From Desulfarculus baarsii DSM 2075 (GTDB lineage Bacteria; Desulfobacterota; Desulfarculia; Desulfarculales; Desulfarculaceae), in contig NC_014365.1 in NCBI RefSeq assembly GCF_000143965.1, forward strand, positions 1 through 64,000: 64,000 nucleotides of DNA, given 5' to 3'. The notes under the pieces are model-generated. The model ran no database searches. It saw nothing but the letters and a program-made list of their open reading frames with translations, and was not told where the DNA came from. Below are positions 1 to 64,000 of this stretch, piece by piece (position 1 is the stretch's first letter; each line of letters begins with the position of its first letter). Position numbers and translations under genes: made by a program.

Positions 1-335
1 ATTAGTAGATCGTGTATGTGCTGAAATGTTTACACATATGTGAAATGGCCTTTAAGCCAAGGCGGCTAGGGCAGTTAGCCATCGGGCCGAAAATGAGCAT
101 GATAAGCGCATGTTGCGGCTGTGTGACAACATTTGCTCTTTTAAATCAGCGAGTTGGTGATAAAAGCGCCCCACCGTCGCCATCGCCGAAGACCAGCATC
201 AGCCGGAATTGACCATCAAACGGGGGCCAGGGTAAAAATGGGCATGATTCAAGCCAATGCCCCGGCTTTCACCTGACATCAACGTCACGACCACGATGCT
301 AAGGCGCACTTGGTCCGCCTTGGAGCGAGAAGCTT
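1..335. other. Non-coding stretch upstream of dnaA, possible origin-proximal region
   Basis: This stretch is visibly more AT-rich than the rest of the window and has no convincing gene; the 66-codon ORF at 12-212 lacks a ribosome-binding site and any recognisable motif. One DnaA-box-like 9-mer, GTTTACACA at 28-36, matches TTWTNCACA at 8 of 9 positions; other candidates are weaker. Its position in front of dnaA fits an oriC neighbourhood, but one imperfect box is not a cluster, so the origin call is an inference. Confidence 0.3.
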
Positions 336-1664
336 TTGCCTTTGGGCCACTGGGAAATACTGCGTCGGCAACTTGGCGAGGTCATCGACCCGGAGGAGTT
401 CAAACTCTGGATCGATCCCTTGCGCCCCGTGGAAAGCGACGGGCCGGGCCTGGTTTTGGCCTGCCCCAACGCCTTTCATCGCACGTGGTTGCGCGACCAC
501 CATCTGCCGCGTCTGCGCCAGTTGGCCCGCCAGATCGACCCGGAGTTCAAGGTCACCCTGGCCGTGCTGCCCGGCGGCCAGCCCGGCGGCCAAGGCCGGC
601 CCGCGGTCGCCAGGCAGTTGACCCTGCCCAGCCTGGGCCTGGATCACCCCCAGCTCAACAGCCGCTATCGCTTCGAAAATTACATCGCCGGCGGCGGCAA
701 CGAATACGCCTGCGCCGCGGCCAAGGCCATGGCCAACGGCCAGAGTTTCTTTGGCGGGGCGCTCTATCTGGTCTCGGGCACGGGCCTGGGCAAGAGCCAC
801 CTGACCCAGGCCATCGGCCACCACGTCCTGGACGGCGAGCGCCCCTGCCGGGTGTCCTACCTCACCGCCGAGGACTTCGCCAACCAGATGATCAGCGCCC
901 TGCGCGCCAAACGCATGGAGCAGTTCAAGGACCGCTTCCGCCGGGGCTGCGACGTGCTGCTGCTGGAGGAAGTGCCCTTTTTGGCCGGCAAGGACAAGAC
1001 CCAGGAAGAACTTGTCTACACCCTCGACGCCCTGGCCAACGCCGGCAAGCGCATTATTTTCACCGGCAACCAGCCGCCGGCCCAGATCAAAAATCTGGGC
1101 CGGCGTCTGCGCTCGCGCCTGGACGGCAGCGTCACCGTGCCCATCGAGCCGCCCGACCACCAGACCCGCGTGCGCATCCTGCGCAGCGAGGCCCAGCGCC
1201 TGGGCGTCGTCTCCCCCGTCGAGCCCCTGGAGCTTTTGGCCGAGGCCATCAGCGGAGACGTGCGGCGGCTGATCTCGGCCCTCAACGGCATGGCCGCCCG
1301 CAGCGCCCTCACCGGCCGGCCCATGGACCTGGCCCTGGCCGCCGAGGTGGCCGGCCAACTGGCCACCGAGCTGCGCCGCCTCAGCCCCGAGCGCATCCGC
1401 GACGAGGTGGCCCGGGCCTATGGCCTGGAGCCGGCCCTATTGTCTGGCAAATCGCGCAAAAAAGAAGTGACCGGCCCGCGCAACATCGCCATGTACCTCT
1501 GCCGTCGCCACACCGATTCGTCGCTGAAATCCATCGGCGGCCTGTTCAACCGCGATCACTCCACCGTCATGTACGGCGTCGACAAGATCGACCGCCTGCT
1601 GGCCCAAGACCAAAAATTGGCCGGCCAACTGCGCTACATCGAACAGCGCCTGGGCCTGGGCTGA
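336..1664 (+). CDS. dnaA: Chromosomal replication initiator DnaA, divergent Walker B
   Basis: DnaA binds DnaA boxes, oligomerises as an AAA+ ATPase, opens oriC and loads the helicase. All four domains are visible. The N-terminal helicase/DiaA-contact domain (about 1-80) carries FKLWIDPLRPV, followed by a short linker. The AAA+ core (about 100-300) has Walker A GTGLGKSH and arginine-finger region RLRSRL. The C-terminal DNA-binding domain has the DnaA signature FNRDHSTVMYG. The start is TTG at 336, with GGAG at 322-325. At 442 residues the length is normal. Walker B reads DVLLLEEVPFLAG where DnaA normally has an Asp-Asp pair, and sensor I reads TGN rather than TSD. Identity is secure; the effect of the substitutions is unknown. 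Confidence 0.95.
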   Translation: MPLGHWEILRRQLGEVIDPEEFKLWIDPLRPVESDGPGLVLACPNAFHRTWLRDHHLPRLRQLARQIDPEFKVTLAVLPGGQPGGQGRPAVARQLTLPSLGLDHPQLNSRYRFENYIAGGGNEYACAAAKAMANGQSFFGGALYLVSGTGLGKSHLTQAIGHHVLDGERPCRVSYLTAEDFANQMISALRAKRMEQFKDRFRRGCDVLLLEEVPFLAGKDKTQEELVYTLDALANAGKRIIFTGNQPPAQIKNLGRRLRSRLDGSVTVPIEPPDHQTRVRILRSEAQRLGVVSPVEPLELLAEAISGDVRRLISALNGMAARSALTGRPMDLALAAEVAGQLATELRRLSPERIRDEVARAYGLEPALLSGKSRKKEVTGPRNIAMYLCRRHTDSSLKSIGGLFNRDHSTVMYGVDKIDRLLAQDQKLAGQLRYIEQRLGLG

Positions 1665-1748
1665 TTTTCGCGGCCGGCCCGGCGGCGCTGTTGGCCGAGC
1701 GCCTCGATTTGTGGTACAAGGGCGGATAAACCATTTTTTGGAGTGATC

Positions 1749-2480
1749 ATGAAAAAGATCATTTTCGCGGCGCTGGCCATAATCCTCGTTTCCGGCTGCG
1801 CCCTGGCCGACGGCAAGCCGTCCTTCAACACTCTCGAAGAAAAAATAAGCTATATCATCGGGTTCCAGTTCGGCGCCGATATGAGCAAAGACCAGATCAA
1901 CGTCTCGCCCGAGGTCTTCCTCAAGGGCATGAAAGACGGCCTGGCCGGCAACAAATCGGCCCTGGACGAAAAACAGGCCGCCGCGGCCATGGACGAGTTC
2001 CGCGTCAAGATGATGGCCCAACAGCAGGCCAAAATGAAGGAACAGGCGGCCGAAAACAAGAAGAAGGGCGACGCCTTCCGCGCCGAGTTCAAGAAAAAGC
2101 CCGGCGTCAAGACCCTGCCCAGCGGCGTGATGTATCGCGTCATCAGCGCCGGCAAGGGCCCCCAGCCCAAGCCCACCGACGTGGTCCAGGCCCACTACAC
2201 CGGCAAGCTCGTCGACGGAACCAAATTCGACAGCTCCGAGGGCCGCGAAAAGCCGGTCAGCTTCCCGCTCGACGGCGTGATCCCCGGCTGGAGCGAGGCC
2301 CTGCAGCAGATGAACAAGGGCGCCAAGTGGGAGATCGTCCTGCCGCCGGAAGCGGCCTACGGCGATCGTCAGGTCGGCCCGATGATCGGCCCCGGCTCCA
2401 CGCTGGTCTTCGAGGTCGAGCTGGTCGACTTCGCCGCGCCCAAGGCCGAGGAGGCCCCGGCCGCCCAGCCCCAAAAATAG
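1749..2480 (+). CDS. FKBP-type peptidyl-prolyl isomerase lipoprotein (FkpA/Mip-like)
   Basis: It should catalyse cis-trans isomerisation of X-Pro bonds in envelope proteins. A signal peptide ends in a lipobox (VSGC, Cys at about 18), so membrane anchoring is likely. A charged helical dimerisation domain (about 25-115) carries EEKISYIIGFQFG, typical of the FKBP N-domain. The catalytic FKBP domain (about 125-230) has YTGKLVDGTKFDSS, VIPGWSEAL, PPEAAYGDR and GSTLVFEVELV, followed by an Ala/Pro/Glu-rich tail. The start is ATG 1749, with GGAGTGA just upstream; a GTG at 1743 overlaps that site and is less likely. A strong terminator follows. Confidence 0.92.
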   Translation: MKKIIFAALAIILVSGCALADGKPSFNTLEEKISYIIGFQFGADMSKDQINVSPEVFLKGMKDGLAGNKSALDEKQAAAAMDEFRVKMMAQQQAKMKEQAAENKKKGDAFRAEFKKKPGVKTLPSGVMYRVISAGKGPQPKPTDVVQAHYTGKLVDGTKFDSSEGREKPVSFPLDGVIPGWSEALQQMNKGAKWEIVLPPEAAYGDRQVGPMIGPGSTLVFEVELVDFAAPKAEEAPAAQPQK

Positions 2481-2499
2481 CCCTCGATCTTTTTCGCCA

Positions 2500-2544
2500 C
2501 GGGCCCGACTCCTCGCCGCGCGAGGGGCCGGGCCCGGTTTTTTT
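2500..2544 (+). terminator. Rho-independent terminator after the FKBP gene
   Basis: A hairpin with arms CGGGCCCG (2500-2507 and 2528-2536 region), extended inward by CTCCTCG/CGAGGGG, is followed by a run of seven T. It lies 20 bases after the FKBP stop codon. Confidence 0.85.
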
Positions 2545-2602
2545 GGGCCGCCGTTCTCTCTTGACTTGCCGGTCGACGATTGACTAACGTTGTTCATGCT
2601 CG

Positions 2603-2615
2603 TGAATAGCATTCA
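2603..2615. promoter_or_regulatory. Palindrome TGAATAGCATTCA upstream of acyl-CoA synthetase
   Basis: A perfect 5-bp inverted repeat with a 3-base spacer lies about 115 bases before the acyl-CoA synthetase start. From memory, TetR-type fatty-acid regulators use TGAAT...ATTCA sites, so an operator for fatty-acid control is plausible. Two TTGACT hexamers (2563-2568 and 2579-2584) precede it, without a good -10 partner. Confidence 0.35.
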
Positions 2616-2731
2616 GCACAAGCAAAAACAACGCGTCCCGACGCGACCAGGCGGGAGCCACCCTTGCAGGCCCATCTCGCGGCCGCCATCACGCCTCGGG
2701 CGATGCCGACTCACCATCCGGAGGACATGCC

Positions 2732-4378
2732 ATGGCCGCGCCCCTTTCAGAGCAACAGCGCCAACTGTTCGAAAAAATCGACAAGGAAACCAACGACTTT
2801 TTGATGACGCGCCACAACGCGGTCAACCGCTGGGTCATCGGCGACATGATCCGGCGCAGCGCCTACCACTATCCCGACAAGCTCGCCCTCATCGACGGCG
2901 AGATCCAGCGCACCTACAGCCAGTTGGAGCGCGACAGCAACCAACTGGCCCAGGCCCTTTTGGGCCTTGGCGTGCAAAAGTACGACCGCGTGGCCATCCT
3001 GGCCCACAACACCTATCACCACGTGCTGACCTGGCTGGGCTGCGCCAAAATCGGGGCCATCTACCTGGCGGTCAACTATCTGCTGCGCGGGCCCGACATC
3101 GCCTATTGCATCAACCACTCCGAGAGCAAGGTCTTCGTCATCGAAGATAGCCTGCTGGAGCTGGTCGATGGCGTTTTGGGCGATATGCCCACGGTGCGCT
3201 CGTTCATCTGGTCGGCGGCCACGGGCCAGGGGGCCATGCCCGCCGGCTTCGCCGATTTCGACGCCTGGCGCTTGGCCGCCTCCGACGCCGCGCCCCAGGC
3301 GATCTTGCGCATCGAGGATCCGGCCCAGATGACCTACACCAGCGGCACCGAATCCCGGCCCAAGGGCGTCATCATCAGCAACCAGGCCCTGATCGCCCAA
3401 TACATGGGCTGCATCATCGACGCCGGCTACGGCCCGGACGACATCAACGTCAACGCCCTGCCCATCTACCACTGCGCCGCCCGCGACGTGTTCATGAATC
3501 CCATTTTCTGGGTCGGCGGAACCAACGTGCTGATGGCCCCGGACCTGGGCCAGATCCTGGCCAACATCGAAAAACACAAGGCCACGATCTTTTTCGCGCC
3601 GCCCACGGTGTGGATCGGCCTGCTGCGCCACCCCGACTTTGAGCGGCGCGATCTTTCCAGCCTGAAGAAATGCTGCTACGGCGCCTCGATCATGCCCGTG
3701 GAGATACTCAAGGAAATGATGGAGCGCCTGCCCGGCGTGGAGGTCTACAATTTCTATGGCCAGACCGAGCTGGCCCCCTACCACACCATCCTCAAGGCCC
3801 AGGACGCCCTGCGCAAGCTGGGCTCGGCCGGCAAGGGCGGCCTGCACATGGAGTCGCGCCTGGAGGGCGACGACGGCCAGGCCATTGCGGCCGTGGGCCA
3901 GCCCGGCGAGATCTGCGGCCGCGGCCCCCACGCCATGACCATGTACTTCAAGGAGCCCGACAAGACCGAGGAGGCCATGAAGGGCGGCTGGTTCCATTCG
4001 GGCGACCTGGGGGTCTACGACGAGGAAAACTACATCACCGTGGTCGATCGCAAAAAAGACATGATCAAGACCGGCGGCGAGAACGTGCCCTCGCGGGAGG
4101 TGGAAGAGGCCATCTATCTGGACAGGCGGGTGGAGGAGGTGGCGGTCATCGGCCTGGATCATCCCAAGTGGGTCGAGGCCGTCACCGCCGTGGTCGTGGC
4201 CAAGAAAGGTCAGGCCATCGACCCGGACGAGCTGATCGCCCATTGCCGGCAGCACCTGGCCCCCTTCAAGACGCCAAAGAAAGTCATCGTCGTCGAGGCC
4301 CTGCCCAAGACGCCCACGGGCAAGATCCTCAAGCGGCAGATGCGCCAGGATTACAAGGGCGTTTTCGCCGACGAATAG
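2732..4378 (+). CDS. AMP-dependent acyl-CoA synthetase/ligase
   Basis: This is an ANL-superfamily enzyme that adenylates a carboxylic acid and transfers it to CoA. Core motifs are in order: P-loop TYTSGTESRPKGV (about 206-218), YNFYGQTE (A5), GWFHSGDLGVYDEENY (A7), VDRKKDMIKTGGENV (A8) and the catalytic-lysine region PKTPTGKILKR near the C-terminus. Length is 548 residues. The P-loop has Glu-Ser-Arg where Thr-Gly-x is usual, a mild deviation. Substrate cannot be read from sequence; a medium- or long-chain fatty acid or aromatic acid is possible. The ATG follows GGAGGA by 7 bases. A strong terminator lies downstream and a palindrome lies upstream. Confidence 0.88.
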   Translation: MAAPLSEQQRQLFEKIDKETNDFLMTRHNAVNRWVIGDMIRRSAYHYPDKLALIDGEIQRTYSQLERDSNQLAQALLGLGVQKYDRVAILAHNTYHHVLTWLGCAKIGAIYLAVNYLLRGPDIAYCINHSESKVFVIEDSLLELVDGVLGDMPTVRSFIWSAATGQGAMPAGFADFDAWRLAASDAAPQAILRIEDPAQMTYTSGTESRPKGVIISNQALIAQYMGCIIDAGYGPDDINVNALPIYHCAARDVFMNPIFWVGGTNVLMAPDLGQILANIEKHKATIFFAPPTVWIGLLRHPDFERRDLSSLKKCCYGASIMPVEILKEMMERLPGVEVYNFYGQTELAPYHTILKAQDALRKLGSAGKGGLHMESRLEGDDGQAIAAVGQPGEICGRGPHAMTMYFKEPDKTEEAMKGGWFHSGDLGVYDEENYITVVDRKKDMIKTGGENVPSREVEEAIYLDRRVEEVAVIGLDHPKWVEAVTAVVVAKKGQAIDPDELIAHCRQHLAPFKTPKKVIVVEALPKTPTGKILKRQMRQDYKGVFADE

Positions 4379-4445
4379 GCGTTTTACAAGGCGAGAGCGC
4401 CGTACGGGGGCGTCCTGCCCCGTGCGGCGGCCTCAAGGCCGGCAA

Positions 4446-4485
4446 GCGCCCCGCCCCGATCGTTGGCGCGGGGCGCGCTTTTTTT
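4446..4485 (+). terminator. Rho-independent terminator after acyl-CoA synthetase
   Basis: Stem GCGCCCCGC (4446-4454) with GCGGGGCGC (4468-4476) is followed closely by seven T. It separates the acyl-CoA synthetase from the convergent fmdB gene. Confidence 0.85.
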
Positions 4486-4517
4486 GGGCGGCGTCACGCG
4501 CCGCCTGGTCAGTTGGC

Positions 4518-4724
4518 TCAGCTGAAGCCGCCGCCACCGCAGCCCGACGAGGCCAGGCCGGGCCCGTCCAGCCCCGGCCCCCCGCCGCCCACGGCAAAGC
4601 CCGAGGCCAGCTTGCGGGCTTGGTCGCAACCGCACTTGGGGCAGAGGGCCTTGTCATCCGCGCGCAGGATCAGCGCCTCGAACTGCTCGCCGCAGCGGCC
4701 GCAGACGTATTCGAAAATCGGCAT
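4518..4724 (-). CDS. FmdB-family zinc ribbon protein
   Basis: A 68-residue protein beginning MPIFEYVCGRCG with a second pair CPKCGC is a typical FmdB/CxxC-CxxC putative regulatory protein that should bind one zinc. The C-terminal half is Gly/Ser-rich, as usual in this family. It is the only clear gene between the terminator at 4.45 kb and holC. Its cellular role is not established; an early link to formamidase regulation gave the family its name. Confidence 0.85.
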   Translation of the reverse strand: MPIFEYVCGRCGEQFEALILRADDKALCPKCGCDQARKLASGFAVGGGGPGLDGPGLASSGCGGGGFS

Positions 4725-4800
4725 GCCAGCACCTCTTTGTCATTGGCGTTTCCAATAACTTTAAGCCGCGCGCGGCCCTTGTCAAGGGGCGCGGTCGGGC

Positions 4801-5238
4801 CTAGAGCGGCAGGCTGGTGGCGTGGGCCGGGTTGAGGCCCTGGTCGCGGGCCAGGCGGAAGCAATCGCGGCAGGCGTGCAGGTCGGGGCCGTCTTCCAGG
4901 GGGATCAGGACGATGACCCGTTGAAAGCCGGGCGGCACGGCCTGGGGCGAGGCCGGCGGTTTGGTCATGATCAGCACCGAGGCGTGGTTGAGGTTGGCCG
5001 GCTCCTGGCTGATCAGCACCGGTTCGTCGGCCTGATCGGCCCCGCCGGCCAGGGCGTGGGGCACGAACGAGGCCGGGTCGAAGGTCCAGAGCAGGGCGTC
5101 CAGGCCGGCGGCCTGCCGCGGATCGGCGGCCAGGATCAGCACCCGCGCCCCTTGCCGCCAGTGCCAGGCGGCCAGGCGGGCCACGGCCTCGCCGGGCGCG
5201 CGGCCGCACTGCTTCAGATTGACGAACTCCAGCTCCAT
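4801..5238 (-). CDS. holC: DNA polymerase III chi subunit
   Basis: HolC bridges the clamp loader psi subunit and SSB at the replication fork. The 145-residue protein shows the family pattern: ARVLILAADPRQAAGLDALLWTF (read as ARVLILAADP then DALLWTF), FVPHALAG and DEPVLIS, ending with a weak C-terminus. The start ATG is at 5238. It lies divergently from the kinase at 5386. Length and motif order match HolC of proteobacteria. Confidence 0.85.
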   Translation of the reverse strand: MELEFVNLKQCGRAPGEAVARLAAWHWRQGARVLILAADPRQAAGLDALLWTFDPASFVPHALAGGADQADEPVLISQEPANLNHASVLIMTKPPASPQAVPPGFQRVIVLIPLEDGPDLHACRDCFRLARDQGLNPAHATSLPL

Positions 5239-5307
5239 GGGCCGATTTTAGCACGGCGCGGCCTCAAACGCCCACCGCCTCGTCACCGCGCGGCCCGCGC
5301 AAGAAAC

Positions 5308-5337
5308 TTAGACAGCGGCCGGCCCATGGTTTACACT
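5308..5337 (+). promoter_or_regulatory. Possible sigma70-type promoter for the kinase/receiver/FNT operon
   Basis: TTAGAC (5308-5313) and TACACT (5332-5337) are separated by 18 bases, about 50 bases before the kinase start at 5386. Both hexamers match only partly. The stretch lies in the divergent gap between holC and the kinase. Confidence 0.3.
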
Positions 5338-5385
5338 TTAAGCAGAGGGTGAAAAAGCGCACTTGCCCGCACGGGAGTTGAGGCC

Positions 5386-7338
5386 ATGAATCTTGCCGGC
5401 CGTCTTTGGCGCTCCACCAGGGTCAGGCTCATCGTCAGCTTCGTGGCGGTGGCCTTGCTGGTGGGCGTGGCCTCGTTCCTGGTGGGCGGCCGGCTGCTCT
5501 ACGAGGCGGTGCTTTCCGAGGCGGCCAGCCGCGTGCGCCTGGATTTGAACGCCGCCCGCGAGATCTATCAATCGCGGACGCGCTCCATCGAGCTGGCCCT
5601 GTCGGTGGCCATCGCCGGCGATCAGGTCCAGCGCCTGCTGACCGATGGCGACGCGGCCGCCCTGAAGGCCTGGCTGGACCGCTTGGCGCGGGAAGCCGGG
5701 CTGGATTTTCTGGGCCTGGCCGCGCGGGACGGCCGGGTGTTGGCGCGCATCGGCCCTGGCCCGCTCGGCGGCCGAGACGTGGACCTGCCGGTGGTCGCCC
5801 AGGCCCTGGCCGCTGGCCGGCCAATGGGCGGCACGGTGGTCATGGACGCGGCCAGCCTGGCCGCCGAGGATCCGGCCCTGGCCCGGCGGGCGGTGGTGCG
5901 GCCGGTGGCCACGGCCCGCGCCGACCCCGCGCCCGAGGGCGCGCGGACAGAGGCGCTGTGCCTGGCCGCGGCCGCGCCGCTGTCGCGGGAGGGCCTGGCG
6001 CTCTATGGCGGGGTGTTGCTCAGCCGCGACAAGGCCATCGTCGACACCGTGGGCCAGACGGTTTTCAAGAACGAATCCTTTGCCGGCCGCCAACTGGGCA
6101 CGGCCACGATCTTTTTGGGCGATCTGCGCGTCAGCACCAACGTGCGCGCCCCCGACGGCAGCCGGGCCATCGGCACCAGGGCCTCGCGGGAGGTGGCCGA
6201 GGAGGTGCTGGGCCGGGGCGGCGTGTGGTCGGGCCGGGCCTTCGTGGCCTACGACTGGCAGATCACCGCCTACGAGCCCATCGTCGACGTGAACGGCCAA
6301 CGGGTGGGCATGCTCTACGTGGGCGTGCTGGAGGCCAAGTACGCCGGGCTCTGGCGGCAGACGCTTATGGTCTTCGCCCTGACCACCCTGGCCTGCCTGG
6401 TGGTGGCCGTGGGCCTGGGGGCCTATCTGGCCGAGCGCATCACGCGGCCGGTCAACCAGCTCATCGCCGCCAGCGAGCGGGTGGCGCGGGGCGATTTTTC
6501 GCCCGAGGTGGGGCCCATCGTCCGTAGCGACCTGGGGCTGTTGCAGCGCGGCTTTCAAGAGATGCTGTTGGCCCTGGGCGAACGCGAGCGCCGCCAGCAA
6601 GAGGAAAGCGAAAAGCGCCTGTTGCAATCGGAAAAGCAGGCCCTGGTCGGCCGCCTGGCCGCCGGCGTGGCCCACGAGATCAACAACCCCCTCACCGGCG
6701 TGCTGACCTTCACCCACCTGCTGCTGCGCCGGGGCGACCTGCCGGCCGAGGTGGTCCACGACCTGCAAACCATCGCCGCCCAGACCGAGCGCGTGCGCAA
6801 GATCGTCAAGGGCCTGTTGGATTTTTCGCGCCAGACCAAGCTGGAGGCCCAACCCAGCGACCTGAACCCCCTGGTGGCGGCGGCGGTCAAGCTGATGACC
6901 AACCAGGCCCTCTTGAAGGGCGTGCGCCTGCACTTCGACCCGCAAGAAGAATTCCCGGTGATGAACCTGGACCGCAGCCAGATGCAGGGAGTCTTGATCA
7001 ACATGATCATCAACGCCCTCGACGCCACGCCGCCCGGCGGCGAGGTGGCCGTGATCACCCGGCCCGGCGATCCGGCGCGGCGCGGCGGCCGCCAGGGCGT
7101 GGAGATCCTGGTGCGCGACACCGGCTGCGGCATCGCCCCCGAGCACCTGGACAAGCTTTTCGACCCCTTTTTCACCACCAAGGAAGTCGGCCAGGGCACG
7201 GGCCTGGGCCTGGCCGTCAGTCAGGGCGTGGTGGCCCGCCACGGCGGCGAGATCACCGTGCGCAGCAAGCCGGGTCAGGGCAGCACGTTCACCATCTGGC
7301 TGCCCGAGGAGATCAGGAGCGAAGGTTATGACTGGTGA
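5386..7338 (+). CDS. Membrane sensor histidine kinase with Cache domain
   Basis: This 650-residue kinase heads the operon that ends in the receiver-FNT fusion. A first membrane helix (about 12-34) is followed by a large periplasmic region (about 35-315) that looks like a Cache_3-Cache_2 small-ligand sensor, including VGQTVFKNESFAGRQ. A second helix (about 325-350) leads to HAMP and HisKA, with H-box GVAHEINNPLTG (His430). The HATPase domain has N-box INMIINALDA, DTGCGI and GTGLGLAVSQG. SD GAGTTGAGG precedes ATG 5386. The receiver gene starts 18 bases after the stop, so both downstream receivers are likely partners. Cache domains often bind small carboxylates, which would suit an FNT channel; that link is inferred. 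Confidence 0.93.
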   Translation: MNLAGRLWRSTRVRLIVSFVAVALLVGVASFLVGGRLLYEAVLSEAASRVRLDLNAAREIYQSRTRSIELALSVAIAGDQVQRLLTDGDAAALKAWLDRLAREAGLDFLGLAARDGRVLARIGPGPLGGRDVDLPVVAQALAAGRPMGGTVVMDAASLAAEDPALARRAVVRPVATARADPAPEGARTEALCLAAAAPLSREGLALYGGVLLSRDKAIVDTVGQTVFKNESFAGRQLGTATIFLGDLRVSTNVRAPDGSRAIGTRASREVAEEVLGRGGVWSGRAFVAYDWQITAYEPIVDVNGQRVGMLYVGVLEAKYAGLWRQTLMVFALTTLACLVVAVGLGAYLAERITRPVNQLIAASERVARGDFSPEVGPIVRSDLGLLQRGFQEMLLALGERERRQQEESEKRLLQSEKQALVGRLAAGVAHEINNPLTGVLTFTHLLLRRGDLPAEVVHDLQTIAAQTERVRKIVKGLLDFSRQTKLEAQPSDLNPLVAAAVKLMTNQALLKGVRLHFDPQEEFPVMNLDRSQMQGVLINMIINALDATPPGGEVAVITRPGDPARRGGRQGVEILVRDTGCGIAPEHLDKLFDPFFTTKEVGQGTGLGLAVSQGVVARHGGEITVRSKPGQGSTFTIWLPEEIRSEGYDW

Positions 7339-7356
7339 CCACGGAGAATTGGCGAC

Positions 7357-7722
7357 ATGAAGGTGCTGGTGGTCGATGACGACAAGGTGGTTTTGCTCAG
7401 TTGCCGGCGGGTGCTGGAGGCGGCCGGCCACCTGACGCGCGAGGCCGGCGGGGCCGAACAGGCCCTGGCCATCTTGTCCGCCGAGCCGGTGGATTTGGTT
7501 TTGGCCGACGTGATGATGCCGGGCGTGGACGGCTTCGCCTTGATCGAGCGGGCCCGCCGGGTCGCGCCATCCACGCCGGTGGTGTTGATGACGGGCTACT
7601 TGACGCCACAGATCAAACAACGGGGCATGGCGGCGGGGGCGGCGGGCTTCATCGCCAAGCCGTTCACGCCAGACGAGTTGCTGGAGGGCCTGGCCAGGGT
7701 CATGGGCCCGCGCCAGGCCTGA
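7357..7722 (+). CDS. Single-domain response regulator
   Basis: A complete 121-residue receiver with no output domain. The acidic pocket is DDD (7-9), the phospho-acceptor is Asp51 in VLADVMMPGVDG, the switch Thr lies in VVLMTG and the conserved Lys in FIAKPF. It sits between the Cache kinase and the receiver-FNT gene, so it may be a phosphate sink or relay that tunes phosphorylation of the channel's receiver. Confidence 0.92.
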   Translation: MKVLVVDDDKVVLLSCRRVLEAAGHLTREAGGAEQALAILSAEPVDLVLADVMMPGVDGFALIERARRVAPSTPVVLMTGYLTPQIKQRGMAAGAAGFIAKPFTPDELLEGLARVMGPRQA

Positions 7723-7768
7723 CCGACAGCGGCGGCGGGCCTTGGCGTCGTCGGGAAAGGATGCGATC

Positions 7769-9028
7769 ATGCCGGAAAAGATGCTTGTCATAGACGACGA
7801 TTCGGCGGTAATCGAATCGTGCCAGCGCATTTTCAGCGCCGAGGGTTGGGAGGTGACCGGCTCCACCGACCCGGCCAAGGGCCTGGAGCTGGCCGCCGGC
7901 CAGGCCTTCGAGGTGATCCTGGTCGATTGGAAGATGCCCGGCCTCAGCGGCATGGACGTGCTCTCCGAGCTGGAAAAGCGCGCGCCCAAGTCCACCGTGG
8001 TCATGTTCAGCGGCTACCCCTCGGTGGAGCGGGCCACCGAGGCCCTCAAGCGCGGGGCCATGGACTACGTGCCCAAGCCCTTCCGGCCCGACGAGATCAT
8101 CACAGTGGTCACGCGGGCCCTGCGCCGCAAGGTCGATCAGGAGCAAAAGGCCCTGGACCGCGCCGCGCGGACCATCGGGGCCTTTCCCGTGCCGTCGTCG
8201 GACGACAAGGCCCCCAAGACCATCGCCGAGACGGTGGCCCACAGCGTGGGCGTCAGCAAGGTCAGTTCGCCGTGGCTGACCATCTTTTTGCTGGGCGTGC
8301 TGGCCGGGGCCTACATCGGCTTTGGCGGGATGCTGGCCAGCAGCGTCAGTTTCGACATGGCCGGCCACATGGGCCTGGGCTTCACCAAGTTCATGACCGG
8401 CGCGGTGTTCAGCCTGGGCCTGATGCTGGTGGTCATCGCCGGGGCCGAGCTGTTCACCGGCAACAACCTGATGGTTTCCACCGTGCTGGAGGGACAGACC
8501 ACCTGGGGCGCGGTGCTGGCCCGCTGGGTGGTGGTCTTCGTGGCCAACTTCATCGGCAGCCTGCTCATCGTGCTGTTGTTCCATTATTCGGGCCTGTGGA
8601 AGACCGGCGGCGGCGCGTTGGGCGCGGCGGCGCTGAAGCTGGCCTACGCCAAGGTCGGCCTGGGCTGGGGCGAGGCCTTTGTCCGGGGCGTCGGCTGCAA
8701 CTGGCTGGTCTGCCTGGCGGTCTGGATGGCCCTGGCCGCCCGCCAGACGGTGGGCAAGATCTTCGCCATCTTCTTTCCGATCATGGGGTTCGTGGCCATT
8801 GGCTTCGAGCACTGCGTGGCCAACATGTATTTCATCCCGGCGGGCATCCTGCTGCGCGACTGGGCCGGCGTGGCCCCGCCCCAGGGCCTGGACCCGGCGC
8901 TCCTGGGCTGGGGCTCGTTTTTCTGGGCCAACCTGGTGCCGGTGACGCTGGGCAACATCATCGGCGGCACGGTGTTCGTGGGCTTCAGCTATTGGAGCGT
9001 CTATCTGCGCAAGACCAAGGCCGCATGA
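7769..9028 (+). CDS. Receiver domain fused to formate/nitrite (FNT) channel
   Basis: This 419-residue protein joins two domains that are normally separate. Residues 1-120 form a canonical receiver: DDD at 9-11, phospho-Asp53 in VILVDWKMPG, Ser81 and Lys103 in YVPKPF. A linker of about 45 residues precedes a complete FNT channel (about 150-419) with six hydrophobic segments. Channel motifs are AGAYIGFGGML, AGAELFTGNNLM (omega-loop Thr230), CNWLVCLAVW, GFEHCVANMYF (His348, equivalent to the central His of FocA) and NLVPVTLGNIIGG. The receiver lies at the cytosolic N-terminus, where FocA gating helices sit. ATG 7769 follows AAAGGA by 7 bases; no stop or frame change lies between the domains. Substrate could be formate, nitrite, hydrosulfide or another small monoacid. 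Confidence 0.93.
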   Translation: MPEKMLVIDDDSAVIESCQRIFSAEGWEVTGSTDPAKGLELAAGQAFEVILVDWKMPGLSGMDVLSELEKRAPKSTVVMFSGYPSVERATEALKRGAMDYVPKPFRPDEIITVVTRALRRKVDQEQKALDRAARTIGAFPVPSSDDKAPKTIAETVAHSVGVSKVSSPWLTIFLLGVLAGAYIGFGGMLASSVSFDMAGHMGLGFTKFMTGAVFSLGLMLVVIAGAELFTGNNLMVSTVLEGQTTWGAVLARWVVVFVANFIGSLLIVLLFHYSGLWKTGGGALGAAALKLAYAKVGLGWGEAFVRGVGCNWLVCLAVWMALAARQTVGKIFAIFFPIMGFVAIGFEHCVANMYFIPAGILLRDWAGVAPPQGLDPALLGWGSFFWANLVPVTLGNIIGGTVFVGFSYWSVYLRKTKAA

Positions 9029-9037
9029 AGCCAGGCC

Positions 9038-9068
9038 GCCCCGCCGATGGCCCGCGCGTCGGCGGGGC
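9038..9068. terminator. GC-rich hairpin between convergent genes
   Basis: A perfect 10-bp stem, GCCCCGCCGA (9038-9047) with TCGGCGGGGC (9059-9068), has an 11-base loop. It lies between the ends of the FNT fusion and proline dehydrogenase genes. No T-run follows on either strand, so it may be a processing or barrier hairpin rather than a classical terminator. Confidence 0.5.
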
Positions 9069-9073
9069 GCTGG

Positions 9074-10543
9074 TCAGTGGCCGGCCCTGGTTTGGGCCAG
9101 CAACGCCAGCGTGGCCCGGCCGTCGATGATATCCTGCTCGCCTTCGAAGGCCGGCGCGCCGGCAAAGACCGAGAAATCGCCGCGCATGCTGCGGGCCAGG
9201 GCGTTCTGGCCGCCGGCCAACTCGGCAAAGCGGCGGCCGGCGTACTTCAGGCCCCGGGCCAACGTGCCGGCCGGGACATATTCGCGCATGAGGCGGCCCG
9301 CATCCACCACCACCCGCTTGATGGGATCGCCCATGCCGTGGAGCATCTGCAACTCGTAGGCGTGGCGCTCCAGGCCCAGCGCATCGGCCACGGCCATGAC
9401 CCTGGCGATGGTGCGCAGGTTGTGCGTGCCAAAGGCCGGTTTGATGGCGTCGGCGCGGCGCAGCATCACCTCGGCCAGGGCCTCGTAATTGGCGTCGGTG
9501 CTGGGTTTGTTGTTCCACACCGGGCTCTTGGCCAGGCCTTGGCCGGCGGCGAGCGCCCTCTCGTGCTCCAGATAGGCCCCCTTGACCAGGCGGATGGGCG
9601 CGCGAAAGCCGTGGGCCCGGGCCCAGGTGGCCAGGGCGGCCACGTCTGGGGCCGCATCGCGCAGATAGGCCTGGATCACCACGCCCAAGCGCAAATCACC
9701 TTGCCCGTCCAGGGCGAGGGCCCGGTTTTGCTCGACCACCTGGCGAAACAACGCCAAGGTCATGTCCTTGTAGGCGTATTCCTCCATGTCGATGCGGATG
9801 AAGACCTTTTTGCCCGGCGCGGCGGCGGCGCGCAACAGCTCGACCAGGGCGGCGGCGATCTCGGCGCGCTTGGCCTGGGCGCGGGCCGAACGGCCCTGGC
9901 CATCCAGGGCGGCGTCCAGGTCGTGGACCAGGGCCGAAAGCTTCAGCGAGACGTTGAGATCGTTGACGGACGCTTGGCCGGCCGTGAAGCGGCGGATCAG
10001 GTCCAGATAATAGGCCCGGTATTGCCGGGCGTCCTCGGGCGAGAGCGAGGCGTCGCCAACGTTGTCCAAGCTCACCAGCAGGCCCTTGGCCTTTTCCCTG
10101 GCCACGAAGGCGAAGATCTTGTCGATCTCGGCGGCCGTCTCCAGCTCGTCGTCATCGTTGTCGACCACCAACAAAAACGGCTCGCACATCCATTTTATGA
10201 AGGGCATGAGCCAGGCAAAGGCCCGCCGCGCCGTCCGGCTGTCGCCAAGGGCGGCCAAAAACCAGCCGGTGACGTCGGCCAAGGGGCCCCACATGCTCAG
10301 CTTGATCAACGCCATGCGCACGCCCTGATCGCCCGCGGCCCGGCCTTGCAACTGGGCGCGCAGGGCCGCCTCCAGGGCGCCAAGCTGGCTGACCGTGGCC
10401 GCTTCCAGGGCGCTCGGGCTCGGCGCGGCCGCCCAGGCCGCCGGCCAGCCACGCCCAGCCAAACCGCCGCCAGCCGCCAGGCCCAGGGCCCCGGCCAGGA
10501 TCAACGCCAGCAAAAAACCGATCGTCATGCGTTTGAACAACAT
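9074..10543 (-). CDS. Proline dehydrogenase, with signal-like N-terminus
   Basis: This is an FAD enzyme of the PutA/PRODH barrel family that oxidises proline to pyrroline-5-carboxylate and passes electrons to quinone. Motifs include LDNVGDASLS, SLKLSAL, FIRIDMEEYAYKD, IRLVKGAYLEHE, ELQMLHGMGDP and YVPAG, followed by GRRFAEL, the usual Arg-Arg-x-x-Glu substrate region. No P5C dehydrogenase is fused or adjacent. The first 40-45 residues are a hydrophobic helix followed by Ala-rich AAWAAAPS, which looks like a signal peptide or membrane anchor and is unusual for this enzyme. ATG 10543 is chosen for the GAGG upstream; a TTG at 10561 is possible. Confidence 0.87.
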   Translation of the reverse strand: MLFKRMTIGFLLALILAGALGLAAGGGLAGRGWPAAWAAAPSPSALEAATVSQLGALEAALRAQLQGRAAGDQGVRMALIKLSMWGPLADVTGWFLAALGDSRTARRAFAWLMPFIKWMCEPFLLVVDNDDDELETAAEIDKIFAFVAREKAKGLLVSLDNVGDASLSPEDARQYRAYYLDLIRRFTAGQASVNDLNVSLKLSALVHDLDAALDGQGRSARAQAKRAEIAAALVELLRAAAAPGKKVFIRIDMEEYAYKDMTLALFRQVVEQNRALALDGQGDLRLGVVIQAYLRDAAPDVAALATWARAHGFRAPIRLVKGAYLEHERALAAGQGLAKSPVWNNKPSTDANYEALAEVMLRRADAIKPAFGTHNLRTIARVMAVADALGLERHAYELQMLHGMGDPIKRVVVDAGRLMREYVPAGTLARGLKYAGRRFAELAGGQNALARSMRGDFSVFAGAPAFEGEQDIIDGRATLALLAQTRAGH

Positions 10544-10814
10544 CGCGCGCCTCGCAAGCAATAATAATCATGGATGACCACCCGGCCATCGCTTGGAGTC
10601 TAAATCCGTGGCCGGCCGCCGGGCAACATTATTTGAAGCGCGCCGGCCATGGCCCAGCGCCGGGCCAGGGCATGGGCGCGGTCGATGCTCGCGCGCCCGG
10701 TGGTTCGGATTTACCTATTTGCATTATCGGCCCAAATTATAGTTACCTAGGCCAGCGCGGCCTCGCGCGTTGGGTCAACGGCCGTCTCGGCCCGAAAGTC
10801 ATGGAGAGCGGAAG

Positions 10815-11909
10815 GTGCTGACAAAAAACGTTTTCGCCACGCGAGGGGGCGTCATCGGCGTGGGCGCGGTCATCGGCGTGCTGGCGGCGCTGCTGCAATA
10901 TTGGGGCAACCCCGGCAACATGGGCGTGTGCGTGGCCTGCTTCGAGCGCGACATCGCCGGCGCGGTGGGTTTGCATCAGGCGGCGGTGGTGCAATACATG
11001 CGCCCGGAGATCATCGGTTTCGTGCTGGGCGCGCTGATCGCGGCGATGGCTTTTGGCGAGTTCCGGCCGCGCGGCGGCTCGGCCCCACTGGCGCGCTTCT
11101 TTTTGGGCGCTTTCGCCATGATCGGCGCGCTGGTCTTTTTGGGCTGCCCGTGGCGGGCCCTTTTGCGCCTGGCCGGCGGCGACGGCAACGCCCTGCTGGG
11201 CCTGGCCGGGTTGATCGTGGGCATTGGCCTGGGCACGATTTTTCTGCGGCGCGGCTACAACCTGGGCCGGGCGCAAAAATCGCCGGCGGCGGTGGGCCTG
11301 CTGTTGCCCATTCTGATGGCCGGCTTTTTGGTTTTGATGTTCATCTACCCCCAGGTGGCCGAGCAGGACAAATCCGGCGTGCTGTTCTATAGCCTCAAGG
11401 GGCCGGGCGCCATGCACGCGCCGCTTTTGGTCTCGCTGGTCGTGGGCCTGGCCGTGGGCTTTCTGGCCCAGCGCAGCCGGTTTTGCACCATGGGCGCTTT
11501 CCGCGATCTGATCCTTTTCCGCCAGCCCCATCTTTTCTGGGGCGTGCTGGCCCTTCTGGTCTTCGCCTTCGGGTCCAACCTGGCCCTGGGCCAGTTCAAG
11601 GCCGGCTTCGAGGGCCAGCCGGTGGCCCACACCATGGGTCTGTGGAACTTTTTGGGCATGTTGTTGGCCGGGCTGGCCTTTGTGCTGGCCGGCGGTTGCC
11701 CCGGTCGGCAGTTGTTTTTGGCCGGCGAGGGCGATGGCGACGCGGCGGTGTTCGTGCTGGGCATGATCGTGGGCGCGGCCTTTGCCCACAACTTCGGCCT
11801 GGCCTCCTCGCCGGCGGGCATCGGGCCCCACGGCATGGCCGCGGTGGCGGTGGGCCTGGCGGTGTGCTTGTATCTGGGCTTCGCCATGCGCGGGGCCAAG
11901 GCCGCCTGA
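10815..11909 (+). CDS. YedE/YeeE-family (TsuA-like) sulfur or selenium permease
   Basis: A 364-residue protein with about ten hydrophobic segments in two related halves, matching the YeeE/YedE fold of the thiosulfate transporter TsuA. Membrane-face cysteines occur in the expected places: CVACFERD, LGCPWRALL, RFCTMGAFRD and GGCPGRQLF. The GTG at 10815 is chosen because GGAG lies 9 bases upstream. The next gene is a TusA-like carrier, the usual TsuA partner (TsuB). The YedE branch is also associated with selenium metabolism, so thiosulfate, another sulfur species or a selenium species could be carried. Confidence 0.85.
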   Translation: MLTKNVFATRGGVIGVGAVIGVLAALLQYWGNPGNMGVCVACFERDIAGAVGLHQAAVVQYMRPEIIGFVLGALIAAMAFGEFRPRGGSAPLARFFLGAFAMIGALVFLGCPWRALLRLAGGDGNALLGLAGLIVGIGLGTIFLRRGYNLGRAQKSPAAVGLLLPILMAGFLVLMFIYPQVAEQDKSGVLFYSLKGPGAMHAPLLVSLVVGLAVGFLAQRSRFCTMGAFRDLILFRQPHLFWGVLALLVFAFGSNLALGQFKAGFEGQPVAHTMGLWNFLGMLLAGLAFVLAGGCPGRQLFLAGEGDGDAAVFVLGMIVGAAFAHNFGLASSPAGIGPHGMAAVAVGLAVCLYLGFAMRGAKAA

Positions 11910-11937
11910 GCGGCCGGCCATGCTAAGGAGCTGAAAA

Positions 11938-12156
11938 ATGAGCCAAGAGATCGACGCGCGGGGGCTGTCCTGCCCCCAGCCGGTGATATTGACCCTGGAG
12001 GCGCTCAAGAAAATGAGCGGCGGCCAGTTGGAAGTTCTGGTCGACACCGACACCTCGGTGGAAAACGTCTCGCGGGCGGCGACCAGCCAGGGCTGGCGAG
12101 TGGAGGCCGTTGGCCAAGAGGCCGATTGCTATCGCCTGAGCCTGGCCAAAGGCTAG
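11938..12156 (+). CDS. TusA/SirA-like sulfur carrier
   Basis: A 72-residue protein with the TusA signature GLSCPQPV (catalytic Cys12, CPxP). It should carry a persulfide or selenosulfide on that Cys and hand it on. It follows the YedE permease by 28 bases with SD AAGGAG, so uptake and carrier are made together, as in TsuA-TsuB. Confidence 0.9.
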   Translation: MSQEIDARGLSCPQPVILTLEALKKMSGGQLEVLVDTDTSVENVSRAATSQGWRVEAVGQEADCYRLSLAKG

Positions 12157-12160
12157 GGGC

Positions 12161-12712
12161 TTGGGCCTATTCAAGGCGGTCAAGCAGGCCCTGGCCGGAC
12201 GGGTCGAACCCGGCCGGAGCCTGGGCCGCCATGGCATCTTGGTCTACGCCAACACCAGCGAGGTGATCCGCGCCGAGGCGGCGCTGAAAGAGGCCGGCTG
12301 GCTGGTCAGCGTCAAGGGCCCGCCGCCCGAGCTGCGCACCGGCTGCGACTTGGTCATCGAGTTCCCGCTGGTCGAGGAGCTGGCCATCCTGCGTCTGTTG
12401 GACCAGGCCGGCCTGACGCCGCTGCAAAGCGCGCCGGTGGACGGCCCGCTGCTGCGGCCGGTGGATCTGTTCCAAACCGTGGATTACGGCCGGCACCTGA
12501 TGATCCGCGCCGCCAACATGAAGCTGACCGTGGAGAAACAAAGCCGACGCATCGTCAACGTCTCGGGCGGCGGCTGCCCGGACGTGCCCTATCTGGCCCA
12601 GGAGATGATCGGCAAGACCCTCGACGAGGCCCCCAGCCCCCGCCAGATCGGTCACACCCTCTGCGGCTACGCCCTGCAACTGGCCTTCGAGGAGATGCAA
12701 AGGCGATGCTAG
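12161..12712 (+). CDS. DUF3343-domain protein with Cys-containing C-terminal extension
   Basis: Residues about 22-90 match DUF3343, a putative sulfur or selenium carrier-like domain (GILVYANTSEVIRAEAALK, then PPELRTGCD). Residues about 105-183 are an extra region with VSGGGCPDVPYLAQEM and HTLCGYALQLAFEE that I do not recognise. The start TTG lies 4 bases after the carrier's stop codon. The 3' end overlaps the next gene by 7 bases, so the two are probably translationally coupled. A function in Se/S transfer is inferred from context only. Confidence 0.75.
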   Translation: MGLFKAVKQALAGRVEPGRSLGRHGILVYANTSEVIRAEAALKEAGWLVSVKGPPPELRTGCDLVIEFPLVEELAILRLLDQAGLTPLQSAPVDGPLLRPVDLFQTVDYGRHLMIRAANMKLTVEKQSRRIVNVSGGGCPDVPYLAQEMIGKTLDEAPSPRQIGHTLCGYALQLAFEEMQRRC

Positions 12713-13575
12713 CGGTGGCAGGCGCCATCCCCTGGCCGGAACTGCCCGTGGTCGAAGGCCTGGCCACGCTGGATGGCCCGCGTCTGCTGATCGACGCGCG
12801 GCCCGTGGCCGCGGTGGCCCGGGGCACGGCCGCCCTGTTGGCCGCGGCCGTGAGCGCCAGCCAGGCCTTGGGTGGCCCGCCGGTGATGGCCCATCTGGTC
12901 GGCGACATCGGCGCGGGCCAGGGCAGCCGGGCGCTCTACGCCCATCTGGCCCGGATCCTGCCAGAACGGCAATACGCCGCGCTGGTGTTTCACTATCTGC
13001 AACCCGACGTGGATTGGCACGGGCGGGTGCTTCTGGCCGTGGAGCAGATGCGGCCCCGACCGCTGTTGATCGCCGACGCCGGATTCATGTACGCCGCCAA
13101 GATGGGCGGCATGGCCCCCAGCTACGACCTGTTCACCCCCGACGCCGGCGAGTTGGCCTTTCTGGCCGACGAGGCCGCGCCGCACCCCTTTTACACCCGT
13201 GGCTTCATCCTGCACGAGGAGGCCCAGGCCCCGGCCCTGATCGCCCGGGCCCATGCCCACGGCAACGCCGCCCGGCATCTGCTGGTCAAGGGCCGAAAGG
13301 ATTATCTGGCCAGCGGGCCGGAGGCCATCGAAGCCCTGCCCGGCCCCGATTGCCCCGTGCTGGAGTGCGTGGGCGGCACCGGCGACACCCTCACCGGCCT
13401 GGCCGCGGCGTTGCTGGCCGCCGGCCAGCCCATGGCCCGCGCCGCCCGTTTGGCCGCCCTGACCAACCGCCTGGCCGGCCAACTGGCCAACCCCACGCCC
13501 GCCAGCCAGATCGGCGAGATCATCGCGCGCATCCCCGCCGCCCTGGCCCTGGCGCTGCGGCAAATCCCGGCATGA
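12706..13575 (+). CDS. CARKD/ribokinase-like protein in the sulfur cluster
   Basis: A 289-residue protein with the ribokinase/NAD(P)H-hydrate dehydratase fold. It shows DAGFMYAAKMGG, LFTPDAGELAFLAD, HLLVKGRKDYL and anion-hole motif GGTGDTLTGLAAALL, with the general-base Asp in GTGD. The N-terminal third resembles neither YjeF nor a typical PfkB lid. The true substrate is unknown; kinase or ATP-dependent dehydratase chemistry is possible. It overlaps both neighbours (7 and 4 bases), which ties it to the sulfur/selenium genes rather than to general metabolite repair. Confidence 0.7.
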   Translation: MLAVAGAIPWPELPVVEGLATLDGPRLLIDARPVAAVARGTAALLAAAVSASQALGGPPVMAHLVGDIGAGQGSRALYAHLARILPERQYAALVFHYLQPDVDWHGRVLLAVEQMRPRPLLIADAGFMYAAKMGGMAPSYDLFTPDAGELAFLADEAAPHPFYTRGFILHEEAQAPALIARAHAHGNAARHLLVKGRKDYLASGPEAIEALPGPDCPVLECVGGTGDTLTGLAAALLAAGQPMARAARLAALTNRLAGQLANPTPASQIGEIIARIPAALALALRQIPA

Positions 13576-13808
13576 GCCAAGGCGAGGCAAAACAAGGCCT
13601 CTCGGGGCAAAGCATCGTGCTGGACGTGATTTATCAACACCGCCAGACCGAGGCCGTATTCAAGGACTATGAGCGCCAAACCGGCCGCTGCATCTGCTGC
13701 CAATCGCTTTTCGACACCCTGGAGCAGGCCGCCCAGGCCCACGGCCTGGATCTGGCCGAATTGCTGGCGCGCCTGCGCGCGGCCATCGCCGCCGGGCCAA
13801 CCAAATAA
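13572..13808 (+). CDS. DUF1858-like small Cys protein
   Basis: A 78-residue protein whose pattern (LDVIYQHRQTEAVFKDY, then CICC, then DTLEQAAQAHGLDLAELL) resembles the DUF1858/hybrid-cluster-associated redox family. In that family one or two Cys precede an ETLEEAA helix. Here the Cys motif is CICC. The ATG overlaps the previous stop, placing it last in the sulfur/selenium operon. A thiol-redox or carrier role is inferred. Confidence 0.7.
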   Translation: MSQGEAKQGLSGQSIVLDVIYQHRQTEAVFKDYERQTGRCICCQSLFDTLEQAAQAHGLDLAELLARLRAAIAAGPTK

Positions 13809-13836
13809 CCCGCCAAAGGCCGCCGTTGCCCCGCGC

Positions 13837-13885
13837 TGGACGTAAACCGCATTAATCGATATAGTTTAGCATCACCCATCTAAAC
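13837..13885 (+). promoter_or_regulatory. Promoter plus inverted repeat upstream of fadD-like gene
   Basis: TGGACG (13837-13842) and TATAGT (13860-13865) are spaced 17 bases apart. An inverted repeat, GTTTAG (13864-13869) and CTAAAC (13880-13885) with a 10-base spacer, overlaps the -10 and the expected start site, where a repressor would act. It lies in the 128-base gap before the acyl-CoA ligase. Confidence 0.4.
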
Positions 13886-13936
13886 ACCGTTTTGGCGGGC
13901 CAAAGACCCACGGGCGGCGCAGCGCGGAGTCGAACC

Positions 13937-15727
13937 ATGGAAAAGCAAAACATCGCGGTCATCATCAACGGGCAAATCCAGAAATACGGCGAGCGGGCCG
14001 CCCTCAAGTACAAAGAGGACGGCGCTTGGCGCGAGATCAGCTGGCGCGAGATGGGCCGGCAGGTCAACGCCGTGGCCCGAGCCTTGATCAAACTGGGCCT
14101 GGCCGAAAAACAGGCCGTGGCCATCTTCGCGGCCAACTCGCCGTGGTGGACCATCGCCGACCTGGGCATCTTGAACGCCCGCTGCATGGTCGCGCCGATC
14201 CACGCGCCCAGCACCATGGGCCAGGCCAAATACATCGTCGACGATTCGAACGCGCGGCTGATCTTTGTCGGCGGCCAGGAGCAGTACGCCAAGGTCATGA
14301 AGTTCTTCGGCCAGACCGAGGGCCTGCAAACCATCGTCTGTTTCGACCGCCACGTGCGGTTGGAGCAGAACCCCAACATCATGTATTTTGACGACTTTTT
14401 GGCCCTGGGCCAGGCCGCCCAAGACGCCGGCGCCGAGGTCGAGGCCCGCCTGGGCCGCGCCCGCGCCGACGACCTGGTCACGCTGATCTACACCTCGGGC
14501 ACCACCGGCGAGCCCAAGGGCGTCATGCTCGATCACGCCAATTTTTATCATCAATACATCAGCCTGCCCGAGCGCTTCGCCATGTTCGACAGCGACCGCT
14601 CGCTGTGCCTGCTGCCGCTGTCCCATGTTTTCGAGCGGGCCTGGACCTACAACGCCCTGGCGCGGGGCATGACCAACCACTATTGCGCCGACCCCAAGCA
14701 GGCCCTGGAGCACATGCAGGAGGTCAAGCCCCATTTCGTCTGCATGGTGCCGCGCTTTTACGAGAAAATCTATTCAGCCGTCTTCAACAAGCTGGAGAGC
14801 GCCCCGGAAAACAAGCGCAAGCTCTTTCACTGGGCCCTGCAAACCGGCTTGGCCGCCGGCCGCCTGCGCATCGACAACAAGCCCCTGCCCCTGGGCCTCA
14901 AACTGCGCCACGCCCTGGCCGACGCCCTGGTGCTGAAAAAAATTCGCCAGCTCACCGGCGGCGAGATCCGCGTCTTCCCCTGCGCCGGCGCGCCGCTCTC
15001 GCCCGAGATCGACGAGTTTTTCTGGGCGGTGGGCATCTTCGTCTGCCTGGGCTTTGGCATGACCGAAACCACCGCCACCGTGACCTGCCCCTCGGCCGAT
15101 CACAAGCGCTTTGGCACGTGCGGCACGGCCATCAAGGACACCGAGCTCAAGCTGGCCCCCGACGGCGAGCTGCTCGTGCGCGGGCCCCAGGTCATGCGCG
15201 GCTATTACAACAAGCCCGAGGAGACGGCCAAGACCCTGGTCGACGGCTGGCTCTACACCGGCGACGTGGCCGCCATCGACCAAGACGGCTTCATGTCCAT
15301 CACCGATCGCAAAAAAGACCTGATGAAGACCTCGGGCGGCAAGTACATCGCGCCCCAGCCCGTGGAAAACGCCGTGGGCAAGGACCACTTCGTCGAGCAG
15401 ATTCTGCTGGTGGCCGACGGGCGCAAGTTCGCCAGCGCCCTGATCGTGCCCTGTTTCGAGTCCTTGGAGCAGTGGGCCCAGGCCAACGGCGTGAGCTTCG
15501 CCTCGCGCCAGGAGCTGGTCGACAACCCCCGCGTGGTCGAGTTCTACGCCCAACGCGTCAAGGAGCTGACCAAAGACCTGGAAAAGCACGAGAAGATTCA
15601 GAAATTCATCTTGCTGCCCGAGGAGTTCACCATCGAGGAGGGCGAGATGACCCCCACCCTCAAGCTCAAGCGCAAGGTCATCTTGGCCAAGTACGCCGAT
15701 CGCATCGAGGCCATGTACAAAGAATAA
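13937..15727 (+). CDS. Long-chain fatty acid-CoA ligase
   Basis: A 596-residue ANL enzyme of the long-chain acyl-CoA synthetase (FadD15/FAA-like) branch. It has P-loop LIYTSGTTGEPKGVML, LPLSHVFERAW (typical of this branch), GFGMTETTA, GWLYTGDVAAID, DRKKDLMKTSGGKYIAP, and a C-terminal LKLKRKVI region. The absence of a signal peptide fits a cytosolic or membrane-peripheral enzyme that activates fatty acids for beta-oxidation or lipid synthesis. The start ATG has GGAG 7 bases upstream. Confidence 0.92.
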   Translation: MEKQNIAVIINGQIQKYGERAALKYKEDGAWREISWREMGRQVNAVARALIKLGLAEKQAVAIFAANSPWWTIADLGILNARCMVAPIHAPSTMGQAKYIVDDSNARLIFVGGQEQYAKVMKFFGQTEGLQTIVCFDRHVRLEQNPNIMYFDDFLALGQAAQDAGAEVEARLGRARADDLVTLIYTSGTTGEPKGVMLDHANFYHQYISLPERFAMFDSDRSLCLLPLSHVFERAWTYNALARGMTNHYCADPKQALEHMQEVKPHFVCMVPRFYEKIYSAVFNKLESAPENKRKLFHWALQTGLAAGRLRIDNKPLPLGLKLRHALADALVLKKIRQLTGGEIRVFPCAGAPLSPEIDEFFWAVGIFVCLGFGMTETTATVTCPSADHKRFGTCGTAIKDTELKLAPDGELLVRGPQVMRGYYNKPEETAKTLVDGWLYTGDVAAIDQDGFMSITDRKKDLMKTSGGKYIAPQPVENAVGKDHFVEQILLVADGRKFASALIVPCFESLEQWAQANGVSFASRQELVDNPRVVEFYAQRVKELTKDLEKHEKIQKFILLPEEFTIEEGEMTPTLKLKRKVILAKYADRIEAMYKE

Positions 15728-15759
15728 GGCCAGCCATGGCCGTTGGCGCGGGGCTGGCC
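15728..15759. terminator. GC-rich hairpin between convergent ligase and ferritin genes
   Basis: GGCCAGCC (15728-15735) pairs with GGCTGGCC (15752-15759). It starts directly after the ligase stop and is followed by another GC-rich palindrome, but no T-run is present. Confidence 0.4.
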
Positions 15760-15787
15760 TTGGCGGGCCGGCCCCGCCGCGTTTGCT

Positions 15788-16291
15788 CTAGCGATTGTAG
15801 CGCTTGATCATCAGCTCCAGGTCTTCCAGCAACGATTGCAGGTCTTCCTCGTGCTCGACCTCTTGTTCGAGGATGGTGCTGGCCATGTTGTAGGTGACGA
15901 TGTCGGCCTCGCGGGTGAGCTTGATCATCTTGTCGTAGGTGCTGATGGCGCATTGTTCGCCGCGGATGTTCTGCTCCAGCACAAGCTGCACGTAGGGGTC
16001 GGCCGGCGGCTCGTAGCCACAGCCGCTGAGATCGTACCACAGCTTGGGCTCCAACACCGGCACGCCGCCAAGCTGGACGATGCGCCCGGCCACCAGTTCG
16101 GCGTGGGAAAGCTCGTCGGTGGCGTGCTGCAACAGCTCGGCGGCCACGGCGTCTTTCATCGGCCCGGCCACCACCTTGGCCCCCAGCCAATATTGATAGT
16201 AGGCGAACCACTCGTCGGCCAGGGCCTGGTTGAGCATGCCGAGCAGGACGTTGACGTCCATGCCGATGATCTCGCGTCCTCTGGTGCCCAT
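15788..16291 (-). CDS. Ferritin-like/bacterioferritin-type diiron protein
   Basis: A 167-residue four-helix protein with diiron-type ligands in order: LADEWFAYYQY (Glu), ATDELSHAELV (Glu and His), EQNIRGEQCAISTYDK (Glu) and ILEQEVEHEEDLQ (Glu and His). This pattern fits a ferritin-like or Dps-like iron and oxidative-stress protein. The ATG at 16291 is chosen for the strong SD AAAGGAGGAG immediately upstream; the longer reading frame to 16336 lacks one. Confidence 0.88.
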   Translation of the reverse strand: MGTRGREIIGMDVNVLLGMLNQALADEWFAYYQYWLGAKVVAGPMKDAVAAELLQHATDELSHAELVAGRIVQLGGVPVLEPKLWYDLSGCGYEPPADPYVQLVLEQNIRGEQCAISTYDKMIKLTREADIVTYNMASTILEQEVEHEEDLQSLLEDLELMIKRYNR

Positions 16292-16455
16292 GACTCCTCC
16301 TTTCACATCGCGTAAGTTAATTTTATTTCCCGGCAAACACCGAGGTTATCGTCCGTATCTCCCAGGCTGAGGCCGGCCGGCGGGCAAGTCAAGGCCAATG
16401 CGCCGGCCGGCTGGCGGCGTTTTGCCGACAATCGCCGGCGCGGACGCGCGCGGTG

Positions 16456-16485
16456 GTGTCAATAATCATTGGCGGCGGTTATAAT
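16456..16485 (+). promoter_or_regulatory. Possible promoter for MFS transporter gene
   Basis: GTGTCA (16456-16461) and a perfect TATAAT (16480-16485) are 18 bases apart. The expected start site is near 16492, which would give a very short leader. Confidence 0.35.
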
Positions 16486-16498
16486 CGGGCCATGCAGC

Positions 16499-17806
16499 AT
16501 GGAGTCAGCTTTGGACCAACACTGTCAAGCCCGGCCTTCGCCGTATCGTTGGGTTGTTTTCGGCGCGCTGGCGGCGGCCTATGTGCTGGTGTTTTTTCAT
16601 CGGCTGTGCCCGTCGGTGGTGGCCCTGGACATCATGGCCGACCTGGGCGCGGGCCCGGCGCTGATGGGGCTTTTGGCCTCGGCCTATTTCTATCCCTACG
16701 CGGCCATGCAGATGCCGGCGGGGCTTTTGGCCGATTCGTGGGGGCCGCGGCGCAGCGTGACGCTGTTTTTCGCCCTGGCCGGGGTGGCCTCGATCCTCTT
16801 CGGCCTGGCCTGGTCAACCGCCGTGGCGGTGGCGGCGCGGGTGCTGGTGGGCCTGGGCGTGGCCATGGTTTTCGTGCCGACGATGAAGATCATCACCTGT
16901 TGGTTTCCGCGCGGCCAGTTCGCCCTGATGGCCGGGCTGCTATTGGCCCTGGGCGGGCTGGGGGCCTACGTGGCCTCGGCGCCGCTGGCCATGCTCAGCG
17001 CGGCCTTTGGCTGGCGGGCCAGTTTTGTCGTCATCGGGCTGATCAGCATGGTGGTGGGCGTGGCGATATGGTTTTTGGTGCGCGACAACCCGGCCGACAA
17101 GGGCCTGCCGCCGGCCGAGGCGCGGCCATGCGCCACGGAGGCCCCGGCCATCGGCCTGTGGCAAGGGGCGATGATGGTCTTGGGCCACGGCCGGTTTTAT
17201 CCGCTGGCCGGCTGGTTCATCAGCACGGGGGTGGTCTTTTTCGGGCTGGGCGGCCTGTGGGCCGGGCCCTATCTGGCCCAGACGCACGGCCTGGGCCCGG
17301 CCGACGTGGGCCACGTGTTGTCGATGATGGCCGTGGGCATGGTGCTGGGCAGCCCCCTGCTGAGCTGGCTATCCGACAAGGTGTTGCGCTCGCGCAAGGC
17401 CGTGCTGATCGGCTGCGCGGTGGGCCTGTGCGGCCTGACCGCGCCGCTGGCCCTGGCCCCGGCCGACATCCCGCTCTGGGGCCTCTATCTGGGTAGCGCC
17501 TTGCTCAGCGTCTTTTGCGCGGCGGCCTCGGGGGTGGGTTTCATCGCGGCCAAGGAGCTTTTTCCGGTGGAGATAGCCGGCACGGCGGTGGGGTTGATCA
17601 ACTTTTTTCCGTTTTTGGGCGGCGCATTGGGCCAGCCGTTGCTGGGCTGGCTGCTGCAACGCCACGGCGGGCGCGGGCCTTATGCGGCGGCGGTCTATGG
17701 TCAGGCCTTCGAGTGGTGCCTGTGGATCGCATTGGCCGGGCTGTTTTGCGCGCTGTTTTGCACCGAGACCTGGGGCCGGCCGGCCCCGACCGAGGGCGAC
17801 CACTGA
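16499..17806 (+). CDS. Major facilitator superfamily transporter
   Basis: About 435 residues with twelve predicted membrane helices. Loop motifs typical of MFS are PAGLLADSWGPRR between helices 2 and 3 and LLSWLSDKVLRSRK between helices 8 and 9; a central loop carries RDNPADKGLPP. Substrate is not deducible. ATG 16499 has no SD; TTG 16511 has GGAG 6 bases upstream and may be the true start. The outer-membrane protein begins 30 bases after the stop, so the two may be co-transcribed. Confidence 0.85.
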   Translation: MESALDQHCQARPSPYRWVVFGALAAAYVLVFFHRLCPSVVALDIMADLGAGPALMGLLASAYFYPYAAMQMPAGLLADSWGPRRSVTLFFALAGVASILFGLAWSTAVAVAARVLVGLGVAMVFVPTMKIITCWFPRGQFALMAGLLLALGGLGAYVASAPLAMLSAAFGWRASFVVIGLISMVVGVAIWFLVRDNPADKGLPPAEARPCATEAPAIGLWQGAMMVLGHGRFYPLAGWFISTGVVFFGLGGLWAGPYLAQTHGLGPADVGHVLSMMAVGMVLGSPLLSWLSDKVLRSRKAVLIGCAVGLCGLTAPLALAPADIPLWGLYLGSALLSVFCAAASGVGFIAAKELFPVEIAGTAVGLINFFPFLGGALGQPLLGWLLQRHGGRGPYAAAVYGQAFEWCLWIALAGLFCALFCTETWGRPAPTEGDH

Positions 17807-17836
17807 GTTTCACGACCTTTTGCGGGAGGTGAGGAC

Positions 17837-18829
17837 ATGAAGCGACTTTTGATCGCGGCGCTGGCCGTGGCCGTCAGCCTGGCCGGTGGCGTGGCCCTGG
17901 CGGCCGATTCGGCCTTTTTACAGCTCCTGCGCCCCAAAATGGGCCAGGTCAAAGCCAAGGCCGCCTACAGCGGCATGTTCTGGTCGGAGGTCGACGTTCA
18001 GGGAAGCTCCACGTCGTTTGCCATGAACAAGCAGGAACTTTCGGCCATGACCCCGCTGATGCAGGACGACGGCCAGGAACTGGCCCTGTGGCTGGACGCC
18101 GACGTGCGCAATGTCGACAGCGACCTGTTTTTGCCCGAGGTCAACCGCACATTTCCCGATGAGCTGTGGGACTTGAACCTGGCCCTGTCCTATCGGCGCA
18201 AGCTGGGCCAAAACTGGATCGGCGGCGTGCGCGGCTCCTTTGGCTCGGCCTCCGACAAGCCCTTCAATTCGGCCGACGAGCTGACCTACAACGCCATGGG
18301 CTTTGCCCGCCGCGAGCTGGACAAACAGAACGCCCTGCTGTTTTTCCTGTTCTATTCCAGCAGCATGGATTTTCTGCCCGGCGTGCCCTATCCCGGCGTG
18401 GCCTGGCAGTACACCGCGGCCGACCGCAGCCTAGACCTGACCATCGGCCTGCCCATGCTCATGGCCACCTACCGGCCCGTGGACCCGCTCAAGCTCAGCG
18501 TGGCCTATTATCCCCTGCGTAACGTCTTCGGCGAGGCCGCCTGGAGCTTCACCAAGCAGTGGTCCACCTTCGGACGCTTCACCTGGACCTATCAAGACTA
18601 TCTGCTAGCCGACCGCCCGCGCGACGAAAACCGCCTGTTTTATTATGAAAAACGCGCCGTCATCGGCGTGGGCTTCAAGCCTCTGCCCGGGGCCAACATC
18701 GAGCTTTCCGGCGGACGCGCCTTTGACCGCCTGATGTTCCAGGGCCAGAACCACGGTGACGAAGACCAAAACCGCATCGAGCTCGACGACGGCTGGCTGG
18801 TCCACCTGGTGGGGTCAATGCGCTTCTAG
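17837..18829 (+). CDS. Outer-membrane beta-barrel protein (DUF6268-like)
   Basis: A 330-residue protein with a clear signal peptide (cleavage after VALAA, about residue 23), alternating hydrophobic strands and a C-terminal Phe (GSMRF), all typical of an outer-membrane barrel. Internal text such as NRTFPDELWDLNLALSYRR resembles DUF6268-type proteins; I do not know a function. A strong SD (GGAGGTGA) precedes the ATG. Its 3' end overlaps the convergent hybrid kinase by 15 bases. Confidence 0.75.
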   Translation: MKRLLIAALAVAVSLAGGVALAADSAFLQLLRPKMGQVKAKAAYSGMFWSEVDVQGSSTSFAMNKQELSAMTPLMQDDGQELALWLDADVRNVDSDLFLPEVNRTFPDELWDLNLALSYRRKLGQNWIGGVRGSFGSASDKPFNSADELTYNAMGFARRELDKQNALLFFLFYSSSMDFLPGVPYPGVAWQYTAADRSLDLTIGLPMLMATYRPVDPLKLSVAYYPLRNVFGEAAWSFTKQWSTFGRFTWTYQDYLLADRPRDENRLFYYEKRAVIGVGFKPLPGANIELSGGRAFDRLMFQGQNHGDEDQNRIELDDGWLVHLVGSMRF

Positions 18830-21800
18830 GGCCGGCGCGGCGTCGGCCGGCCCCTCGGCCGTGAGCGTCGGCGTCCGCGCCTCGTCCAGGGCCTGGCGGA
18901 TGGCCGCCACCATCTGCGAAGTGAGGATGGGCTTGTACAAAAAGGCCTTGAAGCCCAGCTCCAAGGCCTTTTCGGCCGAGACCTGCTCGCTGAAGCCCGA
19001 GCAGAGGATCACCGGCAGCTCGGGCCGCAGGCGCATCATCTCCAGGGCCATTTCCAGGCCACTGCGACCGGGCATGTTCTGATCGGTGAAGATCAAGTCG
19101 AACCCGTCGGGCGCGGCGCGGAAGGCGGCCAAGGCTTGCTCCGGCGAGGTGAAGCCGAAGAACTCGTAGCCCAGCGGGGCCAGGATCTGTCGGCCGATAT
19201 CCACCAGCGCCTCTTCGTCGTCGACAAACATGATCCTTTCCGAACCGCCGGCCAAGGCCTGGCGTTCGGGCGCGGCCGCGCGCTGGGCCTGGCTGGCCAG
19301 CAGCGGCAGATACACCTGGAAGACGCTGCCCCGGCCCGACTCGCTATATACGCGGATCGATCCGCCCAAGTCCTTGACGATGCCGTGCAAAACCGAAAGG
19401 CCCAGCCCCGTGCCCTTGCCCTGCTCCTTGGTGGTGAAAAACGGCTCGAAAATGCGGCCGAGGGTGGCCTGATCCATGCCCACGCCAGTGTCGCTGACCG
19501 ACAGCCGCAGGAAATGGCCCTGCTGAATGTCGTAGCGCGCCGCGTCTTCGGCGTTGATGATGGGGCTATCCAACTCGACGGTGAGCACGCCGCCAGTCTC
19601 CAGCATGGCCTGGCGGGCGTTGGTGCACAGGTTCATCACCACCTGGTGCAGGCTGGTGGGGTCGGCCAAGACCAGGTCGGCGTCGGCCGAAAAGCGTTGG
19701 CGCACCTCGATGGACCCGAAGGCCGAGGCCCGCATGAGCTTGATGACTTCCTTGACGATGGGCGTGACGGCCACGGGCTGGCGCTCGCGCTTGGCCTGGC
19801 GGCTGAAGCTGAGGATCTGCTTGATCAACTCGGCGGCGCGTCCGCCGGCGTTGAGCACGGCCTCCAGGTATTCCTGCACGGGATGGCCCTCGGGCAGGTC
19901 GCTGGCGGCCAGCTCGGAATAGCCGATGATGGCGCTGAGGATATTGTTGAAATCGTGGGCGATGCCGCCGGCCAGGGTGCCGATGGCCTCCATTTTCTGG
20001 GCCTGGCGCAGTTGATCCTCCAGCCTGGCGTGGGTCTCCTGGGCCCGCTTGCGCTCGACGATGTCCCAGGCCAGGTCGGCCAATTGCGCGACCACGGCCA
20101 CGTCGCCCTCGAGGTAATCGCCGGGCTTGTTGCCCACGCCCAAAATGGCCACGATGCGCCCCTGGCGGAAGACCGGGGCCACCAGTTCGCCGCGCACCGG
20201 CGCGTGGCCCTCGGGCAGGCCGCGCCGGTGGGGCAGGGACATGTAGTCGTTGTGGATCACCGCCCGCCGCCGCAGCAGGCAGTCGACCCACACGCCGGCC
20301 TTGTCCACGGGATAATGGGCCTTTTCGACCTTGGCCGTGCACATGGTGGCCAGGGTGTTGCTGGACCAGACCTGGAGTTGCAGGGTCTTTTCGTCCTCGG
20401 AGACAAAGTGATAAAAGCCGATCTCGCTTCCGGTGAGCTCCTCGGCCATGTCGATGGTCTTTTGCAGCAGCGTGTCCGAGTCGCAGTCGGCCGAAAGCTC
20501 CAACAGGCGCAGGCGGGCCTGGCGCACGCGCCTGTCGCGGATCTGGCCCGAAACATCCTCGAAGGTGGTGAAGACCTGGTGGGGCTTTTCGTCGCCGGGC
20601 CGGAACAGGGGCACGGCGTTGACGGTGATCCAGATGACGTTTTTGGTATGCGGGTTGCGCACGCCCATCACCACGCCGCGCACCTCCTTGCCTGTGCGCA
20701 TGGCCACCTCGTAGGGGTGCTCCTCGGGCGGCATGGCCGCGCCGTCCTCGCGGAAAAGCTCCGGGATGCTTTCGGGCGCGAGGCCTTCGGTGGTGTGTTG
20801 CAAGACGATGCCCAGGATCTTTTCGGCGGCCGGGTTGGCCGAGACGATGCGGCCCTGGGCGTCGCGGTAGACCACGCCGTGGAGCATGGACTGAAACAGG
20901 TTGTGATAGAGCTCGGCGCTTTCGCGCAGAGCCAACTCCTGCTCCTTGAGCTTGGTCACGTCGCGGAAGACCGTCAGTTTGGAAAGCGCGCCGCTTTCGT
21001 GGATCAGCGGGTCGTTGCTGACGTGATAGACGGCGTTGTATAGCTCGTCGTCGAGCTGGTAATTGACGTGGCGGCGCTTTTTGATCACGCCCATGACGCA
21101 CCAGGGGCAGACGTCGGGGCGGTGATAAAGGGCCTGATGGCACAATTCGCCGGTGGCGTCGCGGCCCAGGCGGCGGATCATCGCCGGGTTCATGTACTCG
21201 ATGACAAACGCCTCCGAGCAGATATAGACCGCGTCCTCCATGGCCTGCATCATGGTGCGGTACTTTTCCTCGCTGGCGCGCAGGGCCTTTTGGGCCTCCA
21301 TGCGCTGGGCCATTTCGTCACGAGCGTTCTGGTAGGCCTGGGAAAGCTCGGCCGTGCGGGCGACCACGCGGCGCTCCAGGTCGTCGTTGGCCTGGCGCAG
21401 GGCCTCGGTGGTGGCCCGGCGCTGTTCCCAGGCCCACGCCAGGCCCCAGGCGGTCAGCCCCCAGACGAAGGCCAGGGCCGCGGCGACGAGCAAGCCCCAG
21501 TCCCGCCAGGCCTCGGCCTTGGCCGACATGGCCCCGGCCGGCAGGAAAGAGACGACCTTCCAGAAATATTCGCCCTGGCCGGCGGCGCGCAGCTCGGACA
21601 AGGGCCGCGCGGTGACAAAGGAATAAAGCCCGGCCGCGGTCTGGGCCTGACCCTGCTCCCGGCCGCTGATCTCCCGCCAGGCCTGGGGTTGGGCGTTGGC
21701 CAGGGTGCGCTTTTCCTTGCCGGGCAGCATGAAGCCCCACTCGTCTTCCGGATCGGGGCCCATCAGCCAGTGGCCTTGGTTATTCAACAGCATCAGCGCC

Positions 21801-22477
21801 GATGGCGCGGGCCGGCCGACTTGGCGCAGTTGCTCCAGCAGCTTGGCGGCCAGGTAGTTGATCACCACCACGCCCAGCTTGTGGCCGTCGGGCCCGAAGA
21901 CCGGCTGGGCCAGGCGGATCATCGGCTTGAGCGGTTGCTCGACGCGCTCGCGCTCGACGTTGAGGTCCAGCGGCGAGACGTAGATCCCACCACGGCCCAG
22001 GCCGATGGAGCGGCGGAAATAATAGCGCCGGCTTTTGTCTTGCAGTTCGCCCGGCGCCGTCGCCTTGACGCGGCCGCCCACGCGGTCGACGCGGGCCCGT
22101 TCGCGGCCGGCGACGTCCACGAAACGTAGTTGGTCGTAGTCGGGGTGGCTGGCGGCGAACAGGGTCAGCTCGCTGGCCAGTTCGGCCAGGGCGGCGCTCC
22201 GATCGGCGGCGGCCAGGCGGCGCTCGACAAGGCCGGCCAGAAAGCGCAGATCGTCGACCACCGGCGCGAAGACCCGTTGGATGGCCCGTTGACCGGCCGT
22301 GGCGGCCTCCATCTCCATGCGCCGACTGGCGACCATGTCCGCCGCGGTCTCGGCGTGATACAGCTCGGCGAGCACCGCCAGCGAAATGACCATCAGCGGC
22401 GCGAAGATCAGCAGGGCCTTCTTGAAGACCGCCCACGGCCCGGGCCGGAGCCCGGCGATGTATTGGCTGGCGTTCAC
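18815..22477 (-). CDS. Large hybrid sensor histidine kinase
   Basis: 1220 residues. Membrane helices at about 18-40 and 330-350 enclose a periplasmic dCache-like sensor. Then follow a coiled linker, a PAS with a Cys cluster ([17 protein letters not shown]), a second PAS, a GAF domain, HisKA with [17 protein letters not shown] (His841), HATPase ([17 protein letters not shown]), and a C-terminal receiver with phospho-Asp1132 in [10 protein letters not shown] and Lys in LYKP. It starts at GTG 22477, preceded by GGGGGA. It stands alone, divergent from nothing and convergent with the outer-membrane protein gene. An internal phosphorelay to an unlinked Hpt protein is likely. The Cys set in PAS1 could bind metal or sense redox. 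Confidence 0.93.
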
Positions 22478-22640
22478 GTTGAGGTTCCCCCGTGCGCGCG
22501 GGCCGGGTGAAGCGGACGCGGCCGCGCGGCCACGGCCTGTCGCTGGCGCTGGCGGCGTTGGCGTGGATGATGAACTGGCTGGCGAACCCGGCGTTTTGTC
22601 GATGCCTATATTATGCAGGCAATGGACCGGGCTTTTTCAA

Positions 22641-24107
22641 CTATCGGCGCGGATTTTTCGCGGTCGTCCGCTGATCCTCGGCCAGGGCGTTCCAACCGCC
22701 GCCCAGGGCCTTGTAGACGGTGATGAGATCGCTGGTGACCGCGCCCCGGCTCTGGGCCAGTTGATCCTGCAATTGCAGCAACGAACGCTGGGCCTCCAGG
22801 ACGTTGTTGAAATCGACCAGGCCGGCGCGGTATTGGTCCTGGGCGATGGCCTCGGCGCGCCGGGCCTCCTCGACGGCCTTGGCCAGGCTCTGGGCGCGCA
22901 GTTGTTCGCGGGCGTAGGCGGTCAGGTTGTCTTCGACCTCGGCCAGGGCGGCCAGGACGGCCTTTTGGTAGGCCAGCAGGGCCTGTTCCTGCAAGCTCGA
23001 CTGGATGGCGATGTTTTGGCGCACCGCGCCGGCGTCGAAAATCTTCCAACTGACGGCCGGCCCGATGCCCCAGGCCTGGCTGGCGGCGCTGAACAGTTCG
23101 CCCGAGCTGACGGACTCCAGGCCGATGCTGCCCAGCAGGCGCAGCTTGGGATAAAGCGCGGCCGTGGCCACGCCGACGCGGGCGGTCTGGGCGGCCAGGC
23201 GGCGTTCGGCCGCGCGGATGTCGGGCCGCTGGCGCAGGGCCTCGGCCGGCACGCCCACGGCCACGCGGGGCGGGCACTGGGGGATGGGCCTGACCTCGGC
23301 CAAGCGTTGGTGCAGGCTGCCGGGCGTGCGGCCGGCCAGGATGGCCAGGCTGTTGAGCGAACTTTCCAAGCCGGCCTGCAGGCCGGGCAGTTGGGCGCGG
23401 GAGCTTTCCAGGTTGTAGCCCGCCTGACGCAGGGCCAGTTCGTTACTCAGGCCGGCGGCGCGCCGGGCGGCGATCAGGGCGTGGGTCTTGGTTTGGGCCT
23501 CCAGGTTGGCCCGCATGGCCGCCAGCCGGGCCTGGTAGGTGCGGGCCTCCACGTAGTTGCGCGCCGTTTCGGCGCAGATGCTCACCCAGACGTCGCGCAG
23601 ATCGGCCTGGGCCGCCTCCAGATCAGCCTGGGCCGCCTCGACCCCCCGCCGCGCGCCGCCGAATATGTCGATCTCCCAGCCGGCGTCGAAACCGCCGGAG
23701 TAGAGGTCATACTGCCCGCCCGAGCCGGAGCGGCTGTTTTCGCTGGCCCGGCGCGACTCGAAAGCGCCATCTGCCGAAAGCTCGGGCCACAGGGCCGCCT
23801 GGCTCAGGCCCCGGGCGGCCCTGGCCTGGCGCACCTTGGCCCGGGCCGTTTTGATGTCCAGGTTGCCGGCCAGGCTCTGGCCGATCAGCTCGGTCAAGAG
23901 TGGATCGTCGAACCTGGCCCACCACTGGGCCAGGGCCTGGGCCTGGGGCGTGGCGGCCTCCAGCCCGCCGGTCATGGTCGCGCGCCAGGCCGGCGGCGTT
24001 TGCGGGCTGGGCGCTTGGTAATCGGGGCCCACGGCGGCGCAGCCGGCCGAAATCAGGCCGACGGCCACGACGGCGGCGGCCAGGGCGATCTTGCCTGGGC
24101 TTGTCAT
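22641..24107 (-). CDS. RND efflux outer-membrane factor lipoprotein (OprM/NodT family)
   Basis: A 488-residue TolC-like channel, last gene of the pump operon. The signal peptide ends in lipobox SAGC (about residue 23). Two repeats of the outer-membrane efflux domain follow, with the family hallmarks AVGPDYQAP near the mature N-terminus, WWARFDDPLL, DIKTARAKVRQARA and QRPDIRAAERRL. Its ATG overlaps the pump gene's stop by 4 bases. Confidence 0.94.
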   Translation of the reverse strand: MTSPGKIALAAAVVAVGLISAGCAAVGPDYQAPSPQTPPAWRATMTGGLEAATPQAQALAQWWARFDDPLLTELIGQSLAGNLDIKTARAKVRQARAARGLSQAALWPELSADGAFESRRASENSRSGSGGQYDLYSGGFDAGWEIDIFGGARRGVEAAQADLEAAQADLRDVWVSICAETARNYVEARTYQARLAAMRANLEAQTKTHALIAARRAAGLSNELALRQAGYNLESSRAQLPGLQAGLESSLNSLAILAGRTPGSLHQRLAEVRPIPQCPPRVAVGVPAEALRQRPDIRAAERRLAAQTARVGVATAALYPKLRLLGSIGLESVSSGELFSAASQAWGIGPAVSWKIFDAGAVRQNIAIQSSLQEQALLAYQKAVLAALAEVEDNLTAYAREQLRAQSLAKAVEEARRAEAIAQDQYRAGLVDFNNVLEAQRSLLQLQDQLAQSRGAVTSDLITVYKALGGGWNALAEDQRTTAKNPRR

Positions 24108-27100
24108 GGCTTTGTCCCCCCTCGCCGGGCGCGCACGAAGTCTTTCAGGCCCTCACGCCAGCCCTGCAACACCACAAACAGCGGCGGGATGAGAAAAATA
24201 CCCAGCATCGTCGCCGCCAACATGCCAAAAAACACCGTCACGCCGATATCGCGGCGACTGGCCGCGCCGGCCCCCGTGGCCACCACCAGCGGAAACACGC
24301 CCAGGATGAACGAAAAAGCGGTCATCAACACCGCGCGGAAACGCACCCGCGCGCCATCCAGGGCCGCCTGGACGATGGGCGCGCCCGCCTCGCGGCTGGT
24401 CTTGGCGAACTCGACGATGAGGATGGCGTTCTTGCTGGCCAGGCCCAGCAGCAGCACCAGGCCGATCTGGCCATAGATGCTAAGCGCCCGGCCAAAGATG
24501 AACAAACCCGCCAGCGCCCCCAGCACCGCCACCGAGATCGACAGGATCACCGTCAGCGGGATCGACCAGCTTTCGTATTGAGCCACCAGAAACAGATAGC
24601 CAAAAAGCAGGGCGGTGAGGAAAATCGCCACCGTCTGGCCGCCGGCCTGCTGTTCCTGATAACTCAGGCCCGACCAGTCGAAACCATAGCCCTGGGGCAG
24701 GGTGCGCCGGGCCAGCGCGGCCATGGCGTCCATGGCCTGGCCCGAACTTTTGCCCTCGGCGGCCGCGCCGTTGATCTGGGTGGAAGGGAACTGGTTGTAG
24801 CGATAAATCACCTGGGGCCCGGTGGTGATCTTCAGGCTGACCAGGGTCGACAGGGGGGTCATGGCCCCGGAGTCGGAGCGCACATAGAGCTGGCCGATGG
24901 CCTCCGGCGCGTCACGGTAGGGCGCGTCGGCCTGGATCTTGACTTGATAGACGCGGTTGAACAGGTTGAAGTCGTTGACGTATTTCGAGCCGAGCTGGGC
25001 CTGGAGCGTCTCGAAGACGCGGCCCACCGGCACGCCCAGGCTCTGGGCCTTGACGCGGTCGAGGTCGATGTAGATCTGCGGGGCGTCGGCGGTGAAGCTG
25101 GAAAAGGCCCGCTGGATGTTGGGGTCTTGGTTGGCGGCCACGACCATGGCCCCGGTGACGGCGGCCAGATCCTGGGGCGTCTGGTCGCCGAAGGCCTGCA
25201 ACCGGAAGTCGAAGCCGCCCACCGAGCCCATGCCGCGAATGGCCGGCGGGGTGATCACGCGGATGTCGGCGGCGGGGATGGCCGCCACCCTGGCCTGGAC
25301 GGCCTTGATGATCGCCGGCAGTTGTTCGTCGTCGGCGGTGCGCTCATCCCAGGGCTTGAGCATGATCACCGCGCGACCCAGGTTTTCGCCGGTGCCGCTG
25401 AGGGCGCTGCGGCCGTTGATGTTGGTGACGGCGGCGATGCCCGGCGTGTCCTTGATCGCCGCATGTATCTGCCGCGAGACCAGGCTGGTGCGCTCCAGCG
25501 AGGCCGTGGGCGGCAGTTGGATCTCCAGGTAAAACAAGCCCTGATCCTCGTCGGGCAAAAAGCTGGTGGGGCTGCCGACGAAAAGCAGATACCCCCCGGT
25601 CAACACCAGGGCCAGCAGGCCCAGCGTCAGGGCCCGGCGGCCGGCCAGCCAGCCCGCGCCGCGCACGTAGCCATTGCGCGAACGGCCCAGCAAAGCCTCG
25701 AACCAGCCCAGCGGCCCGCGCCGCGCCTGGTGGCCGCCGGCCGCCGGCCGCAGAATCAGCGCGCAGAGGGCCGGGCTCAGGGTCAGGGCGCAGACGCCCG
25801 AAAGCAAAACGGCGAAACAGATCGTCACGGCGAACTGCTGATAGAGCCGGCCGGTGATGCCCGGCAAAAAGGCCACCGGCAAAAACATGGCCAAAAGCAC
25901 CAGCGTGGCGGCGATGATCGGCCCGGTGACCTGGCCCATGGCCTTGATGGTGGCGCTTTTGGCGTCGATGCGCTCCTCGTCCAAAATGCGCTGGACGTTT
26001 TCGACCACCACGATGGCGTCGTCGACGACCACGCCGATGGCCAGAATCAACGCGAATAGCGTGATGATGTTGGCGCTGTAGCCCAGGGCCAACAGCGCGG
26101 CGAAGGCGCCGATCAGCGAGACGGGGATGGTGAGGGTGGGGATCAGCGTGGCCCGCCAGTCCTGCAAAAACAGAAACGTCACGCCCACCACCAGCACGAA
26201 GGTCATCAGCAGGGTGAGGACGATCTCGTGGATGGTGGCCCGCACGAACAGGGTCGCGTCCATGGTCAGGCGATATTCTATGTCGTCGGGAAAGGTCCGG
26301 GCCAGCCGTTCCAGTTCGGCGCGCACCTGGTCCATGGTCTCCAGGGCGTTGGCGTCGGAGGACTGATAGATGCCCAGCGGCACCGCCGGCGCGCCGTCGA
26401 GCAGGTTGTTGCCGGCGTAGGACTGGGCCCCCAACTCCACGCGGGCCACGTCGCCCAGGCGCAGCACGCCGCCGTCCTTGTTGACGCGCACCACGATGTT
26501 CGAAAAATCCTCCACCGTCACCAGCCGGCCCTTGGCCCGCAGGGGGTACTGCAACTGCTGGCCGGCCGGGCCGGGAGAGGAGCCCAGCGCGCCGGCGGCG
26601 GCCTGGATGTTCTGGCTGGCGATGGCCTGGTTGATGTCGGAGGCGCTCAGGCCCAGGGCGGCCAGGCGTTCGGGGTCCATCCACACGCGCATGCTGTAGC
26701 TCAGTTCGCCAAAGATGTTGGCGTCGCTGACGCCGTTGATGCGGGCCAGGGCGTCTTGGACGTTGATGCTGACGAAGTTGCTGAGAAAAAGCTGATCGCG
26801 CGTGCCCTTGGGCGAAAAGAAGTTGATGATGGCCAGCATGTCCGAGCTGCGGGCGCGCACGGTCAGGCCCTGGGCCACCACCTCGTTGGGCAGCTTGGAC
26901 TCGGCCTGCTTGAGGCGGTTGAGCACGTTGACCTGGGCGATGTCGGCGTTGGCGTCGGCGTCGAAGGTCACCGTCAGGCTGTAGGAGCCGTCGTTGCCGC
27001 TGGTGGAGGTCATGTAGATCATGTCCTCGACGCCGTTGACCTGGGCCTCGATGGGCGCGGCCACGCTCTGGGCCACCACCTCGGCGCTGGCCCCGGGATA

Positions 27101-27247
27101 GGTGGCCCGCACGACGATCTCGGGCGGGGTGATCTTGGGATATTGGGCCACCGAGATGTTCAGAAGCGCGATCAACCCGGCCAGGGTGATCACCAACGAA
27201 ATCACCACGGCCAGGCGCGGGCGGTCGATGAAAAGTTTGGAGATCAT
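24104..27247 (-). CDS. RND multidrug efflux pump, HAE1 family inner-membrane subunit
   Basis: A 1047-residue AcrB/MexF-type proton/drug antiporter. Visible hallmarks are the N-terminal FIDRPRLAVVIS, the Asp-Asp pair in TM4 (AIGVVVDDAIVVVENVQR), the TM5-6 signature PVAFLPGITGRLYQQFA, and a C-terminal half with GLASKNAILIVEFAK. Length is standard. It works with the adaptor encoded 11 bases upstream and the outer-membrane factor overlapping downstream. Substrates cannot be inferred. Confidence 0.96.
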   Translation of the reverse strand: MISKLFIDRPRLAVVISLVITLAGLIALLNISVAQYPKITPPEIVVRATYPGASAEVVAQSVAAPIEAQVNGVEDMIYMTSTSGNDGSYSLTVTFDADANADIAQVNVLNRLKQAESKLPNEVVAQGLTVRARSSDMLAIINFFSPKGTRDQLFLSNFVSINVQDALARINGVSDANIFGELSYSMRVWMDPERLAALGLSASDINQAIASQNIQAAAGALGSSPGPAGQQLQYPLRAKGRLVTVEDFSNIVVRVNKDGGVLRLGDVARVELGAQSYAGNNLLDGAPAVPLGIYQSSDANALETMDQVRAELERLARTFPDDIEYRLTMDATLFVRATIHEIVLTLLMTFVLVVGVTFLFLQDWRATLIPTLTIPVSLIGAFAALLALGYSANIITLFALILAIGVVVDDAIVVVENVQRILDEERIDAKSATIKAMGQVTGPIIAATLVLLAMFLPVAFLPGITGRLYQQFAVTICFAVLLSGVCALTLSPALCALILRPAAGGHQARRGPLGWFEALLGRSRNGYVRGAGWLAGRRALTLGLLALVLTGGYLLFVGSPTSFLPDEDQGLFYLEIQLPPTASLERTSLVSRQIHAAIKDTPGIAAVTNINGRSALSGTGENLGRAVIMLKPWDERTADDEQLPAIIKAVQARVAAIPAADIRVITPPAIRGMGSVGGFDFRLQAFGDQTPQDLAAVTGAMVVAANQDPNIQRAFSSFTADAPQIYIDLDRVKAQSLGVPVGRVFETLQAQLGSKYVNDFNLFNRVYQVKIQADAPYRDAPEAIGQLYVRSDSGAMTPLSTLVSLKITTGPQVIYRYNQFPSTQINGAAAEGKSSGQAMDAMAALARRTLPQGYGFDWSGLSYQEQQAGGQTVAIFLTALLFGYLFLVAQYESWSIPLTVILSISVAVLGALAGLFIFGRALSIYGQIGLVLLLGLASKNAILIVEFAKTSREAGAPIVQAALDGARVRFRAVLMTAFSFILGVFPLVVATGAGAASRRDIGVTVFFGMLAATMLGIFLIPPLFVVLQGWREGLKDFVRARRGGTKP

Positions 27248-27258
27248 ATCTGGCCGCC

Positions 27259-28374
27259 CTATCGACCCGCGTCGGCCACGGGCTTGACCGCCTGGCCGGG
27301 ACGCACCTTTTGCACGCCTTGGACGACGATCAGCTCGCCGGCGGCCAGGCCCGAGGCGATGACCCAGTCCGGCCCGGACTGGCCGGCGGTGACCACCGGC
27401 CGCTTGCTGGCGATGTTTTGGCCGTCGACGACAAAGACATGGCGTCCGTCCTGGTCCTCCAGCACGGCCGATTGCGGGGCCAGCACCACCGGTTTGGCCG
27501 GCCCGGACGACTCGTTGACGGTGACGAACTGGCCCGGCGTCAAGAGGCCCTCGGGGTTGGCGAAGACGGCGCGCACGGCGATGGTGCCGGTGGCCGGGTC
27601 CACCTCGTTGTCGATGAACTCGACCTTGCCGACGATGGGATAATCGTGGCCCTGGCCCAGGAGCAGGCGCACCTGGCGGCCGGCCTCGCGCTGGGCGGCG
27701 TTTTCACGGCCGCGCTGGGGCAGTTCGGTCTCGGAGATGGAATAGACCACGCGGATGGGGTCTACCTGAACGATGCGCGCCAACGCCCCCGATTCAGGGC
27801 CCACCAGATTGCCCACCGTGTAGGCGGCCCGGCCGATGCGCCCGGCGATGGGCGCCTTGACCGTGGCGTAGCCCAGGTTCAGCTCGGCCTGGGCCAGGTT
27901 GGCCTGGGCCTGGGCCACGGCGGCCTTGGCCTGGAGCTGGACGCTGATGGCCTGCTCCATGTCGGCGGCCGAGACGCTGCCGGCCCCGGCGCTTTTGAGG
28001 CGGGCCAGGTATTGCTCGGCCTGGGCCAGGGCGGCCTGGGCCTGGGCGGCCTTGGCCCGGTCGGCGGCCACCTGGTTGCGGTAGGAGGCCTGCTCGATGA
28101 CGAAAAGCGTCTGACCGGCCCGCACCAGGCCGCCCTCGCGGAAGGCGATGCGCTCCAGATAACCTTGCACCCTGGCTCGCAGATCCACGCTCTGCATGGC
28201 CTCGACGCGGCCCACGTGGCGACTGGTGGCCTGGAGATCCTTTTGCCGGGCGGCGGCCACGATCACCGCCGGCGGCCCGCCGGGCGGCGCGGCCTGGGCC
28301 GCCGTGACGATCAACAGCAAAATGGTCGCCAGCAAACAAGGCGACGCGTGACGGGAAGGTTTTGTCTGGGGCAT
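27259..28374 (-). CDS. RND efflux periplasmic adaptor (membrane fusion protein)
   Basis: A 371-residue AcrA/MexE-type adaptor. The signal peptide ends at AAQAA (about 29). A barrel-sandwich lipoyl domain (DLRARVQGYLERIAFREG) is followed by a helical hairpin with Ala/Gln-rich repeats (AQAQAALAQAEQYLARL) and the beta-barrel domain (GRIGRAAYTVGNLVGP). SD AAGGA precedes the ATG. It is the second gene of the operon, 23 bases after the antiporter gene. Confidence 0.94.
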   Translation of the reverse strand: MPQTKPSRHASPCLLATILLLIVTAAQAAPPGGPPAVIVAAARQKDLQATSRHVGRVEAMQSVDLRARVQGYLERIAFREGGLVRAGQTLFVIEQASYRNQVAADRAKAAQAQAALAQAEQYLARLKSAGAGSVSAADMEQAISVQLQAKAAVAQAQANLAQAELNLGYATVKAPIAGRIGRAAYTVGNLVGPESGALARIVQVDPIRVVYSISETELPQRGRENAAQREAGRQVRLLLGQGHDYPIVGKVEFIDNEVDPATGTIAVRAVFANPEGLLTPGQFVTVNESSGPAKPVVLAPQSAVLEDQDGRHVFVVDGQNIASKRPVVTAGQSGPDWVIASGLAAGELIVVQGVQKVRPGQAVKPVADAGR

Positions 28375-28397
28375 GACAAGTCCTTGTGTCGGGTTGA

Positions 28398-30416
28398 TCA
28401 GCTAGGCGGCGCTCCAAACAACCGGCCCATCGCGGCCACTTTCCCGGGCGGGCCCATCACCACCAGCATGTCGCCGCCGGCCAACAGTTCGTCGGCCCCC
28501 GGCGAGGCCGCCACGCCGTCGGGCCGTTTGATGGCCACCACCGTCACGCCATGGTCCTTGCGCAGGTTGGCCTGGCCCAGGCTGCGGCCGACCAGCGGCG
28601 AGCGCTCGTCGAGGCGAAAGGTGAGGATCTCGGTGTCGTCGAACAGGCCCGAAAGACGCTGTTCGCCACCCTCGCCGCCGGGATTGACGTCGCGTAGGGA
28701 ATTGTAGTCCTGCCGCCGCAGTTGGGCCAACAGGGTGGCTATCTCGCTTTCGGGCGCGCGCAGGCGGCGCAGCACGCGGGTGAATATCTCCAGGGCGGTT
28801 TCGTATTCCTCGGGGATGACCTCGTCGGCCCCGACCTTGCGCAGGCCCTCGACCTCGCTTTCGTAGCGCGTGCGCACGATGACGTGCAAGGTGGGGTTGA
28901 TGCTCTTGGCCGCGGCGACGATGCGCCGCGCCACCACCGAGCCGCCCATCGAAACCACCAGGATCTTGGCGTGGGCCAGGCCGGCGTGGGCCAGCACGGC
29001 CGGATTGCTGGCGTCGCCGAAGACGATGGGCAGGCCAAGGGCCGACTGCTGGCGCACGGTGTGGGGGTTCATCTCCACCACCAAAAAGGGCAGCCCCGCC
29101 AGGCGGGCCGCCCGCACCACGTTGCGCCCGGCCAGGCCATAGCCGATGACCACCACCTGCGCCGCGTGGCCGTCGTGAGCCGCATGGCCCTCGTCGTCGC
29201 CGCCCTGGCGGTCTGGCCCTCCCCACGAGGGCGACCAATAGCCGCCCAGGCCGATGGCCGACAGCCAGGCCGGCGATTTTTCGCCCAGCCGGAAGCCCAG
29301 CGAAAGCATGAAAGGCGTCAGCACCATCGTCATGATCGCCGTGGCCAGGAATAAATTGTAGCCATTGCTGTCGAGCAGCTTGGCGTTGAGGCCGATCTGA
29401 GCCAGCACGAAGGAGAATTCGCCGATCTGCCCGATCGATAGCGCCGTCGAGCCGGCCACGCGCAGGCCGTGGCCCAAAAACAGCACCGCCACCCCCGCCG
29501 AGGCCTGCTTGAGGATCAGCACCAACGCCGTGACCGTCAGCACCAGCACCGGATGATGCACGAAATAGGCCGGCTCGACCAACATGCCCATCGAGATGAA
29601 AAAAATACTGATGAACAAATCGCGCATGGGCAAAATGCTGCCCACCGCCTGCAGGCCAAAGGGCGACGAGCTGATGATCAGCCCGGCGGCGAAGGCGCCC
29701 AGGGCCAGCGACAGCCCGGCCCACCAGGTCAGCGCGGCCACGCCCAGGCACATGGTCACCACGCTGATCAGAAACATCTCGCGGCTGCGCGTGTCCGCCA
29801 CCCGGGCCATGGCCCACGGGGCCAGCCAGCGGCCCAGCACCAGCAGCGCCGCCACCGCGGCCAGGCCTTTTTGCAGCATCAGCCACATGTCCGCGCCGTT
29901 GACGTGCCCGCCGGCCAGGAAGGGCACCGCCAGCATCATCGGCACCACGGCGATGTCTTGAAAAATGAGGATGGCCAGGCAGATGCGGCCGGCCGGCGTA
30001 TCCAGGGCCGAACGCTCCCGCAAAAGATTGAGCACGATGGCCGTGCTGCTCAGCGCCAGCAAAAAGCCGACGAAGATCTCGGTGTTCCAGTTCAACCCCA
30101 GGAGATGAGCCGCGCCCGCGCCCAGGGCCATCGCGCCGAGCACCTGCAACGCCCCGCCGATGAACACCACGTCCTTGATCTGCATCAAGTCCTTGATGCT
30201 GAACTCCAGGCCGATGGTGAACAACAGCAGCACCACGCCCACCTCGGCCATCAGCTCCACTTCGTGGACGCCAGAGACCAGGCCCAGGCCGTGTGGCCCG
30301 GCCAGGGCCCCGGCGATCAGAAAACCGACGATGTTTGGTATGCCCAGGCGGTGAAAGACGTAGATAACGCCAAGCGAAAGGCCCAGAATCACCACTAGAT
30401 CGAGCAGTATGCCCAT
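28398..30416 (-). CDS. CPA2 cation:proton antiporter with RCK domains (KefB/YbaL type)
   Basis: 672 residues. About 12-13 membrane helices of the Na/H exchanger CPA2 fold (GIPNIVGFLIAGALAGP, IGLEFSIKDL, ALSSTAIVL) occupy 1-390. A TrkA-N nucleotide-binding domain (VVVIGYGLAGRNVVRAA, about 415-530) and a TrkA-C domain (about 585-670, FRLDERSPLVGRSL) follow. It should export K+ or Na+ under control of bound nucleotide. It is the first gene ahead of the RND pump, an uncommon pairing that suggests a joint envelope-stress role; that is inference. Confidence 0.9.
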   Translation of the reverse strand: MGILLDLVVILGLSLGVIYVFHRLGIPNIVGFLIAGALAGPHGLGLVSGVHEVELMAEVGVVLLLFTIGLEFSIKDLMQIKDVVFIGGALQVLGAMALGAGAAHLLGLNWNTEIFVGFLLALSSTAIVLNLLRERSALDTPAGRICLAILIFQDIAVVPMMLAVPFLAGGHVNGADMWLMLQKGLAAVAALLVLGRWLAPWAMARVADTRSREMFLISVVTMCLGVAALTWWAGLSLALGAFAAGLIISSSPFGLQAVGSILPMRDLFISIFFISMGMLVEPAYFVHHPVLVLTVTALVLILKQASAGVAVLFLGHGLRVAGSTALSIGQIGEFSFVLAQIGLNAKLLDSNGYNLFLATAIMTMVLTPFMLSLGFRLGEKSPAWLSAIGLGGYWSPSWGGPDRQGGDDEGHAAHDGHAAQVVVIGYGLAGRNVVRAARLAGLPFLVVEMNPHTVRQQSALGLPIVFGDASNPAVLAHAGLAHAKILVVSMGGSVVARRIVAAAKSINPTLHVIVRTRYESEVEGLRKVGADEVIPEEYETALEIFTRVLRRLRAPESEIATLLAQLRRQDYNSLRDVNPGGEGGEQRLSGLFDDTEILTFRLDERSPLVGRSLGQANLRKDHGVTVVAIKRPDGVAASPGADELLAGGDMLVVMGPPGKVAAMGRLFGAPPS

Positions 30417-30787
30417 GTTCGGACAGCCTTTGCGAGTTTATTTCGCCTGAAGTTTGGCCCAGGGAGGCTTGGCGGTCAAGGCCAAACGGAGGCCCCGTCC
30501 GTGGCGGGGGGTTGAAGATTGCTTGACTAGCCGGCGGGGATGTATAAAATGAAGCGCCTGCCGAAAAAATGCGTCGACGACCCGCCGTGGCTAGGGGCCG
30601 GCGCACTGGTTGCTTTGCGCCAACCCCATGAAACAACGAGTTCCAGCCCGTTGGCGCGGACAAAAAACCACGGCGCGGCCGCGAGCCGGTCATCGCCCGT
30701 GGCGCGAAAACAAACACGCCGGATGATCTGACGAACTATTCCGCCAAGCATCCGTCATTACCTAAAGCGATCAAGGGGCAACAAGGC
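30417..30787. other. 371-base intergenic region between divergent antiporter and sqdB-like genes
   Basis: No gene is credible here; the 63-codon ORF at 30540-30731 has no family features and looks like chance. Candidate -10 TATAAA at 30543-30548 has TTGCTT at 30519-30524 (18-base spacing) or TTGACT at 30523-30528 (14, too short). That would give a leader of about 235 bases before the sqdB-like gene. I see no recognisable riboswitch. Confidence 0.4.
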
Positions 30788-31951
30788 ATGAAAGTCATTA
30801 TTCTGGGCGCGGACGGCTTTTGCGGATGGCCGACAACCCTGCACCTGTCGGCCCATGGCTGTGACGTGGTGATGGTCGACAACCTTTCGCGGCGCAACAT
30901 CGACAACGAGCTGGAAGTGCGCTCGCTTACGCCCATCAGCTTCATGGGCGAGCGCATCGCCGCCTGGCGCGAGATCTCTGGCCGCTGCCTGGCCTATCAC
31001 AACTTTGACGTGGCCAAGAACTACAAGCGCCTGCTTTCGCTGATCGAGCAGGAAAAGCCCGAGGCCATCGTCCATTTCGCCGAGCAGCGCTCCGCCCCCT
31101 ATTCCATGAAGTCGCCCCGGCACAAGCGCTACACCGTCGACAACAACCTCAACGCCACCAACAACGTCTTGTGCGCCATCGTCGAATCGGGCCTGGACGT
31201 GCATCTGGTGCACCTGGGCACCATGGGCGTTTATGGCTACGGCACCGCCGGCATGCAGATCCCCGAGGGCTACCTGCCGGTCAAGCTGGAAGTGGCCCCG
31301 GGCGTGTTGGTCGAAAAAGAAATTCTCTACCCGCCCGACCCCGGCTCGATCTATCACATGACCAAGACCCAGGACGCCTTGTTGTTCTACTACTACAACA
31401 AAAACGACGGCGTGCGCGTCACCGACCTGCACCAGGGCATCGTCTGGGGCACCCAGACCGCCGAGACCGCCGTCGACGAGCGTCTGATCAACCGCTTCGA
31501 CTACGACGGCGACTATGGCACCGTGCTCAATCGTTTCCTGATGCAGGCGGCCGTGGGCCATCATCTCACCGTCCACGGCACCGGCGGCCAGACCAGGGCC
31601 TTCATCCACATCCAAGACACCGTGCGCTGCATCGAGCTGGCCATCCGCAACCCGCCGCTCAGCGGCGATCGGGTCAACATCCTCAACCAGCAGACCGAGA
31701 CCCACCAGGTGCGCGCCCTGGCCGAAAAAGTTCGTCAGATCACCGGGGCCGAGATCGCCTTCGTCAAAAACCCCCGCGTGGAGGCCTCGGAAAACGCCTT
31801 GCAGGTGGCCAACGACAAGTTCCTCTCGCTGGGCCTGAACCCGATCACCCTCGATGACGGCCTGCTGACCGAGGTCACCGAGATCGCCATGAAATATCGC
31901 CACCGGGTCGATCTGTCCAAGATCCCCTGCACCTCGCTGTGGCGGCCGTAA
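30788..31951 (+). CDS. sqdB: UDP-sulfoquinovose synthase (SqdB/SQD1-like)
   Basis: A 387-residue short-chain dehydrogenase/epimerase that should join sulfite to UDP-glucose to make UDP-sulfoquinovose. NAD site GADGFCGWPTTLHLS, active-site Thr in LGTMGVYGYG, Tyr/Lys in YHMTKTQD, and SQD1-specific stretches FAEQRSAPYSM, RFDYDGDYGTVLNRF, GGQTRAFIHI and NPRVEA are all present. The match is along the full length. No SqdX/SqdC glycosyltransferase or photosynthesis gene is nearby. The product may go into a sulfonated surface glycan rather than sulfolipid; that is inference. A terminator follows. Confidence 0.9.
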   Translation: MKVIILGADGFCGWPTTLHLSAHGCDVVMVDNLSRRNIDNELEVRSLTPISFMGERIAAWREISGRCLAYHNFDVAKNYKRLLSLIEQEKPEAIVHFAEQRSAPYSMKSPRHKRYTVDNNLNATNNVLCAIVESGLDVHLVHLGTMGVYGYGTAGMQIPEGYLPVKLEVAPGVLVEKEILYPPDPGSIYHMTKTQDALLFYYYNKNDGVRVTDLHQGIVWGTQTAETAVDERLINRFDYDGDYGTVLNRFLMQAAVGHHLTVHGTGGQTRAFIHIQDTVRCIELAIRNPPLSGDRVNILNQQTETHQVRALAEKVRQITGAEIAFVKNPRVEASENALQVANDKFLSLGLNPITLDDGLLTEVTEIAMKYRHRVDLSKIPCTSLWRP

Positions 31952-31974
31952 GGGCCCGCTCATGGGCGATGACG

Positions 31975-32010
31975 CGCGGCGGGCGGCTGGTTGCCTCCGC
32001 CGCGTTTTTT
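31975..32010 (+). terminator. Rho-independent terminator after sqdB-like gene
   Basis: Stem CGCGGCGG (31975-31982) with CCGCCGCG (31997-32004) is followed by TTTTTT (32005-32010). Confidence 0.85.
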
Positions 32011-32035
32011 CGGTCCAGTTGACGGAGGGCCGACG

Positions 32036-33004
32036 ATGAAACCGGGCGCGTGGCTGATGACGGCGTTGATCGCCTTCGCCTTGGCTGGCCAGGCCTTGGC
32101 CGCCGGAGGGGGCAAGCCCGTGGAAGGCTTTGTCGACACCCGCGACGGCCGGGTGTTTTACCGCATCCACGGCCAGGGCAAGCCCGGCCTGCCGCTGTTG
32201 GTCGTCCACGGCGGGCCAGGGGCCAACATGCAATACCTGCGGCCACTGGCAGCCCTGGCCGATCAGCGGCCGGTGATCTTCTACGACCAGTTGGGCGGCG
32301 GCGACTCCGACCGGCCCGACGACCCGGCCCTTTGGAACACGGCCCGTTTCGTTGACGAGTTGGACCAGGTGCGCCGGGCCCTGGGTCTGCGACGGCTGTT
32401 CATCGTGGGCCAGTCGTGGGGGGCCATGCTGGCGACGCAATACGTCCTCAGCCATGGCCAGGAGGGCGTGGCCGGGTTGATCCTCAGCGGCCCGTTGCTC
32501 AGCGCGCCGCGCTGGATCGCCGACCAAAGGCTCTTGCTGGCCCAGACGCCGCCGGCGATCCGGCAGGCCGTGGAAAAGGCCGAGGCCGCCCAGTCCTACG
32601 ACTCGCCGGAGTATCAGCGGGCCATGGACGTCTATTATCGGCGCCATCTCTGCCGGCTCGACCCCTGGCCCGACTTTCTCCAGGAATCCTTCGCCCGCCT
32701 GGCCCTGCCGGTCTACCTGGCCATGTGGGGCCCCAGCGAGTTCACCTGCCTGGGCTCGCTCAAGGAGCAAGACCTCTCGCCGCGCCTGGGCGAGCTGCTC
32801 ATGCCCGTGCTCTATGTCTGCGGCCGCTTCGACGAGGCCAGGCCCGAGACCGTGGGCTGGTTCGCCGCACAAACGCCCCAGGGCCGCCTGGTGGTCATCG
32901 AAGGGGCCAGCCATAGCCATCATGCCGAAAGACCAGAGCAATTCAACCAAGCACTCCGCGATTTCATGGCCGAGGTCGAGGCCTCCCACCGCCCGCTGAA
33001 ATAG
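32036..33004 (+). CDS. Exported proline iminopeptidase-like alpha/beta hydrolase (S33)
   Basis: 322 residues with a signal peptide (MKPGAWLMTALIAFALAGQ, cleavage near ALAAG). The S33 fold follows: oxyanion loop VVHGGPGANMQYL, DQLGGGDSDRP, nucleophile Ser in GQSWGAML, acid Asp in GRFDEARP and His in GASHSHHAE. These match proline iminopeptidases, which release N-terminal Pro from peptides. Most relatives are cytosolic; the signal peptide points to the periplasm. SD GGAGGG lies 6-7 bases before ATG 32036. Confidence 0.87.
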   Translation: MKPGAWLMTALIAFALAGQALAAGGGKPVEGFVDTRDGRVFYRIHGQGKPGLPLLVVHGGPGANMQYLRPLAALADQRPVIFYDQLGGGDSDRPDDPALWNTARFVDELDQVRRALGLRRLFIVGQSWGAMLATQYVLSHGQEGVAGLILSGPLLSAPRWIADQRLLLAQTPPAIRQAVEKAEAAQSYDSPEYQRAMDVYYRRHLCRLDPWPDFLQESFARLALPVYLAMWGPSEFTCLGSLKEQDLSPRLGELLMPVLYVCGRFDEARPETVGWFAAQTPQGRLVVIEGASHSHHAERPEQFNQALRDFMAEVEASHRPLK

Positions 33005-33038
33005 CCGCGCCCGCCGCGCGACAATTGTGCCTAGACAG

Positions 33039-33067
33039 TTGACAAGACACATGCCCGGCGGTAGCTT
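33039..33067 (+). promoter_or_regulatory. Promoter and possible NiaR site before nadBCA
   Basis: A perfect -35 TTGACA (33039-33044) and TAGCTT (33062-33067) are 17 bases apart, which puts the start site at or next to the nadB ATG (33074). nadB has no SD, so the mRNA may be leaderless. Three GACA units (33034-33048) overlap the -35. They resemble the repeated TGACA-type elements I recall for NiaR operators, and niaR is in the same operon. Confidence 0.5.
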
Positions 33068-33073
33068 TGGCCC

Positions 33074-34651
33074 ATGGGAACAAATGCAACAAAGGCCATC
33101 GCCGTGGACGTGGCCGATTGCCTGGTGATCGGTGCGGGCGTGGCCGGGCTCAGCGCCGCCCTGGAGGCGGCCCAGCACGGCCGGGTGATCGTTTTGTGCA
33201 AGGGCGCGCCGGCCGACTCCAACACCTTCCACGCCCAGGGCGGCGTGGCCGCGGCGCTCATGCCCGGTGATTCGCCGGCCGACCACGCCGCCGACACCAT
33301 CGCCGCCGGGGCCGGGCTTTGCGACGCCCGGGCCGTGGAGGCGCTCTGCGCCGAGGGCCCGGAGCGCGTATTGCATCTGGCCGGCTTGGGTTGCCCCTTC
33401 GACCGCCAGGCCGACGGCGCTTTCCGGGCGGCCATGGAGGGGGCCCACCAGCGGGCCAGGGTCATCCCGGCCCTGGGCGACGCCACCGGCCGGGCCATCG
33501 CCCAGACGCTTCTGGCCCAATTGCCCGGGCAACCGCGCATCGAGCCGCGCCCCGGCGCGCGGGTTTTGGAGCTTTTGCTGGAGTCTGGCCGTTGCCGGGG
33601 CCTGTTGGCCATCGATGAAACCGGCCGGCCCCATGTTTATCTGGCACGGGCGGTGATTCTGGCCAGCGGCGGCTGCGGCCGCTTGTTCGCCCGCACCACC
33701 GGCCCGTTCTGCGACGGCCAGGGCCTGGCCATGGCCGCCCGGGCCGGGGCCGTGCTGGCCGACATGGAGTTCGTGCAGTTTCATCCCACGGCCTTGGACG
33801 CGCCGGGGGCCGACCCGCTGCCGCTGGTCTCGGAAGCGGTGCGCGGCCACGGGGCCCACTTGATCGACGACCAGGGCCGGCGTTTCATGCCCGGCGAGCA
33901 CCCCATGGCCGAACTGGCCCCCCGCGACGTGGTGGCCAGGGCCATTTTCCGGCGGCTGGCGGCCGGCCGGCGGGTATTCCTCGACGCGCGGATGTTTGGC
34001 GATCACTTTGCCGCGCGCTTTCCCCAGGTCAACGCCCTGTGCCAGCGCCACGGCCTGGACCCGGCCCGCGATCCGCTGCCGGTGACGCCGGCGGCCCACT
34101 TCCTGATGGGCGGCGTGGCCTGCGATCTGGACGGGGCCACCACCGTGCCGGGGCTTTTCGCCTGTGGCGAGTGCGCCCGCGTCGGCGTGCACGGGGCCAA
34201 CCGCCTGGCCAGCAATTCGCTTTTAGAGGGCCTGGTCTTTGGCCGTCGGGCCGGTCGGGCCGCTTTCCGGCGGCCCGCGCCCGCGCCGCCGTTGCAGGGC
34301 CAGGCCGTCACGCCCGCGCAACTGACCCGCTGGCTGCCGCCGGGCGTGAGCCTGGAGCGTTGCCTGCCCGGCCACGACGACGGGCAAGAACCGGCCATCG
34401 CGCGCCTGCGCCAGTTGATGTGGCGCGACGTGGGGCTCATCCGCCACGAGGACGGCCTGGCCCGGGCCGCCGCCCAGGTGGCCCGCTTGGCCCGCGAGGC
34501 CGCGCCGGGACAGATCAGCCTGGCCAACATGTGCGCCGTGGCCGAGGCGATCATCGCCGCCGCCCGCCAGCGCAAAACCAGCGTGGGAGCCCATTTCCGC
34601 GCCGACGGACCGGCCATGGCCTCCGGCCTGGCGCAAGGAGCGGCCTCATGA
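33074..34651 (+). CDS. nadB: L-aspartate oxidase
   Basis: A 525-residue FAD enzyme that oxidises aspartate to iminoaspartate, the first step of de novo NAD synthesis; fumarate can serve as acceptor in anaerobes. FAD motif DCLVIGAGVAGLSAALEAA, THAQGG-equivalent TFHAQGGVAAAL, EFVQFHPTAL, substrate loop HFLMGGVACDLDG, and GECARVGVHGANRLASNSL are all present. Its stop overlaps nadC by 4 bases. Confidence 0.95.
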   Translation: MGTNATKAIAVDVADCLVIGAGVAGLSAALEAAQHGRVIVLCKGAPADSNTFHAQGGVAAALMPGDSPADHAADTIAAGAGLCDARAVEALCAEGPERVLHLAGLGCPFDRQADGAFRAAMEGAHQRARVIPALGDATGRAIAQTLLAQLPGQPRIEPRPGARVLELLLESGRCRGLLAIDETGRPHVYLARAVILASGGCGRLFARTTGPFCDGQGLAMAARAGAVLADMEFVQFHPTALDAPGADPLPLVSEAVRGHGAHLIDDQGRRFMPGEHPMAELAPRDVVARAIFRRLAAGRRVFLDARMFGDHFAARFPQVNALCQRHGLDPARDPLPVTPAAHFLMGGVACDLDGATTVPGLFACGECARVGVHGANRLASNSLLEGLVFGRRAGRAAFRRPAPAPPLQGQAVTPAQLTRWLPPGVSLERCLPGHDDGQEPAIARLRQLMWRDVGLIRHEDGLARAAAQVARLAREAAPGQISLANMCAVAEAIIAAARQRKTSVGAHFRADGPAMASGLAQGAAS

Positions 34652-35508
34652 ACGAACTGCTGATGCGCCGGGCCATCGAGGGCTTTTTGGCCGAGGATCT
34701 GGGCCGGGGCGACATCACCTCCACGGCCGTGGTGGCCGAGGACTCTTGGGCCACGGGCCGCTTTGTCTGCAAGGACCAAGGCGTGCTGGCCGGGCTGCCG
34801 GCGGCGCGCATGGTTTTCGCGCTGTTGGACGGGGCCGTGGAGTTCACGCCCCTGCTCGCCGAGGGCGCGCCTTTGCGGCCGGGCCAGGCCCTGGCCACGG
34901 TGCGCGGGCCGGCCAGGGCCATCTTGGCCGGCGAACGCCTGGCGCTCAACCTCCTGCAACGGGCCTCGGGCGTGGCCAGCCTGGCCGCCCAGGCCGTGGC
35001 CGCCGTGCAAGGCCACAAGGCCAAAATCCTCGACACCCGCAAGACCACCCCCGGCTTGCGCTGGCTGGAAAAATACGCCGCCAGGGTCGGCGGGGCGGTC
35101 AATCATCGCTTTGGCCTGGACGACGCGGTGCTGATCAAGGACAACCACCTGGCCCTGGCCGGCGGGGTGGGGCCGGCCCTGGCCAGGGCCAAGGCCGCCG
35201 TGGGGCCCATGGTCGTCATCGAGGTGGAGGTCGAGAGCCTGGAGCAACTGGCCCAGGCCCTCGAGGCCGGGGCCGGGGTGATCATGCTCGACAACATGCC
35301 CGCCGCCCTGATGGCCCAGGCCGTGAAGCTCTGCGCCGGCCGGGCCGTGCTGGAGGCCTCGGGCGGCCTGGACCTGGCCCGCCTGGCCGAGGTGGCCGCC
35401 ACCGGCGTCGATTATATTTCCATGGGCTGGCTGACCAGCGGGGCCAAGCCCCTGGACATCGGCCTGGACCTGGAGCCGGCCGCGTCCGGCGGCCCCGCGA
35501 GGAGCTGA
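34648..35508 (+). CDS. nadC: Nicotinate-nucleotide pyrophosphorylase (carboxylating)
   Basis: A 286-residue quinolinate phosphoribosyltransferase that turns quinolinate and PRPP into nicotinate mononucleotide. It shows EDLGRGDITS, ALNLLQRASGVAS, DTRKTTPGLRWLEKYA, NHRFGLDDAVLIKDNH, IEVEVES and ASGGL. The ATG overlaps the nadB stop (ATGA) and nadA begins 2 bases after its stop. Confidence 0.96.
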   Translation: MNELLMRRAIEGFLAEDLGRGDITSTAVVAEDSWATGRFVCKDQGVLAGLPAARMVFALLDGAVEFTPLLAEGAPLRPGQALATVRGPARAILAGERLALNLLQRASGVASLAAQAVAAVQGHKAKILDTRKTTPGLRWLEKYAARVGGAVNHRFGLDDAVLIKDNHLALAGGVGPALARAKAAVGPMVVIEVEVESLEQLAQALEAGAGVIMLDNMPAALMAQAVKLCAGRAVLEASGGLDLARLAEVAATGVDYISMGWLTSGAKPLDIGLDLEPAASGGPARS

Positions 35509-35510
35509 CC

Positions 35511-36602
35511 ATGCCCCAGATCTGCCCCAAGCTTTTGGCCGACCCCGGCCCGGCCGCCGAGCCCTTTGCCCGCGAGACCATCCGCCGTCTTGGCCAGGTG
35601 CGAGCCCAATTGGGCCGGCGGGCGCTGATCCTGGGCCACCACTACATGTCCGACGCGGTCATTGGCTGGGCCGACGCGGTGGGCGATTCGCTGGCGCTGT
35701 CGCGCCTGGCGGCCACGCAAAAAGAGGCCGAGTTCATCGTGTTCTGCGGCGTGCATTTCATGGCCGAGACCGCCGACATCCTGGCCGGCCAGGGCCGCCG
35801 GGTGATCCTGCCCGATGGCGGCGCGGGCTGCCCCATGGCCGACATGGCCGCGCCCGAGCAAGTCGAGCAATGCTGGCAAGAGCTGGCCCGCCTGGGCCAT
35901 GGCCCGATCATCCCCATCACCTACGTCAACTCGTCGGCGCGACTCAAGGCCTTTTGCGGCCGCCACGGCGGGGCGGTGTGCACCTCGTCCAACGCCCGGG
36001 CCGTGCTGGCCTGGGCCCTGGGGCAGGGTCGGCGGGCGCTGTTTTTCCCCGATCAGCACCTGGGCCGCAACACGGCCCTGGCCCTGGGCCTGACCCCGCG
36101 GGAGATCGCCATGTGGCGGCGTGACGCCGCCGTCCTGGAAGGCGAGGCGGCCCAGGCCAGGGTGATCGTCTGGGACGGCTTTTGCCCGGTGCACGTGGAG
36201 TTTGGCCCCGCCGACGTGGCCCGGGCCCGCGCCCGACAGGCGGGGGTGAAGGTGGTCGTCCACCCCGAATGCCCCAGCCAGGTGGTGGCCCTGGCCGACG
36301 ACAGCGGCTCGACGGAAAAGATCATCGGCCTGGTGGAGGCCGCGCCGGCCGGTTCGGCCTGGGCCATCGGCACCGAGATCAACCTGGTGCGCCGCCTGGC
36401 CGCCCGTTTCGCCGACAAAACGATTTTTTCGCTCAACGAGTCTGTCGCCGGCTGCCCGGATATGGCTAAAATAAGCCCAACCAATCTGCTGGCCAGCCTG
36501 GAGGCCATATTGGATGGCAAACCCAGGGGCGTGGTCGGCGTCGACGAGGCCACGGCCCGCCAGGCCGCCGTGGCCCTGGAGCGCATGTTTGCCGTTTCAT
36601 AG
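35511..36602 (+). CDS. nadA: Quinolinate synthase A
   Basis: A 363-residue 4Fe-4S enzyme that condenses iminoaspartate with dihydroxyacetone phosphate to quinolinate. LGHHYMSDAV, the cluster ligands in FCGVHFMAETADIL, WDGFCPVHVEF and AGCPDMAKI, and VHPECPSQV are all present. SD GAGGAG overlaps the end of nadC. The three nad genes form a tightly packed operon with niaR. Confidence 0.96.
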   Translation: MPQICPKLLADPGPAAEPFARETIRRLGQVRAQLGRRALILGHHYMSDAVIGWADAVGDSLALSRLAATQKEAEFIVFCGVHFMAETADILAGQGRRVILPDGGAGCPMADMAAPEQVEQCWQELARLGHGPIIPITYVNSSARLKAFCGRHGGAVCTSSNARAVLAWALGQGRRALFFPDQHLGRNTALALGLTPREIAMWRRDAAVLEGEAAQARVIVWDGFCPVHVEFGPADVARARARQAGVKVVVHPECPSQVVALADDSGSTEKIIGLVEAAPAGSAWAIGTEINLVRRLAARFADKTIFSLNESVAGCPDMAKISPTNLLASLEAILDGKPRGVVGVDEATARQAAVALERMFAVS

Positions 36603-36618
36603 CCCGCTTTCCCCGCCC

Positions 36619-37131
36619 TTGCACGATCGTCGCGCCCAGATTCTGGCCCTGTTGGCCGACGGTCGGCAGCCGCTGACCGGCGGCGAGCTTTCCGCGCGCC
36701 TGGGCGTCAGCCGCCAGGTCATCGTCCAGGACATGGCCATCCTGCGCGCCGAGGGCCACGACATCGTGGCCACGCCCCGGGGCTACCTGATGCCCGAGGC
36801 CAACGGCCCCCGTGGCCGCCGGGCCGTGCTGGCCTGCCGTCACGACGCCTCGCGGGTCGAGGAAGAGCTTTGCGTGATGGTCGACCACGGGCTGATGGTC
36901 GTCGACGTCATCGTCGAGCACGCCTTTTACGGCGAGTTGCGCGGCAACCTGATGCTCTGCTCGCGGGTGGACGTGGGCCGCTTCATGGCCCGCATGAGCG
37001 AACGCCGGGCCCAGTTCCTCTCGGCGCTGACGGGCGGGGTGCACCTGCACACCGTCGAGCACGCCGACCAGGCGGCCTTTGACCAGGCCGTGGCCGAGTT
37101 GGGCCGGCGGGGCCTTTTGGTCACGCCCTAG
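36619..37131 (+). CDS. niaR: NiaR-type niacin-responsive repressor (HTH plus 3H domain)
   Basis: 170 residues. An N-terminal winged helix (about 5-60, LSARLGVSRQVIVQDMAILR) is followed by a 3H domain (about 75-168) with the His-containing motifs VDHG, VEHAFYGELRG and GGVHLHTVEH, expected to bind a metal and niacin. It lies 16 bases after nadA, so it probably represses its own operon when niacin is available. The only plausible start is TTG 36619, with poor SD, consistent with coupling. Its last 4 bases overlap the convergent kinase gene. Confidence 0.9.
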   Translation: MHDRRAQILALLADGRQPLTGGELSARLGVSRQVIVQDMAILRAEGHDIVATPRGYLMPEANGPRGRRAVLACRHDASRVEEELCVMVDHGLMVVDVIVEHAFYGELRGNLMLCSRVDVGRFMARMSERRAQFLSALTGGVHLHTVEHADQAAFDQAVAELGRRGLLVTP

Positions 37132-38909
37132 TCGGCCGCCGCCTGGCTGGGCCGGGAGATCGGCAGACGTAGCGTGAACAGCGCGCCATGGCCGGGCTGG
37201 CTGTCGACCACCAGACGACCGCCGTGCAGGCAGGCGATGGCCTTGGCCGCGGCCAGGCCCAGGCCGTAGCCTTGGGTGGTCTTGCTGTTGCTGCCCCGGA
37301 AAAACGGCTCGAAAATCAGCGAAAGCTCGTCGGCCGGAATGCCGGAGCCCTGGTCGCGCACGCGCACCTGGGCCTCGCCGCCTTCGGCGATCACGCTGAC
37401 GTGGACCTGGCCGCCGGTCGGCGAATGTTGCAAGGCGTTGTCGAGCAGGTTGTCGAAAATCCGGCCCAGCAGTTCGGCGTCGGCCTCCACGGGGGCCGGG
37501 GCCGGCGCTTCGAGCAACAGCTCCACGTTGGCGGCGCGGAACTGGGGCCGCACCGCCTCGACGACGCCGGCCAGGCGCTCGGCCAGGTCCAGGCGCTCGG
37601 GCTTGAGCTTCAGCGCCCCGTCCTGAAGGCGGCTCATCTCGAGGAAACGATGGACAAAGCCGTCGAGCCGGGCGGCCTCCTGCTCGATGAACTGGGCGTA
37701 TTTGCGTCGGTTTTTGGCGTGGGCCTGGTCTTCGTCGCGCAGCAGCAGGTTGGCGAAGCCGCGGATGCTGATCAGCGGCGTTTTCATGTCGTGGGCCAGC
37801 ATGGCGATGATGCGGGCGCGGTGACGCTCCAGGGCCTTGGCCTCGCTGATGTCCTGGAAGGCCTCGACCCCGCCGAGGTGCCGGCCGTCGCTGTCGAAAA
37901 TGGCCGCCGCCCACATGCGCACGTCCACCAGCGCGCCCCGGCTGTCGCGCACGTGCCAGTCGTCGGGGCCGGCGGTGCGGCCTTCGGCGGCCGAGCGCCG
38001 CAGGGGGCACAGGGGGTCGTTGTCGCAACCCATCACGTCGTGGCAATAGCGGCCCAGGGCTTGGTTGGCGTTGACGCCCAGGATTTTTTGCGCCGCCGGG
38101 TTGATCTGGGTGACGTTGTAGTGTTCATCGACGGCCAGCACGCCCACCGGCAGGCTCTCGAAGAGCACCCGCTGGCTGTCCAGGGCGTGGCGCAGATGCT
38201 GCTCCAAAAGCTTCTGGCTGGTGACGTCGCGGAAGACCGTCTGGCGGGCCACCCGGCCATCGGGCAGAAACACCGGCGTGCAGACCACGTTGTACCAGCG
38301 CGAATCGCTGGAGCGCTGCATTTCCTGGCGCACGGTCTGGCCGTTTTGCACCTTTTGGCCCTCGCACCAGGGGCAGACGTCGTCCAGGCCGTGGATGGCC
38401 TGGTGGCATTTTTCGCCGGTGGCGTCGCGGCCCAGGCGGCGGATCATGGCCTGGTTCAGGAATTCGATGTTGTGGTCTTGGTCACAGACGTAGATGGGGT
38501 CGTCAAAGGCCTCCAGCATGGCCTGACAGCGGCCGTTGACCAGGCCGGGGCGGTTGACCGCCGGCGAAAGCAGATGCCAAAAACCACCGTTTTGGCAGGG
38601 ATGCGCGGCGTCGACGACCGTGATCAGCCCGCCGTCCCGCTGGACCAGGGCCTTGTGGGTGCTCACCGCCCGGCCGTCCTGGCCGGCCTGGCGCAGCAAG
38701 GCGCTTTCCTCGGCCCGCCGGGCGACCGGGCTGAGGTGGGACCACGGGCGGCCCGCGGCCTCCTGGCCCGACTCCAGACCCAGCAGGGCGGCGAAGGCGG
38801 CGTTGTGCCGCCGCACGCGCCCCTCCTCGTCGGTGACGGCCCAGGCCGTGGGCGAGTGTTCCATGGCCTGGGCCAACACCGCCAATTGTTCCGCCGTGGC
38901 CATGCTCAT
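37128..38909 (-). CDS. Soluble multi-PAS sensor histidine kinase
   Basis: 593 residues without membrane helices. PAS1 (about 10-120) is followed by PAS2 (about 130-245) with Cys cluster EKCHQAIHGLDDVCPWC. PAS3 (about 255-365) has a second cluster, YCHDVMGCDNDPLCPL. HisKA carries MLAHDMKTPLIS (His373), and HATPase has DNLLDNALQHS and GYGLGLAAAKA. The Cys clusters suggest metal or redox sensing in the cytosol. No partner receiver is adjacent; the gene stands alone, convergent with niaR. Confidence 0.92.
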   Translation of the reverse strand: MSMATAEQLAVLAQAMEHSPTAWAVTDEEGRVRRHNAAFAALLGLESGQEAAGRPWSHLSPVARRAEESALLRQAGQDGRAVSTHKALVQRDGGLITVVDAAHPCQNGGFWHLLSPAVNRPGLVNGRCQAMLEAFDDPIYVCDQDHNIEFLNQAMIRRLGRDATGEKCHQAIHGLDDVCPWCEGQKVQNGQTVRQEMQRSSDSRWYNVVCTPVFLPDGRVARQTVFRDVTSQKLLEQHLRHALDSQRVLFESLPVGVLAVDEHYNVTQINPAAQKILGVNANQALGRYCHDVMGCDNDPLCPLRRSAAEGRTAGPDDWHVRDSRGALVDVRMWAAAIFDSDGRHLGGVEAFQDISEAKALERHRARIIAMLAHDMKTPLISIRGFANLLLRDEDQAHAKNRRKYAQFIEQEAARLDGFVHRFLEMSRLQDGALKLKPERLDLAERLAGVVEAVRPQFRAANVELLLEAPAPAPVEADAELLGRIFDNLLDNALQHSPTGGQVHVSVIAEGGEAQVRVRDQGSGIPADELSLIFEPFFRGSNSKTTQGYGLGLAAAKAIACLHGGRLVVDSQPGHGALFTLRLPISRPSQAAAD

Positions 38910-39013
38910 GGGCGAACCTTGATTACAGCTAACAAGCGTTGGCGGCCAACCCCCCTCTTTTTTTCATGATAAACCGGACGGACGGCCATTTCCAAGCCCT
39001 ATCGCGACGGCGC

Positions 39014-40174
39014 TTATTTGTAATCGGCCCTGCCAAAACTGAGCCGGGCGATGATCTCGCGCATGACCTCGCTGGTTCCGGCCACGATGGTGCCCAGGCG
39101 CGAGTCGCGCAGCAGCCTGGCCATGGGATATTCCTCCATCAGGCCGTAGCCGCCGAAAAATTGCAGGCACTCGTCGGCCACGCGCTTGGCCAGTTCGCAG
39201 GCCAGGAGCTTGGCCATGGAGCACTGGGCCACGCAGGGCAGATCGTTTTGATAGAGCCAAGCCGCGTGATAGGTCAGTTGGCGGGCCGCCTCCTGGCGGG
39301 CGCTGAGTTCGGCCAGGCGATGGGCCAGGGCCTGGAGGTTGCTGAGCGGCGCGCCAAAGGCGTTGCGTTCGCCCATGTATTTGACGGCGTGCTCCAGGCA
39401 GAGCTGGGCCAGGCCAAGGCCCATGGCCGCGCAGGCCAGGCGTTCGAGTTGAAAGGCCTGCATGATGTAGTAAAAGCCCTTGTTTTCCTGGCCGACCAGG
39501 TTGGCCAGGGGCGCGCGGACGTCCTCGAAGGTCAGTTCGGCGGTGTCGGAGGCGTGCCAGCCCATTTTTTCCAGGCGGCGGGTGCAACTGACGCCCGGCG
39601 CGTCCAGGTCGACGACAATCAGGCTGATGCCCCTGGCCCCGGCGCCGGGCTCGGTCTTGCAGGCCAGGGTGATGAAGTGGCCGTCGGCCCCGTTGGTGAT
39701 GAAGGTCTTGGCCCCGTTGATCAGGTAGTGATCACCCTGGCGGCTGGCCTTGGCGCGGATGGCGGCCACGTCGCTGCCGGCCCCGGGCTCGGTGACGCCC
39801 AGCGCCCCGACCATCTCGCCGCTGATGGAGCCGGCCAGGTATTTGCGCTTCAGTTCCTCCGAGCCGTATTTATGGATATGCTGCGGGGCCATGAACTGCT
39901 GCACGGCCACGGCGGCGGCGAAACCGCCCATGCGCGAGCGCGCCAGCTCTTCCAGCAAGGCCATGGCCATGAAGATGTCGCCTTCGGCCCCGCCATACTC
40001 CTCGGGAAAACACACGCCCAAAAAACCCAGTTCGCCCATGCGCCGGAAGGCCTGACGGGGGATGGCCCGGGCCTGCTCCCACTGGTCGGCGTGGGGGGCT
40101 ATTTCGTTTTCGACAAAGCGCCGCACGTTGCGGCGAAACTCGTGGTGCTCGGGGCCGAAATAGATCGAATGCAT
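39014..40174 (-). CDS. Acyl-CoA dehydrogenase
   Basis: A 386-residue FAD enzyme that introduces the alpha-beta double bond in acyl-CoA. It has GVTEPGAGSDVAAI (flavin loop), AKTFITNGADGHF, MGWHASDTAELTFEDVR, and near the C-terminus QFFGGYGLMEEYPMARL, then the RDSRLGTIVAGTSEV motif that includes the usual catalytic-Glu region in short-chain enzymes. SD AAAGGAG is 8 bases before ATG. It is the second gene after the FadJ-like protein, under a likely FadR-type operator. Confidence 0.94.
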   Translation of the reverse strand: MHSIYFGPEHHEFRRNVRRFVENEIAPHADQWEQARAIPRQAFRRMGELGFLGVCFPEEYGGAEGDIFMAMALLEELARSRMGGFAAAVAVQQFMAPQHIHKYGSEELKRKYLAGSISGEMVGALGVTEPGAGSDVAAIRAKASRQGDHYLINGAKTFITNGADGHFITLACKTEPGAGARGISLIVVDLDAPGVSCTRRLEKMGWHASDTAELTFEDVRAPLANLVGQENKGFYYIMQAFQLERLACAAMGLGLAQLCLEHAVKYMGERNAFGAPLSNLQALAHRLAELSARQEAARQLTYHAAWLYQNDLPCVAQCSMAKLLACELAKRVADECLQFFGGYGLMEEYPMARLLRDSRLGTIVAGTSEVMREIIARLSFGRADYK

Positions 40175-40191
40175 CGTCGATGCTCCTTTGT

Positions 40192-41910
40192 TCAGGCGAA
40201 AAACGCGCGGCCCTCGGCGGCCATGGCGCGTAGCGGCGGCGCGGGGGCGAAGGTTTCTCCGTGGCTGGCGGCCAGCGCCTCCAACCGCGCCACCACCCGC
40301 GCCAGGCCCATCTCGTCGGCGACATGCAGCGGCCCACCGCGCCAGGCGGCGAAGCCCAGGCAGTGCACGGCCAAAAGTTCGACCTCGGCCGGCGCGATCC
40401 AGCCCGCCGTCAACCAGCGCGCCGCCAGGTTGGCCAGGACCAACGCGGCGTCCGCCGGGGGCGCGGCGGCCTGGGCCGCGCGCAGCAGCTCCACCAAAGG
40501 CGCCTCGGCCGGCCCGCTCGGGGCCACGGCCTTGCCCAGGGCCTTGGCCAGGCCCACGGCCGTATCCAGCGCCCAGGGCGCGGCCGCGCCCCGGCACAGC
40601 TCCACCAGCGGCCCACGGGCAAAATCGTCGGCCAGGCCAAAGCCGACCACCGCCTCGGCCTGGGGCCAGTCGGCCGGCGGCAGGGGGCCGCAAACCAACA
40701 GCACGGCCCCGGGCGCGCAGGCGGCCAGGATTTGCGCCAACCGGGCGGGCGCGCTCGGCCGGGTCACGATCACGGCGTCGCAGCCGGCCAGCACGGCCAG
40801 ATCGCTGGCGGCGCGCAGGCGGCCCAGGTGCATCTGGGCGTTTCGCACCAGGCCCCGCGCGGCCTGCTTGTCCACGGCCTGGGCCACGGCCTGGCGCAGC
40901 TCTTGGGCCGCCGCCTCGTCGCCAGCCGCCACGGCCAGCCCCCAGCGCTCCAGGCCGGCCACGGCCAACTGGGCCGCCCGGGGGCCCGCGCCAACAATGC
41001 CCAGGCGGATGATCGGCCGGGCCGCCGGGCCGGGCCCCAGGCGCTGTTGGGCGGCCAGTGCCCCAAAATGCCAGATCAGGTTTTGCGCCGGCCGGCTGGC
41101 CACCAGTTGGCCAAAAAGCTCGTCCTCGCGGTGGCGGGCGGCCTGGGGGCCATGGGTCGCGGCCAGTTCCAGGCCCTCCAGCACGGCCAGGGGCGCGGCG
41201 TTGTTTTCCTGGCCACGGGCCAGGACTTGGCGGCGCGCGGCCTGGATCAGCCCCTGGTCCAGCCCTTGATCACGTCGCGGCCGGGGCGCGAGCCGGCCCT
41301 GGGCCAGAGCCAGGGCCAGGCTGGCGGCGCTTTCCCACAGCTCCTCGGGCCGGGCCACGGCGTCGATCAGGCCCAACTCCAGGGCCTGGGCCGGGCCCAG
41401 GCGGCGGCCCTCCAGCAACAGCGGCAACGCCGCCGCCAGGCCGACCCGCGCCACCAGCCGGCCGGTGATGCCGCCGGCCGGGATAAAGCCCAGGCTCACC
41501 GCCGGCAGGCCAAAGGCCGCGCCAGGGCCTTCGGCGGCCACTATGCGCCGGCACGACAGGGCCAGGCCCAACCCGCCGCCCAGCACCGCCCCGTGCACCG
41601 CCGCCACCACGGGCTTGGCCAGGGCCGCGAGCCTGTCGAGCACGCGGCCGCTTTGCCGCACCGCCGCGCTGGCCTGGGCCGGGTCTTTGGTCTGACGCAG
41701 GCTCTTCAGGTCGGCCCCGGCCACGAAGCTGGAGGCCTTGGCCGAGGCCAGCACGATGGCCAGCACCCGCCCGTCGGCGGCCAGTTCGCCCAGGCGCTGG
41801 TCGATGTCGTCCAGCAGCTCGGCGGCCAGGGTGTTGACCGGCCGGCCGGGCTGATCCATGATCAAAAACGCCACGCCGTCGGGGCGGATTTCGCTGCGGG
41901 TCTGGGCCAT
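40192..41910 (-). CDS. FadJ/FadB-like protein with both active sites eroded
   Basis: 572 residues, shorter than FadJ (about 715). The N-terminal half has the crotonase fold and oxyanion motif SFVAGADLKSL. The two catalytic Glu positions are replaced: GGGLG (Gly115 where GGGCE is usual) and GLPA (Ala137 where GLPE is usual). The second half starts with a nucleotide-type GIVGAGPRAAQLAV but lacks the catalytic HFFNP motif and dimer Asn; the aligned region reads VGFGLADDFARGPLVEL. Hydratase and dehydrogenase activity are therefore doubtful. An isomerase, carrier or regulatory role is possible. The ATG at 41910 is preceded by GGGAG; acdh follows 17 bases later. Confidence 0.8.
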   Translation of the reverse strand: MAQTRSEIRPDGVAFLIMDQPGRPVNTLAAELLDDIDQRLGELAADGRVLAIVLASAKASSFVAGADLKSLRQTKDPAQASAAVRQSGRVLDRLAALAKPVVAAVHGAVLGGGLGLALSCRRIVAAEGPGAAFGLPAVSLGFIPAGGITGRLVARVGLAAALPLLLEGRRLGPAQALELGLIDAVARPEELWESAASLALALAQGRLAPRPRRDQGLDQGLIQAARRQVLARGQENNAAPLAVLEGLELAATHGPQAARHREDELFGQLVASRPAQNLIWHFGALAAQQRLGPGPAARPIIRLGIVGAGPRAAQLAVAGLERWGLAVAAGDEAAAQELRQAVAQAVDKQAARGLVRNAQMHLGRLRAASDLAVLAGCDAVIVTRPSAPARLAQILAACAPGAVLLVCGPLPPADWPQAEAVVGFGLADDFARGPLVELCRGAAAPWALDTAVGLAKALGKAVAPSGPAEAPLVELLRAAQAAAPPADAALVLANLAARWLTAGWIAPAEVELLAVHCLGFAAWRGGPLHVADEMGLARVVARLEALAASHGETFAPAPPLRAMAAEGRAFFA

Positions 41911-41933
41911 GCTCGCTCCCGGTGATTGGTTAT

Positions 41934-41946
41934 CTGGTCTTACCAG
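41934..41946. promoter_or_regulatory. FadR-type operator before FadJ-like gene
   Basis: CTGGTCTTACCAG is a perfect inverted repeat and fits the TGGTNNNACCA core used by FadR-subfamily GntR proteins. It is 24 bases upstream of the FadJ-like start and 112 bases from the divergent gntR gene. A second copy of the core lies at 42048. Confidence 0.6.
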
Positions 41947-42047
41947 CGAGTGGTAGCATCGGCCATGGCTGGCTGTCAAGCAATGGGGCGCTTCGGCTTC
42001 ACTTTGTGTAAGCAGCCGAAAAAAGCCTGTTGAAACACCCGGCGTTG

Positions 42048-42058
42048 TGGTACAACCA
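42048..42058. promoter_or_regulatory. Second FadR-type operator at the gntR start codon
   Basis: TGGTACAACCA matches the same TGGTNNNACCA core and ends on the A of the gntR ATG (42058). Binding there would block the regulator's own expression. Confidence 0.5.
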
Positions 42059-42831
42059 TGGCCATGAAGTCAGACCAGATCGACAGCATCGGCCCCCTGG
42101 AAAAAACGCCGACCATGAGCCGCCGCGTGGCCGAGTACCTGGCGCGGTTGATCGCCGGCGGCTCATTGCGGCCCGGCGAGAAGCTGCCCGGCGAGACGGC
42201 CCTGGCCCAGCGCCTGGGCGTCAGCCGGCCGACCCTGCGCGAGGCCCTGGGCGTGCTGCGAGCCAAGGGCCTGGTGGAGGTGCGGCCGCGCTCGGGCACC
42301 TACGTCACCAGCGCCCTGGCCGGCGGCGGCCCCAGCGCGGTGGGCGAGCTGGTGGCGGTGGACCCGACCAAGATCTGGGAGCTGCTGGAGATTCGCAAGG
42401 TCGTCGACACGGCCGCCGCGGCCCTGGCCGCCAGCCGCCGCACGCCCGCCGACCTGATCCGCCTGGCCGAACTGCGCCAGTCGGTGCGCAATCTGGGCGG
42501 CCACAGCCTGATCCGCCGTGGCGAAGGCGGCAAGGCCTACGCCCGTTTCTTCGCCTTCATCGCCCAGGCCAGCCACAACACCCTCTTCAGCCACCTGCTT
42601 TCGTGGGTCAGCACCACCCTGCGCCACCTTTTGCCCTACAGCCGCGACCGCCTGGCCGGCCGGCCCGAGAGCGGCCCGGTGATCATGGATCAGATCCAGG
42701 CCATCGCCCAGGCCATCGAGGACGGCGACCCGGACCGGGCCCGCCGCCTGACCATGGAGCATCTGGAATACCTGGAAAAGGCCCTGCGCGAGGTCCACGC
42801 CCTGCAGCCGCCGGTGGTCATCGGCGGCTGA
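42058..42831 (+). CDS. GntR-family regulator, FadR/FCD subfamily
   Basis: 257 residues. The N-terminal winged helix (about 18-85) has LRPGEKLPGETALAQRLGVS and RPTLREALGVLRAKGLVEV. The C-terminal helical FCD domain (about 100-245) includes LLEIRKVVDTAAAALAA and a metal/ligand-type HLEYLEKAL. It is divergent from the acyl-CoA dehydrogenase pair and two cognate-looking operators lie in the gap, so it probably senses an acyl-CoA or related acid and represses both directions. A second ATG at 42064 is possible; no SD is evident. Confidence 0.88.
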   Translation: MAMKSDQIDSIGPLEKTPTMSRRVAEYLARLIAGGSLRPGEKLPGETALAQRLGVSRPTLREALGVLRAKGLVEVRPRSGTYVTSALAGGGPSAVGELVAVDPTKIWELLEIRKVVDTAAAALAASRRTPADLIRLAELRQSVRNLGGHSLIRRGEGGKAYARFFAFIAQASHNTLFSHLLSWVSTTLRHLLPYSRDRLAGRPESGPVIMDQIQAIAQAIEDGDPDRARRLTMEHLEYLEKALREVHALQPPVVIGG

Positions 42832-42947
42832 GGTGGGCGTCGGCGAGGGGGCCGCGCGGCGGTCCTTGGCGGGTGCTTGCGCAAAAATGCTCAAGATTAC
42901 GGCGAGTTGGCCAACCAATCGCCAATTCTGGCCATTTTCCCCCGTTG

Positions 42948-42991
42948 TTTAAAATTGCAACAATCCCGCCCATCGCTGTTGCAATTTTAAA
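42948..42991. promoter_or_regulatory. 15-bp perfect inverted repeat, possible activator site
   Basis: TTTAAAATTGCAACA (42948-42962) and TGTTGCAATTTTAAA (42977-42991) are exact reverse complements with a 14-base spacer. The repeat lies about 155-190 bases upstream of the sigma54-like promoter, the usual distance for an NtrC-type enhancer site. An NtrC-family gene is second in the operon. A third TTGCAACA is at 43048-43055. Confidence 0.55.
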
Positions 42992-43133
42992 ATTTCCATT
43001 GAAGTTACACGGTTAGCGGCGTTATCCTCAAAGCGATGAGTTGCGTTTTGCAACAGCGCCAATCGCCATGATTTGACTCGTCATTCCAGATAAATCTTCC
43101 ATGATTTCAGCATGATGTCCGCGGAGGCCTATT

Positions 43134-43150
43134 TTGGCACGATTATTTCA
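43134..43150 (+). promoter_or_regulatory. Sigma54-like -24/-12 promoter
   Basis: TTGGCACGATTATTTCA fits TTGGCACG-N4-TTGCA except for TC instead of GC at -12. It lies about 120 bases before the kinase start and ahead of an operon that encodes a sigma54 activator. Confidence 0.5.
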
Positions 43151-43176
43151 TCTATGCGAGGCCAACTCCAGTGGCG

Positions 43177-43226
43177 CCGTCCGCCGGCGGTGGCCAGAGC
43201 TCCAACTTGCCACCGCCGGCGGACGG
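43177..43226 (+). other. 18-bp perfect hairpin in the operon leader
   Basis: CCGTCCGCCGGCGGTGGC (43177-43194) and GCCACCGCCGGCGGACGG (43209-43226) are exact complements around a 14-base loop. It lies between the sigma54-like promoter and the kinase ATG (43272) and has no T-run. It could stabilise the transcript's 5' end or modulate translation of the kinase. Confidence 0.6.
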
Positions 43227-43271
43227 GTCGGCCTGAGCCATCACCATGCCGCCCCTCACGGAAGCCGACCC

Positions 43272-44720
43272 ATGGGCCGACCGCAAACGCTCTCCAAGAT
43301 CCGCGTGCGCCTGCTTCTGGGCTTCGTGACGGCCTTTGTGTTCATGGTGCTCTTCGGGGCCTTCAGCTACGTCTATTTCGCGCGCATCGAGCAGCGCCTG
43401 GTCTTCCTCAGCCACGCCGACAGCATGCTCAACACCGTGCTGGAGTTTCGGCGCTACGAAAAAAACTACTTTCTTTATCACCACGAAAAAGACTATCAGC
43501 AGGCCCTGGCCTACCTGGGCGAGTTCGACGGCTTGCTGAAAAGCCAGGCCGAACACCTGTCGGCCGGCCTGGGCCAGGCCGGCTACCGGCTGCTGCTGGC
43601 CAACGCGGGCCGCTACGAAGAGGCCCTGGGCGCGGCCCACCGCATGTTGGGCGGGGCCCTGGCCGGCGGCGACAGCTCCGGCGAGCTGGCCGCGGCCATC
43701 GATGGGCTGCGCTCGGCCGGCCAGCAGATCATCCACGGCTGCGAGGTGCTGGCCCGCCAGGAACGCCACGAGATTCAGCGCCTGTTGCGGCAATACCGGC
43801 CGGTGATGATCGCCTTTTTGCTGTGCCTGGCGGCCCTGGGCGCGGTGGCGGCCCACGGGCTGATCCAGCGCCTGGTGCGTCCGCTGAAGGTCATCGAGGA
43901 CGCCGCCCAGGACGTGGGCCGGGGTCAATTCCGGGTTATCGCCTGGAATGACCGCCGCGACGAGATCGGCGACGTCATCGCCGCCTTCAACCACATGGTG
44001 CGCCATCTGCGGCAAAACAACGAACAGATGATCCAGACCGAGAAGCTCACCTCCCTGGGCACCCTGACCAGCGGCGTGGCCCACGAGCTCAACAACCCCC
44101 TCAACAATATCAGCACCTCCACGCAGATTTTGCTGGAGGAGCTGGATTCGCCAGACCTCCAGGAATATCACCGCGAACTGCTGGCAGCCATCGAGCAACA
44201 GGTGGCCAAGGCCAAGGACATCGTCGGCTCGTTGCTGGAGTTCGCCCGCCAGCGCGAGTTCGAGCCCAGCCGCCACGACCTGCGGGCGGTGATCGACGAG
44301 ACGCTCAAGCTGATCAAGGGCGAGATCCCGGCCCAGGTCCAGGTGGAGGTGGACGCGCCGGCGGGCATCGTCATGGACATGGACAAGGCCCACATCGTCC
44401 AGGCCCTGATCAACCTGATCATCAACGCCATCCAGGCCATGGACGGGGCCGGCCGGCTGTCGATCCTGGCCCGCCTGGCCGAGGGCGAAACCGTGCGCCT
44501 GGAGCTGACCGACAGCGGAAGCGGCATCGCCCCCGAGGTGCTGCCGCGCATCTTCGACCCGTTTTTCACCACCAAGGAAGTCGGCCGGGGCACCGGCCTG
44601 GGCCTGTCGATCACCTACGGCATCATCGAACGTCATCGCGGCCACATCCAGGCCGAGAGCCGGCCGGGCCAGGGCGCGCGTTTCATCATCACGCTGCCCC
44701 TGCGGGCCGGGGAGGCCTGA
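43272..44720 (+). CDS. Membrane histidine kinase with helical sensor domain
   Basis: 482 residues. TM1 is at about 12-35 (LLLGFVTAFVFMVLFGAF). An all-helical periplasmic domain of about 145 residues follows, including FRRYEKNYFLYHHEKDY, typical of four-helix or HBM-type ligand sensors. TM2 is near 180-200, then HAMP, HisKA with GVAHELNNPLNNIS (His271), and HATPase (DSGSGI, GTGLGLSITYG). It is followed 3 bases later by the NtrC-type regulator, its obvious partner. ATG 43272 has only a weak SD (GGAAG); the frame is open further upstream, but that part overlaps the leader hairpin. Confidence 0.92.
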   Translation: MGRPQTLSKIRVRLLLGFVTAFVFMVLFGAFSYVYFARIEQRLVFLSHADSMLNTVLEFRRYEKNYFLYHHEKDYQQALAYLGEFDGLLKSQAEHLSAGLGQAGYRLLLANAGRYEEALGAAHRMLGGALAGGDSSGELAAAIDGLRSAGQQIIHGCEVLARQERHEIQRLLRQYRPVMIAFLLCLAALGAVAAHGLIQRLVRPLKVIEDAAQDVGRGQFRVIAWNDRRDEIGDVIAAFNHMVRHLRQNNEQMIQTEKLTSLGTLTSGVAHELNNPLNNISTSTQILLEELDSPDLQEYHRELLAAIEQQVAKAKDIVGSLLEFARQREFEPSRHDLRAVIDETLKLIKGEIPAQVQVEVDAPAGIVMDMDKAHIVQALINLIINAIQAMDGAGRLSILARLAEGETVRLELTDSGSGIAPEVLPRIFDPFFTTKEVGRGTGLGLSITYGIIERHRGHIQAESRPGQGARFIITLPLRAGEA

Positions 44721-44723
44721 GTC

Positions 44724-46079
44724 ATGCCCCGCAAGCCGCGCCTGCTCATCGTCGAGGACGATCCCCTGGCCCGGGCCAACCTCAAGCACATCCTCCAGCG
44801 GGGCGACGAATACCAAGTCGACGCCGCCGACGGCGGAGTGATGGCTTTGGAGATGCTGGCCGCGCAGAATTACGACCTGGTGCTGACCGACCTGCGCATG
44901 GAAAAGGTCGACGGCATGCAGGTGCTGGCCGAGGCCAAGAAACGCGGCCCCGACGCCGAGGTGATCATGCTCACCGCCTTCGCCTCGGTGGATTCGGCCA
45001 TCGAGGCCATGAAAAACGGCGCGTTTCACTACATCGCCAAGCCCTACAAGCTCGACGAAGTGCGGACCCAGGTGGCCGGCGCGCTGGAAAAAATGCGCCT
45101 GCGCGAGGAACTGCGCGAACTCAAGCGCGACCTGCGCGCCCGCGACGGCATGGGCTTCATCGTCGGCAAAAACCCGCTGATCCAAAAGCTGGTGGCCACC
45201 GTCGGGCAGGTGGCCCCCACCGACGCCAACGTGCTGATCATCGGCGAAACCGGCACCGGCAAGGAGCTTTTGGCCCGGGCGCTGCATTATTGCAGTCAGC
45301 GGGCCGAACGCCGCTTCGTGGCCTTCAACTGCGCGGCCTTTTCCGAGGACTTGCTGGTCAGCGAGCTGTTCGGCCACCAGAAGGGCTCGTTCACCGGCGC
45401 GGTGCAGACCAAGGCCGGCCTGTTCGAGGCGGCCGACGGCGGCACGGTTTTTCTGGATGAGATCGGCGACATGCCCCTTTCTATGCAGTCCAAGCTGCTG
45501 CGCGTGATCCAGGAAAAGGCCCTGACGCGCGTCGGGGCCACCGAAGCCATCCCCGTGGACGTGCGCATCGTCGCCGCCACCAACCGCGATCTGAAAAAGA
45601 TGGTCGACGAGGGCCGTTTCCGCTCCGACCTCTATTATCGCCTCAACGTCGTCTGCATGGAGGCCCCGCCCCTGCGCCGGCGGCGCGACGACATCCCCCT
45701 GCTGGCCCATCATTTTCTGCACAAGCACGCCGAACGCCAGAACAAGCGCTTCGACGGCCTTTCGCCCGAAATGATCGGCGCCCTCTGCGCCCACGATTTT
45801 CCAGGCAATATCCGCGAGTTGGAAAACATCATCGAGCGCGCGGTGACCCTGGGCGTGGGCCAACGCCTGGAGTTGTGGGACTTGCCCGAGGAGTTGCGCG
45901 CCAAACGGCCCGCGGCCGCCGTCGAGGGGTCCTTGCCCACTTTGGAGGAAAAGGAATGCGAATACATCAAGCTGGTGCTGGCCCAGACCGGCGGCAACAA
46001 AACCAGGGCCGCCGAAATCCTGGGCATCGACCGGGTTTCGCTGTGGCGCAAGATAAAAAAATTCGGCCTGGAGCCCTGA
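44724..46079 (+). CDS. NtrC-family sigma54-dependent response regulator
   Basis: 451 residues. Receiver domain with phospho-Asp56 in LVLTDLRMEKVDG and Lys in IAKPY. AAA+ activator domain (about 140-380) with Walker A GETGTGKELL, the sigma54-contacting loop GSFTGA and Walker B GGTVFLDEIGDM. Fis-type HTH at the C-terminus, TRAAEILGIDRVSLWRKIKK. It should activate sigma54 promoters when phosphorylated by the kinase encoded just before it. Its own operon has a sigma54-like promoter and an upstream inverted repeat, so autoactivation is plausible. Confidence 0.95.
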   Translation: MPRKPRLLIVEDDPLARANLKHILQRGDEYQVDAADGGVMALEMLAAQNYDLVLTDLRMEKVDGMQVLAEAKKRGPDAEVIMLTAFASVDSAIEAMKNGAFHYIAKPYKLDEVRTQVAGALEKMRLREELRELKRDLRARDGMGFIVGKNPLIQKLVATVGQVAPTDANVLIIGETGTGKELLARALHYCSQRAERRFVAFNCAAFSEDLLVSELFGHQKGSFTGAVQTKAGLFEAADGGTVFLDEIGDMPLSMQSKLLRVIQEKALTRVGATEAIPVDVRIVAATNRDLKKMVDEGRFRSDLYYRLNVVCMEAPPLRRRRDDIPLLAHHFLHKHAERQNKRFDGLSPEMIGALCAHDFPGNIRELENIIERAVTLGVGQRLELWDLPEELRAKRPAAAVEGSLPTLEEKECEYIKLVLAQTGGNKTRAAEILGIDRVSLWRKIKKFGLEP

Positions 46080-46110
46080 CGTCCATGGCCGCGCGAGAGG
46101 AATGTGGCCC

Positions 46111-48267
46111 ATGTTGACGCGAATCTTTCCTTTCCTGGCCTGGTTCAAGGACTACAACGGGGCCAAGGCCCGCATGGACGTGATGGCTGGCGTCACCGTG
46201 GCCCTGGTGCTGATCCCCCAGTCCATGGCCTACGCCCAATTGGCGGGCCTGCCGGCCTACTACGGCCTCTACGCCGCGTTTCTGCCGCCGATGATCGCCT
46301 CGCTTTTCGGCTCCAGCATGCAACTGGCCACCGGCCCGGTGGCCGTGGTCTCGCTGATGACCGCAGCCTCGCTGGAGCCGCTGGCCACCGCCGGCAGCGA
46401 GGCCTTCATCGCCTACGCCATCTTGCTCACGCTGATCGTGGGCCTGTTCCAGTTCTTGCTGGGCGTGCTGCGCCTGGGCCTGGTGGTCAACTTTTTGTCG
46501 CACCCGGTGGTCAACGGCTTCACCAACGCCGCGGCCATCATCATCGCCACCAGCCAGCTCAACAAGATCTTCGGCGTCAGCGTCGACAAGGCCGAGCACC
46601 ACTATGAAACGATCATGCGGGTGGTCGAGGCGGCGGTCAACTTCACCCACTGGCCCTCGGTGATCATGGGCGTGGGCGCCTTCGCCATCATGTATGGCCT
46701 GAAAAAGATAAACCCCAAGCTGCCATACGTGTTGGCGGCGGTGGCCGTGGCCACGCTGGTTTCGTGGGCCATCGGCTTCAACCACGACGCCAAGGTGGGC
46801 CTGGAGGCCATCGCTTCGCCGGCCATCCGCCAGCAGATCGTCGACTACAACCAGGCCATGGCCCAGGTGGCCCAGTTGGGCGGCCACCGCGCCGGGCTAA
46901 ACAAAGCGGTCATGGCCCAGGAGTCGGCCGAAGGCGGCGAGTCGCTGGAGCTGATCAGGCTCAAGCAGCAGGCCAGCCTGGACACGGCCATGATCGAGGC
47001 CGAAAAGGAACGGGCCCATCAATTGCGCACCGCCCTGAGGCGCTATCTGCTGGCCGCCGTGAGCGGGCCGGACGAGGCCGTGGTTTTTTACGAGCAAGGC
47101 CAAGCCCCCGCCGGCGCGCCAACCGATGGCCGGACGTGGCGCATCAAGCTGGGCGAGGGCGCCCTGGATGAAAAAGCCATCACCATGATCGGCGGCGGCG
47201 CGGTGGTGGGTTCGATCCCGCCGGGCCTGCCGGCCTTCGGCGTGCCCAGCGTGGACATGGGCTCGGTGTTGCAGCTTCTGCCCTACGCGGCGATAATTTC
47301 GCTTTTGGGCTTCATGGAGGCCATCAGCATCGCCAAGGCCATGGCCGCCAAGACCGGCCAGCGCCTGGACCCCAACCAGGAGCTGATCGGCCAGGGCCTG
47401 GCCAACATGATCGGCTGCCTGGGCAAGAGCTACCCGGTGTCGGGCTCTTTTTCGCGTTCGGCGGTGAACTTGCAGGCGGGCGCGGTGACGGGCATGTCCA
47501 GCGTCGTCACCAGCTTGATGGTGGTGGTGGTGCTGCTGTTCATGACGCCGCTGTTGTACCACCTGCCCCAGGCCGTGCTGGCGGCGGTGATCATGATGGC
47601 CGTGGTGGGCCTGATCAACGTGGCCGGTTTTGTCCACGCCTGGAAGGCCCAGTGGTATGACGGGGCCATCAGCGTGATCACCTTCATCGCCACGCTGGCC
47701 TTCGCCCCCCATCTGGACAAGGGCATCATGATCGGCGTGCTGCTGAGCCTGGGCATGTTCCTCTACAAGAGCATGCGGCCGCGGGTGGCGGCGCTCAGCA
47801 TGCACGAGGACTGCGCCCTGCGCGACGCCGAGCACTTTGGCCTGCGCCAGTGCCGGCACGTGGCCGTGGTGCGCTTCGATGGCCCGCTGTTTTTCGCCAA
47901 CGCCAGCTTCCTGGAAGACAAGATCAACGAGCGCATCCGCCAGATGCCCAAGCTCAAACACATCCTGGTGGTGGCCAACGGCATCAACGATATGGACGCC
48001 TCGGGCGAGGAAGCGTTATCGTTGATCGTGGACCGGGTGCGCAGCGCCGGCTATGACATCAGTTTTTCCCACGTCAAGGAAAACGTCCTGGAGGCCATGC
48101 GGCGCACTCATCTGCTGGCCAAGATCGGCGAGGATCACATCTACCCCCTGGCCGCGGTGGCCATCGCCTCCATCCACGAGTCGGCCCACCGGGGTTCGGA
48201 CGAAAAAGACTGCCCCCTGGTCACGGTGTGCCCCCTGGACGCCATGCGGGAAGTGGGAGGAAACTAG
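46111..48267 (+). CDS. SulP-family anion transporter with STAS domain and helical insertion
   Basis: 718 residues. The SulP core begins DVMAGVTVALVLIPQSMAYA and continues with GLYAAFLPPMIASLFGSS, and later QELIGQGLANMIGC and SGSFSRSAVN. A C-terminal STAS domain (about 590-690, VVRFDGPLFFANASF) follows. Between the core halves, residues about 225-365 form a charged, helix-rich insertion with a probable coiled coil, ending before VVGSIPPGLPAFG; ordinary SulP proteins lack it. Sulfate, bicarbonate or another anion may be carried. ATG 46111 is chosen because AGAGGA lies 9 bases upstream; ATG 46102 is too close. The next gene starts 3 bases after the stop. Confidence 0.9.
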   Translation: MLTRIFPFLAWFKDYNGAKARMDVMAGVTVALVLIPQSMAYAQLAGLPAYYGLYAAFLPPMIASLFGSSMQLATGPVAVVSLMTAASLEPLATAGSEAFIAYAILLTLIVGLFQFLLGVLRLGLVVNFLSHPVVNGFTNAAAIIIATSQLNKIFGVSVDKAEHHYETIMRVVEAAVNFTHWPSVIMGVGAFAIMYGLKKINPKLPYVLAAVAVATLVSWAIGFNHDAKVGLEAIASPAIRQQIVDYNQAMAQVAQLGGHRAGLNKAVMAQESAEGGESLELIRLKQQASLDTAMIEAEKERAHQLRTALRRYLLAAVSGPDEAVVFYEQGQAPAGAPTDGRTWRIKLGEGALDEKAITMIGGGAVVGSIPPGLPAFGVPSVDMGSVLQLLPYAAIISLLGFMEAISIAKAMAAKTGQRLDPNQELIGQGLANMIGCLGKSYPVSGSFSRSAVNLQAGAVTGMSSVVTSLMVVVVLLFMTPLLYHLPQAVLAAVIMMAVVGLINVAGFVHAWKAQWYDGAISVITFIATLAFAPHLDKGIMIGVLLSLGMFLYKSMRPRVAALSMHEDCALRDAEHFGLRQCRHVAVVRFDGPLFFANASFLEDKINERIRQMPKLKHILVVANGINDMDASGEEALSLIVDRVRSAGYDISFSHVKENVLEAMRRTHLLAKIGEDHIYPLAAVAIASIHESAHRGSDEKDCPLVTVCPLDAMREVGGN

Positions 48268-48270
48268 ATC

Positions 48271-49491
48271 ATGAGCGTGGTCAACATTTTTTACGGCTCG
48301 TTCTGCGACGCCGAGCAAGTGGCCCTGGCCGTGGCCGGTCGGCTGGGCTATCGCCTGGCCTCCGACGAAGACCTCATCGCCCTGGCCGCCGGCCTGGGCA
48401 AGCAGGGCGCCGGGGCCCTGCGCCGGGTGATGTACGGCAAGGCCAACATCTTCAATTCGTTCTCGCACGAAAAAGAGCGGGGCCTCAGCCTGCTCAAGCT
48501 GGCCATGTCGCGCATGCTGGCCGAGGACAACCTGGTGTTCATGGGTTTTGGCTGCCACCTGACGCCCAAGGAGGTCAGCCACGCCCTGCGGGTGTGCCTG
48601 GCGGCCGACACCAAGTTCCGCGTGGCCAAGGCCGTGCGCGAGCTGGGCCTGAACGAACGCGAGGCCGGCGCGCGCGTCCACCGCGACGACGAGGCGGCCT
48701 TCCGCTGGCTGGAGTATCTGCAAAATCGCCAGCCCTGGGACGCGGCGCTCTACGACATGCTCATCCCCATGGATAAAAACAGCGTCGACCAGGCCGTGGA
48801 GCTGATCTGCCGCCACGCGGCCTCGCCGCCGCTGCAACCCACCGCCGCCTCCCGCCAGGCCGCGGCCGATTTCGCCCTGGCCGCCCAGGTCGAGATGGCC
48901 CTGGCCGAGGAGGGCCACAGCACCCGCGATCTGGCCGTGACGGTCAAGGGCGGCCGCGCGCGGGTGGAGGTCAACAAGAAAGTGCTGATGCTGGGCCGGC
49001 TCAGCGACGAGGTCAAGCGTCTGGTCGAAGGCGTGGACGGCGTGACGGCGGTGGAGGTGGAGGCTGGCCCGGGCTACCATCAGGCCGACGTCTATCGCCG
49101 GGCCGACTTCCAACTGCCCTCCAAGGTGCTCCTGGTCGACGACGAGCGCGAGTTCGTCCAGACCCTGGGCGAGCGGCTGCTGCTGCGCGAGATCGGCTCG
49201 GCGGTGGTCTTCGACGGCGAACAGGCCCTGAAGGTGGTGGCCGAGGACGAACCGGAAGTCATCGTGCTGGACCTGAAAATGCCCGGCATCGACGGCCTGG
49301 AGGTGTTGCGGCGCATCAAGCGCGACTACCCCAAGGTCGAGGTGATCATCCTCACCGGCCACGGCTCCGAGCGCGACCGCGACAACTGCCTGCAAATCGG
49401 CGCTTTCGCCTATCTGGAAAAGCCGGTGGACATAGAGCAGTTGTCCCAGACCATGCAACAGGCCTACGATAAGATCAGGAGTGGGCAATAA
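48271..49491 (+). CDS. Cytidylate-kinase-like / BON / receiver fusion protein
   Basis: A 406-residue protein with three parts. Residues about 1-190 look like the cytidylate-kinase-like (AAA_26) family, but the P-loop is degenerate: FYGSFCDAEQ where GSGGR/K is usual. Residues about 200-275 resemble a BON-type fold (HSTRDLAVTVKGGRARVEV then GVDGVTAVEVEAG). Residues about 284-406 are a good receiver with DDE, phospho-Asp334 in VIVLDLKMPGIDG, Thr in ILTGHG and Lys in LEKPVD. It probably uses a nucleotide-fold domain as sensor or effector. It starts 3 bases after sulP and overlaps the next kinase gene by 11 bases. Confidence 0.8.
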   Translation: MSVVNIFYGSFCDAEQVALAVAGRLGYRLASDEDLIALAAGLGKQGAGALRRVMYGKANIFNSFSHEKERGLSLLKLAMSRMLAEDNLVFMGFGCHLTPKEVSHALRVCLAADTKFRVAKAVRELGLNEREAGARVHRDDEAAFRWLEYLQNRQPWDAALYDMLIPMDKNSVDQAVELICRHAASPPLQPTAASRQAAADFALAAQVEMALAEEGHSTRDLAVTVKGGRARVEVNKKVLMLGRLSDEVKRLVEGVDGVTAVEVEAGPGYHQADVYRRADFQLPSKVLLVDDEREFVQTLGERLLLREIGSAVVFDGEQALKVVAEDEPEVIVLDLKMPGIDGLEVLRRIKRDYPKVEVIILTGHGSERDRDNCLQIGAFAYLEKPVDIEQLSQTMQQAYDKIRSGQ

Positions 49492-51289
49492 CGACGTGGG
49501 TCTTTGGCGCAAAATAAAGCCCGCCTTCTGGGATAGGCGGGATTCGCGGCTGGAGCTTTTGAACTATCGCCGGCTGTGGCGCACCACTTTTGTCTCGGCG
49601 GTGGTGGTGACGCTGATGCCGCTGGTGCTGCTGACGGCGGTGAACTTCTATCAGTTCGAACAGCAATATCAGCTCCAGCGCAACGAAATCGCCAGCCAGA
49701 CCCAGCGGCTTTTGGTCAAGGCCAGGGTCCAGGCGGCCGACTTCCTCGACAGCCGCAAGGCCGCCCTGACCTTCGTCAACATGGACAACAGCGCCGAGCA
49801 ATTGGCCGACCAGGATCGCCTGGCCGTCATCTTCAGCCGCCTGCGCCAGTCCTTTGGCGGCGTGGTCGACCTGGGGCTGATCGACGCCCAGGGCGTGCAG
49901 CAGGCCTACGTGGGGCCCTACGCCCTGCGCGGGCGCAATTACACCGACCAAGAATGGTACCAGGTGGTGCTGATCCGCGGCGTCTACATCAGCGACGTCT
50001 TTTTGGGCCACCGCAACTTCCCCCACTTCGTCATCGCCGTGCGCCATGAGCAGGACGGCGAGAATCCCTCGGTGCTGCGGGCGACCATCGACACCGGCCG
50101 GCTCAACGTATTGCTCAGGGCCATCGATCAACAAAGCACCGGCGAGGTGTTTTTGGTCAACCAGGACGGTGTGTTGCAAACGCCGTCGCTGCGTTTTGGC
50201 GGGGTGCTCAGCCGTTTTCCGCTGCGGCCCACCGCCGCCCGCCTGGCCCAGGTGGTCGAGGAGTTCAAAGACCCCTCGGGCAAGGCGGCCCTGGTGGGCA
50301 TGGCCGAGATCGAGGGCACGCCCTTCGCGGTGGTGGTGGTCAGCCAGCCCAAGGCCCTGCTGGCCAAATGGGATCTGCTGCGCATCAACGTCATCGTCAT
50401 GGTTCTGGTCAGCGTCATGGCCATCCTGGCCGTGGTCTGGTGGGGCTCGACCAACCTGGTCAGCCGCATTTACGAAGCCGATCTGCGCCGGGCCCAGATG
50501 CTCCACGAGGTCGAATACACCAACAAGCTGGCCTCCATCGGCCGCCTGGCCGCCGGCGTGGCCCACGAGATCAACAACCCCGTGGCCATCATCAACGAAA
50601 AGGTCGGCCTGATGAAAGACCTGCTGGCCGTCAGCGACGACTTCGCCCACAGGGACAAGTTCCTCAAGCAGGCGGCGGTGATCCAGGATTCGGTCAAGCG
50701 GGTCAGCGACATCACCCACCGCCTGTTGGGCTTCGCCAGGCATCTGCCGGTGAAGTACGAGCAGATCCACCTGGAGGCCCTGCTGCGCGAGGTGCTGGGC
50801 TTTTTGGGCCGCGAGGCCCAATATCGCAACGTGACCATCGATATGGACATCCATGACGACCTGACGGCCATCGAGGCCGACAAGGGCCAGCTTCAGCAGG
50901 TCTTCCTCAACATCATCAACAACGCCATGGCCGCCGTGGCCGATGGCGGCCGCATCGCCATCGCCGCCGGCCTGGACGACGCCCGCCACGTGGCCGTGAC
51001 CGTCAGCGACGACGGCGTGGGCATCCCCCCGGAAGACTTGAAACGCATCTTCGAGCCGTTTTTCAGCACCAAAGGCGAGCGCGGCACCGGCCTGGGGCTT
51101 TCGATAACCTATGGCATCGTGCGCAAGCTGGGCGGCCGTATCGAGGTCTCCAGCGCCCCCGGCGAGGGCACGACCTTCAAGATCGTCTTGCCCCTCAAGC
51201 AGGATGGAGACCGCGCGGGCACGGGCCAGGCTGGCGGCCCGGAGCGCGCGCCAGCGGCCAACACCCCGACGAAAGGCGATAACGAGTAA
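49481..51289 (+). CDS. Membrane histidine kinase with Cache sensor
   Basis: 602 residues. TM1 (about 37-58) and TM2 (about 305-328) flank a dCache-type periplasmic domain (RNYTDQEWYQVVLIRGVYI). No HAMP is obvious. HisKA has GVAHEINNPVAIINEK (His362); HATPase has NIINNAMAAV, DDGVGI and GTGLGLSITYG. A polar tail of about 25 residues ends the protein. The GTG start overlaps the upstream gene; GTG 49496 is an alternative and neither has a well-spaced SD. TAATG overlap with the next receiver implies coupling. Confidence 0.9.
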   Translation: MGNNDVGLWRKIKPAFWDRRDSRLELLNYRRLWRTTFVSAVVVTLMPLVLLTAVNFYQFEQQYQLQRNEIASQTQRLLVKARVQAADFLDSRKAALTFVNMDNSAEQLADQDRLAVIFSRLRQSFGGVVDLGLIDAQGVQQAYVGPYALRGRNYTDQEWYQVVLIRGVYISDVFLGHRNFPHFVIAVRHEQDGENPSVLRATIDTGRLNVLLRAIDQQSTGEVFLVNQDGVLQTPSLRFGGVLSRFPLRPTAARLAQVVEEFKDPSGKAALVGMAEIEGTPFAVVVVSQPKALLAKWDLLRINVIVMVLVSVMAILAVVWWGSTNLVSRIYEADLRRAQMLHEVEYTNKLASIGRLAAGVAHEINNPVAIINEKVGLMKDLLAVSDDFAHRDKFLKQAAVIQDSVKRVSDITHRLLGFARHLPVKYEQIHLEALLREVLGFLGREAQYRNVTIDMDIHDDLTAIEADKGQLQQVFLNIINNAMAAVADGGRIAIAAGLDDARHVAVTVSDDGVGIPPEDLKRIFEPFFSTKGERGTGLGLSITYGIVRKLGGRIEVSSAPGEGTTFKIVLPLKQDGDRAGTGQAGGPERAPAANTPTKGDNE

Positions 51290-51648
51290 TGAGGGTTCTG
51301 CTGATCGACGACGAAAAGGAACTGGTTGTCACCCTTTCGGAACGGCTGGAGCTGCGGGGCATCGAAAGCGATTGGGCCACCAGCGGCGAGGACGGCCTGG
51401 CTTTGGTGCGGCAAAACAAATACGATTGGGTGGTGGTCGACCTGAAAATGCCCGGCCTGGGCGGCCTGGACGCCATCAAGGCCATCAAGGCCGTGCAGCC
51501 GGCGGCCAACGTCATCCTGCTGACCGGCCACAGCGCCGCCGAGGATTTGCGTTGCGCCCTGGATATGGGCGCGTGTCAATACTTGGTCAAGCCGGTTGAT
51601 ATTGACGTTTTGCTTTCTCTGATGCAAAAAGGTGTTGGACGGGAGTGA
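51289..51648 (+). CDS. Single-domain response regulator
   Basis: 119 residues: a complete receiver (DDE at 7-9, phospho-Asp in WVVVDLKMPGLGG, Thr in LLTGHS, Lys in LVKPVD) with no output domain. Its ATG overlaps the kinase stop by one base, and its stop overlaps a possible start of the next gene. Likely relay or sink for the kinases of this locus. Confidence 0.93.
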   Translation: MRVLLIDDEKELVVTLSERLELRGIESDWATSGEDGLALVRQNKYDWVVVDLKMPGLGGLDAIKAIKAVQPAANVILLTGHSAAEDLRCALDMGACQYLVKPVDIDVLLSLMQKGVGRE

Positions 51649-51653
51649 TCCGC

Positions 51654-52304
51654 GTGGCGGCCGAAATAAAATGGCAAGAACTGATGGGCGGCGTGCTGGC
51701 CTTTGTCGGCGCGGTGACGGCCAGCGCCACCCACGAGATAAAAAACGAACTGGCCGTGATCAACGAGCAGGGCAGCCTGGTCCAGGAGCTTTTGCAGATG
51801 GCCGCCCGGGGCCGCGAGGTGGACCCGGCCCGGCTGGAAGAGTTGATCGGCCGGGTGCTGATCCGCGTGGCGCGGGCCGACGGCGTGGTCAAGCGCTTGA
51901 ACGCCTTCGCCCACAGCGCCGACCTGGAGCGCCAGGAAACCGACCCGGCCCAGAGCCTGGAGCTGATCGGCAAGCTTTTCGGCCGGCTGGCCGGCCTGCG
52001 CGGCCTGACCCTGGAGCTGGCCCCGACGCCGGCGGGACTGGTGCTGCCGGCGTTGCCGGTGCTTTTCGAGCAGGTGGTCTGGGCCTGCCTGCGCGGCGCG
52101 GCCGACGTGGCGGCCAAGGGCTCGACGCTACGCCTGGGGCTGACGATCGAGGGCGACGCGGCGCGGCTTTTGGTGGAGGGCGAACTGGCCCAGCCGCCGG
52201 CGTTGCCGTCGGCCCCGTTGCTGACGGCGCTGCGGGCCGAGGCCCGGGTCGTCGAGGGCCGGGCGCTGAGCCTGCGCCTGCCCTTGGCCGGCGCGGAGGG
52301 CTGA
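51654..52304 (+). CDS. Histidine-kinase-like protein reduced to the dimerisation/His domain
   Basis: About 216 residues. An H-box ASATHEIKNELAVINE is followed by helices typical of DHp domains. The C-terminal half (about 105-210) has the length of a HATPase but lacks recognisable N, G1 or G2 boxes, so ATP binding is doubtful. It may be a histidine phosphotransferase or a phosphatase-type partner for the receivers around it. GTG 51654 is preceded by GGGAG at 8-base spacing; GTG 51645 overlaps the upstream stop and is an alternative. Confidence 0.7.
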   Translation: MAAEIKWQELMGGVLAFVGAVTASATHEIKNELAVINEQGSLVQELLQMAARGREVDPARLEELIGRVLIRVARADGVVKRLNAFAHSADLERQETDPAQSLELIGKLFGRLAGLRGLTLELAPTPAGLVLPALPVLFEQVVWACLRGAADVAAKGSTLRLGLTIEGDAARLLVEGELAQPPALPSAPLLTALRAEARVVEGRALSLRLPLAGAEG

Positions 52305-52382
52305 AACGGCCCGTCGGCGGGGCGTGGGCGGCCGGTGCTTAAATTTGTTGTGCGATACTGCTCACGGGAAAGGGAGAACGTC

Positions 52383-52814
52383 ATGTCCGAGGCGCGGATT
52401 TTGATCGTCGACGACGAAAAGGAATTTCTGGACACGGTGAGCGAACGCCTGAGCAACCGCGGCTTCAGCGTGGACGCGGCGCAAAACGGCGTGGAGGCCC
52501 TGGGCAAGATCGACGAGGTCGCCTACGACGCCATCGTTCTCGACCTGATGATGCCCGAACTCGACGGCCTGGAGACCCTCAAGCGGGCCCTGCAAAAAAA
52601 GCCCGACCTACAGGTGATCCTGCTCTCGGGCCAGGCCAGCCTGGAAAAGGGCGTCGAGGCCATGAAGCTGGGGGCCATGGACTTTCTGGAAAAGCCGGCC
52701 AACCTGGACGTGCTGGCGGCCAAGATCAAAGAGGGCAAGAGCCGGCGCATGGTCTTGGTCGAAAAAAGCCGCGAGGACGCGGTCAGCGAGATCCTCAAGC
52801 GCTATAGCTGGTAG
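52383..52814 (+). CDS. Response regulator with short C-terminal tail
   Basis: 143 residues: receiver with DDE at 9-11, phospho-Asp in AIVLDLMMPELDG, Ser in LLSGQAS and Lys in LEKPAN, plus a charged helical tail of about 20 residues ending in YSW. SD GGGAG precedes ATG 52383. It is the last gene of the SulP signalling locus, 78 bases after the His-domain protein. Confidence 0.92.
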   Translation: MSEARILIVDDEKEFLDTVSERLSNRGFSVDAAQNGVEALGKIDEVAYDAIVLDLMMPELDGLETLKRALQKKPDLQVILLSGQASLEKGVEAMKLGAMDFLEKPANLDVLAAKIKEGKSRRMVLVEKSREDAVSEILKRYSW

Positions 52815-52820
52815 GCGCGC

Positions 52821-52856
52821 GTCGCGCCGGGCGAGGCTTCCCCCGCCCGGCGCGAC
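52821..52856. terminator. 13-bp GC hairpin at a convergent junction
   Basis: GTCGCGCCGGGCG (52821-52833) pairs perfectly with CGCCCGGCGCGAC (52844-52856), loop 10 bases. It lies between the end of the SulP locus and the Cys-rich miniprotein. No T-run follows. Confidence 0.55.
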
Positions 52857-52861
52857 GGCCT

Positions 52862-53062
52862 TCACTCCTTCAATAGCGCCCCGCCGGGCAGCATGTTGTC
52901 GGGCGGCGGCGCGTCGTGTTTTTTACGATATTCCTTGCGCTTGCACTGGTCTTTTTTGGGGCCCCTGCAATATTGCGCGGCCAGGCCCTGGCAGGCCGGG
53001 GCGTGGCTGGCGCCGTATTTCTTGAAAAACCCGCATTTATCAAGCAGTTCACAGTCGGCCAT
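52862..53062 (-). CDS. Small Cys-rich protein of unknown function
   Basis: A 66-residue protein with five Cys (positions 4, 9, 23, 31 and 39) in MADCELLDKCGFF, ACQGLAAQYCRG and QCKRKEYRK, and a conserved-looking tail PPPDNMLPGG. I recognise the pattern from small deltaproteobacterial proteins found near signalling genes but know no function; metal or Fe-S binding is likely from the Cys spacing. ATG 53062 is preceded by GGGAG. The gene lies between two signalling operons. Confidence 0.7.
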   Translation of the reverse strand: MADCELLDKCGFFKKYGASHAPACQGLAAQYCRGPKKDQCKRKEYRKKHDAPPPDNMLPGGALLKE

Positions 53063-53175
53063 CGGCTTGGTCTCCCAGCTATCGATTGACGAAAGCCCCG
53101 GCTTCGGGGGCAGCGCGGGCCGGGCCAAACTCGAACAAACACAAATGGCGGGGCGGGCATTGGGTGGGCGGCGGC

Positions 53176-54342
53176 TCACCTGATCGGCACGAGCACCTCC
53201 ACCGGCTCGGCCAGGCGCTGGGCCCGGTGATAGTTGCGCAGGCTGACGATTAGCGTGCGGCTGAGTTGTTGGCCCTGGGCCAGCAAGACCCGCGAACCCG
53301 CGCAGACGTCCTGGGCCAGGATCATGTTTTCTTCCAGGTCGGCGACGCCAACGCGCCGCAGGTTGTAGTTGGCCTCCATGCCCAGGGTCACTTCCAGGGC
53401 CAGGATCATGTCGGGATCATACCAGCCGTGGCGTTTTTTCAGCTCGGCCAGGCCGCTGGCCTTGTTCAGACCGCCGGCCGAGAGCGAATCGAAATCCAGC
53501 ACGACCTTGAGGATGCGTCCGCCCAGGGGGATGGCGTGGCCCGCCAGTCCGCCCTCGGGCGGGCCATAGCCGTCGAACTGTTTTTCCTGGTACAAAATGG
53601 CCTGGCTGACCGGCTCCAGGCGGGGGATGTTGTCCAAAAGCTCGACGGCCATGGCCGGATGCCCCCGGAATTCCTCGCTTTCCATGCGGCTGAGCGGCTT
53701 GCCTTTGTAGACCTTGTGCAACAAGTCGTCGGGCAGGGCCAGGCAGCCGATCTGGCTGAGCATGGCCGCGGTCTCGTATTGCCAGGGCTGCTCCAGGGCC
53801 ATCTCGGCGGCGATGTCACGCACGTGGCGGGAGATGCGCGAGGCCCGGCCAAAGGCCTCGGGCTTGACCAGGGCCAGCATGTCGGTGAGCACCTTGATGG
53901 CCCCCTGCAAGGTTTGCTCCAGGATCTGGCGCTCGGCGATCTCCAGGCGGTATTGCCGGATGGCGTCGATGAGCGCGCGGATCAGCGTCTGGGCGTCGCA
54001 GGGCTTGGTCAGGAAGCGATAGACGTTGCCCTCGTTGACGGCCTTGACGGCGCTGTCCATGTCGGCGAAACCGGTCAGGATCATGCGCACCGACTCGGGC
54101 GAGGCGCCCCGCGCCCAGGCCAGGAGCTGGGCCCCGTTCATGCCGGGCATTTTCATGTCCGAGACGATGACGGCGTAGGGCCCATCGTTCTGGATGGCCT
54201 GCTGGGCCGCCGCTGGGCCCAGGGCGGTGTCGATGTCGAACTTGCCGCGCAACTGCCGTTTGAACGAATCCAGCACGGCGGCCTCGTCGTCGACGAAAAG
54301 GATTTTCTCCGGCGGTTTATTCGGGCTCAAAGTTCGCTCCAT
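53176..54342 (-). CDS. Receiver plus degenerate HD-GYP-like protein
   Basis: About 388 residues. Receiver (phospho-Asp62 in VIVSDMKMPGMNG, Lys in FLTKPCD) is followed by a linker and an HD-GYP-type domain (about 165-330). The catalytic HD is replaced: the expected LHDIG reads LSQIG, HHE reads YQE, and GYP reads GYGPP. Phosphodiesterase activity on cyclic-di-GMP is therefore unlikely; a binding or scaffold role is possible. ATG 54342 overlaps the upstream gene by 26 bases; ATG 54378 also lacks an SD. Confidence 0.82.
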   Translation of the reverse strand: MERTLSPNKPPEKILFVDDEAAVLDSFKRQLRGKFDIDTALGPAAAQQAIQNDGPYAVIVSDMKMPGMNGAQLLAWARGASPESVRMILTGFADMDSAVKAVNEGNVYRFLTKPCDAQTLIRALIDAIRQYRLEIAERQILEQTLQGAIKVLTDMLALVKPEAFGRASRISRHVRDIAAEMALEQPWQYETAAMLSQIGCLALPDDLLHKVYKGKPLSRMESEEFRGHPAMAVELLDNIPRLEPVSQAILYQEKQFDGYGPPEGGLAGHAIPLGGRILKVVLDFDSLSAGGLNKASGLAELKKRHGWYDPDMILALEVTLGMEANYNLRRVGVADLEENMILAQDVCAGSRVLLAQGQQLSRTLIVSLRNYHRAQRLAEPVEVLVPIR

Positions 54343-55537
54343 CGCCCAGTAGATTTTTGCATTCCTTGCGCCAGGCATCCACGCGGCCGGCCTTGCCCAC
54401 GGTTTCCAGGTGGGCCACGTCCAGGGCCGGCACGCGGTAGTGCTTGTGGATGACGTAAAGTTCGTGCTCCAGGACGTTGGCCGCGTGCACGGCCGTCAAC
54501 GGCCCGAAGTCGCCGTGGGGCCAATCGCCGGGCCGGTGATGGAAGGCGATGGCCCGCACCACCCGCTCGGACATGCCCCACAGGCCCATCAGAAAGGCCC
54601 CGGCCTCGGCGTGGGTGGCCCCCATCACCCGACCCTCGACCTCGAACAGCAGGCCCTCGCCGGCCCGCACGTCTTCCAGCACTTTGGCGTATGTCTCCTT
54701 GGCGTAATAGTATAACGGCAACTTGCCCACGTCGTGCAAGACGCCGGCCATGAACGCTTCATCGACCATCGTCCGGTCGCCGCCTTCCATCTGGGCGATC
54801 TTTTTGGCCAAAACCGCCGTGACCGAGCTGTGCCGCCATAGACCCGGCAAGGAAAATTTGGCCGGGCCCCGGCCCTCGAAGGTCGAAAAAAGCTGGTAGG
54901 AGAGCACCAGCGAACGGATCAGGTCCAGGCCCAGCAGGCCCACGGCCTGGCAGGCCGAGGAGATCGTGCGCGGCAGGCCGAAAAAGGCCGAGTTGACCAC
55001 CTTGAGCACCGTGGCGGTCATGCCCAGGTCTTGCTCGATGATGCGACCGATAGCCTCCATCGACGAGTCCTCCGACTCGATGGCCTCCACCAGCCGGCTG
55101 TAGATCGCCGGCATCGCCGGCAGGTTTTCGGCCTGGCCCAGGATGGCCCACAGGGCCTGGTTGCCCAGCACCTGTTGCAGGTCGATGGCCTTTTGCAGCA
55201 CCGCCATCAGTTCCTGCTGCTCGATGGGCTTGGCCAGGTATTGGTGGGCCGGCCGCACCGAACGCATGATCTTTTCGCGCTCCGAATGGCCCGAGAGCAC
55301 GATGCGCACCGTCTGCGGGCACATCTCGCGCACCCGCTCCAGCAGCTCGGCCCCGTCCATCACCGGCATGCGCATGTCGGTGACCACCAGGTCGAAGGGG
55401 CGCTTTTTGATTTCCGCCAGGGCCTCGGCGCCGCCGCCCACGAAAACCATCTCCCACTCGCGGCGCTTGCCGCGCAGCATCCGCCGCAAGCCGTCCAGGA
55501 TCTGGGGTTCGTCGTCAACGAACAAAATACGTTTCAT
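54317..55537 (-). CDS. Receiver-HDOD response regulator
   Basis: 406 residues. Receiver with DDE at 8-10, phospho-Asp54 in LVVTDMRMPVMDG and Lys in YLAKPIE, then an HDOD domain (about 130-330) with LPAMPAIYSRL, VVNSAFFGLPRTISS and GVLHDVGKLPLYYY. HDOD proteins usually act as signalling scaffolds. It lies 7 bases after the multi-PAS kinase and overlaps the receiver/HD-like gene, so the three form one phosphorelay operon. Confidence 0.92.
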   Translation of the reverse strand: MKRILFVDDEPQILDGLRRMLRGKRREWEMVFVGGGAEALAEIKKRPFDLVVTDMRMPVMDGAELLERVREMCPQTVRIVLSGHSEREKIMRSVRPAHQYLAKPIEQQELMAVLQKAIDLQQVLGNQALWAILGQAENLPAMPAIYSRLVEAIESEDSSMEAIGRIIEQDLGMTATVLKVVNSAFFGLPRTISSACQAVGLLGLDLIRSLVLSYQLFSTFEGRGPAKFSLPGLWRHSSVTAVLAKKIAQMEGGDRTMVDEAFMAGVLHDVGKLPLYYYAKETYAKVLEDVRAGEGLLFEVEGRVMGATHAEAGAFLMGLWGMSERVVRAIAFHHRPGDWPHGDFGPLTAVHAANVLEHELYVIHKHYRVPALDVAHLETVGKAGRVDAWRKECKNLLGDGANFEPE

Positions 55538-55544
55538 GGCAGGC

Positions 55545-57350
55545 TCAGTCTTCCTCTCGGACCAGGGGCAGGTTGATGACGAAACAGGCGCCTCCTTCCG
55601 GGCGATTTTCGTAGTTCAGCGCGCCCTTGTGGCGCTCGGCCACCACCCGATAGGCGATGGACAAGCCTTGACCGGTGCCCTTGCCCGGCTCCTTGGTGGT
55701 GAAAAACGGGTCGAAGATCTTGCGGCCGACGTGCTCGGGGATGCCTGGGCCGCTGTCGCAGATGCGCACCTCCACGCCCGTTGCGGTGGCGCGAGTGCTG
55801 ATGCGGATCAGGCCCTTTTCGTCGACGCCCTCGCGGATGACCCCGGCCAGGGCCTGGGCGGCGTTGACGATGATGTTCAAGAAAACCTGGTTGAGTTCGG
55901 CCACCAGGCCGGGCACGTGGGGCAGGTCGGGGTCCAGGTCGGTCTCCAGGTCGGAGACGTATTTCCACTCGTTGCGGGCCACGGTGACGGTGTTTTCGAT
56001 GGCCTTGTTGATATCCACCGGCGAAAAATCGTCGCGGCCGGGGTGGGCGAACTCCTTCATGGACTGGACGATCTTGGCCACGCGGCCCAGGCCCTCCAGG
56101 CTGGATCCGATGGCCTTGGGTATTTCCTCGATCAGATAATCGTGGTCGATCTCCTGGGCCAGTTCCTGGGCGGCGCGGGCCAAGGCGGCCAGTTCGCCGT
56201 CGGCCGCCAGGGCGGCCTGGCCCAGGGCGGAATAGGCCTGGCAGAGCCGGGTCAGATCGGCGAAGGACTCCTCCAGAAAACGCGTGTTGCTGCTGACGAA
56301 CTGGGCCGGGGTGTTGATCTCGTGGGCGATGCCGGCGGCCAGTTGGCCGATGGCCTCGAGCTTCTGGGCCTGCATGAGCTGGCTCTCCAGGATTTTGCGC
56401 TCGGTCAGGTCGGTGACCAGGGCGTAGGAGCCCTTAAACACGCCGCTGGCGTCGAAAATAGGCTTGGGCGAGATGAGGGTGTAGACCTTGCCGCCGTCCT
56501 GGCGGGTGAAGGCCAGCTCATAGGAGTCCCTGCCGCCCTTTTTGCGCTTTTCGTATTGGGCGCCCACTACGGCCTTGTTTTCGTCGTCGAGGAAATCGGT
56601 GAAGTTGGCCTTTTTGACCACATCGGCCGGGTAGCCGACCAGTTCGATGAAGCGGGGGTTGAACAGCTTGATGTTGAGATTTTCATCGACGACCACCAAG
56701 CCCTCGGAAAGCGTCTCGATGAGGGTGCGGTAGCGCTCCTCGCTCTGGCGCAGTTCGCGGGCGGCGGCGCGCTGTTCGGTGATGTCGAGGATCGAGCCGA
56801 CCAAACCGGCCGGCTGGCCCTCGGCGTCCTTGTAGGCCACGACGTTGAAGATGACGTCACGTTTTTCGCCGGCCGCGTTGGCCAGCCGCGTCTCGTAGCT
56901 GATGGTCGAGCCCTTGGCCATGGCCTGGCGTTCGTTGCTCTCGCCCAGGTCGAGCACGCCTTCGGGCAGGGCCTGGCGGGCCGTGCGGCCCAGCACGTCT
57001 TGCCGGCTCAGGCCCATCAGCAACTCGAAGGCGCGGTTGCAGCCGGTGAAGAGGCCGTCTTTGTCCTTGAAAAAGATGGGGTGGGGGATGGTGTCGACCA
57101 GCATCTGCAGAAAGCGCAGTTGCTCCTGCACGGCCTTTTCGGCGTTTTTGAGCTGGCTGATGTCGCGGGCCACGTGGACGCTGCCCATGAGCTTGCCGTC
57201 GGGCCGCCACAGCGGCGAGGTGGTCACCAGCATGTCCACGCCCAGCACGGGGTCGAAAAACTCCTGGCTGTGCTGCTGGCCGTCCTTGATCAGGCGGGTG
57301 TGCGGGCAGGTCTCGAAGCTTTTGTCGCAGCCGTGCAGCACCGCCAGGCA
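55545..57350 (-). CDS. Multi-PAS histidine kinase, C-terminal part after frameshift
   Basis: This segment continues the reading of the gene at 57290-58702 in another frame. It contains the end of a PAS (ECLAVLHGCDKSFETCP), PAS domains at about 57150-56750 and 56750-56400, HisKA with GIAHEINTPAQFVSSN, and a HATPase (DSGPGI, GTGQGLSIAYR). No start codon with an SD exists at its 5' edge, so it is not an independent gene by these signs. The whole would be a receiver-multi-PAS-kinase of about 1050 residues. Confidence 0.8.
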   Translation of the reverse strand, partial: CLAVLHGCDKSFETCPHTRLIKDGQQHSQEFFDPVLGVDMLVTTSPLWRPDGKLMGSVHVARDISQLKNAEKAVQEQLRFLQMLVDTIPHPIFFKDKDGLFTGCNRAFELLMGLSRQDVLGRTARQALPEGVLDLGESNERQAMAKGSTISYETRLANAAGEKRDVIFNVVAYKDAEGQPAGLVGSILDITEQRAAARELRQSEERYRTLIETLSEGLVVVDENLNIKLFNPRFIELVGYPADVVKKANFTDFLDDENKAVVGAQYEKRKKGGRDSYELAFTRQDGGKVYTLISPKPIFDASGVFKGSYALVTDLTERKILESQLMQAQKLEAIGQLAAGIAHEINTPAQFVSSNTRFLEESFADLTRLCQAYSALGQAALAADGELAALARAAQELAQEIDHDYLIEEIPKAIGSSLEGLGRVAKIVQSMKEFAHPGRDDFSPVDINKAIENTVTVARNEWKYVSDLETDLDPDLPHVPGLVAELNQVFLNIIVNAAQALAGVIREGVDEKGLIRISTRATATGVEVRICDSGPGIPEHVGRKIFDPFFTTKEPGKGTGQGLSIAYRVVAERHKGALNYENRPEGGACFVINLPLVREED

Positions 57351-58702
57351 CTCTCCTTGCCGACGATGTCGTGGGGTTGCAGACCGGCCAGGCGGGCCAT
57401 GGCCTTGTTGGCCCGCAGCACCTTGTGGCCGCGATCGATGATGGCGATGGCGTCGGGCACGGCGTTGAAAGTGTCTTCCCACTGGCGCTTGGCCATTTCC
57501 AACTGGGCCGTGCGCTCGGCGATGCGGTCTTCCATGCCCTCGTAGGCGGCCTGGAGGGCCTCGCGGGCGTCACGCAACTCGGTGATGTCGCGGGCGATGG
57601 CCTCGAAGCCGGCCAGCTTGCCGTTTTCCTCCACCGACCAGAGGTTCTGGCCCAGCCACACGGTGCGGCCGTCCTTGGCCACGATGGGGAACTCCAGGTA
57701 GACCTTGTATTGGCCCAGTTCGAACTGGCGGCGATAGTGCTCGTAGACCTGTTTGCGATGTTCCGGCGCCACCAGGTCGTCGGTCTTCATGCCCACCAGT
57801 TCGTCGGCGCCGTAGCCGGTGATGTCCTCGGCGGCCTTGTTGACGAAGGTGACGATGTTGTCGATATCGGTGCGGTAGATGATGTCGGCGGCGTTTTCGA
57901 CCAGGTGCCGATAGCGCTTTTCGCTGGCGGCCAGGGCCTCCTCGGCCTTTTTGCGGGCCGTCACGTCCAGGGCCATCTCCACCCCGCCGACGATGGCCCC
58001 GCCGGGGTCGCGCACCGGCGCGCCCTTGATCTGCCAGAACTTGCCCGAACGGCTGGTGCGCTCGATGGCCTGGGGTTGGCCCGTGGCCATGGCCAGGCCC
58101 AGGGGGCAGTCCGGGCAGACGTCGCCGCGGTCGGCCCAGATCTCGTAGCAGAGTCGGCCCTCCACCTCCTCGCGGGTCTTGCCCACGGCCTCGCAGGCGG
58201 CGCGATTGGCCCACAACACCCGCGACTGGTTGTCGGTGAAAACCACGTGCTCCACCAGGCTGTCGAGGATGGTTTCCTTCTCCTGCTTGGCGCTCTGGGC
58301 CAGCAGCCAGGAATTCTTGTGGGCCACGGCAAAGCGTAGCGAACGCGGCAGGAGCTTGCCCGAGATCTCGCCCTTATCCAGAAAATCCTGGGCCCCCAGC
58401 TCCAGGCTGCGCATGGCGACATCGGCGTCGTCGATGCCCGTCAGCACCACCACCGGCATCTCCGGCGCGGCCCGCAGCAAAATGCGCAGCGTCTCCAGCC
58501 CCCGGCTGTCGGGCAAGTTCAGGTCCAACAGCACCACCTGATAGCGGCCGCCGTCCATCATCGTCAGGCCGTGGGCCAGCGACTGGGCCCAATCCACCTT
58601 GAACGCGAAGTGCCGGTTGTTTTCCAACAGCTTGCGCACCACGCCGGCGAAATCGGCCTCGTCCTCGATCAGCAACACCTTCAGGCTCTCTTGCATGCCC
58701 AC
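57290..58702 (-). CDS. Receiver-multi-PAS kinase, N-terminal part before frameshift
   Basis: 470 codons. Receiver with phospho-Asp60 in VVLLDLNLPDSRG, a PAS with Cys cluster RLCYEIWADRGDVCPDC, a second PAS (NAADIIYRTDIDNIV), a coiled linker and the start of a third PAS that ends in RLAGLQPHDIVGKE. After that point the frame runs into about 20 unrelated codons and stops. Homologous sequence resumes at once in the frame of the segment ending at 55545. The shift lies near 57350-57356 (AAGGAGAGTGC on the minus strand) and equals one missing or two extra bases. ATG 58702 follows GGAGGAACGTGGGC-type SD. Confidence 0.82.
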   Translation of the reverse strand: MGMQESLKVLLIEDEADFAGVVRKLLENNRHFAFKVDWAQSLAHGLTMMDGGRYQVVLLDLNLPDSRGLETLRILLRAAPEMPVVVLTGIDDADVAMRSLELGAQDFLDKGEISGKLLPRSLRFAVAHKNSWLLAQSAKQEKETILDSLVEHVVFTDNQSRVLWANRAACEAVGKTREEVEGRLCYEIWADRGDVCPDCPLGLAMATGQPQAIERTSRSGKFWQIKGAPVRDPGGAIVGGVEMALDVTARKKAEEALAASEKRYRHLVENAADIIYRTDIDNIVTFVNKAAEDITGYGADELVGMKTDDLVAPEHRKQVYEHYRRQFELGQYKVYLEFPIVAKDGRTVWLGQNLWSVEENGKLAGFEAIARDITELRDAREALQAAYEGMEDRIAERTAQLEMAKRQWEDTFNAVPDAIAIIDRGHKVLRANKAMARLAGLQPHDIVGKESAWRCCTAATKASRPARTPA

Positions 58703-58724
58703 GTTCCTCCGACGGCCTCGCTTC

Positions 58725-58747
58725 GTTTCATTATGCCATTATGAAAC
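58725..58747. promoter_or_regulatory. Inverted repeat GTTTCAT-N9-ATGAAAC
   Basis: GTTTCAT (58725-58731) and ATGAAAC (58741-58747) lie in the 170-base divergent gap between the multi-PAS kinase operon and the exonuclease-like gene. It could be an operator for either side. Confidence 0.35.
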
Positions 58748-58872
58748 CTCGGCCCGAAGCGTGTAAACCCAAAGCCCATGGGTCAGCGAGCCGTTGCCGA
58801 CGGTCGCCGAAAAAACGAGCCCCGGCCCGGCCGGCCATTGGCAACTGCCCCGGCCAGGGCCATAATCAGCTC

Positions 58873-59625
58873 ATGCTCAAGCGCACGTTTTTGCATATCT
58901 CGGGCGTGGGGCCCAAACGCGAGCGGGCCATCTGGCGCGCCGGCGTCGAATCGTGGGAGGACTTCCTCGACCGCGGCCAGCGCCTTTTGCCGGCCGGTCT
59001 GCACAACCTGGGCCGGCCGGTCGTCGAACGCTCCCTGGAGGCCCTGCAACGGCCGGACGCCGCCAAAACCCTGGCCGCCATGCTACCCCCGGCCGAGCAC
59101 TGGCGGCTGTGGCCCCACTTCGACCGCGTGGTCTACCTCGACATCGAAACCGGCGGCGACCCCGACCAGTGGGGCGGCGTGACCGTCGTCGGCCTCTACG
59201 ACGGCCAGACCGTGCGCCAGTTCGTCGCCGGCCAAAACATCCACCAGCTCGATCACGCCATGCACGGGGCCGACATCGTCGTCACCTTCGCCGGCGCCAG
59301 CTTCGACATCCCCGTGCTGCGCGCCGTTTTCCACAACCTCTGGCTGCCGCCGGCCCATATCGATCTGCGCTGGACGCTCAAACGCGTCGGCCTGACCGGC
59401 GGCCTGAAACGCATCGAAAAACAACTGGGCCTGACCAGGCCACCGGGCGTCGACGGCCTGGGCGGCCTGGACGCCGTCCACCTCTGGGCCCGCCACCAGG
59501 CCGGCGACCCCTCGGCCCTGCCGACGCTGCTGGCCTACAACGCCTGCGATATCGTAAACCTCCAACCGCTGCTGGCCCTGGCCCACGATCGCCTGCGCCA
59601 AACCCTACTGGCCCAAGCGGGCTAG
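58873..59625 (+). CDS. RNase H-fold 3'-5' exonuclease-like protein (YprB type)
   Basis: 250 residues. Residues about 95-245 match the DnaQ/RNase H-like YprB family: the acidic YLDIETGG, VTFAGASFDIPVL (second Asp) and the closing YNACDIVNL are expected metal ligands. The first 80 residues carry a HhH-like ISGVGPKRERAIWRAGV, which may bind nucleic acid. ATG 58873 has no clear SD. A role in nucleic-acid processing is likely; substrate unknown. Confidence 0.8.
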   Translation: MLKRTFLHISGVGPKRERAIWRAGVESWEDFLDRGQRLLPAGLHNLGRPVVERSLEALQRPDAAKTLAAMLPPAEHWRLWPHFDRVVYLDIETGGDPDQWGGVTVVGLYDGQTVRQFVAGQNIHQLDHAMHGADIVVTFAGASFDIPVLRAVFHNLWLPPAHIDLRWTLKRVGLTGGLKRIEKQLGLTRPPGVDGLGGLDAVHLWARHQAGDPSALPTLLAYNACDIVNLQPLLALAHDRLRQTLLAQAG

Positions 59626-59680
59626 CCAAAACGCGCGTGACGGTGGTATGTATAATCATACGCGCGGCGGGAGAGGCGGC

Positions 59681-60082
59681 GTGACCCAAGATCATCACCA
59701 ACCCAGACCAGACGATCAGCGGCCAGACGAAACGGCCGATTGCCGGATCATCCGCGTCATCATGCAGGGCGAAGACCCCAACGCCAAGGCCAGGGACGCC
59801 CTCACCCGCCACCTGGGCATGAGCTTGGGCGCGTCGATGGTGGTGCTGGGCGCGTATTACTCCTACGCCTGGCGCGTCAAATGGGCATGGTGGGTCATCG
59901 GCGCGATCTGGGCCTTGGTCCTGCTGCACGGCGCGACCTACCTGCTAAGACGCCGCAAGGCCGGCCCGCCCCAGGATGGCTGGCGCATCGAGATGGAAGA
60001 CGACGACCCCGCGCCGCCGGAGGCCGCCCCGGTTGATCGGCCCAAACACAAAATTACCGTCATCGAGCCCAAAGGCCGCTGA
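59681..60082 (+). CDS. Small membrane protein of unknown function
   Basis: 133 residues from GTG 59681 (SD GGGAGAGG). A polar N-terminus with RIIRVIMQGEDPNAKARD is followed by two predicted membrane helices (about 48-68 and 72-92) and a charged, Pro-rich cytosolic tail ending in a basic segment. No family recognised. It starts 55 bases after the exonuclease-like gene and ends 34 bases before pcm. Confidence 0.7.
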   Translation: MTQDHHQPRPDDQRPDETADCRIIRVIMQGEDPNAKARDALTRHLGMSLGASMVVLGAYYSYAWRVKWAWWVIGAIWALVLLHGATYLLRRRKAGPPQDGWRIEMEDDDPAPPEAAPVDRPKHKITVIEPKGR

Positions 60083-60116
60083 CGGGCCAACAACCCATAA
60101 CCCGGAGCATCCGTCC

Positions 60117-60782
60117 TTGGCCCAACTCAACGACTTTCCGGTCCAGCGCCGCCGCATGGTCGAGGAACAGATCGCCCGGCGAGGCGTCGGCGACCCAAAG
60201 CTGCTGGCGGCCATGGGCGAAATCCCTCGGCACCTCTTCGTGCCCGAGGCCCTCTGGGGCCAGGCCTACGCCGATCACCCCGTGGCCATCGGCGAGGGCC
60301 AGACCATCAGCCAGCCCTTCATCGTCGCCATCATGACCGACGCCCTGGGCCTGACCGGCCGCGAAAAAGTCTTGGAAATCGGCACCGGCAGCGGCTACCA
60401 AACAGCCATCCTGGCCCGCCTGGCCGATTGGGTCTACAGCGTCGAACGCATCCTGGCCCTCTCCCGCCGCGCCCAGGCCACGCTCGAAAAAATCAAGGCC
60501 TTCAACGTCAACCTCGTCGTCGGCGACGGCACTCTGGGCCTGCCCGCGCATGCGCCCTACGACGCCATCCTCGTCACCGCCGGCGGGCCAAAGCTGCCCC
60601 AAACCCTCATCGATCAACTGGCCGATGGCGGACGCCTGGTCATGCCCGTGGGCGACCGTCTGCACCAAACCCTCACCCGCCTCACCAAACGTGGGCCACG
60701 CCTGGTCACCGAAGACCTGGGCGGTTGTCGCTTCGTCGATTTGGTGGGCAAACATGGCTGGATAACCCATGGCCGCGATTAG
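60117..60782 (+). CDS. pcm: Protein-L-isoaspartate O-methyltransferase
   Basis: A 221-residue repair enzyme that methylates isoaspartyl residues using S-adenosylmethionine. It has VEEQIARRGVGDPKLLAAM, GEGQTISQPFIVA, SAM motif EIGTGSGYQTAILA and VTAGGPKLPQTLIDQL. The TTG start is preceded by CGGAG at 9 bases; ATG 60156 is an alternative. It overlaps the next gene by 14 bases. Confidence 0.94.
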   Translation: MAQLNDFPVQRRRMVEEQIARRGVGDPKLLAAMGEIPRHLFVPEALWGQAYADHPVAIGEGQTISQPFIVAIMTDALGLTGREKVLEIGTGSGYQTAILARLADWVYSVERILALSRRAQATLEKIKAFNVNLVVGDGTLGLPAHAPYDAILVTAGGPKLPQTLIDQLADGGRLVMPVGDRLHQTLTRLTKRGPRLVTEDLGGCRFVDLVGKHGWITHGRD

Positions 60783-61230
60783 ACTCGTCAGCGTGGTCGG
60801 GGCCGGCGCGGCCAGCCCCCGGCAATACGAACAAGCCCGCCAAGTGGGCCAGCTCCTGGCCAAACACGGCCTGGGCGTGGTCTGTGGCGGCCTGGGCGGG
60901 GTCATGGAGGCAGCTTGCCGCGGCGCCTCCGAAGCCGGCGGCCTGGCCGTGGCCATCCTGCCCGGCACGGACCGCCACACCGCCAATCGCTACGCCACCG
61001 TGGTCATCCCCAGCGGATTGGGCCAGGCCCGCAACGCCCTGGTCGTCAGCGCCGGCGAAGGGGTCATCGCCATCGCCGGGGGGCCGGGCACCCTCAGCGA
61101 AATCGGCTTCGCCCTCAAAGCCGGCAAACCGATCGTCGCCCTCGATTCCTGGGACATCCCAGGCCTGGCCGAAGCCGAATCACCCCAAGAAGCCGTCGAC
61201 TGCCTCATCGATCGCCTCGGGCCGGCATAA
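60769..61230 (+). CDS. TIGR00725/LOG-like Rossmann protein
   Basis: 153 residues with VSVVGAGAASPRQY, VVCGGLGGVMEAACRGASEAGG and AGGPGTLSEIGFALKAGKP. The GGGxGTxxE region is that of LOG/lysine-decarboxylase-like nucleotide-binding proteins, here of the short TIGR00725 type. Some relatives release nucleobases or bind ligands; the role here is unknown. A terminator follows. Confidence 0.88.
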   Translation: MAAIRLVSVVGAGAASPRQYEQARQVGQLLAKHGLGVVCGGLGGVMEAACRGASEAGGLAVAILPGTDRHTANRYATVVIPSGLGQARNALVVSAGEGVIAIAGGPGTLSEIGFALKAGKPIVALDSWDIPGLAEAESPQEAVDCLIDRLGPA

Positions 61231-61240
61231 CAAAAAAAGC

Positions 61241-61292
61241 AAGCCTCCCGACCAGAACTCCCCGTGTCCCAAGGTCGGAAGGCTTTGTTTTT
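61241..61292. terminator. Rho-independent terminator, possibly bidirectional
   Basis: Arms 61241-61253 (AAGCCTCCCGACC) and 61273-61285 (GGTCGGAAGGCTT) pair with one mismatch. T-runs follow on the plus strand (to 61292), and an A-run (61233-61238) precedes it, so it could also stop minus-strand transcription. Confidence 0.8.
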
Positions 61293-61410
61293 CGCCCTTG
61301 CCGCGCGGCGGAAGAACCAGAACCCGAACCGGATCGGTCCCCTCCTGTGTCAGCGCGGACGGCTGTCAGGCGTCGGTCCGGGACGGCCGCGACGCCGGCG
61401 AGGGCTTTTT

Positions 61411-61581
61411 TTAGTGGATGGCGTGGCCTTCCTCGTCAGGAGGGCCGCTGGGGTTGGTCAAGCACGCCAGTTCGCTCAGGCACTGGTCCAACTCCCTGTC
61501 GCGCTTTTTTTCTTGGTGGATCGACACCGACACCGCCACGAGCATGCCGGCTACCGAGACGACCAGATAGGCGAGTTCCAT
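61411..61581 (-). CDS. 56-residue single-pass membrane protein
   Basis: ATG 61581 has SD AAGGA 7 bases upstream and reads MELAYLVVSVAGMLVAVSVS, a single hydrophobic helix. A basic, then Cys-containing cytosolic tail follows (two Cys, residues 34 and 40), ending in an acidic segment before TAA 61411. Codon choice is like its neighbours. No family recognised; a small regulatory or assembly subunit is possible. Confidence 0.6.
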   Translation of the reverse strand: MELAYLVVSVAGMLVAVSVSIHQEKKRDRELDQCLSELACLTNPSGPPDEEGHAIH

Positions 61582-61796
61582 GGGTTATCCTTCCGTGGAT
61601 AGTTGTTGCCGCCGTCAAAGTTCTTTTCGGTTTTTCGGTGGCGCGGCATTAGGTAAAAATCGTCATCAGCCAAAAAATAAGCCCACTGGGCGGGACCAGC
61701 ACCCCCCACGCGCGAGGCAGGCGTTTTCCGATTCGTGGTTATATAATGTGTGCTAGGTTAATAGGTCGAGAGCGCTCTAGCGCAGAAGGAACGCCC

Positions 61797-62696
61797 ATGT
61801 CGTTGGATGGACCGATCACCTCTTTTTCCGAACTGCCCAACCCGCCCGAGGAGGCCGCCCGGGCCGCGATCATCCCCGCGCCCTTGGAGGCCACGGTAAG
61901 CTACGGCCACGGCACGTCCCTGGGCCCGGCGGCGATCATCTTCGCCAGCCAGCAACTGGAGCTTTACGACAACGTGGTCGATTGCCAGGTCATGGATCTG
62001 GGCGTGATCACCCGGCCAGCGGTGAATGTTTCTCCGCCGCTGGAGACGGCCTTGACGCGCATCGAGGCGGCGGTGGGCCGAGAGCTGGACGCCGGCCGCC
62101 TGCCGGTGTTGTTGGGCGGCGAGCACACCGTGACCGTGGCCGCCTTGCGGGCCCTGGTCAAACGTCGTGGGGCCGATTTCACGGTATTGAGCCTGGACGC
62201 CCACCTGGATCTGCGCGACAGCTACGAGGGCAGCCCCTATTCCCACGCCTGCGCCATGCGCCGCGCGCTGGACCTGGGCCTGGAGGTGCGCCATTTTGGC
62301 GCGCGCAGTTGCTCGCTGGCCGAGATGGAGCTGATCCGGGCCAGGGGCATGGAGCCACTGTGGGCCCGTGAGGTGCACAACGACCCGGACTGGCTGCAAA
62401 AGGCCGTGGCCGGTCTGGAAGGCCCGGTTTATCTGACGCTGGACGTGGATGGCTTCGACGCCTCGGTGATGCCGGCCACTGGCACGCCCGAGCCCGGCGG
62501 CCTGAGTTGGCCCCAGGTCACCGCTTGGCTGGAGGCCGTCTGCGCCCGTTGCCCGGTGATCGGCCTGGACGTGGTGGAGCTGGCCCCGCTGATGGGCATG
62601 ACCGCCTGGGACTTCACCGCGGCCAAGCTGGTCCATCGCGCCCTGGGCCTGGCCCTGCTGGGCGGGCCAAAGCCAAGTCACGGAAGCGAGAGATGA
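61797..62696 (+). CDS. speB: Agmatinase/ureohydrolase
   Basis: A 299-residue Mn enzyme that hydrolyses agmatine to putrescine and urea, or a related guanidino compound. Metal-site motifs are LGGEHTVTVAA, SLDAHLDLRDSY and TLDVDGFDASVMP; the C-terminus has GLDVVELAP. SD AGAAGGA lies 6 bases before the ATG. The PAS protein gene overlaps its stop by 4 bases. Possible -10 TATAAT at 61742-61747. Confidence 0.92.
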   Translation: MSLDGPITSFSELPNPPEEAARAAIIPAPLEATVSYGHGTSLGPAAIIFASQQLELYDNVVDCQVMDLGVITRPAVNVSPPLETALTRIEAAVGRELDAGRLPVLLGGEHTVTVAALRALVKRRGADFTVLSLDAHLDLRDSYEGSPYSHACAMRRALDLGLEVRHFGARSCSLAEMELIRARGMEPLWAREVHNDPDWLQKAVAGLEGPVYLTLDVDGFDASVMPATGTPEPGGLSWPQVTAWLEAVCARCPVIGLDVVELAPLMGMTAWDFTAAKLVHRALGLALLGGPKPSHGSER

Positions 62697-63346
62697 GCGC
62701 GCCGCTGGGCCCCATCGATCAAACCCAAAACGACGCCCGCCTGCGCTTGCTGGCCGAGACCACCGGCGATGCGCTCTACCAGCTTCGCTTCAGCACCATG
62801 GCCTACGACTACCTCAGCCCCGGCATAGAAAGCCTGACCGGCTACGGCGCGCGGGAGATCATGGCCATGTCCTTCGCCAGTCTGGTGCTGGAGGCCACCC
62901 ACGCCGACGGCCGGCCGGCCGATCTGGAGATGTTGCGCCACAAGCGCTTGTCCGGCCAGGTCGGGCCCATCGAGTTGGACTACCGCGTGCGCTGCAAGGA
63001 CGGCCGGGAAAAGTGGCTCAGCGACCATTCTTTTCCTTATCACGACGAAGACGGCCGGCTGATCGGCTCGGTGGGCGTTTTGCGCGACATCACCCGCCGC
63101 AAGACCGCCGAGTTGGCCCAGCGCCGGCTGGTCGAGGATCTGCGCCAAGCCCTGGACCAGGTGCGCACCCTCAGCGGGCTTTTGCCCATCTGCGCCAAAT
63201 GCAAAAAAATCCGCGACGACAAGGGCTATTGGCAACAGATCGAACACTACCTGGCCAGCCACAGCGGGGCCAGCTTCAGCCACGGCCTCTGCCCCGACTG
63301 CGTGCGCGAGCTATACCCCGAGCTGAAGGGCGAAAACATCAAATAA
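62693..63346 (+). CDS. PAS-domain protein with C-terminal Cys motif
   Basis: 217 residues. PAS/PAC (about 18-140, GIESLTGYGAREIMAM, GSVGVLRDITRRK) is followed by a helix and a conserved-looking tail LPICAKCKKIRDDKGYW, then SFSHGLCPDCVRELYPEL. This tail occurs at the end of many sensory proteins and may bind metal; output is unknown. Its ATG overlaps the speB stop. Confidence 0.82.
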   Translation: MSAPLGPIDQTQNDARLRLLAETTGDALYQLRFSTMAYDYLSPGIESLTGYGAREIMAMSFASLVLEATHADGRPADLEMLRHKRLSGQVGPIELDYRVRCKDGREKWLSDHSFPYHDEDGRLIGSVGVLRDITRRKTAELAQRRLVEDLRQALDQVRTLSGLLPICAKCKKIRDDKGYWQQIEHYLASHSGASFSHGLCPDCVRELYPELKGENIK

Positions 63347-63350
63347 ATTT

Positions 63351-63391
63351 GGGCCACGGCCCCGGGGGCGAGCCTCGAAGTCGTTGGGCCC
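63351..63391. repeat. Hairpin repeat copy 1, after PAS gene
   Basis: GGGCCACGGCCCCGGG opens the element, followed after a few changes by GAAGTCGTTGGGCCC. The arms can pair. A near-copy lies at 63939-63977 on the other side of the DGC gene. Confidence 0.5.
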
Positions 63392-63402
63392 GAGCGTTGG
63401 CC

Positions 63403-63822
63403 TCACTTGCCGCAGGCGCAGCCGCCAATGGTCGTCAGGCTGGGCCCGGCCGACCAAGCGGCCTTTTTTGCCGCTTCCTTGACCTGGGCCAGCTGTTCGG
63501 CCGGCGGCGTCAGGTCTTTGTTTTTGACGACACCCAGTTCGGTCAGCACCAGATGCCCGCGCAAAGGCGCGCCGGCCTGGGCCAAGATGGCCTTGGCGCA
63601 GCCAACCTCGCAGCCGTCCAGGACCAACAGCGCCGGGGCCTCGGCCACCGCCCGCACGAAACCGGGCAGATTGCCGCCCACGCCAGCCAAGCAGAACATC
63701 TTGCCAAAGCCCTCCTTGGTCAGCTCCACCGCCGCCTGATTGGTCAACTGGCCCACGTTGGAGCCTCCCGAACAGGCCAGAATCAGCGCCTGCCCAGTAT
63801 TCGCACAACAGTTTTCCGACAT
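63403..63822 (-). CDS. DGC-domain putative metal-binding protein
   Basis: 139 residues with the DGC motif LVLDGCEVGCAKAIL, N-terminal SENCCANTG and LILACSGGSNVGQL, and C-terminal GGCACGK. These Cys groups match the DGC-domain (putative zinc-binding) family. A role in metal or sulfur handling is suggested by family context only. A TTGACA-type promoter and palindrome lie upstream. Confidence 0.82.
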   Translation of the reverse strand: MSENCCANTGQALILACSGGSNVGQLTNQAAVELTKEGFGKMFCLAGVGGNLPGFVRAVAEAPALLVLDGCEVGCAKAILAQAGAPLRGHLVLTELGVVKNKDLTPPAEQLAQVKEAAKKAAWSAGPSLTTIGGCACGK

Positions 63823-63885
63823 TTCGCTTGCCCCGACAGAAAAGGTTGACGTGATTCAGGTTGTCCGACCCGCATCGACGTTTCT

Positions 63886-63914
63886 AATTTTGGCTAAATG
63901 GCCAAATCTGTCAA
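63886..63914 (-). promoter_or_regulatory. Promoter with internal palindrome before DGC gene
   Basis: On the minus strand a perfect -35 TTGACA (63914-63909) is followed at 17 bases by AAAATT (63891-63886). Palindrome TTTGGC-N6-GCCAAA (63889-63906) fills the spacer, the position of a repressor site. Confidence 0.4.
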
Positions 63915-63938
63915 GAGCTTTGTCGCATGCCAAAATAT

Positions 63939-63977
63939 GGGCCACGGCCCCGGGAGCGAATCCCGGAGTCGTGGCCC
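63939..63977. repeat. Hairpin repeat copy 2
   Basis: Outer arms GGGCCACG (63939-63946) and CGTGGCCC (63970-63977), with an inner stem CCGGGA/TCCCGG. It resembles copy 1 over its first 16 bases. No T-run. Confidence 0.55.
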
Positions 63978-64000
63978 TTCAAGGCCCCCCAGCAGGGCCA

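Follow-up and report, generated by a model that had tools for sequence, protein, structure and literature searches.

Introduction

Two-component systems are a main signalling route of bacteria, and the outputs for which they are well known are transcription, second messengers, enzymes and protein binding. Transport domains also occur in such systems, as in the Amt-histidine kinases and the CbrA-type kinases, where a transporter and a two-component module share one polypeptide and the transporter serves as a sensor fused to the kinase.

Among the FNT channels, translocation by E. coli FocA requires its N-terminal helix, to which PflB binds, and in vivo it requires PflB as well (PMC11841067). 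The function of FocA rests on this cytosolic N-terminal helix, in which Y25, K26, T28 and K29 are crucial (PMC12559229). The Chlamydomonas FNT protein LciA, a bicarbonate transporter of the algal chloroplast, has no receiver.

The window analysed here is a stretch of 64,000 nucleotides from Desulfarculus baarsii DSM 2075. It contains a gene, REC-FNT, in which a receiver with the full phosphorylation site of NtrC/AtoC-type and single-domain regulators is joined to a membrane channel, instead of to a sigma-54 activator or DNA-binding domain. Among bacterial regulators the AtoC and NtrC models are the best matches to this receiver. In contrast to the Amt-histidine kinases and CbrA, the channel sits on the receiver and not on a kinase. 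No description of receiver-FNT proteins, or of the receiver-NuoE proteins described below, was found in the open-access literature searched, and a survey of the FNT family mentions neither receivers nor fusions. The signalling system is a known one, and its output apparently belongs to a new class.

Results

A receiver and an FNT channel in a single reading frame

REC-FNT occupies positions 7769-9028 on the forward strand and encodes 419 amino acids in one uninterrupted frame. Residues 6-114 (7784-8110) match Response_reg (PF00072) with an E-value of 4.1e-24 and residues 159-409 (8243-8995) match Form_Nir_trans (PF01226) with an E-value of 1.6e-81, both over the curated cut-offs, which bears out the claim of an earlier, sequence-only reading that one ORF joins the two domains. 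The PF01226 match covers positions 8-239 of the 240 in the profile and scores 273.7 bits against a gathering score of 34.6, and TIGR00790 scores 240.9 against its cut-off of 232.3. The residues picked out by the same reading are present as it described them. D9, D10, D53, S81 and K103 together make up a full response-regulator site, the codon of the phospho-acceptor Asp53 lying at 7925-7927, while the channel carries Thr230 in the omega-loop (8456-8458) and the central His, His348 (8810-8812).

The start ATG is preceded by the Shine-Dalgarno-like sequence GGAAAGG, and GC at the third codon position is 85-97% over the entire ORF, including the junction. Separate translation of the FNT domain from an internal start was considered and rejected, as none of the in-frame ATG, GTG or TTG codons between residues 100 and 190 is accompanied by a convincing Shine-Dalgarno sequence. 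REC-FNT is the only FNT gene found in the genome, which consists of one contig of 3,655,731 bp. Just downstream, at 10770-12712 of the window, is a selenium cluster with genes for a YedE-type selenium transporter and for TusA-like and Se/S-carrier-like proteins.

Model of the fusion and the putative gate segment

An AlphaFold model of the monomer, made with a 40-sequence alignment, has a mean pLDDT of 81.9 and a pTM of 0.59. The receiver shows the complete beta-alpha order and is followed by a linker (residues 115-148; 8111-8212) in which alpha-5 is extended to residue 136 before giving way to a loop, by an N-terminal helix at residues 149-165 and by the FNT bundle. The linker is of low confidence, with a pLDDT below 50 at residues 131-146, and for this reason, together with the pTM of 0.59, no docking of the receiver onto the channel is predicted. 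The top match of the model in Foldseek is FocA (9g49; TMt 0.89, 38% identity). Like the FocA proteins of known structure from E. coli, Vibrio and Salmonella, REC-FNT has the cytoplasmic slit (LLTV/LLFNV), equivalents of Thr91 and His209 and the C-terminal Y-L-R; it differs in its overall identity of 39%, in having Arg306 in place of Leu167 and in the N-terminal receiver and linker.

The cytosolic N-terminal helix of the FNT and its junction with the linker (residues 149-166; 8213-8266) correspond to the gate segment of FocA. Gly23 and Lys26 of FocA have their equivalents here, as does Thr28, although the last is a Ser in the window protein. Across the 41 fusions listed, in the stretch G161-S167 that is equivalent to the FocA gate, the Gly and Lys are kept and the Thr is mostly kept, and P149, V156 and K164 of the N-terminal segment are invariant. 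As judged from the alignment, the receiver is thus attached to that portion of the channel which is known to act as the gate in FocA. Many receivers act as dimers and FNTs are pentamers, and as the five receivers of a pentamer cannot all pair in one ring, activation of REC-FNT may be asymmetric or may rely on contacts between receiver and channel.

The kinase and the free receivers

Upstream on the same strand are a sensor histidine kinase of 650 amino acids (5386-7338) and, after a gap of 18 bp, a free receiver of 121 amino acids (7357-7722), which is separated from REC-FNT by 46 bp. Pfam identifies sCache_3, HAMP, HisKA (with His430) and HATPase_c in the kinase, the core of which is AtoS/ZraS-like, and PF00072 at residues 3-110 of the free receiver (E 1.8e-27), confirming the Cache kinase and free receiver that had been recognised from the sequence. 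The kinase is presumed to be the cognate kinase of REC-FNT. A histidine kinase of the same sCache_3-HAMP family lies upstream, in a same-strand run, in 32 of the 41 REC-FNT loci listed, and in most of these loci, as in the window, it is followed by between one and three free receivers. Of the loci without an upstream kinase, several are cut short where the contig stops and a few have different genes in its place.

We compared 38 family kinases, encoded beside REC-FNT or REC-NuoE genes, with the kinase of the window. His430 is invariant in all 38. The DHp domain, which sets partner choice in known systems, is the best conserved part, with a median identity to the window kinase of 78%, against 60% for both the catalytic (CA) domain and the sCache_3 domain, the latter having several near-invariant Arg residues. 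This pattern is in keeping with a single pairing of kinase and receiver that has been conserved, and with a ligand that is also of one conserved kind and may be an anion.

Some of the free receivers in REC-FNT operons are longer, at about 208 amino acids (among others L093:2563-3189, L105:7285-7911 and L113:7277-7903). Their conserved C-terminal part of about 80 amino acids contains the motif LTxxEKLAILTGDIxWIE and ends in RLxAEIW; it has no Pfam match in those scanned.

Distribution and conservation of the fusion

A domain-architecture search of the kind that the sequence-only reading had proposed, in which about 85,000 species genomes were scanned with an alignment of the fusion, gave at least 41 non-redundant full-length REC-FNT proteins, the window protein included. 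Among the matches listed, those at 59-67% identity come from Desulfobacterota, Spirochaetota, Acidobacteriota and Latescibacterota, and those at 46-48% from a genome of Planctomycetota and another that is unassigned. Desulfosarcina alkanivorans, Desulfatibacillum alkenivorans and Desulfosediminicola flagellatus are among the hosts in culture. REC-FNT is a real, recurrent architecture with a partner sensor kinase, present in about 40 other anaerobic bacteria. The existence of 40 further fusions at 46-67% identity excludes chance and also an error of sequencing or assembly that had fused two genes, which the earlier reading had itself named as one of two findings that would undo it. The other was a relative with the receiver or its Asp missing, and among the matches listed no intact close relative is of this kind. 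Departures from this are two decayed relics, a few draft copies with frameshifts and copies truncated by contig ends. In the relics (L141:8523-9511 and L142:3772-5200), which are from two Deltaproteobacteria MAGs (RBG_13_52_11 and RBG_16_54_11), an intact receiver ORF is followed by a channel broken by frameshifts and stops.

Searches of the family and class to which the window genome belongs turned up unfused FNTs, and none of the other 19 genomes of the family sample has the fusion. This had suggested that the fusion was peculiar to the window genome, a view overturned by a search of the phylum, in which 67 of the 395 genomes drawn have an FNT and 10 of these, including the window genome, have REC-FNT. 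The nine other fusions are 63-66% identical over the full length and were apparent as long frames in which the match to the FNT profile starts late. No receiver is recognisable in the long open frames that surround some other FNTs (G050, G048, G047, G054 and the f18 family). Most FNTs of the window's family sit on the FocA branch of the tree, apart from the window FNT, and given this and the absence of the fusion from the family sample, the module may have been acquired horizontally or been lost elsewhere in the family.

Among the 41 fusions listed, D9, D10, D53, K103, T230 and H348 are identical throughout and position 81 is Ser in 38 and Thr in three. In the omega-loop and pore, L228 and N396 (the equivalent of Asn262) are likewise invariant, while F229 is present in 39 and replaced by Tyr in two. 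The linker, the length of which had been put forward together with Asp53 as a point to check, is similarly constrained; the span from K103 of the receiver to I152 of the FNT N-terminal helix is 50, 52 or 53 residues. In the FNT tree all 41 sequences form one group with an SH-aLRT of 85, within which 39 are grouped at 100. The remaining distant pair (L125 and L126), joined to the others by the FNT tree at 85, is not joined by the receiver tree. A single fusion event for all 41, this pair included, is not rejected by the AU test (p 0.284), but as the receiver tree leaves the placement of the pair undecided, a second, independent fusion is possible there.

The same receiver on a NuoE-like subunit

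The same receiver subtype, with its linker to about residue 147, is also found on a NuoE-like thioredoxin-type [2Fe-2S] domain. This second fusion, REC-NuoE, is confirmed by Pfam in three loci (L133, L136 and L144), and ORFs of the same size with the same receiver are present in eight more (L134, L135, L137-L140, L143 and L145). The ORFs are of about 333 amino acids (L133, L134, L136, L140, L143 and L144) and are neighboured by NuoG-like, NfnA/NfnB and NuoF genes. The linker is homologous to that of REC-FNT, and the REC-NuoE receivers nest among those of REC-FNT, the main-clade REC-FNT receivers and the REC-NuoE receivers grouping together at 100/98, apart from the free receivers. In CP070704.1 the genes for REC-NuoE, NuoG-like, NfnA, NfnB, NuoF, the kinase, two free receivers and REC-FNT follow one another on one strand within about 11 kb. 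REC-NuoE occurs in one of 198 sampled genomes of the phylum and was not found in the window genome. It is a putative response regulator with a subunit of a redox complex as its output.

Receivers fused to a lipoyl domain like that of the glycine cleavage H-protein were seen in Omnitrophota and Planctomycetota (L164:7992-9695 and L165:7983-9569), and receiver ORFs of similar size to these in Bacteroidales (L166, L168 and L171). They are a further unusual combination of a receiver and a metabolic domain.

The likely substrate

The cargo of REC-FNT is likely to be formate or formic acid, because the nearest unfused FNTs and some of the fusions adjoin genes for the formate dehydrogenase alpha subunit. 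In a locus from Spirochaetota (L113) one strand carries the kinase, two free receivers and REC-FNT and then, 19 bp further on, NuoE, NuoF and FdhA. This FdhA scores 898 bits against a formate dehydrogenase cut-off of 666, and FdhA is also near REC-FNT in three other loci (L102, L105 and L110). The closest unfused FNTs, a family from the phylum (f37) joined weakly to REC-FNT with an SH-aLRT of 80, are directly beside FdhA in all three genomes checked. Most REC-FNT loci, that of the window included, have no adjoining formate dehydrogenase gene. Two FdhA genes of the window genome exceed the cut-off (549267-551273 and 2345758-2347764 of the contig), and both contain a single in-frame TGA of the kind seen in genes for selenocysteine enzymes.

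At the cytoplasmic slit the pore residues of REC-FNT match those of FocA, whereas they differ at R306, the equivalent of FocA Leu167 (the comparison draws on PMC5525234). R306 is present in 40 of the 41 fusions listed and is basic, as is typical of NirC and HSC. The FocA equivalog TIGR04060 scores 219.2 bits, below its cut-off of 290.1, and with this and the missing Leu167 equivalent we describe the channel as FocA-like without filing it as FocA. LciA shares Arg306 and Ile344 and has a TMt of 0.88. As R306 is basic and the FNT domain is as close to LciA (42% identity in aligned columns) as it is to FocA (39%), the assignment of formate is based mainly on gene context.

Discussion

We consider that the three genes of the window constitute a two-component system whose output would be the post-translational control of a membrane flux, likely that of formate, and we put the probability of this at about 0.7. 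Control of flux by phosphorylation is the best reading because the phospho-acceptor site, the length of the linker, the kinase and the N-terminal segment of the FNT are all conserved. In the proposed mechanism the Cache-domain kinase would sense an extracytoplasmic signal and transfer phosphate to the free receiver and also to Asp53 of REC-FNT. Once phosphorylated, the receiver of the fusion would change in its alpha4-beta5-alpha5 face and in the extended alpha-5 linker helix. In every protomer a short loop would connect the linker helix with the cytosolic N-terminal helix of the FNT, and the changed linker helix would shift how the N-terminal helix and the omega-loop gate the pore. With formate or formic acid as the most likely cargo, the cell would in this way set its exchange of this electron carrier post-translationally. 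We infer the phosphotransfer, the gating and its direction, the substrate and the signal from sequence and gene context. The free receivers would probably be phosphate sinks or competitors, or else have an output of their own; they could, however, be the main targets of the kinase, which is a point against the gating model. Two further points against it are that many receivers work in pairs while an FNT has five protomers, and that the monomer model predicts no docking of the receiver onto the channel.

It might instead be that the receiver is a phospho-dependent docking module, which recruits a cytosolic enzyme that consumes or produces formate, either formate dehydrogenase or a complex of NuoE/NuoF, to the mouth of the channel and does not itself move the gate, much as PflB binds the N-terminus of FocA and is required in vivo for translocation (PMC11841067). 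Formate dehydrogenase subunits are encoded beside some REC-FNTs, and where one gene run also encodes the receiver on a NuoE-like subunit, pairing of the receivers could bring channel and subunit together. With REC-NuoE so rare in the phylum sample and not found in the window genome it is no general partner, and we regard docking as unlikely. Signalling in the reverse direction, with the channel or the flux of its substrate as a sensor that alters the phosphorylation of the receiver, or its effect as a phosphate sink on the kinase and the free receivers, seems to us quite improbable. Transporters used as sensors are known and, with free receivers in most loci, a fused one could adjust a pool of phosphate common to them all, but the known cases have the transporter on the kinase and not on the acceptor domain, the kinase here has a Cache sensor of its own and a redox subunit, too, is found on the same receiver. 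That the receiver is an evolutionary passenger or a membrane-targeting tag with no effect on the channel is barely credible, given that all of its catalytic residues and the length of the linker are kept in the 41 listed members, across several phyla and together with the kinase.

The channel could also be regulated as we propose while mainly carrying hydrosulfide, bicarbonate, nitrite or acetate. The basic R306, as in NirC and HSC, the resemblance to LciA in I344 and in overall identity and the presence of sulfate reducers among the hosts lend this some weight. The FNTs beside FdhA in the closest unfused family share the Arg, however, and formate dehydrogenase genes adjoin these and several of the fusions, so that we think another main substrate rather unlikely.

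If phosphorylation does control the channel, as we favour, it would add a fast and reversible control of membrane flux to the outputs of two-component systems. The gating of FNTs becomes directly testable, as a switchable domain is already present on the gate helix and variants of Asp53 could fix it in the on or the off state. The REC-NuoE fusion raises the prospect that electron-transfer complexes, too, are controlled by phosphorylation, and we tentatively put forward the idea, to which we give somewhat less than even odds, of two-component systems that as a class bypass transcription and act directly on energy metabolism. One receiver-linker module would be carried by the formate channel and, in some genomes, by the NuoE-like subunit, and one kinase would set the flux of formate and NADH/ferredoxin electron flow together. 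Formate is a main electron carrier between anaerobes, and such a switch could therefore matter in sulfate-reducing and syntrophic communities.
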